The translations under genes were made by a program, and so were the position numbers. From Longimicrobiales bacterium (GTDB lineage: Bacteria; Gemmatimonadota; Gemmatimonadetes; Longimicrobiales; RSA9), in NCBI GenBank assembly GCA_035461765.1, contig DATHUY010000115.1:1-35471 (forward strand): a stretch of 35,471 bases of DNA, read 5' to 3'. The number at the start of each line of letters is the position of its first letter. Within the stretch, counting starts at the first letter, position 1. This document shows positions 1-35,471 of this stretch, in pieces. The notes beneath the pieces were generated by a model. The model was not told the origin of the DNA. It did not search any database and was given only the letters and a program-made list of their open reading frames with translations.

Positions 1-37
1 CACGGTCTATGTCGGGCCCGGACTTAAGGAGATCTTG

Positions 38-1486
38 ATGACGAGAGTAGTCGCGTTCGCCGCGGTCGCCAGCGCGCTCACGCTTACCGCCTGCGACGGA
101 TTCGGACAGGCCATGACGTCGCACACGGACGTGCTCGCGCGCGCCGGTGGACACGAGCTGGCGGTCGAGCAGGTCACGAACATGCTCGCCCCGGCGACAC
201 GGCTGCCGGTGCAGCCGGAGGTCGTCGATGCGGTTGCGAACCTGTGGGTGGATTACACGCTGCTGGCACGCGCCGCGGCGGAAGACTCGACGTTCCAGCA
301 GCTGGATCTGGATGCGATCATCGTACCGTTCTTCAACCAGCAGCTGGTCTACCAGCTGCGCGAGCGCGTGATCACCGTCGACACGATGATCAGCGACGAG
401 GAACTGCGCCGGCTGTTCGATCAGGACCAGCCGAACGCCGAAGTTCACGCGCGCCACATCCTGTTCCAGATGCCCGCGGACGCATCGCCGGCCGCACGCG
501 ACAGCGTGATGGCGCAGGCGCGGCAGGTGCTGCAGCAGGCGCGATCCGGTGCGGACTTCGCGCAGCTTGCGGCGCAGTACAGCCAGGAGCCGGGCGCGGC
601 GGATCGCGGAGGAGACCTCGGCTATTTCGGTCCGACCGACATGGTGCAGCCGTTCGCGGAGGCGGCATTCGCGCTGAGCCCCGGCGAGATCAGCGACCTG
701 GTGGAGACGCCGTTCGGCATCCACATCATCAAGGTCGAAGACAAGCGGCTGCCCGAGTTCGAGCCGATGAAGGACCAGTTCCGCCAGCAGGTGATCCAGC
801 AGCGGTACGCCGCCGCAGAGGATGCCTACCTGACGCAGCTGACGGAAGGCAAGCGTCTGGAGGTACAGGAGGGCGCCGTCGACATCGCGCGCGACCTGGC
901 CCGCAAGCCCGGCACACAGCTGAACAATCGTCAGGGTCAGCGGGCGATGGTGAGCTACACGGATGGTGCGCTCACGGCGGGCGAGTATCTCGCGCTGATG
1001 CAGCAGCGGCCGCCGCAGGATCGCGGGTCCGTCGCGGGCGCGAGCGACGAGCAGCTGCGTGACTGGCTGCGCCTGCTCGCACGCGACGAGATCCTGATCG
1101 AGGAAGCGAAAGCGCAGGGCATCTCGACGCCGCCGGCCGAGCAGGATTCGGCGCGCATGGAGCTGCGCCGTCAGCTGCAGGGCGCGGCACGCGAGGCCGG
1201 CCTGCTCGGCGCACCCGCAGCTACCGGAGACGGCACGGGGACCTCCCAGCAGGTGATGGCGCTGCTCAATGGCATCATCTCGGGCGAGCGCAATGTCGTC
1301 CAGATCGGCTCGGCAAGCTTCCTCCTGCGTGAGAAGTACGGCGCAGAGATCTTCGAGCGGGCGATCCCGGTCGTCGTAGCGCAGGTGCAGGAGCGGCGTC
1401 CGCCGCCGCCGCAGGGCACGCCGCAAGGCGTGCCGATGCCGCAGCAGCCGCCGCCGCCCGCACCGACGCCCGACGCCGGCAGCTGA
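38..1486 (+). CDS. PpiC-type peptidyl-prolyl isomerase lipoprotein (SurA-like)
   Basis: Predicted periplasmic foldase of 482 aa. The N-terminus has a short hydrophobic signal ending in a lipobox L-T-A-C, with Cys19 as the likely lipidated residue. A parvulin (rotamase) domain spans about residues 134-240, with the usual H-A-R-H-I-L-F start, G-G-D-L-G-Y-F middle and G-I-H-I-I-K-V end. The last 35 residues are rich in Pro and Gln. ATG 38 is preferred over an in-frame TTG at 35 because AAGGAG (26-31) lies 6 nt before the ATG. It lies directly upstream of a second SurA-like gene. Both probably assist outer-membrane protein folding; PrsA-like secretion foldase is an alternative name for the same domain layout. 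Family assignment is firm, the substrate is unknown. Confidence 0.9.
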   Translation: MTRVVAFAAVASALTLTACDGFGQAMTSHTDVLARAGGHELAVEQVTNMLAPATRLPVQPEVVDAVANLWVDYTLLARAAAEDSTFQQLDLDAIIVPFFNQQLVYQLRERVITVDTMISDEELRRLFDQDQPNAEVHARHILFQMPADASPAARDSVMAQARQVLQQARSGADFAQLAAQYSQEPGAADRGGDLGYFGPTDMVQPFAEAAFALSPGEISDLVETPFGIHIIKVEDKRLPEFEPMKDQFRQQVIQQRYAAAEDAYLTQLTEGKRLEVQEGAVDIARDLARKPGTQLNNRQGQRAMVSYTDGALTAGEYLALMQQRPPQDRGSVAGASDEQLRDWLRLLARDEILIEEAKAQGISTPPAEQDSARMELRRQLQGAAREAGLLGAPAATGDGTGTSQQVMALLNGIISGERNVVQIGSASFLLREKYGAEIFERAIPVVVAQVQERRPPPPQGTPQGVPMPQQPPPPAPTPDAGS

Positions 1487-1540
1487 CGCCGTAGCGCGCG
1501 GATTTGCAGGAACACGTGTCCTGTGAGGGGATATAAACAC

Positions 1541-1564
1541 GGGCCGGCGCTCAGGCGCCGGCCC
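1541..1564 (+). terminator. Perfect GC hairpin between the two foldase genes
   Basis: A 10-bp perfect stem (GGGCCGGCGC / GCGCCGGCCC) closes a TCAG tetraloop. No T-tract follows; only GACTCATTCC comes before the next start codon 20 nt away. It could be a weak terminator or a structure in the leader of the second foldase mRNA. A TATAAA (1532-1537) just upstream may be a -10 element, and a near-palindrome around ACACGTGT (1512-1519) precedes it, but no convincing -35 is present. Confidence 0.45.
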
Positions 1565-1584
1565 GACTCATTCCTGAAGGTACC

Positions 1585-2898
1585 ATGACGCGAACGCTCT
1601 TCCTTGCCGGCGCGTTGCTCAGCGCGGCAGTCCCGCTCGCGGCCCAGGAGCCGGAGCAGCGCATCGACCGTGTCGGCCACATCGTCGCAATGGTCGGTGA
1701 CAGCGCGATCCTGAACTTCGACATCCAGGAAGCGATCCTCGCGCGCGCCGCGCAGGTGCGGCAGCAGCCGCCGGATCCCGGAACGCCGGAGTACGCGCAG
1801 CTGGAGAAGATCGTGCTCGACGATCTGGTCGCGGAGCTGCTCGTGCTGCAGGACGCGCTGCGCGACACGACCATTGTCGTGCCGGACGACCAGATCGCGC
1901 GCGCCGTGCAGCGCCAGATCGACCAGGACCAGCAGCAGCTGGGGGGCGCCGTGCAGCTGGAGAATGAGCTGCGCACCAGCGGCCGCACGCTGGCGGACTA
2001 CCGTGCCGCGCTCACCACACAGTACCGCAAGCGCGAGATCATCCGGCTCTATCAGGCGAAAGTCGCGCAGTCGCGCCGGGCCCCCCGCGTGACCGAACAG
2101 GAATTGCGCGAAGCGTTCGAGCGGCAGAAGGCACAGCTGCCGATGCGCGAGGCGTCGCTGACGTTCCAGCAGATCGTGATGCGGGCCGAGCCGTCGGAAG
2201 AGGCACTGGCCGAGGCGCGTGCACGTGCCGATTCCGTGGTGAAGCTGATCCGCCAGGGGGAGGACTTCGCAGAGCTGGCTCGCAGGTTCAGCGACGACGG
2301 AACGCGCGAGAACGGAGGCGATCTCGGATTCATTCGTCGCAGCGATGTGGTGCGCGAGTTCGCAAACGTCGCGTTCAACCTGAGTCCCGGCGCCATCAGC
2401 GCTCCGGTCAAGACGCAGTACGGCTACCACCTCATCAAGGTGGAACGAGTGCGCGGCGCCGAGGTACAGGCCCGCCACATTCTGCTGCGCCCGGAAATTT
2501 CTGAAAGCGATGCCGTGCGTGCCCGCGCCCGCGCGGACTCCGTGGCGGAGCGCGCCCGTGCCGGCGCGGACATGGCGACGCTCGCGGAACAGTACGGAGA
2601 TGACGAAACGCCGCTGCGCGGAGGGCCGGCGCCCATCGACACGCTCCAGCGCGTTTTCCAGATCGACCTGGCGGACGCCGCGCCAGGTGACATCATCGGC
2701 CCGATACCCGTCGGCGGCCAGGATCTGGCTTCGGAGTTCTACATCCTGCGTGTGCTCGAGCGCGAGGAAGAACGGGAATGGCGCGTCGACGATCCCCAGA
2801 TGAGCTGGCTGCGTGACCGTGTCGCGCAGCAGAAACTGCTCGATGAGATCGTCGAGGAATTGCGACGATCGACATACGTCGACATCCGCAGTTCCTAG
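1585..2898 (+). CDS. SurA-type periplasmic chaperone / peptidyl-prolyl isomerase
   Basis: Predicted 437-aa secreted foldase. A cleavable signal peptide ends near A-A-Q at residue 21. A SurA-like N-terminal domain (V-G-H-I-V-A-M-V-G-D-S-A-I-L) is followed by a complete parvulin domain at about residues 185-290, with G-G-D-L-G-F-I and G-Y-H-L-I-K-V. A second, more degenerate parvulin-like domain (A-R-H-I-L-L onward) runs to about residue 390. This is the SurA layout of a chaperone N-domain plus two rotamase domains, at nearly the usual length of about 430 aa. A GAAGGT stretch lies a few bases before the ATG. The protein lacks the lipobox of its upstream paralogue, so the pair combines one tethered and one soluble foldase. 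Expected role: escorting outer-membrane proteins through the periplasm. Confidence 0.9.
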   Translation: MTRTLFLAGALLSAAVPLAAQEPEQRIDRVGHIVAMVGDSAILNFDIQEAILARAAQVRQQPPDPGTPEYAQLEKIVLDDLVAELLVLQDALRDTTIVVPDDQIARAVQRQIDQDQQQLGGAVQLENELRTSGRTLADYRAALTTQYRKREIIRLYQAKVAQSRRAPRVTEQELREAFERQKAQLPMREASLTFQQIVMRAEPSEEALAEARARADSVVKLIRQGEDFAELARRFSDDGTRENGGDLGFIRRSDVVREFANVAFNLSPGAISAPVKTQYGYHLIKVERVRGAEVQARHILLRPEISESDAVRARARADSVAERARAGADMATLAEQYGDDETPLRGGPAPIDTLQRVFQIDLADAAPGDIIGPIPVGGQDLASEFYILRVLEREEEREWRVDDPQMSWLRDRVAQQKLLDEIVEELRRSTYVDIRSS

Positions 2899-2913
2899 GG
2901 ATCAGGCCGATCC

Positions 2914-3966
2914 GTGAGCGGCGCAGCTCGGGACCGCACACTGCGGATCGCCGTCACGCTGGGTGATCCGCGCGGGATCGGCCCGGAAGTAGCCGCCACG
3001 GCGGCGCGGCAGTACCGCGACACACAACCCCATCACCTGACATTCATCGGTCCCCGCGGGACGGGCGCGGAGGCGGCCGCCGACGCCTTCATCGACGTCG
3101 GCGCGTGGCGCTCAACCGCCGGTCCGCAGGACGTCGCCGCCGCCGGCACCCAGGACGTTGCGGCAGCCGGTGCGCAACACGTGGCCACCACCGGGCCGGA
3201 GGAAGTTGCGGCCGCCGGCCGCCTGGCCGGTCTCGCCATTGACCGCGCCGTGGACCTCGCCCTCGAAGGCGCGGTCGACGCCATCGTTACGGCACCCATC
3301 GACAAGGCGGCCCTCCACGCCGGCGGCTACGACTTTCCCGGTCACACCGAGATGCTTGCTTCGCGGTGCGGCATCGCCGATGTTGTGATGATGATGGCCG
3401 CGGAGACCACCGCACTGGGCGGTCCTCTGCGCGTCGTGCTGGCGACGACTCACATTGCACTGGCGCAGGTGCCTCTCGCATTCACTGCCGACCTGCTGAT
3501 GACGCAGACGCGCATCACCGCTCGCTCCCTGCGCGACGGCTGGCATATCACATCTCCACATATCGCGCTGTGTGCGTTCAATCCGCACGCTTCCGATGGA
3601 GGACTCTTCGGCGACGAAGAGGAGCGCATTTATGCCCCGGCGATCGCCGCCCTGCGCGCCGATGGACTGCGCATATCCGGACCTGTACCGGCGGACACCG
3701 TATTCCTGCGTGCCGCGCGCGGTGAGTTCGACGCCGTGATCGCGCCCTATCACGACGTGGGAATGGCGGCGTTCAAGACGGCCGCGTTCGGCAGCGGCGT
3801 GAACGTCACGCTCGGGCTGCCATTCCCCCGTACATCACCCGACCACGGCACCGCGCTGGACCTGGCCGGTCGCGGCACTGCCGATCCCTCGTCCATGCTC
3901 GAGGCCCTGCACCTGGCGACACACCTCGCCGACGTGCGCGCCGCGCAGCCGCAGTTGCACACATGA
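2914..3966 (+). CDS. pdxA: 4-hydroxythreonine-4-phosphate dehydrogenase PdxA
   Basis: Oxidises 4-phosphohydroxy-L-threonine in the DXP-dependent pyridoxal 5'-phosphate pathway; a metal- and NAD-dependent cytoplasmic enzyme. Family signatures seen: G-D-P-R-G-I-G-P-E near residue 17, T-A-P-I-D-K at 126, P-G-H-T-E at 142, C-A-F-N-P-H-A at 220, P-A-D-T-V-F at 259, Y-H-D-V-G at 279 and a C-terminal T-S-P-D-H-G-T-A-L-D. The start is a GTG. At 350 aa it is slightly longer than typical members (about 330), and the excess is a four-copy 8-residue repeat at residues 70-101. It begins a run of overlapping genes: its stop overlaps the ftsE start as ATGA. The assignment is firm; the repeat is the only oddity. 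Confidence 0.95.
   Translation: MSGAARDRTLRIAVTLGDPRGIGPEVAATAARQYRDTQPHHLTFIGPRGTGAEAAADAFIDVGAWRSTAGPQDVAAAGTQDVAAAGAQHVATTGPEEVAAAGRLAGLAIDRAVDLALEGAVDAIVTAPIDKAALHAGGYDFPGHTEMLASRCGIADVVMMMAAETTALGGPLRVVLATTHIALAQVPLAFTADLLMTQTRITARSLRDGWHITSPHIALCAFNPHASDGGLFGDEEERIYAPAIAALRADGLRISGPVPADTVFLRAARGEFDAVIAPYHDVGMAAFKTAAFGSGVNVTLGLPFPRTSPDHGTALDLAGRGTADPSSMLEALHLATHLADVRAAQPQLHT
3121..3216 (+). repeat. Four in-frame 24-bp repeats inside pdxA
   Basis: Four consecutive 24-bp units (3121-3144, 3145-3168, 3169-3192, 3193-3216) encode G-P-Q-D-V-A-A-A, G-T-Q-D-V-A-A-A, G-A-Q-H-V-A-T-T and G-P-E-E-V-A-A-A. Third codon positions have diverged while the residue pattern is kept. The unit length is a multiple of three, so copy-number change would not break the frame. 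Confidence 0.9.
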
Positions 3967-4658
3967 TCCGACTGGACAACGTCACGAAGGACTATCCGCG
4001 CAACGCCGGCGCATTGAACGGTGTGACGTTCGAGCTGCGCAAGGGGGAGTTCTGCTTCCTGACGGGCCACAGCGGCGCGGGCAAGTCCACGATCCTGAAG
4101 CTGATTCACATGGTGGAGCGGCCCACGGCGGGTGAGGTCCGCGTGAGCGGCTACTCGTCCACCAGCATCCGCAGCCGCGATATCGCGATGCTGCGTCGCA
4201 AGATCGGCTACGTCTTCCAGGACTTCCGCCTGCTGCAGGATCGCACGGCCGCGGAGAACGTCGCGTTCGCCCTCGAGGTTACCGGTGCGCGCCCGACCGT
4301 TATCCGCTCGAAGGTGGGGCGGCTGCTCGCTCACGTCGGCCTCGCCGCGAAAGCCGAGAAGCTCCCCATGGAGCTGTCCGGCGGCGAGCAGCAGCGGGTC
4401 GTGATCGCCCGCGCACTCGCGCATGATCCACTCGTGCTGCTGGCCGACGAGCCGACGGGCAACCTGGATGAGCGCGCGACCGACGGCATCTTCGACATGT
4501 TCCGCTCGATCAACGCCGCCGGCACCGCCATCCTGTTCGCGACACACAATCTCGATCTGGTGCGCCGCAACCCGTCGATCAGGCTCGTCGAGCTGGCGCA
4601 CGGAGAGATCATTCATGATTCGGCGCGGGAGCACGGAGCAGATGTACGCACTTCGTGA
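3963..4658 (+). CDS. ftsE: Cell division ATP-binding protein FtsE
   Basis: Cytoplasmic ATPase of the FtsEX complex, which couples septal ring activity to peptidoglycan hydrolysis. The 231-aa protein has all ABC motifs: Walker A G-H-S-G-A-G-K-S-T (35-43), Q-loop in Y-V-F-Q-D, signature L-S-G-G-E-Q-Q (138-144), Walker B V-L-L-A-D-E-P with Glu163, and the H-loop His195. Length and the D-E-P-T-G-N-L-D sequence match FtsE rather than general importers. It overlaps pdxA by 4 nt (ATGA) and the ftsX frame at its 3' end. With ftsX and an EnvC-like gene directly downstream, the assignment is firm. Confidence 0.97.
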   Translation: MIRLDNVTKDYPRNAGALNGVTFELRKGEFCFLTGHSGAGKSTILKLIHMVERPTAGEVRVSGYSSTSIRSRDIAMLRRKIGYVFQDFRLLQDRTAAENVAFALEVTGARPTVIRSKVGRLLAHVGLAAKAEKLPMELSGGEQQRVVIARALAHDPLVLLADEPTGNLDERATDGIFDMFRSINAAGTAILFATHNLDLVRRNPSIRLVELAHGEIIHDSAREHGADVRTS

Positions 4659-5499
4659 GGCCGCGACGGCGTTTCGCCGCGCCCCGGTCCTGACCGGTCT
4701 TTCAGCGGCCATGATCGCGCTGTCGCTTTTCGTCATCGGCCTGTTTGGTCTCGCGGCACACAATGTCCGACAGGCTATCCAGGATGTCGAGTCGCGTGTC
4801 GAAGTGGTCGCATACCTGCGGGATGACGCTGCGCCCGCATCCATTCAGGCGGCACAACAGGACATCGAACGGTTCCGTGAGGTGAGCGCGGTGCGGTTCA
4901 TCTCGCGCGAGGAAGCGCTCGCCGTCGCGCGGCGCGAGCTGGACGAGCTGAGCAATATTTTCGGCTCGCTGGAGAGCAATCCGCTGCCCGCGTCGCTCGA
5001 GGTTTCGCTGATTCAGGGCGAGGCGGACGAGTCGGTCATCCGGTCGGTCGCAAGCCGTATACGCGACATGCCGATCGTGGAGGAAGTGCAGTTCGGTGAG
5101 GACTGGGTAGACAAGGTTTACGTGCTGCGCCGAGTGGCCGGCCTCGCCATGCTCACGCTCGGACTCGGCTTCGCGGCCGTTGCTGCACTCATCATCGGCG
5201 CGGCCATCCGCATGGCCGTGTTCGCACGTCGTGACGAGATCATCATCATGCGCCTCGTCGGTGCGACCGATGCGTTCATTCGCCGGCCGTTCGTCATCGA
5301 AGGCATGATCACGGGACTCATCGGCGCCGTGCTGGCCGTGCTGGCTACCTGGGGTGTGTTCCGCCTGCTGTCGAACTCCGTCGTACAGCTGACATGGATC
5401 CCCGGCGCGTGGCTGGTTCTGGGTGTGGCCGCCGGTACCGTGGTCGGCCTGTTCGCCAGCATGATCGCCGTGCGCCGGCACCTCGGCGAGATCGTATGA
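4615..5499 (+). CDS. ftsX: Cell division protein FtsX (permease-like subunit)
   Basis: Inner-membrane partner of FtsE, 294 aa. One transmembrane segment near residues 25-46 is followed by the extracytoplasmic loop (V-E-S-R-V-E-V-V-A-Y-L onward), then three C-terminal transmembrane segments of the FtsX/MacB fold, including G-A-T-D-A-F-I-R-R-P-F. In other bacteria the loop recruits the hydrolase activator, here presumably the next gene's product. Start choice: ATG 4615 has GGAGAG 7 nt upstream (4602-4607). ATG 4642 is a credible alternative giving M-Y-A-L-R-E-A, with GGGAG 10 nt upstream. Either start overlaps the end of ftsE, and the stop overlaps the next start as ATGA. The identity is firm; only the start is uncertain. 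Confidence 0.94.
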   Translation: MIRRGSTEQMYALREAATAFRRAPVLTGLSAAMIALSLFVIGLFGLAAHNVRQAIQDVESRVEVVAYLRDDAAPASIQAAQQDIERFREVSAVRFISREEALAVARRELDELSNIFGSLESNPLPASLEVSLIQGEADESVIRSVASRIRDMPIVEEVQFGEDWVDKVYVLRRVAGLAMLTLGLGFAAVAALIIGAAIRMAVFARRDEIIIMRLVGATDAFIRRPFVIEGMITGLIGAVLAVLATWGVFRLLSNSVVQLTWIPGAWLVLGVAAGTVVGLFASMIAVRRHLGEIV

Positions 5500-6731
5500 G
5501 CATATCGGGTGTCGTGCGTCGGGCATCCGTGCTCCTGGCCGCGGGTGTGCTGTCGCTCGCACTTCCGTCCGGCAGTGCCGCCCAGCAGAACGACATCCAG
5601 CGCGACCTGCGCGAGAGCCAGCTCAAGCTGGATTCCATACAGGCAGAGCGGCAGCGACTGCAGCGCGAGATGGAAACGCTGCAGAACCGTGTACGTGACG
5701 CTTCGCGGGAGCTGGTGAACATCGAGCGCCAGCAGGAAGCATCGCGAAGTGCCCTCATGGAGCTCGATTTTCAGGCTGAGCTGTTGACGGAGAGCGTGGA
5801 GCGGGCCACGCGCGAACACAATGCGACGCGCAGCCGGCTCGCGCAGCGTACGAATGACCTGCACGCGCGTCTCCGCTCGATCTACAAACGCGGGCGTATG
5901 CATTCGGTTCAGGTAATTCTCGCGGCGCAGAGCTTCAGTGATCTGTTGAATCGCTACAAGTACCTGAACCTGATGGCCATCTACGACCGGATGGTCGTGC
6001 AGGAGTTCACGCGTCTCGAGCAGCAGCTGGCGAGCCAGGAGCTGGAGATGCGCGAATCGCTCCAGCGACTGGAGGCGCTGCGCCAGGAAAAGTCGGCGGA
6101 GGTCGCGCAGCTGGAACGCGCGGAGCGCCAGCGTCAGGCGACTCTGCAGCAGTTCCGGCAGCAGGAGACGAGGACGGCATCGCGCCTCGACGAGCTCGAA
6201 CGGGAGCAGCAGCGGCTGGCCGGCGCGATCGCGGATCTCGAACGGCGGCGCCGGGAAGCGGAGGCCAGCAGCGTCACACCGAACCTGCCTGGCTCCATCT
6301 CGACGCGTGATCTCGGCACGCTGAGCTGGCCGGTAAACGGGAACGTGCTGTATCGCTTTGGCCCCGACCGGAGGCCGAACGGCGTCGTGCTCAAGCATCA
6401 GGGGATCGGGATCGCGGCGCCCGCCGGCACCGCCGTGGCGGCCGTGGAGAGCGGCGTGGTCGAGTTTGCCGGTCCGTTCCCCGGTTATGGACCGACCGTC
6501 ATCATCAGCCATGGCGGCGGCTACCGCACGCTGTACCTCTACCTCCAGACTATCGAGGTCGAGGTCAATCAGGTGATCCGGGCCGGTCAGGGCATCGGAA
6601 CGGTCGGCGGCGAGCGCACGGCGGAAGGTGCGCACATCGAATTTCAGGTACGTGTCCCGATTGATGGGGCCATCGAGCCCGTCGATCCCCTGGCGTGGCT
6701 CCGCGCCCGCGCCGGCACCAACATTCCATGA
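5496..6731 (+). CDS. envC: EnvC-like murein hydrolase activator with degenerate LytM domain
   Basis: Predicted periplasmic activator of septal peptidoglycan amidases, working under FtsEX. The 411-aa protein has a signal peptide ending near A-A-Q (residue 30), a long Gln/Arg/Glu-rich coiled coil (about 32-255) and a C-terminal M23/LytM fold (about 272-400). The zinc site is incomplete: His301 is kept, but the H-x-G-x-D Asp is Gly305, the catalytic His of L-Y-x-H-L is Tyr349, and the final H-x-H reads His380-Ile-Glu382. Loss of these residues is the hallmark of EnvC-type regulators rather than active endopeptidases. The ATGA overlap with ftsX supports this. The amidase it would activate is not in this window. 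Confidence 0.92.
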   Translation: MSISGVVRRASVLLAAGVLSLALPSGSAAQQNDIQRDLRESQLKLDSIQAERQRLQREMETLQNRVRDASRELVNIERQQEASRSALMELDFQAELLTESVERATREHNATRSRLAQRTNDLHARLRSIYKRGRMHSVQVILAAQSFSDLLNRYKYLNLMAIYDRMVVQEFTRLEQQLASQELEMRESLQRLEALRQEKSAEVAQLERAERQRQATLQQFRQQETRTASRLDELEREQQRLAGAIADLERRRREAEASSVTPNLPGSISTRDLGTLSWPVNGNVLYRFGPDRRPNGVVLKHQGIGIAAPAGTAVAAVESGVVEFAGPFPGYGPTVIISHGGGYRTLYLYLQTIEVEVNQVIRAGQGIGTVGGERTAEGAHIEFQVRVPIDGAIEPVDPLAWLRARAGTNIP

Positions 6732-7873
6732 CGCTGCTGCCGGTCGAGGGGCACGAGGCCGTGCAGGCGTCGCTCGCCTCCTCGGTGGCGGAAGGGCGTC
6801 TGCCCGACTCCCTGCTCTTCCACGGTCCGCCCGGCGTCGGCAAGCAGCGCCTGGCGCTGTGGCTGGGCCAGCTGCTCCTGTGCAGCCGTCCCGCAGCGCA
6901 GGCTCCGTGCGGCGAGTGTCAGTCATGCCGGATGGCAGTGCGGCTGGAGCATCCCGACCTGCACTGGTTCTTCCCGCTGCCCCGCCCGAAGGGCGCGGGC
7001 GACCGGCTGAGCGATGCCCTGGAAGAGGCGCGTGCGGCGGAGCTGGCTGCGCGTCGATCGGAACCGCTGCGCGCTACCACGGCGGACGGAATGGCGGGTA
7101 TCTACCTCGCGCACGTTCACGTCATGCTGCGCAGCGCTGGCAGCCGGCCCGCCATGGGCCGCCGCAAGGTGTTCGTGGTCGGCGACGCGGAGGCGCTCGT
7201 GCCGCAGGAGGCCAGTCCCGAGGCCGCGAACGCACTCCTGAAACTGCTCGAGGAGCCGCCGGCCGACACCACGATCATCCTGACGGCTGCAGATCCGGCC
7301 GTGCTGCTGCCGACCATCCGGTCACGGCTGCTTCCCGTCCGCGTCCGGCCACTGCCTGCAGCGACGGTCGAGCGGTTCCTTCAGAAGTTCGCAGACGCAG
7401 CACCGCTGGACGCACAGCGCGCGGCTCGACTCGCGCAGGGCTCAATCGGCCGCGCTGTCGGATTCCTGCCAAACAAGAAGGATGCCGGGCCCCTCGAGGA
7501 GATCCGCGCGGCCGCACGCGCGCTCCTCCAAGCATCCCTCGCCGGGACGGCGGCCCCGCGCATGGCTGCCGCGCTCGCAGAGAGTCCGGCTGGCGCCCGC
7601 GGTACCTTCAGCGACACGCTCGAGCACCTCACCCTCTGGCTCCGTGACCTGGCCGTCGCCGATGCCGGCGCCGACCAGGTTCTCATCAATGTCGACGCCA
7701 CCGACTGGCTCCGGTCCATGGCGGCGAAGCACCCCGGCGCTGCCGCGGGCGTGCCCGCCGCCCTTCGCGACGTGGAAGCCACCCTCCAGCTGACGCAGCT
7801 CAACATCAACCCTCAGCTCGCGCTGGCGGGTTTGCTTCGGAAACTGCACCGCCGGCTGACACTGCGCGCCTGA
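6728..7873 (+). CDS. holB: DNA polymerase III delta-prime subunit (clamp loader)
   Basis: AAA+ subunit of the clamp loader that places the sliding clamp on DNA; 381 aa. Seen: a P-loop-like G-P-P-G-V-G-K-Q at about residue 36, where the usual Ser/Thr after Lys is Gln; a zinc cluster C-x8-C-x2-C-x2-C at about residues 55-69; the N-A-L-L-K-L-L-E-E-P motif; and T-I-R-S-R after it. The altered P-loop fits delta-prime, which is usually an inactive ATPase, rather than the DnaX tau/gamma subunit. It starts within the envC stop (ATGA), so it ends the pdxA-ftsE-ftsX-envC transcript. An acidic and Arg-rich insertion after the zinc cluster (A-G-D-R-L-S-D) is seen in many delta-prime proteins. Confidence 0.9.
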   Translation: MTLLPVEGHEAVQASLASSVAEGRLPDSLLFHGPPGVGKQRLALWLGQLLLCSRPAAQAPCGECQSCRMAVRLEHPDLHWFFPLPRPKGAGDRLSDALEEARAAELAARRSEPLRATTADGMAGIYLAHVHVMLRSAGSRPAMGRRKVFVVGDAEALVPQEASPEAANALLKLLEEPPADTTIILTAADPAVLLPTIRSRLLPVRVRPLPAATVERFLQKFADAAPLDAQRAARLAQGSIGRAVGFLPNKKDAGPLEEIRAAARALLQASLAGTAAPRMAAALAESPAGARGTFSDTLEHLTLWLRDLAVADAGADQVLINVDATDWLRSMAAKHPGAAAGVPAALRDVEATLQLTQLNINPQLALAGLLRKLHRRLTLRA

Positions 7874-7999
7874 TGCAGTGGAGGTGCAGGTCCAGCAACA
7901 GCTTGGCGGCTTCGGCACGGTGCCCGGAGAGGGGCCCCGCGCGGCCGTCCAGCCCAAGACTCTTCACGACGCAGTCGCTGCATCGCTACATTGGGCTGA

Positions 8000-8521
8000 A
8001 TGAGCAGTGACACGGAGCCGCAGCTGACACACCTGGCGGACGACGGCCGGGTGCGGATGGTCGACGTCGGCGCAAAGGCCGAGACGGAGCGGACGGCCGT
8101 GGCTGAAGGTGTGCTGCGGATGCAGCCGGCGACGCTCGAGTCACTCGTAGAAGGTCGCACGCCCAAGGGTGATCCGCTCGCTGTCGCACAGATTGCGGGC
8201 ATCCAGGCGGCCAAGCGGACGGCTGATCTGATTCCGCTCTGTCATCCGCTCGCGCTCACGCAGGTGGACGTGGAGCTGGAGACGGACCCGGATATCCCGG
8301 GGGTGCGTGCCCGCGCGACGGTGCGTCTGCGCGGACGCACCGGGGTGGAGATGGAAGCGCTGACTGCTGTCAGCGTCGCACTGCTCACCGCGTACGATAT
8401 GTTGAAGGCCGTGGATCGCGAGATGGTGATCGAGCGTGTGCACGTCCTCTCGAAGGAGGGCGGACGCAGCGGCTCGTGGCGGGTCGGGGGTGTCGATGAC
8501 GGGAGGTCGTCGAGTGAGTGA
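8000..8521 (+). CDS. moaC: Cyclic pyranopterin monophosphate synthase MoaC
   Basis: Second step of molybdenum cofactor synthesis, converting the MoaA product to cyclic pyranopterin monophosphate; cytoplasmic. The 173-aa protein has the family landmarks in order: L-T-H-L and R-M-V-D-V near the N-terminus, [36 protein letters not shown] and a closing K-E-G-G-R-S-G. No other molybdenum cofactor gene is in the window. The start fits homologues, though no strong Shine-Dalgarno precedes it. The 126 bp before it contain no clear promoter. The last 8 nt overlap the next gene. Confidence 0.95.
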
Positions 8522-9296
8522 ATCGCGACCGGAACGCAGAGTGGGCGACATGCAGCGGCACATCTCGCCGCCGCCCACCGACGTTCCGACCGGGAAGACG
8601 CTGGAACATGAGGCACGGCCCCGTACGGGTCGCGTCGCGGCGTGGTGGCGCGAGTCGCGCAGCGTCGTCGTTTCCATTGCCCTCGCCGCAGTGATGTTCC
8701 TGCTTGTCGCCGCCGCCGCACGGGGACCGCAGCCCGGCGCTGCGATCGACTTGCTGGAGGCGGAGCTGCGGCGGACGCAGAGCGAGCTCAGTGCCCGCCA
8801 GGGTGAACTCGAGCTGGCACGTCTGGAGCTGAGCCGACTCAGCAACATCGTCTCGCAGTCGGCAAGACATCGCATCCCTGCGGACCTCGCTGCCGCCGTG
8901 TACGACATCGCGCTGTCCGAAGGAGTGGACCCGGTGCTGGCATTCTCACTGATCCGCGTCGAGAGCGGTTTCACGCGGCGGGCAGTCTCCTCCGCGGGCG
9001 CGGTGGGATACACGCAGGTGATGCCGAGCACCGCGTTCTGGCTGCAGCCGGGACTCGGCCGCGAGGATCTATTCGAGCGCGATACGAACCTGCGACTCGG
9101 CTTCCGCTACCTGCGCATGATGATCGAGCAGTACGAAGGCGACCTGCATCTCGCACTGCTCGCATACAACCGGGGGCCGGGCCGTGTGGACGAGATCCTG
9201 CGCGCAGGCGGTGACCCGTCGAACGGGTACTCCTTCAACGTACGCAGCGGGCTTCCAGGCTCGACGCTGAAGGCGCTGCGTCTGCGCGGCGACTGA
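8514..9296 (+). CDS. Membrane-anchored lytic transglycosylase (SLT domain)
   Basis: Cleaves the MurNAc-GlcNAc bond of peptidoglycan to leave 1,6-anhydro ends. The 260-aa protein has a cytoplasmic N-terminus, one transmembrane helix (about 49-69), a short coiled coil (78-112) and a C-terminal Slt70-like domain. Catalytic Glu150 lies in R-V-E-S-G-F, followed by A-V-G-Y-T-Q-V-M-P and [11 protein letters not shown] 8514 is chosen because GGGAGG (8501-8506) lies 7 nt upstream; ATG 8496 is an alternative. It overlaps moaC by 8 nt, so the two are co-transcribed although unrelated in function. A palindromic terminator begins 7 nt after the stop. Confidence 0.9.
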
Positions 9297-9302
9297 AGCG
9301 GC

Positions 9303-9356
9303 GTGAAACAAATAAAGGGGCGGTCCATGCATGGACCGCCCCTTTATTTGTTTCAC
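9303..9356. terminator. 54-bp perfect palindrome, bidirectional intrinsic terminator
   Basis: Bases 9303-9329 and 9330-9356 are exact reverse complements with no spacer, centred on ATGCAT. The GC-rich core (GGGGCGGTCC / GGACCGCCCC) is flanked by A-rich sequence on one side and TTTATTTGTTT on the other. On either strand this reads as a strong hairpin followed by U-rich RNA. It sits between convergent genes ending at 9296 (+) and 9506 (-), so it can terminate both. Confidence 0.88.
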
Positions 9357-9501
9357 CGGACCTGGCTTCACTTTGCGGTTACGCACCATCCAGCCATGCG
9401 CCTGACCCGTTACGCAGCATGCTGGAGTAGCGGCCGCGCGAATCGGCGGTGGATAATCCCATGGTAAACCGGTCATAACCGCAAAGTGAAGCCGGGTCCG
9501 G
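9356..9501. repeat. Inverted repeat, two 26-bp arms around 94 bp
   Basis: Arm 9356-9381 and arm 9476-9501 are reverse complements at 25 of 26 positions. The single difference (T at 9363) becomes a G-U pair if the plus strand is transcribed, so that RNA could form an unbroken 26-bp stem. The 94-nt interior has no open frame I trust. No direct target duplication is visible at the ends, and the left end abuts the palindrome at 9303-9356. It could be a MITE-like relic or a structured RNA. Confidence 0.75.
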
Positions 9502-9505
9502 GAGG

Positions 9506-9742
9506 TCAGCTGCAGCCGCCGCCTTTGGTCTGTCTGGCTTTCACCGGAATAGCGGGATCCTCGACCTCTTCGACCTCCCGGTCCGTGACGCCGACGATCT
9601 CACCGTCCGCGAACTCCACGAGGTAGCCCTCGCGCGAGTCCGAGCTGTTCTCCGGTCCCCACCGCCCCACAACCTCTCCGACCTGGCCGCTGTATCGCTT
9701 CGACTGCTCGTATTCGGGACTGGTTACCTTGATCCAGTGCAT
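9506..9742 (-). CDS. Small hypothetical protein, possible SH3-like barrel
   Basis: A 78-aa protein I do not recognise by family name. It begins M-H-W-I-K-V-T-S-P-E-Y and contains G-Q-V-G-E-V-V-G-R-W and Y-L-V-E-F-A-D-G-E-I-V, a Gly-rich short-strand pattern like small SH3 or KOW-like barrels. It ends in a Lys/Gly tail with one Cys near the C-terminus. The start at 9742 is supported by GAGGAG (complement of 9749-9754) 6 nt upstream; a longer frame to 9793 lacks such a site. It is acidic, has no signal peptide and is probably cytoplasmic. It follows the MltD-like gene on the same strand with a 14-bp hairpin between them. Function unknown. Confidence 0.75.
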   Translation of the reverse strand: MHWIKVTSPEYEQSKRYSGQVGEVVGRWGPENSSDSREGYLVEFADGEIVGVTDREVEEVEDPAIPVKARQTKGGGCS

Positions 9743-9780
9743 CGCCAACTCCTCTGCGGTTGTGAGGTCGAGACAATGCA

Positions 9781-9818
9781 TGAGCCGCGCCACCGTTCAG
9801 GTCGGGTGGCGCGGCTCA
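9781..9818 (-). terminator. 14-bp hairpin downstream of the MltD-like gene
   Basis: TGAGCCGCGCCACC (9781-9794) pairs perfectly with GGTGGCGCGGCTCA (9805-9818) around a 10-nt loop. It lies between the MltD-like stop at 9886 and the small gene start at 9742, both on the minus strand. No T-tract follows on either strand, so it may be a weak terminator, an mRNA stabiliser or a processing site. Confidence 0.5.
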
Positions 9819-9885
9819 GTGTCGTGGCGCGTGCGAAGGCACAGCGCTGCGTGATGCGCTCAGCTCGTGCGTCGCGCGATTGCGA

Positions 9886-11214
9886 TCAGGCGCTGACGCG
9901 CAGACGCTGACCGGGCAGAATGCGACTGCCGCTGATGCTGTTCCAGCTCCGGATCTGCCGCACGGAAACGCCGTAGCGCTTCGCGATCACCGTCAGGTTC
10001 TCGCCACGTGCGACGCGGTGATAGCGATTGGCGGAACTGCTCGCACTCGCGACGGCGGCAGCACCGGGCACTCGCACCACCTGGCCCACGCGCAAGCGGC
10101 GGGGGTCGATGCTGCGGTTAGCGCTGCGCAGCGCGCTGACGCTCATGCCGTAACGCTTCGCGATGTGAGACAGCGTCTCGCCGCGCGCCACGCGATGCGT
10201 TCCCGCAGACGCGGCCGCGGGTGCGGCGGGTCGCGCGGCTGCAAGCCGCTCGGTGCGGTAGAGCGCCGGGAACGCATTCTCGAAGGCGACTCGCGTTCCT
10301 GCCGGGATCCGGACGGACCAGCCGCGGTTCGCAGGGGTGCGACCGTTCGTGAGGTGCGTGTTCAACTCCTTCACCGCCTCGACGTCGACGCCGCTCGCTT
10401 GCGCGATCATCGACAGGTCCGCCGAGCCGGGCACCCACACCACATCGAACTCCATCTCGTCCTGGTACTCCAGATCGGAGAAGCCGTACTTCGCCGGCTC
10501 CTTCCCGATGTGGGCGGCGGCCAGCATCAGCGGCACGTAGTCGCGCGTCTCGCGCGGCAGATACGGTGCGATGGTCCAGAACAGCGAGTCCGCTCCCTTC
10601 GCTCCACCCGCACGTTCCCGCAGAATCCGTTCGACCCGGTTCTCGCCCGTGTTGTACGCTGCCGCCGCCAGGTACCAGCTGCCGAAGCGACCGTAGAGGT
10701 CCTGGAGGTAGTCCAGCGCTGCCGACGTCGACTTGATCGGATCACGTCGCTCATCGACATCGCTGGAAACCTCGAGGCCGTACCGCTGGCCTGTTTCCGC
10801 TATGAACTGCCACATCCCGGACGCCGCCGCGCGCGAGTACGCCTTCGGCGACAGGCCGCTCTCGATGAGCGCCAGGTACAGCAGATCCTCCGGCATCCCG
10901 CGCCGACGCAACTCCGCCTGGATCATCGGGCCGTACTTCCCGGTCCGCTCCAGCCACAGCTCCGTCTTCTCGGCATTACGTCCGCCGAGAAAGTCGATCC
11001 ACCAGTCCACACTCTCGTTTCGCGTCACGGGCAGGTCCCAGACGACGCCTTCGGCGCTCGCCATGTCCTCGGCAGCGGCCGTCTCGCTGATGATACGCTC
11101 CATCGGCGCCGGCTCCACGGGCGGCGTGACGCGGCCGACCGTCCAGGCCGACAGTGACACGCCCAGCAGGGCGGCACCCAACAGCATGCTCTTCCTGAAG
11201 CGTCGCTCGGTCAT
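9886..11214 (-). CDS. mltD: MltD-type lytic transglycosylase with two LysM domains
   Basis: Peptidoglycan-cleaving transglycosylase of 442 aa. A hydrophobic N-terminal segment (about 9-28) acts as signal or anchor without a clear lipobox Cys, unlike E. coli MltD. The SLT domain holds catalytic Glu118 in A-L-I-E-S-G-L, with S-G-M-W-Q-F and A-A-A-Y-N-T-G downstream. Two C-terminal LysM modules (about 340-385 and 398-442; both V-A-R-G-E-x-L-x-x-I-A-K-R-Y-G) bind glycan. The linker before them is Ala/Pro-rich. ATG 11214 follows a good GAGAGGAG (complement of 11219-11226). It is the second SLT enzyme within 3 kb, facing the first across the palindromic region. Confidence 0.9.
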   Translation of the reverse strand: MTERRFRKSMLLGAALLGVSLSAWTVGRVTPPVEPAPMERIISETAAAEDMASAEGVVWDLPVTRNESVDWWIDFLGGRNAEKTELWLERTGKYGPMIQAELRRRGMPEDLLYLALIESGLSPKAYSRAAASGMWQFIAETGQRYGLEVSSDVDERRDPIKSTSAALDYLQDLYGRFGSWYLAAAAYNTGENRVERILRERAGGAKGADSLFWTIAPYLPRETRDYVPLMLAAAHIGKEPAKYGFSDLEYQDEMEFDVVWVPGSADLSMIAQASGVDVEAVKELNTHLTNGRTPANRGWSVRIPAGTRVAFENAFPALYRTERLAAARPAAPAAASAGTHRVARGETLSHIAKRYGMSVSALRSANRSIDPRRLRVGQVVRVPGAAAVASASSSANRYHRVARGENLTVIAKRYGVSVRQIRSWNSISGSRILPGQRLRVSA

Positions 11215-11532
11215 CGGGCTCCTCTCTGTCAGGCTACGCGTCTGCGCGGCGCACGGGGAGACGCCGGCAGGTTGAATGACCGGCCATGGGAGCGCAGCAG
11301 TGGTGCTGCCACGTCCGGGCCACACACTGAAGCTAACGCCAGTCGAAGGGCTACTCAACCCTCGAAGTCGTTATACGGCAAGCCTTTGGGGATGGTTCCG
11401 AGGCCGGCGGAAATGACGTGGGAGCACGACTTTTGGCCCGTGAGGTGTCTGCATGGCCCGGTAGGGCGCGCCCCGCGTCTCCGGCCGGAGGGCGCGGTTG
11501 GCAAGCCGGCGGGGGCTATTTTCTCTCCGCGC
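11215..11532. other. 318-bp intergenic stretch without a supported gene
   Basis: This gap lies between the MltD-like gene and the next upstream minus-strand gene. It must carry the MltD promoter or read-through, but I find no confident -35/-10 pair. A weak imperfect hairpin (TCGAAGGG...CCCTCGA) lies near 11342-11367. No tRNA-like fold, long repeat or credible open frame was seen. Confidence 0.5.
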
Positions 11533-12144
11533 CTAGGGCAGCGCGAGATAGTTGCCGAGGAGGCGGTTGAGCGCGGCCAGGACGGCCGTGGCGGCGGCGC
11601 GACGCGGGTCATCACCGGCGACGACGGCTCCGACCAGATTGTGGGGCTCATCGTCCGGACGGTAGAGCGAGACGACGACCATCTCCGCGTCGAACGCCCG
11701 CATCATCTTGACGCCGGCGAGCCGGACCTTGACGTCATGCGGCACGAGCGCAGCGATCGCAGCGAGGGAGGCGGATGAGATCGTGCGAAGCTCCACGGCG
11801 TCGCCCTTCTCGCCCGCCGCCGTGCCAGTGTACTCGCTGCCGGCCCATTCGAGCCGGACGGTATACGCGATCAGCTGGTCCTGCTGCACGTTCCGCTTCA
11901 GCTCCATGAAACGGACGCGCTGGCGGTCACGGCGTTCGGGGCGATAGGCAGCGGAGACTGTAAACGCCTCGCCGGTTATGGCCGCCGCTTCCTGCTGCAC
12001 CTCGGCGGGATCGATGTCGGCGCGCAGCACCAGGCAGGCTGCCGCGGACTCGGTATCGAGAAATACGTGCTCCACGCCATCTATCGCGGTGAGACGCTCG
12101 CGAATGCTCGCGGTATCGGAGGGCTTCGTCACAGATGCTTCCAT
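11533..12144 (-). CDS. Hypothetical protein, function unknown
   Basis: A 203-aa cytoplasmic protein I cannot name. The first 80 residues (S-I-R-E-R-L-T-A-I-D-G-V-E-H-V-F-L-D onward) have an alpha/beta pattern like BON or heavy-metal-associated folds. Residues 90-203 alternate strands and helices: Y-T-V-R-L-E-W, S-L-A-A-I-A-A-L, V-K-V-R-L-A-G-V-K, M-V-V-V-S-L-Y and L-V-G-A-V-V-A-G-D-D-P. The last ends in the amphipathic A-A-T-A-V-L-A-A-L-N-R. I recall similar C-terminal halves in unnamed proteins of other GC-rich bacteria, but cannot confirm this. No strong Shine-Dalgarno precedes the ATG. Transcribed with neighbours on the same strand, 119 bp downstream of the eRF1-like gene. Confidence 0.75.
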   Translation of the reverse strand: MEASVTKPSDTASIRERLTAIDGVEHVFLDTESAAACLVLRADIDPAEVQQEAAAITGEAFTVSAAYRPERRDRQRVRFMELKRNVQQDQLIAYTVRLEWAGSEYTGTAAGEKGDAVELRTISSASLAAIAALVPHDVKVRLAGVKMMRAFDAEMVVVSLYRPDDEPHNLVGAVVAGDDPRRAAATAVLAALNRLLGNYLALP

Positions 12145-12263
12145 GAGGGGTGAGACGGTGGCGCGCTGCGCCGATCACTGGAAGTTCCGGTGGAGCGGCG
12201 CATGTGTCAAGAATAAAACGCGGCGCGCGGGCGGGAAGCCCGGCGCCCCGCCCGGATCGGCCC

Positions 12264-13388
12264 TCAGAATTTCAGCAGCGCGGCCACACCCTTGAGGTCG
12301 CGCATGGTGTCGCCCGCGACAAAGTCCACACCCACTTCCTGATTGGCCGCCATGCGGATCATGGACTCCACGAGGTCCACGCCGTCGCGGAGCGCGCCGC
12401 CGCAATATGGGCACGCGCCATCGCGCTGGACGAGATAGAAGCCGCATTGCGTGCACTGCACTCCATGCTTTTCCAGGTCGCGGGCAACCACGAGCCGCTC
12501 CACCTTGCCCTCCTGGAGCTGCACCAGGGTATCGTGCAGGCCGGATGTGGCGAAATGGGACTGCCGCACGCGATCCTGGATGAGGTCCAGGGCAGCAGCC
12601 TCGCTGCGCTCGGCCAGATCCTCGAGCACCGTCTCCACGAGCCGCACGATCTCCGCGGCGGGAACGCCGAGCGGCGCATGCGCGGTGTGCAGGATCCGGT
12701 CGGTGATCTGCTTCGGAAGCGCCTCCCTGAAATGCTGCGTGTTCTCCGTAGTGCCGAACAGCAGCCATGCGTCGGGACGCACCTTCTGCTCGAACTGGTT
12801 GATCTCGTCCACGAAGTCCTTCACGAAGTGCCGTGCTTCCTCCGCTTTCCGCTTCTGATAATCCTTGTGCGAATAGCCACCCGCCTGCACATCGTGAGGC
12901 GTATCGATGGCATCGGGCTCGAGCCGGTAATCCGCACCCACCACACCCATGTGGACGGACATGAGCCGGAGGTGCTCGCGATCCACCAGCATGACGCCGC
13001 ACTGCGGATGCGCGCTCACCACTTCCGACAGCGGCCCGATCACCGGATAGTCGTGAATCTCGAGCCGGTTGCGCGCCGGCTTCGGAAACTGCAGCGCCTC
13101 GAACCACTCACCGCCGATCTCCGCATAGATCGCCACACCCTTGTTGAGCGGGTCGTAGGACTCATCGACCCAGCGCTCGACCCGGGCGAACACGGCGCCC
13201 AGCGGCTCACGATGATGGTTGTCGCGATCGCTGTCGAGCTCGGCGAACCGCGCCCGCTCCTTGTTCAGGAATATCTGGTGAGTGCGCTTGTTGTCCGAGT
13301 TGACGGACATGTCGAGGAACAGCGAGAGGATCGGCCGGCCGTTCGCATCATGTTGAATCAGCCGCTGGATGTCATTCGTGGTGATCAT
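12264..13388 (-). CDS. Bacterial eRF1/Vms1-like (baeRF) protein
   Basis: A 374-aa protein resembling the archaeo-eukaryotic release factor superfamily found in bacteria. The central domain has A-G-G-Y-S-H near residue 190 followed by a basic helix (Y-Q-K-R-K-A-E-E-A-R-H-F), where eRF1 has its G-G-Q catalytic loop. Here the Gln position is Tyr. The C-terminal domain carries a zinc ribbon, C-x2-C-G-F-Y then C-x2-C-G-G-A-L, and ends in a domain-3-like D-L-K-G-V-A-A-L-L-K-F. Domain order matches eRF1 and Vms1, the eukaryotic peptidyl-tRNA hydrolase of stalled ribosomes. A role in ribosome rescue or stress is inferred from the family only. It is followed by an unknown gene on the same strand. Confidence 0.78.
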   Translation of the reverse strand: MITTNDIQRLIQHDANGRPILSLFLDMSVNSDNKRTHQIFLNKERARFAELDSDRDNHHREPLGAVFARVERWVDESYDPLNKGVAIYAEIGGEWFEALQFPKPARNRLEIHDYPVIGPLSEVVSAHPQCGVMLVDREHLRLMSVHMGVVGADYRLEPDAIDTPHDVQAGGYSHKDYQKRKAEEARHFVKDFVDEINQFEQKVRPDAWLLFGTTENTQHFREALPKQITDRILHTAHAPLGVPAAEIVRLVETVLEDLAERSEAAALDLIQDRVRQSHFATSGLHDTLVQLQEGKVERLVVARDLEKHGVQCTQCGFYLVQRDGACPYCGGALRDGVDLVESMIRMAANQEVGVDFVAGDTMRDLKGVAALLKF

Positions 13389-13500
13389 AGCCGCATGCCT
13401 GGGTGGACGTTACACGGAATGATCGAGGCGCAAGGCGCGTGCCTCCGACTGATGCCGAATCAGGATCGCGGAGGACGCGCGGAGGTGCGGCAGGAGCGGC

Positions 13501-13532
13501 AGTGCAGCAGTGCAGCAGTGCAGCAGTGCAGC
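13501..13532. repeat. Four tandem copies of an 8-bp unit
   Basis: AGTGCAGC is repeated exactly four times, followed by a partial AG. It lies in the 275-bp gap between the guaB stop and the eRF1-like start. The unit is not a multiple of three and no trusted gene covers it, so it may vary in copy number between strains. Confidence 0.9.
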
Positions 13533-13591
13533 AGACGAAGAAGAAATGCGAACACGCGGGAAGCGGAACCCGGGGGCCGCCGCCGGGCCGT

Positions 13592-13618
13592 TCTGCGTCG
13601 GGCCGCCGCCGACGCAGA
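13592..13618 (-). terminator. Hairpin downstream of guaB
   Basis: TCTGCGTCGG (13592-13601) pairs with CCGACGCAGA (13609-13618) around a 7-nt loop, 46 nt past the guaB stop. There is no T-tract on the minus strand, so it is a possible Rho-assisted or weak terminator. Confidence 0.4.
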
Positions 13619-13663
13619 TACTACACGAAAACTGACACGAGCACGTTCCCGATCCCGCTGCGA

Positions 13664-15341
<1,678 letters not shown>

Positions 15342-15348
15342 GCGCGGC

Positions 15349-15840
15349 TCATTCCTCGACGTGGATTCGCGATTCATCGTCGATGCGGATCCGCTTCACG
15401 GGCGCGCGCCGGCGCTTGCGGCCGAGCTTCGCCGGGTTGCGGGCCAGGCCCTTGAGCGCCTGCTGAACCTTCTGCGGCAGCATTCCGCCCATCTCGTCCA
15501 CCCCTTCCACCAGGTAGCCCAGTGCGGCCGGATTGCCGTCCCAGTGCCTCAGGAGGGCGTTCGGCCCGGCTGACGACATGAGCCGGCCAAGCGCGAGGCC
15601 GAGCAGGTACAGATCGTCCACCCAGCCCAGCACGCCCAGGAAGTCCGGTATCAGATCGACGGGCGTGAGCATGTAGACGGCGACGGCGCCGAAGAGTGCC
15701 TTGTTCACGGCCGGGACGCGCGGGTCGCGCAGCAGCCGGAATACGAGCTTGAAAAAATTCGGCAGCTCGCGCAGGAGTTTGCGTGCCGCACTCGTGCGCT
15801 TGCGGCGCCGGCCGAACGTGATGCGCTTCTTCATCGTCAT
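15349..15840 (-). CDS. YkvA-like DUF1232 protein
   Basis: A 163-aa protein with the DUF1232 core at about residues 40-85: N-K-A-L-F-G-A-V-A-V-Y-M-L-T-P-V-D-L-I-P-D-F, with the signature T-P-x-D-L-I-P-D, then G-W-V-D-D-L-Y-L-L-G-L-A-L. The core is hydrophobic, possibly two membrane-associated helices. The N-terminus (K-K-R-I-T-F-G-R-R-R-K-R) and the C-terminus are strongly basic. The biochemical function of the family is not established. Its ATG overlaps the stop of the upstream gene (ATGA), so the two are translated as a pair. It lies upstream of guaB on the same strand. Confidence 0.85.
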   Translation of the reverse strand: MTMKKRITFGRRRKRTSAARKLLRELPNFFKLVFRLLRDPRVPAVNKALFGAVAVYMLTPVDLIPDFLGVLGWVDDLYLLGLALGRLMSSAGPNALLRHWDGNPAALGYLVEGVDEMGGMLPQKVQQALKGLARNPAKLGRKRRRAPVKRIRIDDESRIHVEE

Positions 15841-16283
15841 GTCGTACCGTGACTCTCCTGATTCGGATATCCGGGCGGCGCTCCGTCGCCGGAAACGGGC
15901 GGCGTCCCCTCAGGCCGGGGCGGCGGCGCCGGCGTCTGCCGGCCCGGACCCGTCGAAGATGACGTGGCCGTGGACGGCGGACGCGATCCCGGCGTCGGGG
16001 GCGTCCCCAGAATATCGCGGCCGGCGTCGGACACCGTTCTCATGACACGGCGTGCCGAACCGAGCAGGCCGACCGTGCCGCTGATGACCTTCGGGGCGAC
16101 GGACCGCATGCGCAGGCTGTCCTCGACCCGCTCCGCAAACTTCTGGAGCACGTCCGGCTCATGGGCCTTTTCCCTGGCGTACTTGGCCTCCAGGAACTCG
16201 ATGTAATCGAGCACCTGGTAGACCTGCTCCTGGGGCAGCGCCTGGATACGCCGCCACACGCGCTCTTTCAGTATGTCGTGCAT
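15837..16283 (-). CDS. DUF2281-like protein with Pro/Thr/Gly-rich tail
   Basis: A 148-aa protein. Its first 40 residues (V-W-R-R-I-Q-A-L-P-Q-E-Q-V-Y-Q-V-L-D-Y-I-E-F-L) resemble the DUF2281 helical module, often seen in small regulatory or antitoxin-like proteins. The middle (residues 60-92) is a short helical region. The last 55 residues are low-complexity Pro/Gly/Thr/Ser and probably disordered. No signal peptide. ATG 16283 has AGGAGAG upstream on the minus strand. Its stop overlaps the DUF1232 start, so the two products may act together. The DUF2281 resemblance rests on a short pattern only. Confidence 0.75.
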   Translation of the reverse strand: MHDILKERVWRRIQALPQEQVYQVLDYIEFLEAKYAREKAHEPDVLQKFAERVEDSLRMRSVAPKVISGTVGLLGSARRVMRTVSDAGRDILGTPPTPGSRPPSTATSSSTGPGRQTPAPPPRPEGTPPVSGDGAPPGYPNQESHGTT

Positions 16284-16452
16284 CCGCTCTCCTCGCCGGA
16301 TCTACAATAGTCTGGATCTCGCCGCTGCGCACGTCCTTACGCCGCTGCACCGCCGTGGGTTGCGGCGGGCCGGGCGCGGTTTCTTGCTCGCCGCCCCGCG
16401 GGCTCCTAGCTTGGCGCCAGCCAAAACACATATCCCCGGAGATATTGCAGTA

Positions 16453-17274
16453 ATGGCCTTTCTGCCGCTGCGCAATGTGGAGATACCCGGTCACGCCGGG
16501 GACGCCTACGACGCCTGGCTCGACGACATCGCCAGCCGGCTGGCAGCGCCGGACTGCGACCGTGCCGAGCTGTGCCGCACGATCCTGACGGAGATCTACT
16601 ACCCCCAGTACGCCGGAACGGACCCCGGGCAGCTTCCCGCAGCCGCCCGGATCGCGCTGCTGCAGATGGACCCCCGCAATATCACGCTCGAGCCTGAGTA
16701 CTACGCCGAGATCGACGTCAAGCGTTATGCGCGTGTCAAGCCGCTGATCTGGCTGTGGGAGATGTTCGACAAGAGTCCTCTGGGCGAGAACGTCCTGCTG
16801 GGCGTGAGGTTCCGGCGCCTGCTGGCTCAGCACATCTTCCGCCGCTGCGGCGCCAACTTCAAGGCGTTCCATTTCGTGAAACTGTCGTTCGGGTACAACC
16901 TCGAGGTGGGCGACGACGTCGTCGTGCACCGCCACGTGCTGCTGGATGATCGCGGCGGCATCCGCATCGGCGATCGCGTCTCGATCGCGGATTTCGCCAA
17001 TATCTACAGCCACACCCACGCGCTCCACGATGGCCGCGACGTCGATACTCCGGCGGTGGTGCTGGGCAATGGCGTGCGCATCACCTATCACGCCACCGTG
17101 CTCGCGGGCGTGACGATGGCCGACGATTCGATGCTCGGCGCTCTGGCCGTAGCGACGAAGGACATTGCCTCCGGCGACGTCGCGCTCGGGATTCCAGCCC
17201 AGCCCAAACTCCGGAAGCCCGTGCCGGAGGAGAGACCGAAGTTTCCGCCGTCGGTTGATCCGCTCGGGGAGTGA
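16453..17274 (+). CDS. Left-handed beta-helix (hexapeptide) acyltransferase
   Basis: A 273-aa protein of the LacA/NodL/CysE-like acyltransferase superfamily. An alpha-helical N-terminal domain (about 1-130) precedes hexapeptide repeats at about 140-255: V-G-D-D-V-V-V-H-R-H-V-L-L-D-D, I-R-I-G-D-R-V-S-I-A-D, I-Y-S-H-T-H, V-L-G-N-G-V-R-I-T and the closing A-L-G-I-P-A-Q-P. The S-H-T-H histidine is where these enzymes place the catalytic base. The acceptor (sugar, lipid or amino acid) cannot be told. ATG 16453 is preferred; GGAG (16438-16441) lies 11 nt upstream, and longer versions would run through the divergent upstream gene's control region. It stands alone on the plus strand. Confidence 0.85.
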   Translation: MAFLPLRNVEIPGHAGDAYDAWLDDIASRLAAPDCDRAELCRTILTEIYYPQYAGTDPGQLPAAARIALLQMDPRNITLEPEYYAEIDVKRYARVKPLIWLWEMFDKSPLGENVLLGVRFRRLLAQHIFRRCGANFKAFHFVKLSFGYNLEVGDDVVVHRHVLLDDRGGIRIGDRVSIADFANIYSHTHALHDGRDVDTPAVVLGNGVRITYHATVLAGVTMADDSMLGALAVATKDIASGDVALGIPAQPKLRKPVPEERPKFPPSVDPLGE

Positions 17275-17305
17275 GAGGTCGGAGGCAGGGGCACGGGATA
17301 TTTTC

Positions 17306-17493
17306 ACCACAGAGCACTCAGAGCACCCAGAGACGGACTGTCGGAGATCGATCGGTGCGTTCCCGCACCGCTCCGGCGCGGCAGTCTTTTCGTATCCTTG
17401 TTACAAACAGATTACTGGCGTTGCCGCGCAGCCGGATCCCGCACGACTCGAACTCCGATAGTCCGTCTCTGGGTGCTCTGCGTGCTCTGTGGT
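17306..17493. repeat. 188-bp inverted-repeat element with 41-bp arms
   Basis: Arms 17306-17346 and 17453-17493 are reverse complements at 39 of 41 positions. Each outer end reads ACCACAGAGCAC followed by a CAGAGCACCCAGAGAC-like run. From memory, CACAGAG-rich inverted repeats recur as small mobile-like elements in many environmental bacterial genomes. The 106-bp interior has no credible gene. It lies between the acyltransferase and the converging acs gene, flanked by AT-rich bases (ATATTTT left, TAAATAA right) with no exact target duplication. Confidence 0.85.
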
Positions 17494-17555
17494 TAAATAA
17501 AGGAACCCGGCTGCGCCGCGAAGCCGATCAAACGCACCGCAGCCGGCTCTCTTCC

Positions 17556-19508
17556 CTACCCCTCCTTGTCCTCATACTCGGTCTTGAGCTTCGCCACGAC
17601 GGCGGGATCCGCGAGTGTGGTGGTGTCACCGAGTGCTCTGCCCTCCGCGATGTCGCGCAGCAGACGACGCATGATCTTGCCGGATCGTGTCTTCGGTAGG
17701 TCGGCGGAGAACAGGATGTCGTCGGGTCGTGCGATGGCGCCGATCTTGTCGGCGACATGCGCGCGGAGCTCCTGGCGCAGCCGGTCGTTCGCGGTGATGC
17801 CCTCCTTGACCGTGACGAACGCGGCGATCGCCTGACCCTTCATCTCGTCCGCACGTCCGACCACTGCAGCTTCCGCGACAGACGGGTGATCGACGAGCGC
17901 GCTCTCCACTTCCATGGTACCGATGCGGTGACCCGCGACGTTCAGCACGTCATCGACGCGGCCGAGGATCCAGAAGTTCCCGTTCTCATCGCGCTTCGCG
18001 CCATCGCCCGGGAAATAGATGCCATCCCAGCGGGCCCAGTAGTTCTCGCGGAAGCGCTCGTCGTCGCCCCAGATCGTGCGCAACATCCCGGGCCACGGCT
18101 TCGTGATGGCCAGATAGCCGGCACCCGCGGTGTCGCCCTCTGCGGTTAGCACCTCCGCGGTGATGCCTGGGAACGCGACCGTGGCACTGCCGGGTGTCGT
18201 CTCGGTTATACCGGGCAGCGGTGTGATCATGATGCCGCCGGTCTCCGTCTGCCACCACGTGTCCACGATCGGACAGCGCTTTCCGCCGATGTGTTCGTGA
18301 TACCACATCCACGCCTCCGGATTGATCGGCTCACCCACGGAGCCGAGCAGACGCAGCGTCGACAGATCATACTTCGCCGGCCAGTCCGTGCCCCAGCGCA
18401 TGAAGGCGCGGATGGCGGTGGGCGCAGTGTACAGGATCGTCACGCCGTACTTCTGTACGAGCTGCCAGAAGCGTCCGCGGTCTGGCCAGTCGGGCGCGCC
18501 TTCGTACATCAGCGTCGTCGCGCCGTTGGCGAGGGGGCCGTAGACGATGTAGCTGTGTCCGGTCACCCAGCCGACATCGGCCGTGCACCAGTACACGTCG
18601 TCCTCCTTGATGTCGAACACCAGATTGGTCGTCGCGGTCACGTGCGTCATGTATCCGCCGGTCGTGTGCACGACCCCCTTCGGTTTACCGGTGGTGCCCG
18701 ACGTGTAGAGGATGAAAAGCAGGTCCTCCGCATCCAGCGGCTCCGCATCGCAGTCCGCCGAAGTGCCCTCCATCAGGTCCTCGTACCAGTGGTCGCGGCC
18801 ATCCTTCATGTGCACGGGAACGTGCAGACCCGCACCGCGACGGACGACGACGACATGCTCGATGCCGGGCGTCTCTTCCATGGCCTTGTCGGCCGCCTCC
18901 TTGAGCGGCACCACGCGGCCGCGGCGGTAGCCGCCATCTGCCGTGATCAGCACTTTTGCATCCGCATCGTTGATGCGGTCGCGCAGACTGTCGGACGAGA
19001 AGCCGCCGAAGACCACCGAGTGAGGCGCACCGATGCGTGCGCACGCGAGCATCGCGATCGCAGCCTCCGGAATCATCGGCAGATAGATCGCCACACGATC
19101 GCCCTTCTTCACATCGAGCGACTTCAGCACGTTCGCGAACTTCGACACCTCACGATGCAGATCCCAGTACGTGTACGTGCGCGTATCGCCGGGCTCACCC
19201 TCCCAGATCAGTGCGGCCTTGTTACGCCGCCAGCCGCCGAGGTGCCGGTCCAGGCAGTTGTACGAGGCGTTCAGCTTGCCACCCACAAACCACTTCGCGT
19301 GCGGTGCCTTCCACTCCAGCACCTCCCGCCACGGCTCGAACCACTCGAGCTTGCGCGCCCATTCAGCCCAGAACGCCTCCGGGTCCTGCGCCGCCCGCTC
19401 GTACAGTCCCGGATCACTCGCATTGGCTCGCTCACCGAATGCCGCCGGCGGCGGGAAACGACGGTCTTCCTTCAGCAGGGCTTCCAGCGACTGCTCACGA
19501 TTCGCCAT
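17556..19508 (-). CDS. acs: Acetyl-CoA synthetase (AMP-forming)
   Basis: Activates acetate to acetyl-CoA through acetyl-AMP; cytoplasmic. The 650-aa length matches Acs (about 650). Seen in order: [10 protein letters not shown] near residue 80, the P-loop [11 protein letters not shown] near 265, [18 protein letters not shown], and hinge [13 protein letters not shown]. Near the C-terminus is R-S-G-K-I-M-R-R, whose Lys is the conserved acetylation site in other Acs enzymes. ATG 19508 is chosen because AGGAGG (complement of 19518-19523) lies 9 nt upstream; a 31-residue longer frame lacks support. It is a lone gene, convergent with the acyltransferase and divergent from the DksA-like gene. Confidence 0.97.
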
Positions 19509-19677
19509 TCGTATCATCCTCCTGTCGACGGTACAGCGCGACGCCGGCCGCACACACCCGCAAGGTACGGAACGGACGCCGCCGCGCGACAGTCCCGCCA
19601 CCCCCGCGAGCGCTACCGCGCCCCGCGCCGTGACCCGAAGGGTTGAGCCGATGGCGCACCTTCGTTATCTTTCTGGA

Positions 19678-19706
19678 TTGTCTCGCGAAGGTGCTTCCCA
19701 TAGACA
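19678..19706 (+). promoter_or_regulatory. Possible promoter of the DksA-like gene, with dyads
   Basis: TTGTCT (19678-19683) and TAGACA (19701-19706) are 17 nt apart and could be -35 and -10. ATTGTCT (19677-19683) and AGACAAT (19702-19708) are also inverted repeats, and GCACCTTCG (19656-19664) mirrors CGAAGGTGC (19686-19694). Overlapping dyads suggest an operator, but the -10 is only a partial match. Confidence 0.35.
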
Positions 19707-19763
19707 ATAACGCGCGGCTCCGGCCCGCGAATCCCAGCTTGATGATCCGGAGGCGGTGCAGAC

Positions 19764-20156
19764 ATGGCCAAGAAGCTGACGAAGAAGCAGGTCGAGCATC
19801 TGCAGCAGCGACTGCTGCGTGAGCGCGATCGCGCGCTCCGTTCGCTCGGGCAGTACGATGAGCTCGCGAAGGAATCGGCCGAACAGAACGACTCGGATTC
19901 GTATTCCTATTCCGATCACATGGCCGATCTGGGCACGGACGCCATGGAGCGCGAGAAGATGATGCTGTTTGCCAGCAAGGAGGGCCGCTATCTCTACCGC
20001 GTGGAGGACGCCTTGCGGCGACTGTACAAGGAGCCCGACAAGTTCGGTCTGTGCCACAGCTGCGGCGAGCTGATCGATTTCGACCGGCTCGATGCGCTGC
20101 CGCACGCTCGCTACTGCATCAACTGCAAGTTGAAGGAAGAGGCCGACGCGGCCTAG
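19764..20156 (+). CDS. DksA/TraR-family zinc finger protein
   Basis: A 130-aa protein with a Lys-rich start, a long coiled coil (about 8-40), an acidic Ser/Tyr-rich bend (D-S-D-S-Y-S-Y-S-D), a second helix to about residue 88, and a C4 zinc finger C-H-S-C...C-I-N-C at about 96-120. This is the DksA/TraR layout, whose members bind the RNA polymerase secondary channel. The coiled-coil tip of E. coli DksA carries a D-x-x-D-x-A motif; here the tip region is D-L-G-T-D-A-M-E, similar in spacing. Whether it acts with ppGpp like DksA or as a relative such as YocK is unclear. GGAGG precedes the start. A clear terminator follows, so it is monocistronic. Confidence 0.9.
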   Translation: MAKKLTKKQVEHLQQRLLRERDRALRSLGQYDELAKESAEQNDSDSYSYSDHMADLGTDAMEREKMMLFASKEGRYLYRVEDALRRLYKEPDKFGLCHSCGELIDFDRLDALPHARYCINCKLKEEADAA

Positions 20157-20186
20157 GCTCGCCCGTCAGGCATGCAGCGCGGGAAA

Positions 20187-20214
20187 GGGCGCCGGGGTCA
20201 CCTGGCGCCCTTTT
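20187..20214 (+). terminator. Intrinsic terminator after the DksA-like gene
   Basis: GGGCGCC (20187-20193) pairs with GGCGCCC (20204-20210), extended by two further inner pairs, and TTTT follows at 20211-20214. It lies 30 nt past the stop. Confidence 0.85.
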
Positions 20215-20255
20215 CTCATACGTGCCCGTCGCATGCGCGTCCCTGCGGTCAACCG

Positions 20256-20621
20256 TCACCCACGCAGCAGCTCAGGCAGCAGCTTCACGAATGCGGAGCG
20301 TGCGAGCACGCGATCGGCGCCAGCGTCACGTGCGGCTTTGAGCGCATCCACGTCCACATGCGCGCCGAACACGATGACGGGCACCCGCGCAGTCTGCGTG
20401 GCGCCTTTCAGCGCGCTGATCGCCGCCGGTGCGTCCAGCCACCGCGCCTCGAGGTCCAGCAGCACGAGGTCGGCCGTCGCAGCACGCTCGAGGAGGTCGG
20501 CGGCCGTACGCACGAACACGGCGCTCACGCCCGCCCGCAGCGCGGCGTCACGAATGCGTGAGCCGAACATGAGGTCGTTGACGGCTGCGACAATGGTGCG
20601 CGAGGACACTGTATCTTCCAT
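20256..20621 (-). CDS. Degenerate response-regulator receiver protein
   Basis: A 121-aa single-domain protein with a CheY-like fold: I-V-A-A-V-N-D at the first strand, L-V-L-L-D-L-E at the phosphoacceptor strand, P-V-I-V-F-G at strand four and A-G-A-D-R-V-L-A-R at strand five. The Asp in L-L-D-L-E is kept, but the acidic pair after strand one is N-D, the Ser/Thr after strand four is Gly, and the invariant Lys is replaced by Arg or absent. It is probably a pseudo-receiver that binds a partner without normal phosphotransfer. ATG 20621 is chosen; a TTG at 20651 would overlap the divergent promoter region. No effector domain is attached. It diverges from the PerR-like gene. Confidence 0.8.
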   Translation of the reverse strand: MEDTVSSRTIVAAVNDLMFGSRIRDAALRAGVSAVFVRTAADLLERAATADLVLLDLEARWLDAPAAISALKGATQTARVPVIVFGAHVDVDALKAARDAGADRVLARSAFVKLLPELLRG

Positions 20622-20651
20622 GGAGCCAATCGGATGCGGTGAAACAGCCAA

Positions 20652-20666
20652 TGAGAATTAGTATTG
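20652..20666 (+). promoter_or_regulatory. Fur/PerR-box-like operator
   Basis: TGAGAAT-T-AGTATTG matches the 7-1-7 PerR/Fur box at 9 of 14 arm positions, with a better left half. It overlaps the -35 of the PerR-like gene's promoter, as expected for autoregulation, and faces the divergent receiver gene. Confidence 0.45.
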
Positions 20667-20692
20667 ACACCCATTCGGGCGCCCGGTAATGT
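20664..20692 (+). promoter_or_regulatory. Sigma-70-type promoter of the PerR-like gene
   Basis: TTGACA (20664-20669), a 17-nt spacer and TAATGT (20687-20692) make a good match. It rules out the upstream ATG at 20689, which lies inside the -10, as the gene's start. Confidence 0.75.
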
Positions 20693-20739
20693 TAGGTGCG
20701 GCCGCGTCCGCGGGCGAGCGAAGCGCGAGTGGAGCCACG

Positions 20740-21189
20740 ATGCTGATGAAAAGTCCGGTCACGGAAGGCAGTGCTGAGGCGGAGCACATGTTGCGCGAAG
20801 CGCTCGAGGCCAACGGCCAGCGTTTCACGGAGCAGCGTTCTGCCGTATACCGCTACCTCCTGGGCACGGAAGCGCACCCGACCGCCGACGACGTGTTCAC
20901 GAGCGTCCGTTCCGAGATCCCCGACATATCGCTCGCGACCGTGTACAAGTCGCTCGAGACGCTGGTCGGCTGCGGTTTGGCGGTCAAACTCACATATGGC
21001 GACGGGTCCGCACGCTACGACGCGCGTACGGATCCGCATCCGCACGCGCGCTGCCTGGATTGCGGCGCCGTCATCGATGTCCCCGGCCGTCTCGATGGTG
21101 CCGCCCTCGCGGGACTCGGCCCGATCCGTGGCTTCTCGGTGGAGAGCTACAGACTCGAGCTCGTCGGTCACTGCGAACACTGCAGCTGA
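20740..21189 (+). CDS. perR: Fur-family regulator, PerR-like
   Basis: A 149-aa metal-dependent repressor. The winged-helix domain includes F-T-E-Q-R, H-P-T-A-D-D and L-A-T-V-Y-K-S-L. The dimerisation domain has R-Y-D, P-H-P-H-A-R-C-L-D-C-G, V-I-D and a final C-E-H-C. Aligned by motif to B. subtilis PerR, all five regulatory-metal residues are present: the His of H-P-T-A-D, the Asp of R-Y-D, both His of H-P-H, and the Asp of V-I-D where Fur tends to differ. The two C-x-x-C pairs form the structural zinc site. This favours peroxide sensing over iron sensing (inference). ATG 20740 has GGAG 5 nt upstream; ATG 20689 lies in the -10 element. Confidence 0.85.
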   Translation: MLMKSPVTEGSAEAEHMLREALEANGQRFTEQRSAVYRYLLGTEAHPTADDVFTSVRSEIPDISLATVYKSLETLVGCGLAVKLTYGDGSARYDARTDPHPHARCLDCGAVIDVPGRLDGAALAGLGPIRGFSVESYRLELVGHCEHCS

Positions 21190-21258
21190 CACCCACTCGT
21201 GAAACGCACGCGCAGGCGTTGCACGCCCACGGGATACGTGCACGTCGAGCTCCCAGCG

Positions 21259-23448
21259 CTACCGGATGAACAGCATTTCGCGGTAACGCGGCAGGGGCCA
21301 GAGGTCATCGGGCACCATCCGCTCGAGGCGGTCGCACGCGGTGCGCACCTCGAGCATGGCCGGGACGACGTTGTCGCGCATGTGGTATGCCTTTGAATGC
21401 ACGGTGTCGCCACCGAGCTCCGCGTTCTGCTCATCCAGGCGGCCGAGTGACTCGACCAGGTCGTTGAGCGTCTCGTTCAGATCATCGATCAGCTTCTGCA
21501 GGCCGCGGGCGCTGCTGCTCGTGGACGTCATCTCACGGAAGTTGTGGAATGCGTCCAGCAGATCATCGAGATAGCGCACGGCCGCAGGCAGCACGATCGT
21601 GCGCGCGATTTCGGCGGTCATTTCGCCCTCGATGTTGACGGTCTTGAAGTACTGATCGAAGAAGATCTCCGCGCGCGACTCCACCTCGCGCTCGGTCATG
21701 ATCTCGTACTTCTCGAACAGCTTCACGTTCTTCGCGTCGGTGAGCTTCGGCAGCGCATCGAGTGAAGTCTTCAGGTTCAGGAGTCCGCGCTTCTCCGCCT
21801 CGGCATGCCACTCCTCGCTGTAGCCGTCGCCGTTGAAGATGATGTGACGGATCTTCGCGAGCTCGCGGGCGAGGATACGGTGCAGGACTTCGGCGAAATC
21901 TCCCTTCTTCGCCAGCTCCTTCTCGATCATCGTACACAGCTCATCGATCGATTCCGCCACGATCGCGTTCAGAACAGTCGCCGGAAACGAGATGGACTGT
22001 GACGCTCCGAGCGCACGGAACTCGAATTTGTTGCCCGTGAACGCGAACGGCGATGTGCGGTTACGGTCGCCCGCGTGCTTCGGCAGCTTCGGCAGTACGC
22101 GGCTCCCGAGACCGAGCAGACCGCCCTGCTTGCTGCTCTTCGCCCGGCCGGCCTTCTCGACCTGATCGAATACGTCCGTCAACTGATCCCCGAGGAACAC
22201 CGAGATGATGGCCGGCGGCGCTTCGTTCGCGCCGAGGCGGTGATCGTTGCCTGCATACGCGACAGCCGCCCGTACCAGATCCTGGTGCCGCTCGACAGCG
22301 CGCAGAACCGCCGTGCAGAAGAACAGGAACTGACGATTCTCGTGCGGGCTGTCACCCGGTTCCAGCAGATTCTGCGATTCCGTGCTGAACGACCAGTTCA
22401 GATGCTTGCCGCTACCGTTGACTCCCGCGAACGGCTTCTCGTGCAGCAGCGCGACCAGCCCGTAGTTGCGCGCAGTCTTCCGCAGGACCGACATCAGCAG
22501 CTGCTGATGGTCGGCCGCTATGTTGGCGTTCTCGTAGATCGGCGCCACCTCGAACTGTCCGGGCGCGACCTCGTTGTGACGTGTCTTCACCGGCACGCCG
22601 AGGCGGTACAACTCGCGCTCGACATCCATCATGAACGACAGGATCCGCTCCGGAATCGCGCCGAAGTAGTGGTCCTCCAGCTCCTGGCCGCGCGGTGGCT
22701 TGGTTCCCACCAGCGTCCGTCCGGTCGCCACCATGTCCGGCCGGCGATAATAGAACTCCTGATCGACCAGGAAATACTCCTGCTCCGGACCGAGCGTCGT
22801 GTGGACGTGCTGCGGGTCAACGCCGAAGAGCTTCAGCGCGCGCCGCACCTGCACCTCGAGCGCGTGGTTCGACCGCAGCAGCGGGATCTTCGTGTCGAGA
22901 GCGTCACCGGCCCATGACGTGAACGCTGTGGGGATGGCCAGGTAGCAACCGCTCGGACCATCCACCAGGAACGCCGGGGATGTCGGATCCCAGGCCGTGT
23001 AGCCGCGCGCCTCGAACGTCGCTCGCAGACCTCCCGACGGGAACGACGATGCGTCCGGCTCCCCCTGTATCAGGTCCTTGCCGCTGAACTCCGCTACTGC
23101 GCCGCCGCCCACGTTCGGCGTGATGAACGAGTCGTGCTTCTCGGCCGTCTGCCCAGTCAGGGGATGGAACCAGTGCGTGAAATGCGTCGCGCCCCGCTCG
23201 ATCGCCCATTCCTTCATTGCCAGCGCCACCGCGTCCGCCACCGCACCATCCAGCTCGGCACCACGGTCGATCGTCTGCATCAGCGCCTTGTATGTCGCCT
23301 TCGGCAGTCGCGACTTCATCTCCTGCAGACCGAACGTGCTCTCGCCGAAGATCTGCTCGATGTCCATGCCGCGCGTGTTCCCTGCCGGCCGCGGCGTCCA
23401 CCCCGTCACGGCGTTCAGCGGATCGTAGCGCGTACCTGTGCTGGCCAT
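21259..23448 (-). CDS. glnN: Glutamine synthetase type III
   Basis: ATP-dependent ligation of ammonium to glutamate. The 729-aa length and motifs are those of GSIII, not GSI: P-S-G-G-L-R-A-T-F-E-A-R-G-Y near residue 135, K-T-R-H-N-E-V-A-P-G-Q-F-E near 285, A-D-H-Q-Q-L-L-M, N-G-S-G-K-H-L-N-W near 350, G-N-D-H-R-L-G-A-N-E-A-P-P-A, and N-K-F-E-F-R-A-L-G-A-S-Q-S near 495. The C-terminal 200 residues are the usual helical extension. ATG 23448 is chosen because GAGAGG lies about 6 nt upstream; ATG 23454 sits right against that site. It is divergent from a type I enzyme, so the cell has two synthetases under one control region. Confidence 0.96.
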   Translation of the reverse strand: MASTGTRYDPLNAVTGWTPRPAGNTRGMDIEQIFGESTFGLQEMKSRLPKATYKALMQTIDRGAELDGAVADAVALAMKEWAIERGATHFTHWFHPLTGQTAEKHDSFITPNVGGGAVAEFSGKDLIQGEPDASSFPSGGLRATFEARGYTAWDPTSPAFLVDGPSGCYLAIPTAFTSWAGDALDTKIPLLRSNHALEVQVRRALKLFGVDPQHVHTTLGPEQEYFLVDQEFYYRRPDMVATGRTLVGTKPPRGQELEDHYFGAIPERILSFMMDVERELYRLGVPVKTRHNEVAPGQFEVAPIYENANIAADHQQLLMSVLRKTARNYGLVALLHEKPFAGVNGSGKHLNWSFSTESQNLLEPGDSPHENRQFLFFCTAVLRAVERHQDLVRAAVAYAGNDHRLGANEAPPAIISVFLGDQLTDVFDQVEKAGRAKSSKQGGLLGLGSRVLPKLPKHAGDRNRTSPFAFTGNKFEFRALGASQSISFPATVLNAIVAESIDELCTMIEKELAKKGDFAEVLHRILARELAKIRHIIFNGDGYSEEWHAEAEKRGLLNLKTSLDALPKLTDAKNVKLFEKYEIMTEREVESRAEIFFDQYFKTVNIEGEMTAEIARTIVLPAAVRYLDDLLDAFHNFREMTSTSSSARGLQKLIDDLNETLNDLVESLGRLDEQNAELGGDTVHSKAYHMRDNVVPAMLEVRTACDRLERMVPDDLWPLPRYREMLFIR

Positions 23449-23591
23449 ACCCATCCTCTCTGGTTCAGGGACGCCCGAGCGCCCCCCGTGGCGGACCGGC
23501 CGCGCCGCGGAAGGCGACACGGAACGGCGGGAAGATAGTGGCGTCGGCGGGCCATGAGCAAGACCCCAGCGTCACGTCTCATATTGCCTAC

Positions 23592-23684
23592 TGTGAACTT
23601 TCCGTTCAACGCCTGGACACAAACCTCCGATTTCGTGAACGAGCGTGCAGCCGAATTGTGCCAATTGTGCACTTTCCGCTTGAC
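23592..23684. promoter_or_regulatory. Two 19-bp direct repeats in the glnN-glnA control region
   Basis: TGTGAACTTTCCGTTCAAC (23592-23610) and TGTGCACTTTCCGCTTGAC (23666-23684) match at 15 of 19 positions and start 74 bp apart. The first contains the dyad TGAAC-N5-GTTCA. The second overlaps the -35 of the glnA promoter. AATTGTGC is also tandemly repeated at about 23654-23670. These look like regulator sites; the regulator is unknown. Confidence 0.5.
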
Positions 23685-23709
23685 ACCATGTCCGACCAGA
23701 CCCTAACAT
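23680..23709 (+). promoter_or_regulatory. Likely glnA promoter
   Basis: TTGACA (23680-23685), an 18-nt spacer and TAACAT (23704-23709) resemble a sigma-70 promoter. Transcription would start near 23716, giving a leader of about 50 nt with a small CCCCGG/CCGGGG hairpin before the Shine-Dalgarno GGAG at 23755-23758. Confidence 0.6.
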
Positions 23710-23764
23710 CCCCTGCCCCGGTCGACCCGGGGGACGGACGTCGGACCCATTCGCGGAGATACAG

Positions 23765-25204
23765 ATGAGCCCCACGCGCGGGAGAAGGCCGGGCGCCGAG
23801 ATGACGGGACGGCCGGCAGCGGCCGTGCCGGAGCACAAGATCCGGCGACCGGCGGAGGATCGACGGTTCGGCGGGTTCGGGCGTCTGCAGCGGCCGGAGC
23901 TGTTGCGCCTGCTGGCGGAGTACAATGTGCGGTTCCTGCGACTGCAGTTCATTGACGTGATGGGTGTGCTGAAGAGCGTCGAAGTGCCGCGGAGCCAGTT
24001 CGAGAAGGCGCTGGATGGCGACATCATGTTCGACGGGTCGTCGATCGAGGGGTTCGTCCGGGTGGAGGAGTCTGACATGGTGCTGAAGCCGGACTTCGCG
24101 AGCTTCGTGGTGTTCCCGTGGAGCGACGCCGAGAACCGGGTGGCGCGGCTGATCTGCGATGTGCACCGCGCGGACGATGAGGTGTTCGAGGGCGATCCGC
24201 GGCGGGTGCTGGTACGGCAGATCGAAGCAGCGCGCAAGCTGGGATACGAGATGATGGCTGGGGTGGAGGCGGAGTTCTTCCTGTTCCACCGCTCGCCGGA
24301 GGGGTCGCCGACGCGAGTGACACACGACGCCGGGGGCTACTTCGATCTTGGCCCGGTGGACCTGGGCGAGGTTGCGCGGCGCGACATCGTGAATGTGCTG
24401 GAGCTGATGGGATTCGAGGTCGAGGCCGCGCATCACGAGGTCGCGCCGGGGCAGCACGAGGTGGATTTCCGCTATGCCGATGCACTGACCACGGCGGACC
24501 ATCTGGCAACCTTCAAGTTCGTGGTGCGCAATGTGGCATTCCAGCATGGCCTGCATGCGACCTTCATGCCGAAGCCCATTTACGGTCAGAACGGGTCGGG
24601 CATGCACACGCATCAGTCATTGTTCCGCGACGGAGCGAATGCGTTCTATGACGAATCGGACGAAGCGGGGATGTCGAAGGTGATGCGGTCGTATGCGGCG
24701 GGACTGCTGCGCCACGCGCGGGCGATGTGTGCCGTAACGAATCCGTTGGTGAACAGCTACAAGCGGCTGGTGCCCGGGTTCGAGGCGCCCGTGAACGTGG
24801 CGTGGTCGCACCAGAACCGCTCGCCGATGGTCCGCGTGCCTGCGCGGCGCGGGAAAGGCACGCGCCTGGAGCTGCGCATGCCGGACCCATCGGCGAACCC
24901 GTATCTCGCGCTGGCCATCCAGCTCGGCGCGGGGCTGGATGGCGTGCGGCGGAAGGCGGAGCCGCCGGAGCCGATCGACAAGAACATCTGGAAGCTGAGT
25001 GTGCGCGAGCGGCGGCGCTACAAGATCCAGGAGCTGCCGCGCGACCTCGGCGAGGCGATCACTCTGCTGAAGCGAAGCGGTTTCGTCCGCGACACGCTGG
25101 GCGAGCATGTCTTTCAGTACTTCGTCACCGCGAAGGAGCGCGAGTGGCAGGATTACATCGCGCAGGTGCACGACTGGGAGATCGAACGGTACCTGAATTA
25201 CTGA
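23765..25204 (+). CDS. glnA: Glutamine synthetase type I (alpha-like)
   Basis: Ligates ammonium to glutamate; forms dodecamers in this family. The 479-aa protein shows D-G-S-S-I-E-G-F (90-97), G-V-E-A-E-F-F-L-F (166-174), A-P-G-Q-H-E-V-D-F (227-235), N-G-S-G-M-H-T-H (276-283), N-P-x-V-N-S-Y-K-R-L (326-335) and R-L-E-L-R-M-P-D (367-374). The adenylylation loop of beta-type enzymes (N-L-Y-D-L-P) is N-I-W-K-L-S here, with Trp409 in place of the modified Tyr. So regulation by GlnE adenylylation is not expected. An N-terminal extension of about 35 basic residues precedes the catalytic fold; ATG 23801 would shorten it, but GGAG sits 6 nt before ATG 23765. Divergent from the type III enzyme. Confidence 0.96.
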   Translation: MSPTRGRRPGAEMTGRPAAAVPEHKIRRPAEDRRFGGFGRLQRPELLRLLAEYNVRFLRLQFIDVMGVLKSVEVPRSQFEKALDGDIMFDGSSIEGFVRVEESDMVLKPDFASFVVFPWSDAENRVARLICDVHRADDEVFEGDPRRVLVRQIEAARKLGYEMMAGVEAEFFLFHRSPEGSPTRVTHDAGGYFDLGPVDLGEVARRDIVNVLELMGFEVEAAHHEVAPGQHEVDFRYADALTTADHLATFKFVVRNVAFQHGLHATFMPKPIYGQNGSGMHTHQSLFRDGANAFYDESDEAGMSKVMRSYAAGLLRHARAMCAVTNPLVNSYKRLVPGFEAPVNVAWSHQNRSPMVRVPARRGKGTRLELRMPDPSANPYLALAIQLGAGLDGVRRKAEPPEPIDKNIWKLSVRERRRYKIQELPRDLGEAITLLKRSGFVRDTLGEHVFQYFVTAKEREWQDYIAQVHDWEIERYLNY

Positions 25205-25211
25205 ACGAACT

Positions 25212-25349
25212 CGGGATCGGGAGCGGGATCGTGTAAGGGAGCGGGATCGGGAACTGCTACTGGACGAGGGAGCGGGGACGTTTGTTACCGACATGTCCGG
25301 AGCTGTCACGCTCCCGAATACGAACACGATCCCGGTCCCGCTCCCGAAT
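25212..25349. repeat. Inverted arrays of GGGATC/GGGAGC hexamers
   Basis: Between the convergent glnA and kinase genes, 25212-25254 holds runs of GGGATC, GGGAGC and GGGAAC. Sequence from about 25310 to 25349 holds the same units inverted (GCTCCCGA, GATCCCGGTCCCGCTCCCGA). The two arms can pair imperfectly over about 20 bp and enclose roughly 55 bp. It may act as a two-way terminator or be a decayed repeat element. Confidence 0.7.
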
Positions 25350-25353
25350 CAGT

Positions 25354-26568
25354 TCACGTCAGTGGAAACTCGATCGTGACGGTGGTGCCGCTCTCGGTGG
25401 AATCGAAATCGACGGTGCCGTCGAGCTCGTCCTTGACGAGAGCGTTGACGATGGAGCGGCCGCTGCCGATGACCTTGTCGGGCTGTCTGGCGGAAGCGGA
25501 GCCGATGCCGTTGTCGGCGACCTGGAGGCGTGCACGGTCTCCGGTCCTCTCGAGCCGGATCACCAGGCTGCCGTGGCGGTTGCCGGCGATCTCGTGGTGA
25601 TCGGGGAATCCGTGCCGGAACGCATTGGTGATCAGCTCGTTGAGGGCGAGAGCGAGGGCGAAGCCGCGGCGCTCATCGAGGCTCCCGACATCGCCCTCGA
25701 GCGTGACATCGACACGCCGATCGGGGTCCCAGGCACTGCGCAGGCGCTGGGACAGCTTTTCCACGATCTCGCGCGCGGGGACGCCGCGATAGTTCTGGCG
25801 CCTAAGCGCATCATGCACGAGCAGGAATGAACGGAGCCGGTGCTCGAGGCTGGAAAGGGCCTCGTCGGAAGGTCGCGGCGGGCGCCGGTTCCGTTCCATG
25901 CTGAGCAGACCCATGATCACCGAGAGGTTGTTGCGTACCCGGTGGTCGAGCTCCTTGAGCAGGAGCGCGCGCTCTTCCGCATCGGCACGTGCGCGCTCGT
26001 AGAGCTCATAGTTCTGGTCGGCGAGGTCGCGGAGCTGCTGGTTGGCGCGCTTGAGCGCAACTTCGGCACGGTGCACTCGCAGGCGCGACTCGATGCGGGC
26101 GGTCAGCTCGGCCACGTGGAACGGCTTGGCGACGTAGTCGTCGGCGCCGGCCGCGAACGTTCGCACCACGTCGTCCGGAGCAGTACGGGCAGTGACCATG
26201 ATGATCGGCATCATCGCATCGTGCCGATCCTTGATCTCACGGCAGATGGCCCAGCCATCGCGGCCGGGGAGCATGGCGTCGAGCAGGATGAGGTCGACTT
26301 CCTTCAGGAATCCGAATGCCTCCTCGCCTCGCGCCACGGTCACGACGCGGAACCCCTGGGCCTCGAGCAGATCGGAGAACATCTGGCGCGCGAGGGGCTC
26401 GTCGTCGACGACGAGAATGGAGCTGACACGCGCGTCCGCCCCGGGCACGGGCTGGGGCTGCTCGGCAGGCCTGGCAACGCGCGTCGATGCACGCGCTGCG
26501 ACATTCTGCCTCTCAGCGGTCATCGCTGTATTCCGGTCATCATTGTGTCGATCGAAGGAAGAGAACAC
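25354..26568 (-). CDS. Receiver plus HWE/HisKA_2-type histidine kinase
   Basis: A 404-aa soluble signalling protein with a reversed hybrid layout. An N-terminal receiver (about 50-165; phosphoacceptor Asp97 in L-L-D-A-M-L-P, Lys148 in V-A-K-P-F) is followed by a linker coil. Next comes a HisKA_2-type phosphotransfer helix with His209 in L-D-H-R-V-R-N-N-L, then an ATPase domain (L-N-E-L-I-T-N-A-F-R-H-G, D-N-G-I-G). The H-R-V-K/R-N-N-L motif is typical of kinases that partner ANTAR regulators. GTG 26568 follows the ANTAR stop directly (AAGGAG-TAA-GTG), implying coupling but with short spacing; ATG 26523 is an alternative. No membrane segment. It probably phosphorylates the upstream ANTAR protein. 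Confidence 0.9.
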   Translation of the reverse strand: MFSSFDRHNDDRNTAMTAERQNVAARASTRVARPAEQPQPVPGADARVSSILVVDDEPLARQMFSDLLEAQGFRVVTVARGEEAFGFLKEVDLILLDAMLPGRDGWAICREIKDRHDAMMPIIMVTARTAPDDVVRTFAAGADDYVAKPFHVAELTARIESRLRVHRAEVALKRANQQLRDLADQNYELYERARADAEERALLLKELDHRVRNNLSVIMGLLSMERNRRPPRPSDEALSSLEHRLRSFLLVHDALRRQNYRGVPAREIVEKLSQRLRSAWDPDRRVDVTLEGDVGSLDERRGFALALALNELITNAFRHGFPDHHEIAGNRHGSLVIRLERTGDRARLQVADNGIGSASARQPDKVIGSGRSIVNALVKDELDGTVDFDSTESGTTVTIEFPLT

Positions 26569-27159
26569 TTACTCCTTCTGCAGTAATGGAGCGGCGAGGA
26601 GAATCTTGCGCGCGAGGTCGACCATTGGCGTATTCTTGTCCTGGCTGGTCTTCTGCAGGAAGCGGTACGCATCGCGTTCGCTGAGGCGGCGTGATTCCAT
26701 GAGCAGCCCCTTGGCTCGCTCGATGATCTTGCGCTCTTCGAGTCGCAGCTCGAGCATGTCGCGCTGTCGGCGTGCATCGAGCCACTCGTCGAAACGTGCA
26801 CGTGCGACGGCGATCGCCGGAGCGAGGTCATCGGGGTCGACCGGCTTTACCAGGTAGTGGAAGACCGGCGCCTTGATCGCCTCATCCACGGTGCGCGAGT
26901 CGCTGTAGGCGGACAGGATGATCATGGGAATGGGACGATCGGCCGCAATCTCGTGAGCGGCCTCCGGACCGGTCATCGCCGGCATGCGAATGTCGAGGAA
27001 TGCGAGATCGGGGCGTGTCTCACGCGCGAGCTCGACGGCTTCCCGCCCGTTGGCCGCGGTGGCCACGACCTGATGGCCGAGTGTCTCCAGCTGACTGGCG
27101 AGTGCGAGGTTGTGCAGCGACTCGTCGTCGGCGATCAGGACCCGGAGCGATTCACTCAT
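26569..27159 (-). CDS. ANTAR-domain response regulator (RNA antiterminator)
   Basis: A 196-aa protein with an N-terminal receiver (acidic pair Asp11-Asp12, phosphoacceptor Asp56, Lys105) and a C-terminal ANTAR domain (about 136-190; R-L-E-E-R-K-I-I-E-R-A-K-G-L-L-M...A-Y-R-F-L-Q-K). Known ANTAR proteins (AmiR, NasR, EutV) bind twin hairpins in mRNA leaders and prevent termination. ATG 27159 is preceded by GGAG 8 nt upstream. The kinase gene starts at its stop codon, forming a two-component pair. Its own leader contains an intrinsic terminator at 27208-27244. The neighbouring glutamine synthetases hint at nitrogen control, as for NasR, but that is inference. Confidence 0.92.
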   Translation of the reverse strand: MSESLRVLIADDESLHNLALASQLETLGHQVVATAANGREAVELARETRPDLAFLDIRMPAMTGPEAAHEIAADRPIPMIILSAYSDSRTVDEAIKAPVFHYLVKPVDPDDLAPAIAVARARFDEWLDARRQRDMLELRLEERKIIERAKGLLMESRRLSERDAYRFLQKTSQDKNTPMVDLARKILLAAPLLQKE

Positions 27160-27207
27160 GCGTGGGACTCCACTGTGTGCAGGTGTTCTGGTGGGGACGC
27201 CGACATG

Positions 27208-27244
27208 AAAAAAGCGCCCACCCCGAATCAGGGACCTAGGCGCT
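27208..27244 (-). terminator. Intrinsic terminator inside the ANTAR gene leader (attenuator)
   Basis: On the minus strand AGCGCC (complement of 27239-27244) pairs with GGCGCT (complement of 27213-27218), with an inner UCCC/GGGG stem and a 6-nt loop, followed by six T residues (complement of 27208-27213). No minus-strand gene lies upstream, because the next gene (from 27458) is divergent. So the terminator interrupts the ANTAR gene's own leader 48 nt before its start. An alternative pairing of TCAGG with CCTGA on the same RNA would break it. Confidence 0.75.
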
Positions 27245-27290
27245 CGCGACCTGACTAGAATGTATTGGTCATGACGTCGTCTTGCGCCGA

Positions 27291-27319
27291 ATAGTGTAGC
27301 GTGCAGAACAGGATTGCAA
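27291..27319 (-). promoter_or_regulatory. Possible promoter upstream of the attenuator
   Basis: On the minus strand TTGCAA (complement of 27314-27319) and CACTAT (complement of 27291-27296) are 17 nt apart; TACACT at 15 nt is another reading. The match is modest, but the position leaves a leader of about 120 nt that includes the terminator. Confidence 0.3.
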
Positions 27320-27457
27320 GTGTTATGCTCAACATTCGGGCGGGGTGCAAATTGGCCCTGCTCTTGCACCTGTGCGGGTTGTAACGCGGGCATCGGACCC
27401 CGGCCGTGCCCGTGGAGGAAAAATTGGAATGCCAGGTACTCGCAGCACGGGATCAGG

Positions 27458-29578
27458 ATGAAGACACTTCTCTCGTTCGCAGCCGTTGCAGGCTGGCTCA
27501 GCATACAGGCCGCGGTCGCGCCGGCGCTAACGCAGGCCGACGCGGCGGCTGAGGCGCCGCAGGCAGGCGGGGGCCCGAGTGCGTCCGCTACGGCGAGCGC
27601 CGCGGAAGCTGAAGCCATGCGGGCCGCGCTCGACCGCGATCTCCGGGAGATCATCGCGCGTCCCGGCTGGAGCGGCGATGAGTGGAGCGTGATGGTGCGG
27701 TCGCTCGACCGTGGCGACACGCTCTTCTCCTTCGGCGGCGACAGGCCGCTCGCGCCTGCATCGAACATGAAGCTCTTCACGACTGCGGCCGCGCTGTACT
27801 ACCTCGGGCCCGACTTCCGATACAACACGTTCCTGATGGCGACCGGGCCGATCCGTGACGGCGTGCTGGAGGGCGACCTGGTGCTTTACGGCACAGGCGA
27901 TCCCACGTTCAGCAGCCGGTTCGGCGACAACCTGCGGGTATGGAAGGCCTTTGCCGACACACTGCAGGCGATGGGCGTGCGTGAGATCCGCGGCAGCATC
28001 ATGGGCGACGGCTCCTATTTCACGGGGCCCGGCGCGGGCGAGGGCTGGCAGCAGGGCTACATGAATGCGTCGTATGCCGCCTCCGCGGGCGCACTGAGCT
28101 TCGCGGAGAACATCGCGATGCTGCAGATCGCACCCGGGGCGGAAGACGGCTGGCGGCCGGAAGTGCGGCTGGTCCCGGGCGGCGAGGGTATCGCCATCGT
28201 GAACCAGGCCACGACACGTGCCGGCGGGTCGACCCGGATCAGTGCGACACGCATGGCTTATGACGGCCCGATCGTGGTGCGCGGCCAGATCGGACGTGGC
28301 GCGAAGCCGGTACTGCGATCGGTTCCGGTATCGGACCCGGCGCGCCTGGCCGCCGCAACGTTCCGTGCGGTGCTGGTGGATCGGCAGATCACGATACAGG
28401 GCGGCCTCGGATCCGCGCATTCGAGTGAGGAGTCGCCGGTCACGGGACGGTCGGTGTTTGCGCCGGCACTCGACTCGCAGGCGCCGATACGGGTTCTGGC
28501 CGTACACACGTCGGAGCCGATCCTCGACATCCTGACGATCATCAACAAGCGCAGCCATAACCTGATGGCGGAGCAGGTGCTGCGGACAGTTGGACGGGTG
28601 GCGGTCGGCGAGGGCAGCGTCGCAGGGGGACGCCGCGCGATCGAGCACATGCTCGCACAGGAAGGTCATCCTGCCGACATCGCCGTGTATGACGGCTCGG
28701 GGCTGTCCGTGCTGAACCGGGCGAGCGCGGGAGACTTCATCGATCTGCTGGCGCTGATGGCGGCCTCGCCCATGTGGCCCTACTACTGGGAGACGCTGCC
28801 GGAGGCGGGAGCATCGGACGGCCTGCGGCGAATGTACCGGACGGGCGCCGAAGGCAACCTGCGAGCGAAGACGGGCACCATTGACCGCGTGTCCGCTCTT
28901 TCGGGTTACGTGTCGTCGGCGAACGGCGAGCGACTGGCGTTCAGCATCATCAGCAACAATGTCCCGTCGACGTGGATGGCCAAGCGTGTCGAGGACGCGA
29001 TTGGCGGACGCCTCGCGGAGTTCGAGCGGCCGCTGGATGCGCCGGCCCGGCGAGTCGACCCGGGCGAGCGGGCAGCAGGGGGTACATCCGAGGATGGCGT
29101 CGCGGCACCCGCACCGGTACCGACGCAGCCGCGGGAGCCCGCGGCGACTCAGACGCATCGAATCGGACGCGGCGAGACCCTGAGCCATCTTGCGCGCCGA
29201 TATGGTGTGAGCGTCGCGGACATCGAGCGTGCGAACCCCGGGCTGAACCCGCGTCGTGTGCAGGTCGGCCAGCTGGTCCGCATCCCGACCCGGGACGGCC
29301 CGGTTCCGACACCGGACCAGACGACGGGAACGCCGCCCGCGAGCAACGCGCCCGCGGCAGGTCAGCCTGCCACGGGACAGCCGGCGGCCGCGCAGCCGCC
29401 CCGGTCAGACCCGGCTGCCGCACAGCCGGCGGCCGCGCGCACGCATACGATACGGAGCGGTGACACGCTGGACGGAATCTCGAAGCGCTACAGTACCACG
29501 GTGAGCGCGCTGCAGGCGGCGAATCCCGGGCTGAACCCGCGGCGCCTGATCCCGGGGAAGACGATTCGTATCCCGTAA
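27458..29578 (+). CDS. dacB: D-Ala-D-Ala carboxypeptidase/endopeptidase (PBP4, S13) with two LysM domains
   Basis: Periplasmic penicillin-binding protein that trims or opens peptidoglycan peptide bonds; 706 aa. After a signal peptide (about 1-27) the S13 domain shows the three active-site motifs: S-N-M-K (Ser102, Lys105), S-H-N in N-K-R-S-H-N-L-M, and K-T-G in R-A-K-T-G-T. The S13 part ends near residue 530. Two LysM modules follow (H-R-I-G-R-G-E-T-L-S-H-L-A-R-R-Y-G and H-T-I-R-S-G-D-T-L-D-G-I-S-K-R-Y), separated by a Pro/Ala/Gln/Thr-rich linker. E. coli PBP4 has no LysM, so this is a fused glycan-tethered form. No good Shine-Dalgarno is near ATG 27458; GGAGGA lies about 38 nt upstream. Confidence 0.92.
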   Translation: MKTLLSFAAVAGWLSIQAAVAPALTQADAAAEAPQAGGGPSASATASAAEAEAMRAALDRDLREIIARPGWSGDEWSVMVRSLDRGDTLFSFGGDRPLAPASNMKLFTTAAALYYLGPDFRYNTFLMATGPIRDGVLEGDLVLYGTGDPTFSSRFGDNLRVWKAFADTLQAMGVREIRGSIMGDGSYFTGPGAGEGWQQGYMNASYAASAGALSFAENIAMLQIAPGAEDGWRPEVRLVPGGEGIAIVNQATTRAGGSTRISATRMAYDGPIVVRGQIGRGAKPVLRSVPVSDPARLAAATFRAVLVDRQITIQGGLGSAHSSEESPVTGRSVFAPALDSQAPIRVLAVHTSEPILDILTIINKRSHNLMAEQVLRTVGRVAVGEGSVAGGRRAIEHMLAQEGHPADIAVYDGSGLSVLNRASAGDFIDLLALMAASPMWPYYWETLPEAGASDGLRRMYRTGAEGNLRAKTGTIDRVSALSGYVSSANGERLAFSIISNNVPSTWMAKRVEDAIGGRLAEFERPLDAPARRVDPGERAAGGTSEDGVAAPAPVPTQPREPAATQTHRIGRGETLSHLARRYGVSVADIERANPGLNPRRVQVGQLVRIPTRDGPVPTPDQTTGTPPASNAPAAGQPATGQPAAAQPPRSDPAAAQPAAARTHTIRSGDTLDGISKRYSTTVSALQAANPGLNPRRLIPGKTIRIP

Positions 29579-29616
29579 CACCCGTGCCGGTGGGCGGCTC
29601 CCGGTCGTGAGACGGA

Positions 29617-29653
29617 AGAGCCGCGGCGCGCGATGCGCCGCGGCTCTTTTCTT
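29617..29653 (+). terminator. Intrinsic terminator after the PBP4-like gene
   Basis: AGAGCCGCGGCGC (29617-29629) pairs perfectly with GCGCCGCGGCTCT (29635-29647) around a 5-nt loop, followed by TTTCTT. It lies between the plus-strand PBP4-like gene and the converging NlpC/P60 gene and may stop both, but the T-tract favours plus-strand termination. Confidence 0.88.
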
Positions 29654-29667
29654 CGCATGCATGTCAG

Positions 29668-30726
29668 CTAGTCTGCGAGCAGCCTGCGTGCGGAGACGAA
29701 CATGGCGGCGAGCCGATGCTCGAGCGGCTCGGAGCCGGCGAGGTCGTTGATGTGCACGCCGCCGTTGCCGAGTGCGGAATGGATGATGAGTGGACCGCCG
29801 AGCGAGATGGCCACGTGGCTCACGCGGGCCTCGGGCTCGGCGAAGAAGAGGAGATCTCCGGGCCGCAGCTCGCTCAGCTCGAGACCGAGCGCTACGCCGG
29901 TGCCCGCGCGCTCCTGGAGATCGGAGTCGCGAGGGAGGGCGATCCCGTGCATCCACATGACTGCCTGCGTGAATCCCGAGCAGTCGACGCCATTCAGCGT
30001 GACGCCGCCCCACAGGTAGGGTGCGCCATACCAGCGCCGGGCGGTGCGTGCGATGCTCTCACCGCGGTGCGGGAACCAGTCACTCAGGCGATCGACATCG
30101 ACGACATCGCCGTTGGCCACCATGCCGCTGCGGCCGTCCGGAAGATGATAGGCACCCGAGTGCCGCGTCAGGCGTGCGCCCCAGGGCAGGCGTGCGATAA
30201 TGCGGCCATCGGCGTCGATGAGCTCTGCGCCGAGAGATACGACCGACTCGCCATTGCTGCCCCGCTCCCAGGCGAAGGCCCAGTCGTCGTCGCCGCCCTG
30301 GAGATATCCCTGATAGGCCCAGCCGACATAGCCGTCCTCGCCGCGGATGCGATACCAATCGTCGGCGTGGGCGAGAAGCTCGACGCGCATGCCCATGACC
30401 AGCTGAGAGATCTGCGGGGCCGGCAGCCGCGGCTCGGCATAAACCGGAGCCACTGCGGAGCGGACCAGGGCGTGGCGGGCGGCGCCGAGTGATGCGTCGG
30501 GCAGCCGCATGACGTTGTCGACGGCGGTGAGTCCCTGATCTCGCAGCTGCGCGACCAGCGCGGTCACAGCGGCGGGATGCGTGGACTGACCGCGCAGCAC
30601 GACCGTCGCACCGTCCTGCTGGGCGACGACATCGAAGACCCCGGACCGGAAGTCAGGGACGAACTGGCGTCGGACTTCTTCGATCGCGTCGTCGAGCGCA
30701 CCGCCGGTATCGCTGCGCGACGTCAT
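29668..30726 (-). CDS. SH3-NlpC/P60 peptidase, YkfC-like, no signal peptide
   Basis: A 352-aa cysteine peptidase of the C40 family. An N-terminal BON-like stretch (about 11-75) is followed by two SH3-like regions (about 90-143 and 155-213) and the NlpC/P60 domain (about 222-350). The catalytic residues appear to be Cys249 in G-V-D-C-S-G-F, His304 in V-S-H-V-A-I and His316 in I-I-H-S-A. The domain order matches YkfC, which cleaves gamma-D-glutamyl bonds of murein peptides during recycling. No signal peptide or membrane helix precedes the fold, consistent with a cytosolic recycling role. It is the last gene of an ATGA-coupled operon with two small related proteins. The BON assignment is tentative. 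Confidence 0.9.
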   Translation of the reverse strand: MTSRSDTGGALDDAIEEVRRQFVPDFRSGVFDVVAQQDGATVVLRGQSTHPAAVTALVAQLRDQGLTAVDNVMRLPDASLGAARHALVRSAVAPVYAEPRLPAPQISQLVMGMRVELLAHADDWYRIRGEDGYVGWAYQGYLQGGDDDWAFAWERGSNGESVVSLGAELIDADGRIIARLPWGARLTRHSGAYHLPDGRSGMVANGDVVDVDRLSDWFPHRGESIARTARRWYGAPYLWGGVTLNGVDCSGFTQAVMWMHGIALPRDSDLQERAGTGVALGLELSELRPGDLLFFAEPEARVSHVAISLGGPLIIHSALGNGGVHINDLAGSEPLEHRLAAMFVSARRLLAD

Positions 30727-31031
30727 CCGGCGTTCGCGTTCGTCCGTTCGCGCTGTGACCCCGGTTGTGCGCCAGTCGCGGGCGAGGCGCCATGCTCGAG
30801 GAGCGCGCGCTCACGCACGATGTGGAGCCGGCGATGCAGCTCGAAGTCGGACATCGTGAGCAGGGTCCGCTCCGCGGTGGCGCGCGACTGCCAGCGCACT
30901 TCCGGCACAGGCAGCACCGCGCCGTCGGGGCCCTCGAAGACGAGGTACCAGCGCGTATGGTGTCGCGGCGTATCCTCCTCGCGCGCGCTGGCGTTCCAGC
31001 TGGCGCCACTGTCGTCCATGAACGTCTTCAT
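30723..31031 (-). CDS. Small F-x-D-x-x-G-x-x-W family protein, copy B
   Basis: A 102-aa protein I cannot assign to a named family. It starts M-K-T-F-M-D-D-S-G-A-S-W, continues R-W-Y-L-V-F-E-G-P-D-G-A-V-L-P-V-P, and has a helical segment L-L-T-M-S-D-F-E-L-H-R-R-L. The last 25 residues are polar and probably disordered. It shares an N-terminal F-x-D-x-x-G-x-x-W pattern and a C-terminal M-x-D-x-x-L-x-x-x-L pattern with the gene just upstream. It overlaps both neighbours by ATGA, so three proteins are made from one coupled message. No signal peptide, so it is probably cytoplasmic. The fold looks like a small strand-rich domain plus helix; function unknown. Confidence 0.85.
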   Translation of the reverse strand: MKTFMDDSGASWNASAREEDTPRHHTRWYLVFEGPDGAVLPVPEVRWQSRATAERTLLTMSDFELHRRLHIVRERALLEHGASPATGAQPGSQRERTNANAG

Positions 31032-31264
31032 TGCATTCCTTCCTGTCGCGTGGTAGACCTGTCGAGCAGCGCCTGGAGGGCTGCGTCATTCATGTCGTCG
31101 AGCTCGCGCACGGCCGCGTCCTGTGCGACCGCCTGCAGCGGAGCCTGCCGGGCGGCCAGTCCGGACGAAACGGGCGGGACGAAAAGGGCGACGCTCGCGC
31201 CCCACGATTCGCGTCCCAGCACTACGTCCCACGCCACACCGGCTCGATCCTGAAATTGTCGCAT
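31028..31264 (-). CDS. Small F-x-D-x-x-G-x-x-W family protein, copy A
   Basis: A 78-aa protein starting M-R-Q-F-Q-D-R-A-G-V-A-W-D-V, with a short strand A-L-F-V-P-P, an Ala/Gln-rich stretch and a terminal helix L-D-D-M-N-D-A-A-L-Q-A-L-L-D. It is the first gene of the operon. ATG 31264 is chosen over a 92-residue longer frame because GAGG lies 5 nt before it and the homology to copies B and C begins exactly there. Its stop overlaps copy B as ATGA. It diverges from the MscS-like gene with 71 bp between the two starts. Function unknown. Confidence 0.83.
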   Translation of the reverse strand: MRQFQDRAGVAWDVVLGRESWGASVALFVPPVSSGLAARQAPLQAVAQDAAVRELDDMNDAALQALLDRSTTRQEGMQ

Positions 31265-31335
31265 ACCAACCTCACCCTTGCGCGGCGGCACACGAACCCA
31301 CAGCGTTGCAGGCCGCATGCAATGATACCGGAGCG

Positions 31336-32100
31336 ATGCAGGACATGTACGATGCGCTGACGGACCGTCTCGAAGAAGGCATCTACCAGATCGTCGCGTT
31401 CCTGCCGCGTCTGGCGGCGGCCCTTGGCATCCTGATGGTCGGTCTGGCCATCGCGAAAATGGTCGAGCGCGGCACCGATCTGGCCCTGCACCGCATCGGC
31501 TTCGACCGCTGGATGCAGGAGGGCGGCGTGACCGAGGCACTGGAGCGCGCCGGCACGACGCTGGACCCGTCGTCCGTGATCGCGAAGCTCGTCTTCTGGA
31601 CGATGATGCTCCTGGTGATCCTGCTCTCCGCCAACGCGCTCGGCATCACCGCCGTGAGCGTGCTGTTCGCGGAACTGCTCGCATACGTGCCGAACGTCAT
31701 AGCCGCCGTGATGGTCCTCGTCCTGGGCATCCTGCTCGGCGAATTCATCAAGGACCTCGTACTGGCATCGGCCGGCGGGCTGCCGGGCGGCTTCAATCTG
31801 GCGCGCGCAGCCAAGGCCGCGATCATCCTGCTCGCCACGTTCATGGCGCTCGACCAGCTCGACATCGCGCAGGACATCGTGCTCGTGTTCTTCATCGCGG
31901 TCGTGGGCGCCGCCGCCCTCGCAGCCGGCATCGCCTTCGGTCTCGGCGGCCGAGAGGTCGCGGCCCAGATCGCGCGCGAATGGTTCGAGAGCCATCGTGC
32001 TGCATCGCGCCGTCGCCCCCGCCCGGAGACACCTCCACCGCCGCATACACCAGCGGCGCCGCCGTTTCCGACAGCGCCGCCCGGCGACGTGCGCGAGTAG
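31336..32100 (+). CDS. Small MscS/CmpX-like membrane protein
   Basis: A 254-aa inner-membrane protein with about five predicted transmembrane helices: near residues 16-36 (A-A-A-L-G-I-L-M-V-G-L-A), 80-98, 108-135 (V-P-N-V-I-A-A-V-M-V-L-V-L-G-I-L-L-G), 155-172 and 180-205 (A-A-L-A-A-G-I-A-F-G-L-G-G-R). The last ends in a Gly-rich G-L-G-G-R-E-V-A, resembling the MscS pore helix. The layout fits the conserved-TM-helix (CmpX-like) branch, lacking the large cytoplasmic vestibule of full MscS. The tail is Pro-rich. GGAG lies 2 nt before ATG 31336, which is close. Divergent from the small-protein/NlpC operon, so envelope stress is a possible shared theme (inference). Confidence 0.85.
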   Translation: MQDMYDALTDRLEEGIYQIVAFLPRLAAALGILMVGLAIAKMVERGTDLALHRIGFDRWMQEGGVTEALERAGTTLDPSSVIAKLVFWTMMLLVILLSANALGITAVSVLFAELLAYVPNVIAAVMVLVLGILLGEFIKDLVLASAGGLPGGFNLARAAKAAIILLATFMALDQLDIAQDIVLVFFIAVVGAAALAAGIAFGLGGREVAAQIAREWFESHRAASRRRPRPETPPPPHTPAAPPFPTAPPGDVRE

Positions 32101-32106
32101 CCTGGA

Positions 32107-32346
32107 CTAGTCCCCCCAGCGCATCCGGATCGCGATGCCCTCGTCGAGAGCCGTCTGCAGATCCTCCGGCGTCGCCGTCGAAAGCCAGCCGTGCGGGCGG
32201 TACACCAGCCGCTGTGCCGCGGCGCCCGGCCCGCTCTCGAACAGGATCGCTTCCCAGCCCGTTCGCGACGATACGGCGCCGTCGTCCGTCCTGTCGTGCA
32301 GACGGGCCATCCAGCTCGTGCCGTCCGCTACCTTGAACACCCTCAT
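32107..32346 (-). CDS. Small F-x-x-x-x-G-x-x-W family protein, copy C
   Basis: A 79-aa protein starting M-R-V-F-K-V-A-D-G-T-S-W-M-A-R-L, continuing G-W-E-A-I-L-F-E-S and R-L-V-Y-R-P-H-G-W-L, with a final helix T-P-E-D-L-Q-T-A-L-D-E-G. The pattern matches copies A and B at the N-terminus and final helix, although the middle differs. GGAG lies 6 nt before the ATG. It is alone, converging with the MscS-like gene 6 bp away, and preceded by a cruciform-like repeat. No signal peptide. Function unknown; three relatives within 1.6 kb suggest local duplication. Confidence 0.83.
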   Translation of the reverse strand: MRVFKVADGTSWMARLHDRTDDGAVSSRTGWEAILFESGPGAAAQRLVYRPHGWLSTATPEDLQTALDEGIAIRMRWGD

Positions 32347-32365
32347 CGCATCTCCCCGTCGTCAG

Positions 32366-32402
32366 GTCCGGCTCAATGATGTCATTGAGGACGCCCCCGG
32401 AC
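32366..32402 (-). promoter_or_regulatory. Cruciform-like double stem between fabI and copy C
   Basis: CTCAATGA (32372-32379) and TCATTGAG (32382-32389) form an 8-bp dyad. Outside it GTCCGG (32366-32371) pairs with CCGGAC (32397-32402). It lies downstream of fabI and 20 nt upstream of the copy C start on the minus strand, with no T-tract. It may be an operator for copy C or a weak terminator of fabI. Confidence 0.5.
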
Positions 32403-32427
32403 AAGCGCTATTCCCGGCGCGCGGGCC

Positions 32428-33207
32428 TCAGACGCCCATGATGTGATAGCCACCATCGACGTAGACGACCTCGCCCGTCACACCGGCCGCGAGGCCGCTG
32501 CACAGGAACAGGGCGGCATTGCCGACGTCGCCCTGGGTTACGTTGCGCCGCAGCGGTGTGCGCTCCTCGGCCAGGCTCATCAGGCCCTTGAAGCCACGCA
32601 CGCCCGACGCCGCCAGCGTCTTGATCGGACCGGCACTGATCGCATTGATCCGCACGCCATCCGGACCGAGATCCGCGGCGAGGTAGCGAACGCTCGATTC
32701 CAGCGCCGCCTTCGCGACACCCATCACGTTGTAGTTCGTGACCACCTTCTCGGCACCGTAGTACGACAGCGTCAGGATGTTGCCGCCGCGCTCGCGCAGC
32801 ATCGGCGCGGAGTGGCGGGCCAGCAGCACGAGTGAGAAGACGCTGATCTCCTGCGCCTTCAGGAACCCCTGGCGCGAGGTGTTCATGAAGCGGCCCTCCA
32901 GATCCTCACGGTTGGCGAAGGCGACGGCGTGGACGAGAACGTCGAAGCTGTCCCACTTCTCACGGATCCTGGTGAAGCATTCCTCCACCTGTCCATCGTC
33001 GCCAACGTCGCAGGGCAGGATCATCTCCGCATCGACGCTCTCCGCGAGCGGACGCACACGCTTCTCCAGCGCCTCGCCGGCATATGTGAAGATGAGGCTG
33101 GCGCCGTGCTCGTGGAGGGCCTGCGCGATGCCCCATGCGATGCTCCGGTCGTTGGCAACGCCGAACACGAGGACGCGCTTGCCCTCGAAGAGACGCGTGG
33201 GCGTCAT
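32428..33207 (-). CDS. fabI: Enoyl-ACP reductase FabI
   Basis: NADH-dependent reduction of enoyl-ACP, the last step of each fatty acid elongation cycle; cytoplasmic tetramer. The 259-aa length and motifs fit: V-F-G-V-A-N-D-R-S-I-A-W near residue 14, F-A-N-R-E-D-L near 97, T-L-S-Y-Y near 146, and the catalytic pair Tyr159-x6-Lys166 in Y-N-V-M-G-V-A-K. The I-S-A-G-P-I-K-T-L-A loop and D-G-G-Y-H-I-M-G-V end are complete. The Y-x6-K spacing separates it from ordinary short-chain dehydrogenases. AAGGAGAG precedes ATG 33207. It is 31 bp downstream of an AsnC-type gene on the same strand, so probably co-transcribed. Confidence 0.97.
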   Translation of the reverse strand: MTPTRLFEGKRVLVFGVANDRSIAWGIAQALHEHGASLIFTYAGEALEKRVRPLAESVDAEMILPCDVGDDGQVEECFTRIREKWDSFDVLVHAVAFANREDLEGRFMNTSRQGFLKAQEISVFSLVLLARHSAPMLRERGGNILTLSYYGAEKVVTNYNVMGVAKAALESSVRYLAADLGPDGVRINAISAGPIKTLAASGVRGFKGLMSLAEERTPLRRNVTQGDVGNAALFLCSGLAAGVTGEVVYVDGGYHIMGV

Positions 33208-33238
33208 GAATCTCTCTCCTTGTGCATCGTGAGTGTGC

Positions 33239-33514
33239 TCACTCGAAAATGTCGTAAGCGCCGGCGAGGTCCTTCTTCGAGAAGACCCTGAAGGCGACCA
33301 GCGTGGTCGTGCGCTCCAGGCCCTCGACCCTGGCCAGGCTCTCCGTGACGACGTCGGCGATCCGTTCCCACTCCGGCACGCGGATGATCGCAACGAGGTC
33401 CCAGTCACCGGAGACGGAGTACACCTCGGCAATGCCTTCGATGTCCGCAACTGCGCGCGCTGCGGTCGCGATGTGCTCGCGCTGCGCGCGGATCAGAACC
33501 ACACCGGCCACCAT
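33239..33514 (-). CDS. Stand-alone Lrp/AsnC-type ligand-binding domain
   Basis: A 91-aa protein that is only the alpha/beta RAM domain of Lrp/AsnC regulators: V-V-L-I-R-A-Q-R-E-H-I, V-A-D-I-E-G-I-A-E-V-Y-S-V-S-G-D-W-D-L-V-A-I-I-R-V and the final T-T-T-L-V-A-F-R-V-F. The DNA-binding helix-turn-helix is absent. The G-D-W/Y-D-L motif is the amino-acid or effector site in this family. Such stand-alone proteins oligomerise and may sense amino acids. GGAGG lies 5 nt before ATG 33514. It leads into fabI, 31 bp away, hinting at a link between amino acid status and fatty acid synthesis (inference). Confidence 0.9.
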   Translation of the reverse strand: MVAGVVLIRAQREHIATAARAVADIEGIAEVYSVSGDWDLVAIIRVPEWERIADVVTESLARVEGLERTTTLVAFRVFSKKDLAGAYDIFE

Positions 33515-33666
33515 TCCGTCCTCCGTTGCTCGAGATGTCGGGCGGACCGCGCGAAGGTACGGGGAAGTTCAACGCTGCCGCAAGCGCGACAGCGAGCCGG
33601 TTCTGCGGCGGGCGTGATGGTGTGCGGACTTGCGGCAGCGCCCGCGGCCGGGGATCTTCCGGCGCC

Positions 33667-34602
33667 ATGACCAGGACACGAGCGACACCCGTTGCGGCAG
33701 CAGTGGTTCCGCCTGCAGCCAGTGCACATGCAGCGCTCCTCCTCATGGTGCTGATCTGGGGCGTCAACTTCCCCGTGGCCAAAGCCGCACTGACCGAGCT
33801 GAACCCGCTGGCGTTCAACGCGCTCCGATTTCCGCTGGCGGCGCTCGTGGTGTACGCGGCGCTCCGGCGACGCGGGGGATTCCTGTGGCCACGGCGCGGT
33901 GACCGCCTGCGTGTCTTCGGGCTGGGTGTGCTCGGCAACGTCTTCTATCAGCAGTTCTTCATCTTCGGGCTGGCGCTCACGCGCGCGGGCACCGCGAGCC
34001 TTCTGCTGGCCGCCACGCCGATCATGACGGCGCTGCTGTCGGCGGCGCGCGGCCACGAGCGTGTCGCGGCGCGGACCTGGTTCGGCGTCATCGCCACATT
34101 CGTCGGCATTGTGCTCGTCGTCGTGTTCGGCGGCGCCGCTGGCGAGGGGACCTCCAGCCTGCTCGGCGATTTCCTGATGATCGGTGCATCGCTCTCCTGG
34201 GCCGTTTATACCGTGGGCAGCCGAGGCTTCATCGAGCGGTACGGGTCTGTCCAGTTCACGGCGTGGACCCTGTGGACCGGTGCCATCGGGCTCTGCATCA
34301 TAGGCCTGCCAGCGGTGGTGCGCACGGACCTGGGCGCGATATCGGCCGGCGCCTGGTTCGGTGTGGTGTACGCGGGGGCCCTCAGCATCGGCCTGGCGTA
34401 CCTCATCTGGTACTACGGCGTGCGTCTGATTGGGAACACGCGTACGGCGGCCTATTCGAATCTGGTGCCTGTCGTTGCGCTGCTGGCCGCATGGCTTCGG
34501 CTGGGGGAGGTCCCCAGCGCGGGTCAGCTGGCGGGCGCCGGCGTGATTCTGACGGGGCTTACGCTCGCGCAGCTCAGGGTGACACGCCAGCCGCGCAGCT
34601 GA
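33667..34602 (+). CDS. EamA-family (DMT) transporter
   Basis: A 311-aa inner-membrane protein with about ten transmembrane helices in two EamA halves: W-G-V-N-F-P-V-A-K near residue 28 in the first, and W-A-V-Y-T-V-G-S-R near 180 in the second. The helix pattern is regular and G-L-A-L-T-R-A-G-T-A-S-L-L-L matches the RhaT/YdcZ-like drug/metabolite exporters. Substrate unknown. ATG 33667 is chosen because the upstream 47 in-frame residues are not hydrophobic and run into the divergent promoter region. It stands divergent from the AsnC-type/fabI operon and 149 bp upstream of an outer-membrane protein on the same strand. Confidence 0.9.
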   Translation: MTRTRATPVAAAVVPPAASAHAALLLMVLIWGVNFPVAKAALTELNPLAFNALRFPLAALVVYAALRRRGGFLWPRRGDRLRVFGLGVLGNVFYQQFFIFGLALTRAGTASLLLAATPIMTALLSAARGHERVAARTWFGVIATFVGIVLVVVFGGAAGEGTSSLLGDFLMIGASLSWAVYTVGSRGFIERYGSVQFTAWTLWTGAIGLCIIGLPAVVRTDLGAISAGAWFGVVYAGALSIGLAYLIWYYGVRLIGNTRTAAYSNLVPVVALLAAWLRLGEVPSAGQLAGAGVILTGLTLAQLRVTRQPRS

Positions 34603-34751
34603 CGCAGCGGGGTCACGGCACAATGCGGCGCCTGCCACGGTACCAGCAGCGGGGGCGTTCGTCGGCTTGCGGCCGGCTTCGCGCACGGCCTACCTTGCGC
34701 GCTCGGCGCGCCCGGAGGCAGGGCTCCGCCCAATCACCCGAGGTATCCAAC

Positions 34752-35456
34752 GTGACGATGAAGCGTACCCACACAATCTGGATTCTGGCGACCGCCGCGG
34801 CGGCCGCTTTCACGCAGCCCGCGAGCGCGCAGCAGATCGACTCGCCGTACCGGTTCCTGGACCACAGTCAGTTCGGCAGCCTGTGGGGCGGGTATGTGTC
34901 ACCCTCCAATGGCAGCATCGACAACGGGCCGGAGGCGGGTCCGATGTTCGGGGCCGCGTGGGCGCTGCGGGTATCGGGCCCGTTCGCCATCAATGTCGAG
35001 GCGGCATACATGCCATCGACGCGGACGGTTCGCGACACGGTATACGATGCGACACAATCGATGTACGAAAGTCTCGGCGAGGCTGACATCTCGTTGCTGA
35101 CGGTGATGGGCAACCTGAGGCTGAACCTGACGGGCGCGCGCACGTGGAACGATCTGCAGCCGTTCGTGATTGTGGGGGCCGGAGTTGCGGTTGACCTGGC
35201 GGGCGGCTCGGATATCGAGGCGGAGATGCCTTCAAACGCCCGGTTCGACTTCGGCACGAGTTTCGCCGGACAGCTGGGTGCCGGTGTAGACTGGTTCCCG
35301 ACTTCGCGTGTGTCGCTCCGCGTGGATGCGCGCGACATGTTCTGGAAGCTGCCCGTGCCCGAGGCGTTTCTCTTCACGGAGAACGGGGCCAGGCTTTCAC
35401 GTTCGGAATGGGAGCAGAACTTCGCGCTGGCGGCGGGTCTGTCGATTCATTTCTGA
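34752..35456 (+). CDS. Predicted outer-membrane beta-barrel protein
   Basis: A 234-aa secreted protein. The signal peptide (A-A-A-A-A-F-T-Q-P-A-S-A-Q-Q, cut near residue 27) is followed by alternating polar/hydrophobic strands separated by Gly/Asn/Asp turns: L-W-G-G-Y-V-S-P, A-W-A-L-R-V-S-G, V-M-G-N-L-R-L-N-L, F-V-I-V-G-A-G-V-A-V, and G-A-G-V-D-W-F-P. It ends L-A-A-G-L-S-I-H-F, with the C-terminal aromatic Phe used by the BAM assembly machine. GTG 34752 has GAGG 8 nt upstream; ATG 34758 (14 nt) is an alternative differing by two residues. No specific OMP family recognised. Another gene begins 14 nt after its stop. Confidence 0.85.
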   Translation: MTMKRTHTIWILATAAAAAFTQPASAQQIDSPYRFLDHSQFGSLWGGYVSPSNGSIDNGPEAGPMFGAAWALRVSGPFAINVEAAYMPSTRTVRDTVYDATQSMYESLGEADISLLTVMGNLRLNLTGARTWNDLQPFVIVGAGVAVDLAGGSDIEAEMPSNARFDFGTSFAGQLGAGVDWFPTSRVSLRVDARDMFWKLPVPEAFLFTENGARLSRSEWEQNFALAAGLSIHF

Positions 35457-35471
35457 GCGGAGGTACAGCAT
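35457..35471 (+). other. Ribosome binding site and start of a truncated downstream gene
   Basis: GGAGG (35459-35463) is followed after 6 nt by AT at 35470-35471, where the window ends. A start codon is expected there, so the outer-membrane protein gene is probably followed closely by another plus-strand gene. Nothing of its product can be seen. Confidence 0.6.

Follow-up and report, generated by a model that had tools for sequence, protein, structure and literature searches.

Putative transcription attenuator in the leader of an ANTAR response regulator–kinase operon of a Longimicrobiales bacterium

Results

The ANTAR–kinase gene pair and its neighbours

The window, by which we mean the whole analysed stretch of 35,471 nucleotides from a Longimicrobiales bacterium (genome G000 in the comparisons below), carries on its minus strand a gene (26569-27159) for a response regulator of 196 aa with an ANTAR RNA-binding domain. 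Both domains were recognised by Pfam (Response_reg, 1.9e-25; ANTAR, 2.9e-21), and the combination of a receiver with PF03861, the latter scoring 75.4 bits against a cut-off of 27.3, identifies the product as an ANTAR response regulator, the sole ANTAR match found in the window genome. The closest solved structure is 1s8n, a "putative antiterminator" with receiver and ANTAR domains (183 residues, E 1.3e-46), which we take to be Rv1626 (PdtaR) of Mycobacterium tuberculosis. Rv1626 shares the receiver–ANTAR arrangement with the window protein; a difference is that the window's partner kinase has an N-terminal receiver domain of its own. The comparison covers the proteins. The residues D11, D12, D56 and K105, presumably the phosphorylation site of the receiver, are invariant among the 12 orthologues. 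A second ANTAR gene is present in five of the 12 family genomes (G002, G004, G005, G009 and G011; loci L126, L127, L128, L129 and L142), and no terminator hairpin could be seen by eye upstream of L126 and L127.

Directly downstream of the regulator gene, in the same presumed operon, lies a gene for a receiver-HisKA_2-HATPase histidine kinase (25354-26523, minus strand, Pfam), the likely start of which is the ATG at 26523 within an open frame that begins at 26568. A kinase homologue adjoins the ANTAR gene in all 12 family genomes (the window and 11 relatives). The upstream neighbour, dacB, is divergent and runs on the plus strand from about 27458. On the other side, a type I glutamine synthetase gene (23765-25204, plus strand) is convergent with the kinase–ANTAR pair (25354-27159, minus strand) and adjoins it in 10 of the 12 family genomes (the window and nine others; it is not in the G003 and G004 stretches), which suggests a nitrogen link for the pair. 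This gene and that of a type III glutamine synthetase (21259-23520, minus strand) are divergent neighbours in the window, and a tandem AATTGTGC repeat (gaattgtgccaattgtgcac), noticed by eye at 23653-23672 upstream of the type I gene, is possibly an operator. An ammonium transporter gene was considered as a likely ANTAR target and rejected, there being no PF00909 match in the window genome. This genome, rated 99% complete, thus differs from the 14 control genomes, all of which have such a transporter.

A terminator-like hairpin in the leader

The leader of the regulator gene contains, on the minus strand, a GC-rich hairpin of 9 + 5 bp (27245-27212) with a 3-nt bulge and an ATT loop, which reads GAGCGCCTA-GGT-CCCTG-ATT-CGGGG-TGGGCGCTT and continues into the remaining Ts of a six-T run (27208-27213). 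A stable GC-rich hairpin thus stands directly before a U run, as in an intrinsic (Rho-independent) terminator. The 71-nt segment folds with -24.5 kcal/mol (z -2.39; 3 of 200 shuffles were equally stable), and the hairpin with its T run alone with -19.5 kcal/mol, a value reached by none of 60 dinucleotide shuffles of the leader, the best of which gave -11.5 kcal/mol. Sequence, folding and shuffles therefore bear out the initial annotation as to a hairpin with six Ts in this leader. The 6-nt inner loop TGATTC that had also been proposed is replaced in the predicted fold by the apical triloop ATT.

A scan of the window for hairpins at least as stable as -15 kcal/mol, with 5 Ts among the next 7 positions, returned eight sites on both strands of the 35 kb, one palindrome being counted twice. 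A perfect palindromic, bidirectional terminator-like hairpin lies at 9311-9348 (-29.3 kcal/mol on either strand). A scan for perfect-stem terminators between 25500 and 30500 gave no sites, and we ascribe its missing the leader hairpin to the 3-nt bulge. Rfam models gave no match at the gathering score anywhere in the window; at a relaxed threshold three sub-threshold matches appeared within 27150-27480, the best with 13.6 bits, where the gathering score is 40.

Conservation of the leader in relatives

The DNA upstream of the ANTAR orthologue was compared in 12 genomes of the family, the window genome included. Absence of the hairpin from relatives had been named in the initial annotation as one of two observations that would speak against an attenuator; a counterpart was found in 10 of the 12 genomes. 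These ten leaders share one order of elements: TTGC-N17/18-CAnn[AT]T, an interval of 11-42 nt, a GGUC-type block and the GC-rich hairpin. The leaders of G005 and G008 contain no match to the promoter-like element, no GGTC-arm match and no terminator site. One of the ten, that of G011, stands on a different contig from the G011 copy of the ANTAR gene, which is cut at a contig end, and was found through the pattern GAGGTCACGGCGCGCC and not through the gene.

The T run is less constant than the stem. An uninterrupted run of at least 4 Ts follows the stem directly or after 2 nt in six of the ten leaders (G000, G002, G003, G006, G007 and G010); it is interrupted in G001, G009 and G011 and absent in G004. 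G001 is the closest relative, with an ANTAR protein 98% identical to that of the window, and its T run is interrupted nonetheless. In the nine leaders in which hairpin and T run could be scored together, all but G004, the native sequence was better than 60 of 60 shuffles, with a margin over the best shuffle of only about 1 kcal/mol in G001, G002 and G011.

A covariance model, R1, was built from six leaders, G002 and G011 not being among them. Its best hit was the orthologous leader in eight genomes, namely the six source genomes and these two, the leader being the top hit in its own genome at E 2e-5 (G011) and E 0.0028 (G002). At E 0.1 the model returned nothing in G000 or G005, and in G001 and G008 a single match elsewhere than in the orthologous leader; the hairpin of the window itself scored 14.9 bits (E 0.081), level with background matches. 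Neither a promoter-like nor a GGTC-arm match is present at six ANTAR genes (L014-L019) that come from a different family of the order. Terminator-like hairpins are seen at three of these distant homologues, near the start codon in L014 and further up in L018 and L015, that of L015 being weak; L016, L017 and L019 have none. The L014 hairpin, TGTTTTCG, occupies roughly the stretch 20-55 nt upstream of the ANTAR start codon and folds with -20.3 kcal/mol; the other parts of the unit are absent there.

A promoter-like element upstream of the hairpin

Upstream of the hairpin, a promoter-like element (27291-27319, minus strand) consists of TTGCAA (27319-27314), a 17-nt spacer and CACTAT (27296-27291), from which transcription would start at about 27284. 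The corresponding pattern, TTGCNN-N16..18-CANN[AT]T, occurs once in each of the ten hairpin-bearing leaders and in neither of the two leaders without a hairpin; per leader, it arose in 0-7 of 200 shuffles. The pattern was composed after the leaders had been read, so that its frequency is partly circular, and the G011 leader, found later, fits it. A sigma-70 consensus scan of 25500-30500 found no promoter. The promoter-like element, conserved in 10 of the 12 genomes, would place the hairpin downstream of a predicted start.

Gene order and the origin of the hairpin

The gene upstream of the leader differs among the relatives. It is the divergent dacB in G000, G001, G004, G005 and G006, a co-directional acpS in G002, G008, G009, G010 and G011 (named by the Pfam match ACPS, 5.9e-18, in G010 and in the other four by homology to the G010 protein), and a co-directional NlpC/P60 gene in G007; the G003 stretch begins at a contig end. 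The leader unit is present next to divergent dacB in G000, G001, G004 and G006, next to acpS in G002, G009, G010 and G011, and next to the NlpC/P60 gene in G007. Since it occurs with divergent and co-directional upstream genes alike, the most fitting reading is that of a leader terminator (attenuator) belonging to the antar-kinase operon. That the hairpin is not the terminator of an upstream gene, as the initial annotation had argued from the divergent neighbour, is upheld by its presence in four of the five genomes with divergent dacB; in these four the T run is clean in G000 and G006, interrupted in G001 and missing in G004.

The GGUC block and an alternative helix

A conserved AGGTC block (27248-27252, minus strand) lies just upstream of the terminator stem and is able to form base pairs with GCCT (27241-27238) in the 5' arm, which makes it a possible antiterminator. 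When the leaders are aligned at the 5' arm of the terminator, the GG of GGTC is invariant (10/10) and T and C are each kept in nine of the ten. Pairing of GGU and one or two flanking bases with GCC(U/C) of the arm is possible in 46 of 50 cells (92%); slid controls reach 36-58%. Because both need the 5' arm, the GGU/GCC(U) helix cannot form together with the terminator.

Two pairs of the alternative helix are changed on both sides, in three cells altogether, and its covariation score is 0.240 against a shuffled mean of 0.138; at the same time, 61 of 500 shuffles equalled it in doubly changed pairs and 215 of 500 in the number of pair types. The helix is short, with 4-5 pairs of which two are invariant. 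Its 3' side is also part of the terminator and under constraint from it, so that the counts lack independence, and the statistics ignore relatedness among the genomes. Support for this helix is therefore modest.

Other elements were considered for the same part of the leader. The alternative pairing of TCAGG with CCTGA suggested in the initial annotation is available in the window, where both strings are present; as a conserved switch it falls away, because none of the other 11 leaders has TCAGG followed by CCTGA (in G005 the two strings stand in reverse order at a great distance from each other, and G009 has TCAGG alone). A leader peptide was rejected by eye, the short frame ATGACCAATACATTCTAG of G000 having no visible counterpart in the other leaders, as was GAGGU as a ribosome-binding site, most leaders lacking a start codon at the normal distance.

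Search for the known ANTAR target RNA

As described in PMC3369931, the ANTAR target consists of two hairpins, each of at least 3 bp, with hexaloops carrying A1 and G4, and ANTAR proteins work on terminators in leaders, the 5' base of the terminator being able to fold into the hairpin P2; in PMC8164766, where the motif is restated, one point variation in the loops is tolerated. None of the 12 leaders contains the dual A1/G4 hexaloop motif (300 nt upstream of the start codon and 40 nt of the gene; 192 nt upstream in G003), and in the window genome it is absent even when two deviations are allowed. Within the same 300 + 40 nt, any single strict hexaloop hairpin occurs in three of the 12 genomes; in the leader proper, in one of ten, which is the chance level (14-24% in shuffles). 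Relaxation to one deviation over both loops gave one leader of ten (G002; shuffles 7-14%), and to two deviations five of ten, again the level expected by chance (shuffles 29-56%). The competing helix does overlap the 5' arm of the terminator, but it contains no A1/G4 hexaloop closed by a standard pair. EutB, sought in four genomes as a natural positive control for the search, was not found, and the search therefore follows the published definition alone. Upstream of the type I glutamine synthetase gene, the dual motif was absent from all of the eight genes examined out of ten, those of G001 and G006 being left out because they lie at contig ends.

A hexaloop of A1/G4 type closed by a C.C mismatch, GGU(or GGC)-C-[A.GGCG]-C-GCC, was seen in five of the ten leaders (G003, G004, G006, G009 and G011) and is absent from the leader of the window itself.

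Search for a shared regulon

The pattern GAGGTCACGGCGCGCC, with up to two mismatches, gave 356 matches in the 12 genomes against 413 for the reversed control, and was slightly above control only in G003 and G011. The other R1 matches, read by eye (L184, L185, L186, L188, L189 and L191), revealed no like leader; that in L186, the one locus for which reading frames were listed, is a hairpin just after the end of a frame. A regulon sharing the leader element was thus rejected, no other like leader having been recognised in the family; R1, which missed the window's own leader at E 0.1, could therefore miss like elements in G000.

Discussion

The leader of the ANTAR–kinase operon contains a real terminator-like hairpin that has been kept in evolution and that probably limits the amount of regulator made. 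Judged from the nucleotide sequences, the hairpin is rather probably an intrinsic terminator serving as the attenuator of the antar-kinase operon, with a short antiterminator as the likeliest switch. Transcription would begin some 40 nt before the hairpin; by default, many transcripts would end at the T run and some would read on into the regulator and kinase genes. The GGUC block would pair as GGU(C) with GCC(U) of the 5' arm and so exclude the terminator, and a short antiterminator at GGUC, probably dependent on a protein, may be the likeliest switch. We class the element as an attenuator and not as an ANTAR target, because the known ANTAR RNA target is absent.

A terminator that acts constitutively and in part, lowering expression of the regulator with no dedicated switch, so that drift of the T run would amount to tuning, is possible, though we think it doubtful: the quality of the T run varies widely among the relatives while the hairpin stays, and the family yielded no second leader of this kind, whereas the nearly invariant GGUC outside the stem is not needed by a plain terminator. 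The persistence of the hairpin with no clean T run in four of the ten leaders would also suit a 5' stem-loop for mRNA stability, or a part of a short stable leader RNA with its own role, which we consider improbable in view of the runs of at least 4 Ts in six of the ten, the six Ts in the window and a terminator strength above all 60 shuffles in each of the nine scorable leaders. That the hairpin serves a co-directional upstream gene as its terminator, or once did so, is very unlikely; acpS does occupy that position in five relatives, yet four of the five genomes with divergent dacB have the hairpin, G008 has acpS and no hairpin, and the promoter-like element precedes the hairpin in all ten hairpin-bearing leaders.

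The initial annotation had put forward autoregulation. By the known rule, a phosphorylated ANTAR protein would recognise two A1/G4 hexaloop hairpins in the leader of its own gene (a dual-motif RNA) and prevent termination in a positive feedback, and it speaks for such a circuit that the sole ANTAR match found in the genome is encoded behind a terminator and that, according to PMC3369931, proteins of this type act on leader terminators. The missing dual motif (0/12 leaders), the relaxed matches near shuffle expectation, none of them in the window genome, and the mere 11 nt between the -10-like element and GGTC in G002, which leave little room for P1, make such canonical autoregulation unlikely; single hits are at chance level, and TCAGG/CCTGA is not conserved. 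Self-control may still run through some other RNA signal. There is a slim chance that the operon is governed by its own ANTAR protein by way of a non-canonical target with one hairpin, GGU(or GGC)-C-[A.GGCG]-C-GCC; if true, this would mean a new ANTAR target architecture together with direct autoregulation.

The preferred reading, an attenuator with a short antiterminator, can be set beside known systems. Protein-dependent antitermination of the BglG/SacY type employs a small antiterminator that overlaps the terminator. Here, as there, a short helix is exclusive with the terminator; the RNA is different, and this is a resemblance only. The ANTAR leader attenuators of eut in Enterococcus faecalis, nasF in Klebsiella oxytoca and amiE in Pseudomonas aeruginosa, as described in PMC3369931, likewise have an intrinsic leader terminator, the 5'-base sequence of which can form a competing small hairpin, as may be so in the window, and the genes are tied to nitrogen management, as is suggested for the operon of the window. 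Unlike these, the leader of the window is devoid of dual A1/G4 hexaloop hairpins, and the first gene behind its terminator is the regulator itself.

These results suggest that an ANTAR–kinase operon beside a glutamine synthetase gene is itself under transcription attenuation, although its leader lacks the RNA motif that one would expect for an ANTAR protein. Should the ANTAR protein bind this leader, the accepted recognition rule would need to be widened; if it does not, another factor would control the supply of an antiterminator.

Follow-up and report, generated by a model that had tools for sequence, protein, structure and literature searches.

A YkfC-type peptidase gene in an operon with two members of an unnamed small-protein superfamily of Gemmatimonadota

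The stretch of DNA analysed here, referred to as the window, is one whole contig of 35,471 bases. On its minus strand, three overlapping genes encode two small proteins, P1 and P2, and a peptidase that, judged by its residues, is of the YkfC type (gamma-D-glutamyl-diamino acid endopeptidase). We consider it likely that this operon joins a YkfC-type enzyme to two members of a superfamily found across the phylum, and that the link to the peptidase is specific to one lineage rather than the mark of an obligate unit. The peptidase is of a known type; what is new is the superfamily of small proteins. The genes and overlaps discussed below are as follows.

31028-31264, minus strand: P1, an acidic small protein of 78 aa (predicted beta4-alpha2; AlphaFold2 mean pLDDT 86.4)
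30723-31031, minus strand: P2, a small protein of 102 aa and paralog of P1 (AlphaFold2 mean pLDDT 84.7)
29668-30726, minus strand: YkfC-type peptidase of 352 aa (from Pfam, PDB comparison and residue alignment)
31028-31031, minus strand: ATGA shared by the P1 stop codon and the P2 start codon; the congener G147 has this overlap too
30723-30726, minus strand: ATGA shared by the P2 stop codon and the peptidase start codon; G147 and G051 have this overlap too
32107-32346, minus strand: P3, a distant paralog of P1 and P2, 79 aa, outside the operon
31345-32100, plus strand: divergent membrane protein with MscS-type conserved transmembrane helices (PF05552) only
27458-29578, plus strand: convergent dacB/PBP4-type D-Ala-D-Ala carboxypeptidase with C-terminal LysM-like repeats (by inspection)

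An earlier note on this DNA described three minus-strand genes joined by ATGA overlaps, and the gene coordinates and both overlaps are indeed present in the sequence. In the rest of the window's taxonomic family (labelled f1), the order of P1, P2 and peptidase on one strand is kept, with short gaps between the genes. A scan for promoters and terminators found none. The divergent gene had been described as MscS/CmpX-like; its divergent placement recurs in 8 of 9 f1 loci, but the MscS identity is less firm, as Pfam detects the PF05552 transmembrane helices and no MscS core domain, and the NCBIfam msc model gives 92.1 bits, below its cut-off of 100. Elsewhere in the window, inspection finds two adjoining response-regulator-like genes on the minus strand (25354-27159), the first hybrid-like with a histidine-kinase-type C-terminus and the second with an ANTAR-like end, and two distinct glutamine-synthetase-like genes (about 729 and 467 aa) that lie side by side in opposite directions (21259-25204).

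Peptidase identity and murein recycling

Pfam places an SH3b domain at residues 93-143 of the peptidase and an NlpC/P60 domain at 234-333, and a region between them aligns to the second SH3b domain of 3pvq. The nearest PDB structures are dipeptidyl-peptidase VI (3pvq, 3npf) and YkfC from B. cereus (3h41), and the window peptidase is like them in having SH3b followed by NlpC/P60 and a catalytic Cys-His-His. The resemblance to YkfC proposed earlier extends to the residues that define the subfamily. Among 43 homologs, the catalytic triad (C249, H304 and H316) is invariant, and so are Y237, W239, D248 and S250, at the positions of BcYkfC Tyr226, Trp228, Asp237 and Ser239. R266 and D267 of the motif P-R-D-S, which was aligned to 3h41 and 3pvq, are found in 43/43 (D267 is the equivalent of BcYkfC Asp256), as is Y133 in the GYVGW of the first SH3b domain, aligned to DYTGW of 3pvq and the probable counterpart of BcYkfC Tyr118. 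The sole YkfC-defining position that varies is that of Ser257, which is Ser or Ala. A conserved Asp256 and SH3b Tyr118 mark enzymes requiring a free L-Ala at the N-terminus, and further YkfC residues holding gamma-D-Glu have been listed (PMC2954226). The Tyr of the first SH3b domain and the Asp of P-R-D-S, which recognise the free L-Ala, are thus shared with the YkfC subfamily.

The peptidase was also said to have no export signal, and by inspection neither its N-terminus nor the related N-termini carry a hydrophobic signal. What sets it apart from the YkfC structures is an additional conserved segment of about 85 residues at the N-terminus (approximately 1-85), which is conserved in several families of the class, missing in others and matched by no Pfam family. 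A BON-like domain had been proposed for this segment and is rejected for want of profile support: the Pfam BON model does not match up to E 10, and hhalign gives 4% to a neighbouring BON-like protein.

Given the YkfC residues, the missing export signal and the presence in the genome of LdcA-type and epimerase relatives, the best reading of the peptidase is likely cytosolic recycling of murein tripeptide. The enzyme would bind the imported tripeptide through its free L-Ala amine, using Tyr133 and Asp267, and would cut L-Ala-gamma-D-Glu from meso-diaminopimelate, a step for which the residues and the genome content argue strongly. The recycling would be completed by two enzymes with genes elsewhere, a carboxypeptidase of the LdcA type and a dipeptide-epimerase relative. 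The window's genome does encode both, an S66 LdcA-type gene on contig C134 and an enolase-superfamily dipeptide-epimerase relative on contig C165, each unlinked to the operon and each with NCBIfam scores below cut-off; the best score of the epimerase relative is for the N-acetyl-D-Glu racemase DgcA, again below that model's cut-off. Of the two functions first suggested for the locus, murein-peptide recycling is therefore a good fit for the peptidase, and an envelope-stress role finds no support.

The surroundings of the gene differ from those of known YkfC systems. The window peptidase has no ykfA or ykfB neighbour, and it is predicted to be co-transcribed with the small proteins or, in relatives, with a gene that resembles class V aminotransferases. 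YkfC of B. subtilis is signal-less like the window enzyme, and the ykfABC operon shares the same predicted biochemical step, the partner functions being unlinked in the window's genome. The enzyme of Chlamydia trachomatis, from a different phylum, is also signal-less and cytosolic and frees mDAP from murein tripeptide, and small-protein partners are not mentioned in the part of that article used here (PMC9928106).

The small proteins P1, P2 and P3

The proposed kinship of P1, P2 and P3 is upheld by mutual profile homology. With hhalign, P1 and P2 match at 97.9% (E 4e-13, 72 columns), and P3, when widened to four rows, matches P2 and P1 at about 95% each (E 2-3e-8). Each protein is recovered in the window when its own subfamily is left out of the profile (P1 at E 4.5e-6, P2 at E 2.3e-7 and P3 at E 1.1e-5), while everything else in this control, which comprised the window frames and reversed decoys, scores E 0.1 or worse. 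P1 follows the pattern M-R-x-F-x-D...G-x-x-W...GRESWG...F-V-P. Structure prediction with AlphaFold2 for the small proteins alone gives P1 and P2 the same order of elements (E-E-E-E-H-H), and we are confident of this shared predicted fold of four strands followed by two helices. In the P2 model, the beta4-alpha2 part spans residues 1-81 and is followed by a low-confidence tail; pLDDT exceeds 90 for most of residues 1-80.

Foldseek searches of the PDB with P1 and P2 (best E 0.41) and of viral models with P2 (best E 0.055) give no significant match, and a sequence search of the PDB with both proteins returns matches at chance level only. Nothing in Pfam, NCBIfam or PHROGs scores above cut-off against P1, P2 or P3, and a literature search on their family found no paper that matched all its terms. 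No named family resembles the three proteins; they belong to an unnamed superfamily, seen here only in Gemmatimonadota.

P1 is negatively charged in every case (mean net charge -4.3), P2 is basic on average (mean +2.4, range -2 to +8) with an invariant R-R in its last helix, and the small proteins have no signal peptide. P1 and P2 would be co-translated, soluble beta4-alpha2 paralogs, and their most likely role is that of small accessory proteins that bind one another or some other macromolecule. Their opposite charges and translational coupling make a P1-P2 pair, possibly a heterodimer, plausible; P2 mostly occurs without P1.

Distribution, neighbourhoods and possible roles

The distribution of these genes was surveyed in 298 Gemmatimonadota genomes, in which the sister family of f1 is labelled f2 and a third family f3. 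A superfamily profile of 45 rows matches 223 of these genomes, with up to 11 copies in one genome. The subfamilies are narrower: P2 occurs in 85/298 genomes, all from one order, and P1 in 30/298, and of the 25 genomes in that order with both, 20 have them side by side. The peptidase is encoded in 134/298 and is mostly single-copy across a class. Scanning 84,980 species with the P1 motif alone (W[DE]VxxGRESW, from a 15-row P1 alignment) finds 17 loci, all in Gemmatimonadota. The window's genome has at least six superfamily matches including P1, P2 and P3. Further paralogs lie at C153:25209-25445, C47:18816-19058 and C127:5524-5736, with a weak match (E 0.003) at C91:32517-32741. P3, earlier noted as a third relative nearby, is one of these several paralogs and is adjacent only in the window and G284; it is not part of the operon.

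The functions of neighbouring genes in relatives were assigned mostly by inspection. P3-like proteins are followed in f3 by a DinG-type helicase whose start is RadC-like, and in f7 usually by citrate synthase (loci with one or the other are L136, L175 and L195-L200; L177-L194), and other superfamily members stand beside threonine synthase, Lon, QueD-type and further genes. P1 overlaps a TlpA-type gene in two f3 loci, P1-P2 usually end against dacB in f2, and dacB adjoins P2 or the peptidase in several families. With a superfamily that is phylum-wide and lies beside so many unrelated enzymes, the set of P1, P2 and peptidase is probably not a dedicated new system. The same neighbours could be taken to mean that each subfamily is the dedicated partner of a different cytosolic enzyme, among them the YkfC peptidase, RNase D, the DinG-type helicase and citrate synthase, a reading that we regard as rather doubtful.

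A narrower proposal, which we think unlikely, is that P1 and P2 are regulatory or assembly partners dedicated to the peptidase, for example by binding it to gate its cytosolic activity. The ATGA coupling in the window and G147 speaks for this, as does the f1 arrangement, where 9/9 genomes have P2 close to the peptidase and on its strand (P1 is present in 7) and where G051, which lacks P1 and the membrane gene, still keeps P2 and peptidase together with their overlap. However, f1 is the only family in the survey with P2 beside the peptidase. In f2, P2 is present in 67 of 73 genomes (next to P1 in 13), and an orthologous peptidase is found in none of the 73 at E 1e-20; in f3, each of the 8 genomes with both genes carries P2 on one contig and the peptidase on another; over 100 further Gemmatimonadota genomes have the peptidase and no P2; and superfamily members adjoin many other enzymes. 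The earlier claim that the three products are probably needed together therefore holds as linkage within f1 and is not supported beyond it, and the expected synteny of P2 with an NlpC/P60 gene is likewise confined to f1. The neighbourhood is also largely collinear between f1 and f2 in any case, the MscS-like neighbour and the convergent dacB being part of this general collinearity, so shared gene order in these families says little about joint function. Since the linkage in f1 is kept while peptidases outside the genus fall to about 48-59% identity, and since the overlap in G051 persists without P1, a functional link of P2 and peptidase within f1 is possible. Overall, the association would be a lineage-specific shared transcript in one family and not an obligate functional unit.

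Across f1, the order is the membrane gene, diverging from P1, P2 and peptidase, which converge on dacB, and in some variants P2 is separated from the peptidase by a small zinc-ribbon-like gene or by a class V aminotransferase-like gene. The zinc-ribbon-like protein (95 aa, CPRC...CRSC, L095:11350-11637) is placed in this way in G006 and G084, and the L095 copy has no Pfam match; a similar protein is read at L097. The aminotransferase-like PLP gene is found at six loci in f1-f3 (L099, L100, L101, L107, L128 and L129; PF00266 at E 3e-40 for L099). It follows P1-P2 at L107 and is upstream of the YkfC-type peptidase in 5 of the six loci, often with an ATGA overlap. This overlap with the peptidase gene is seen in members of both f1 and f3, so the aminotransferase-like gene, and not P1 or P2, is the peptidase partner common to two families of the order. 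Its product could supply an epimerase or lyase step. The window operon has no orthologous copy, and the best match in its own genome has 32% identity. In f4 and f5, two distant families, a DmpA-like aminopeptidase gene, identified by inspection, adjoins the peptidase on the same strand (L131:c81 and L132:c81).

It is also improbable, in our view, that P1 and P2 bind nucleic acid, specifically RNA, in a role unrelated to murein recycling, with the basic P2 as the RNA-facing member. This idea draws on the average charge of P2 and its invariant R-R, and on six f3 loci (L114, L115, L118, L119, L121 and L123) in which P2 directly follows a same-strand RNase D-like gene, with gaps of 23-88 bp; in a seventh, L124, P2 follows 511 bp after the RNase D-like gene with one small gene between. 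Double-stranded-RNA-binding domains recur among the weak, non-significant structural matches, and a gap of 12 bp separates one P1 from a YhbY-like gene. Against it, neither structural search reached significance, P1 is acidic and many superfamily members lie beside metabolic genes; the position of P2 after RNase D and the weak domain matches offer a lead but do not amount to evidence.

Among type VI secretion effectors are NlpC/P60 enzymes that lack a signal and have small partner genes (Tse1/Tsi1, Tae4/Tai4). By that precedent, the window enzyme could be an exported effector and the small proteins its immunity proteins or antitoxins, but we set these readings aside as very improbable, since small proteins without a signal peptide could not protect the periplasm, the peptidase is for the most part a single ortholog per genome with YkfC-specific substrate residues, the window showed no secretion genes, and the small proteins and the enzyme are not co-inherited.

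We thus prefer to see the operon as a YkfC-type enzyme transcribed in one family together with two members of a wider superfamily. For the peptidase, the likely recycling role would make Gemmatimonadota a further phylum in which murein is recycled in the cytosol by a YkfC-type enzyme; four other phyla with YkfC-type enzymes were named in a 2010 survey (PMC2954226). The unnamed superfamily is present in about 75% of the sampled Gemmatimonadota genomes, with up to 11 paralogs per genome, and would let annotators assign to a single family many proteins now called 'hypothetical'. Clear cases for experiment are P2 next to RNase D and, next to the DinG-type helicase, the P3-like protein, and if the enzyme-partner reading were true, the superfamily would amount to a phylum-specific toolkit of partner proteins in Gemmatimonadota.
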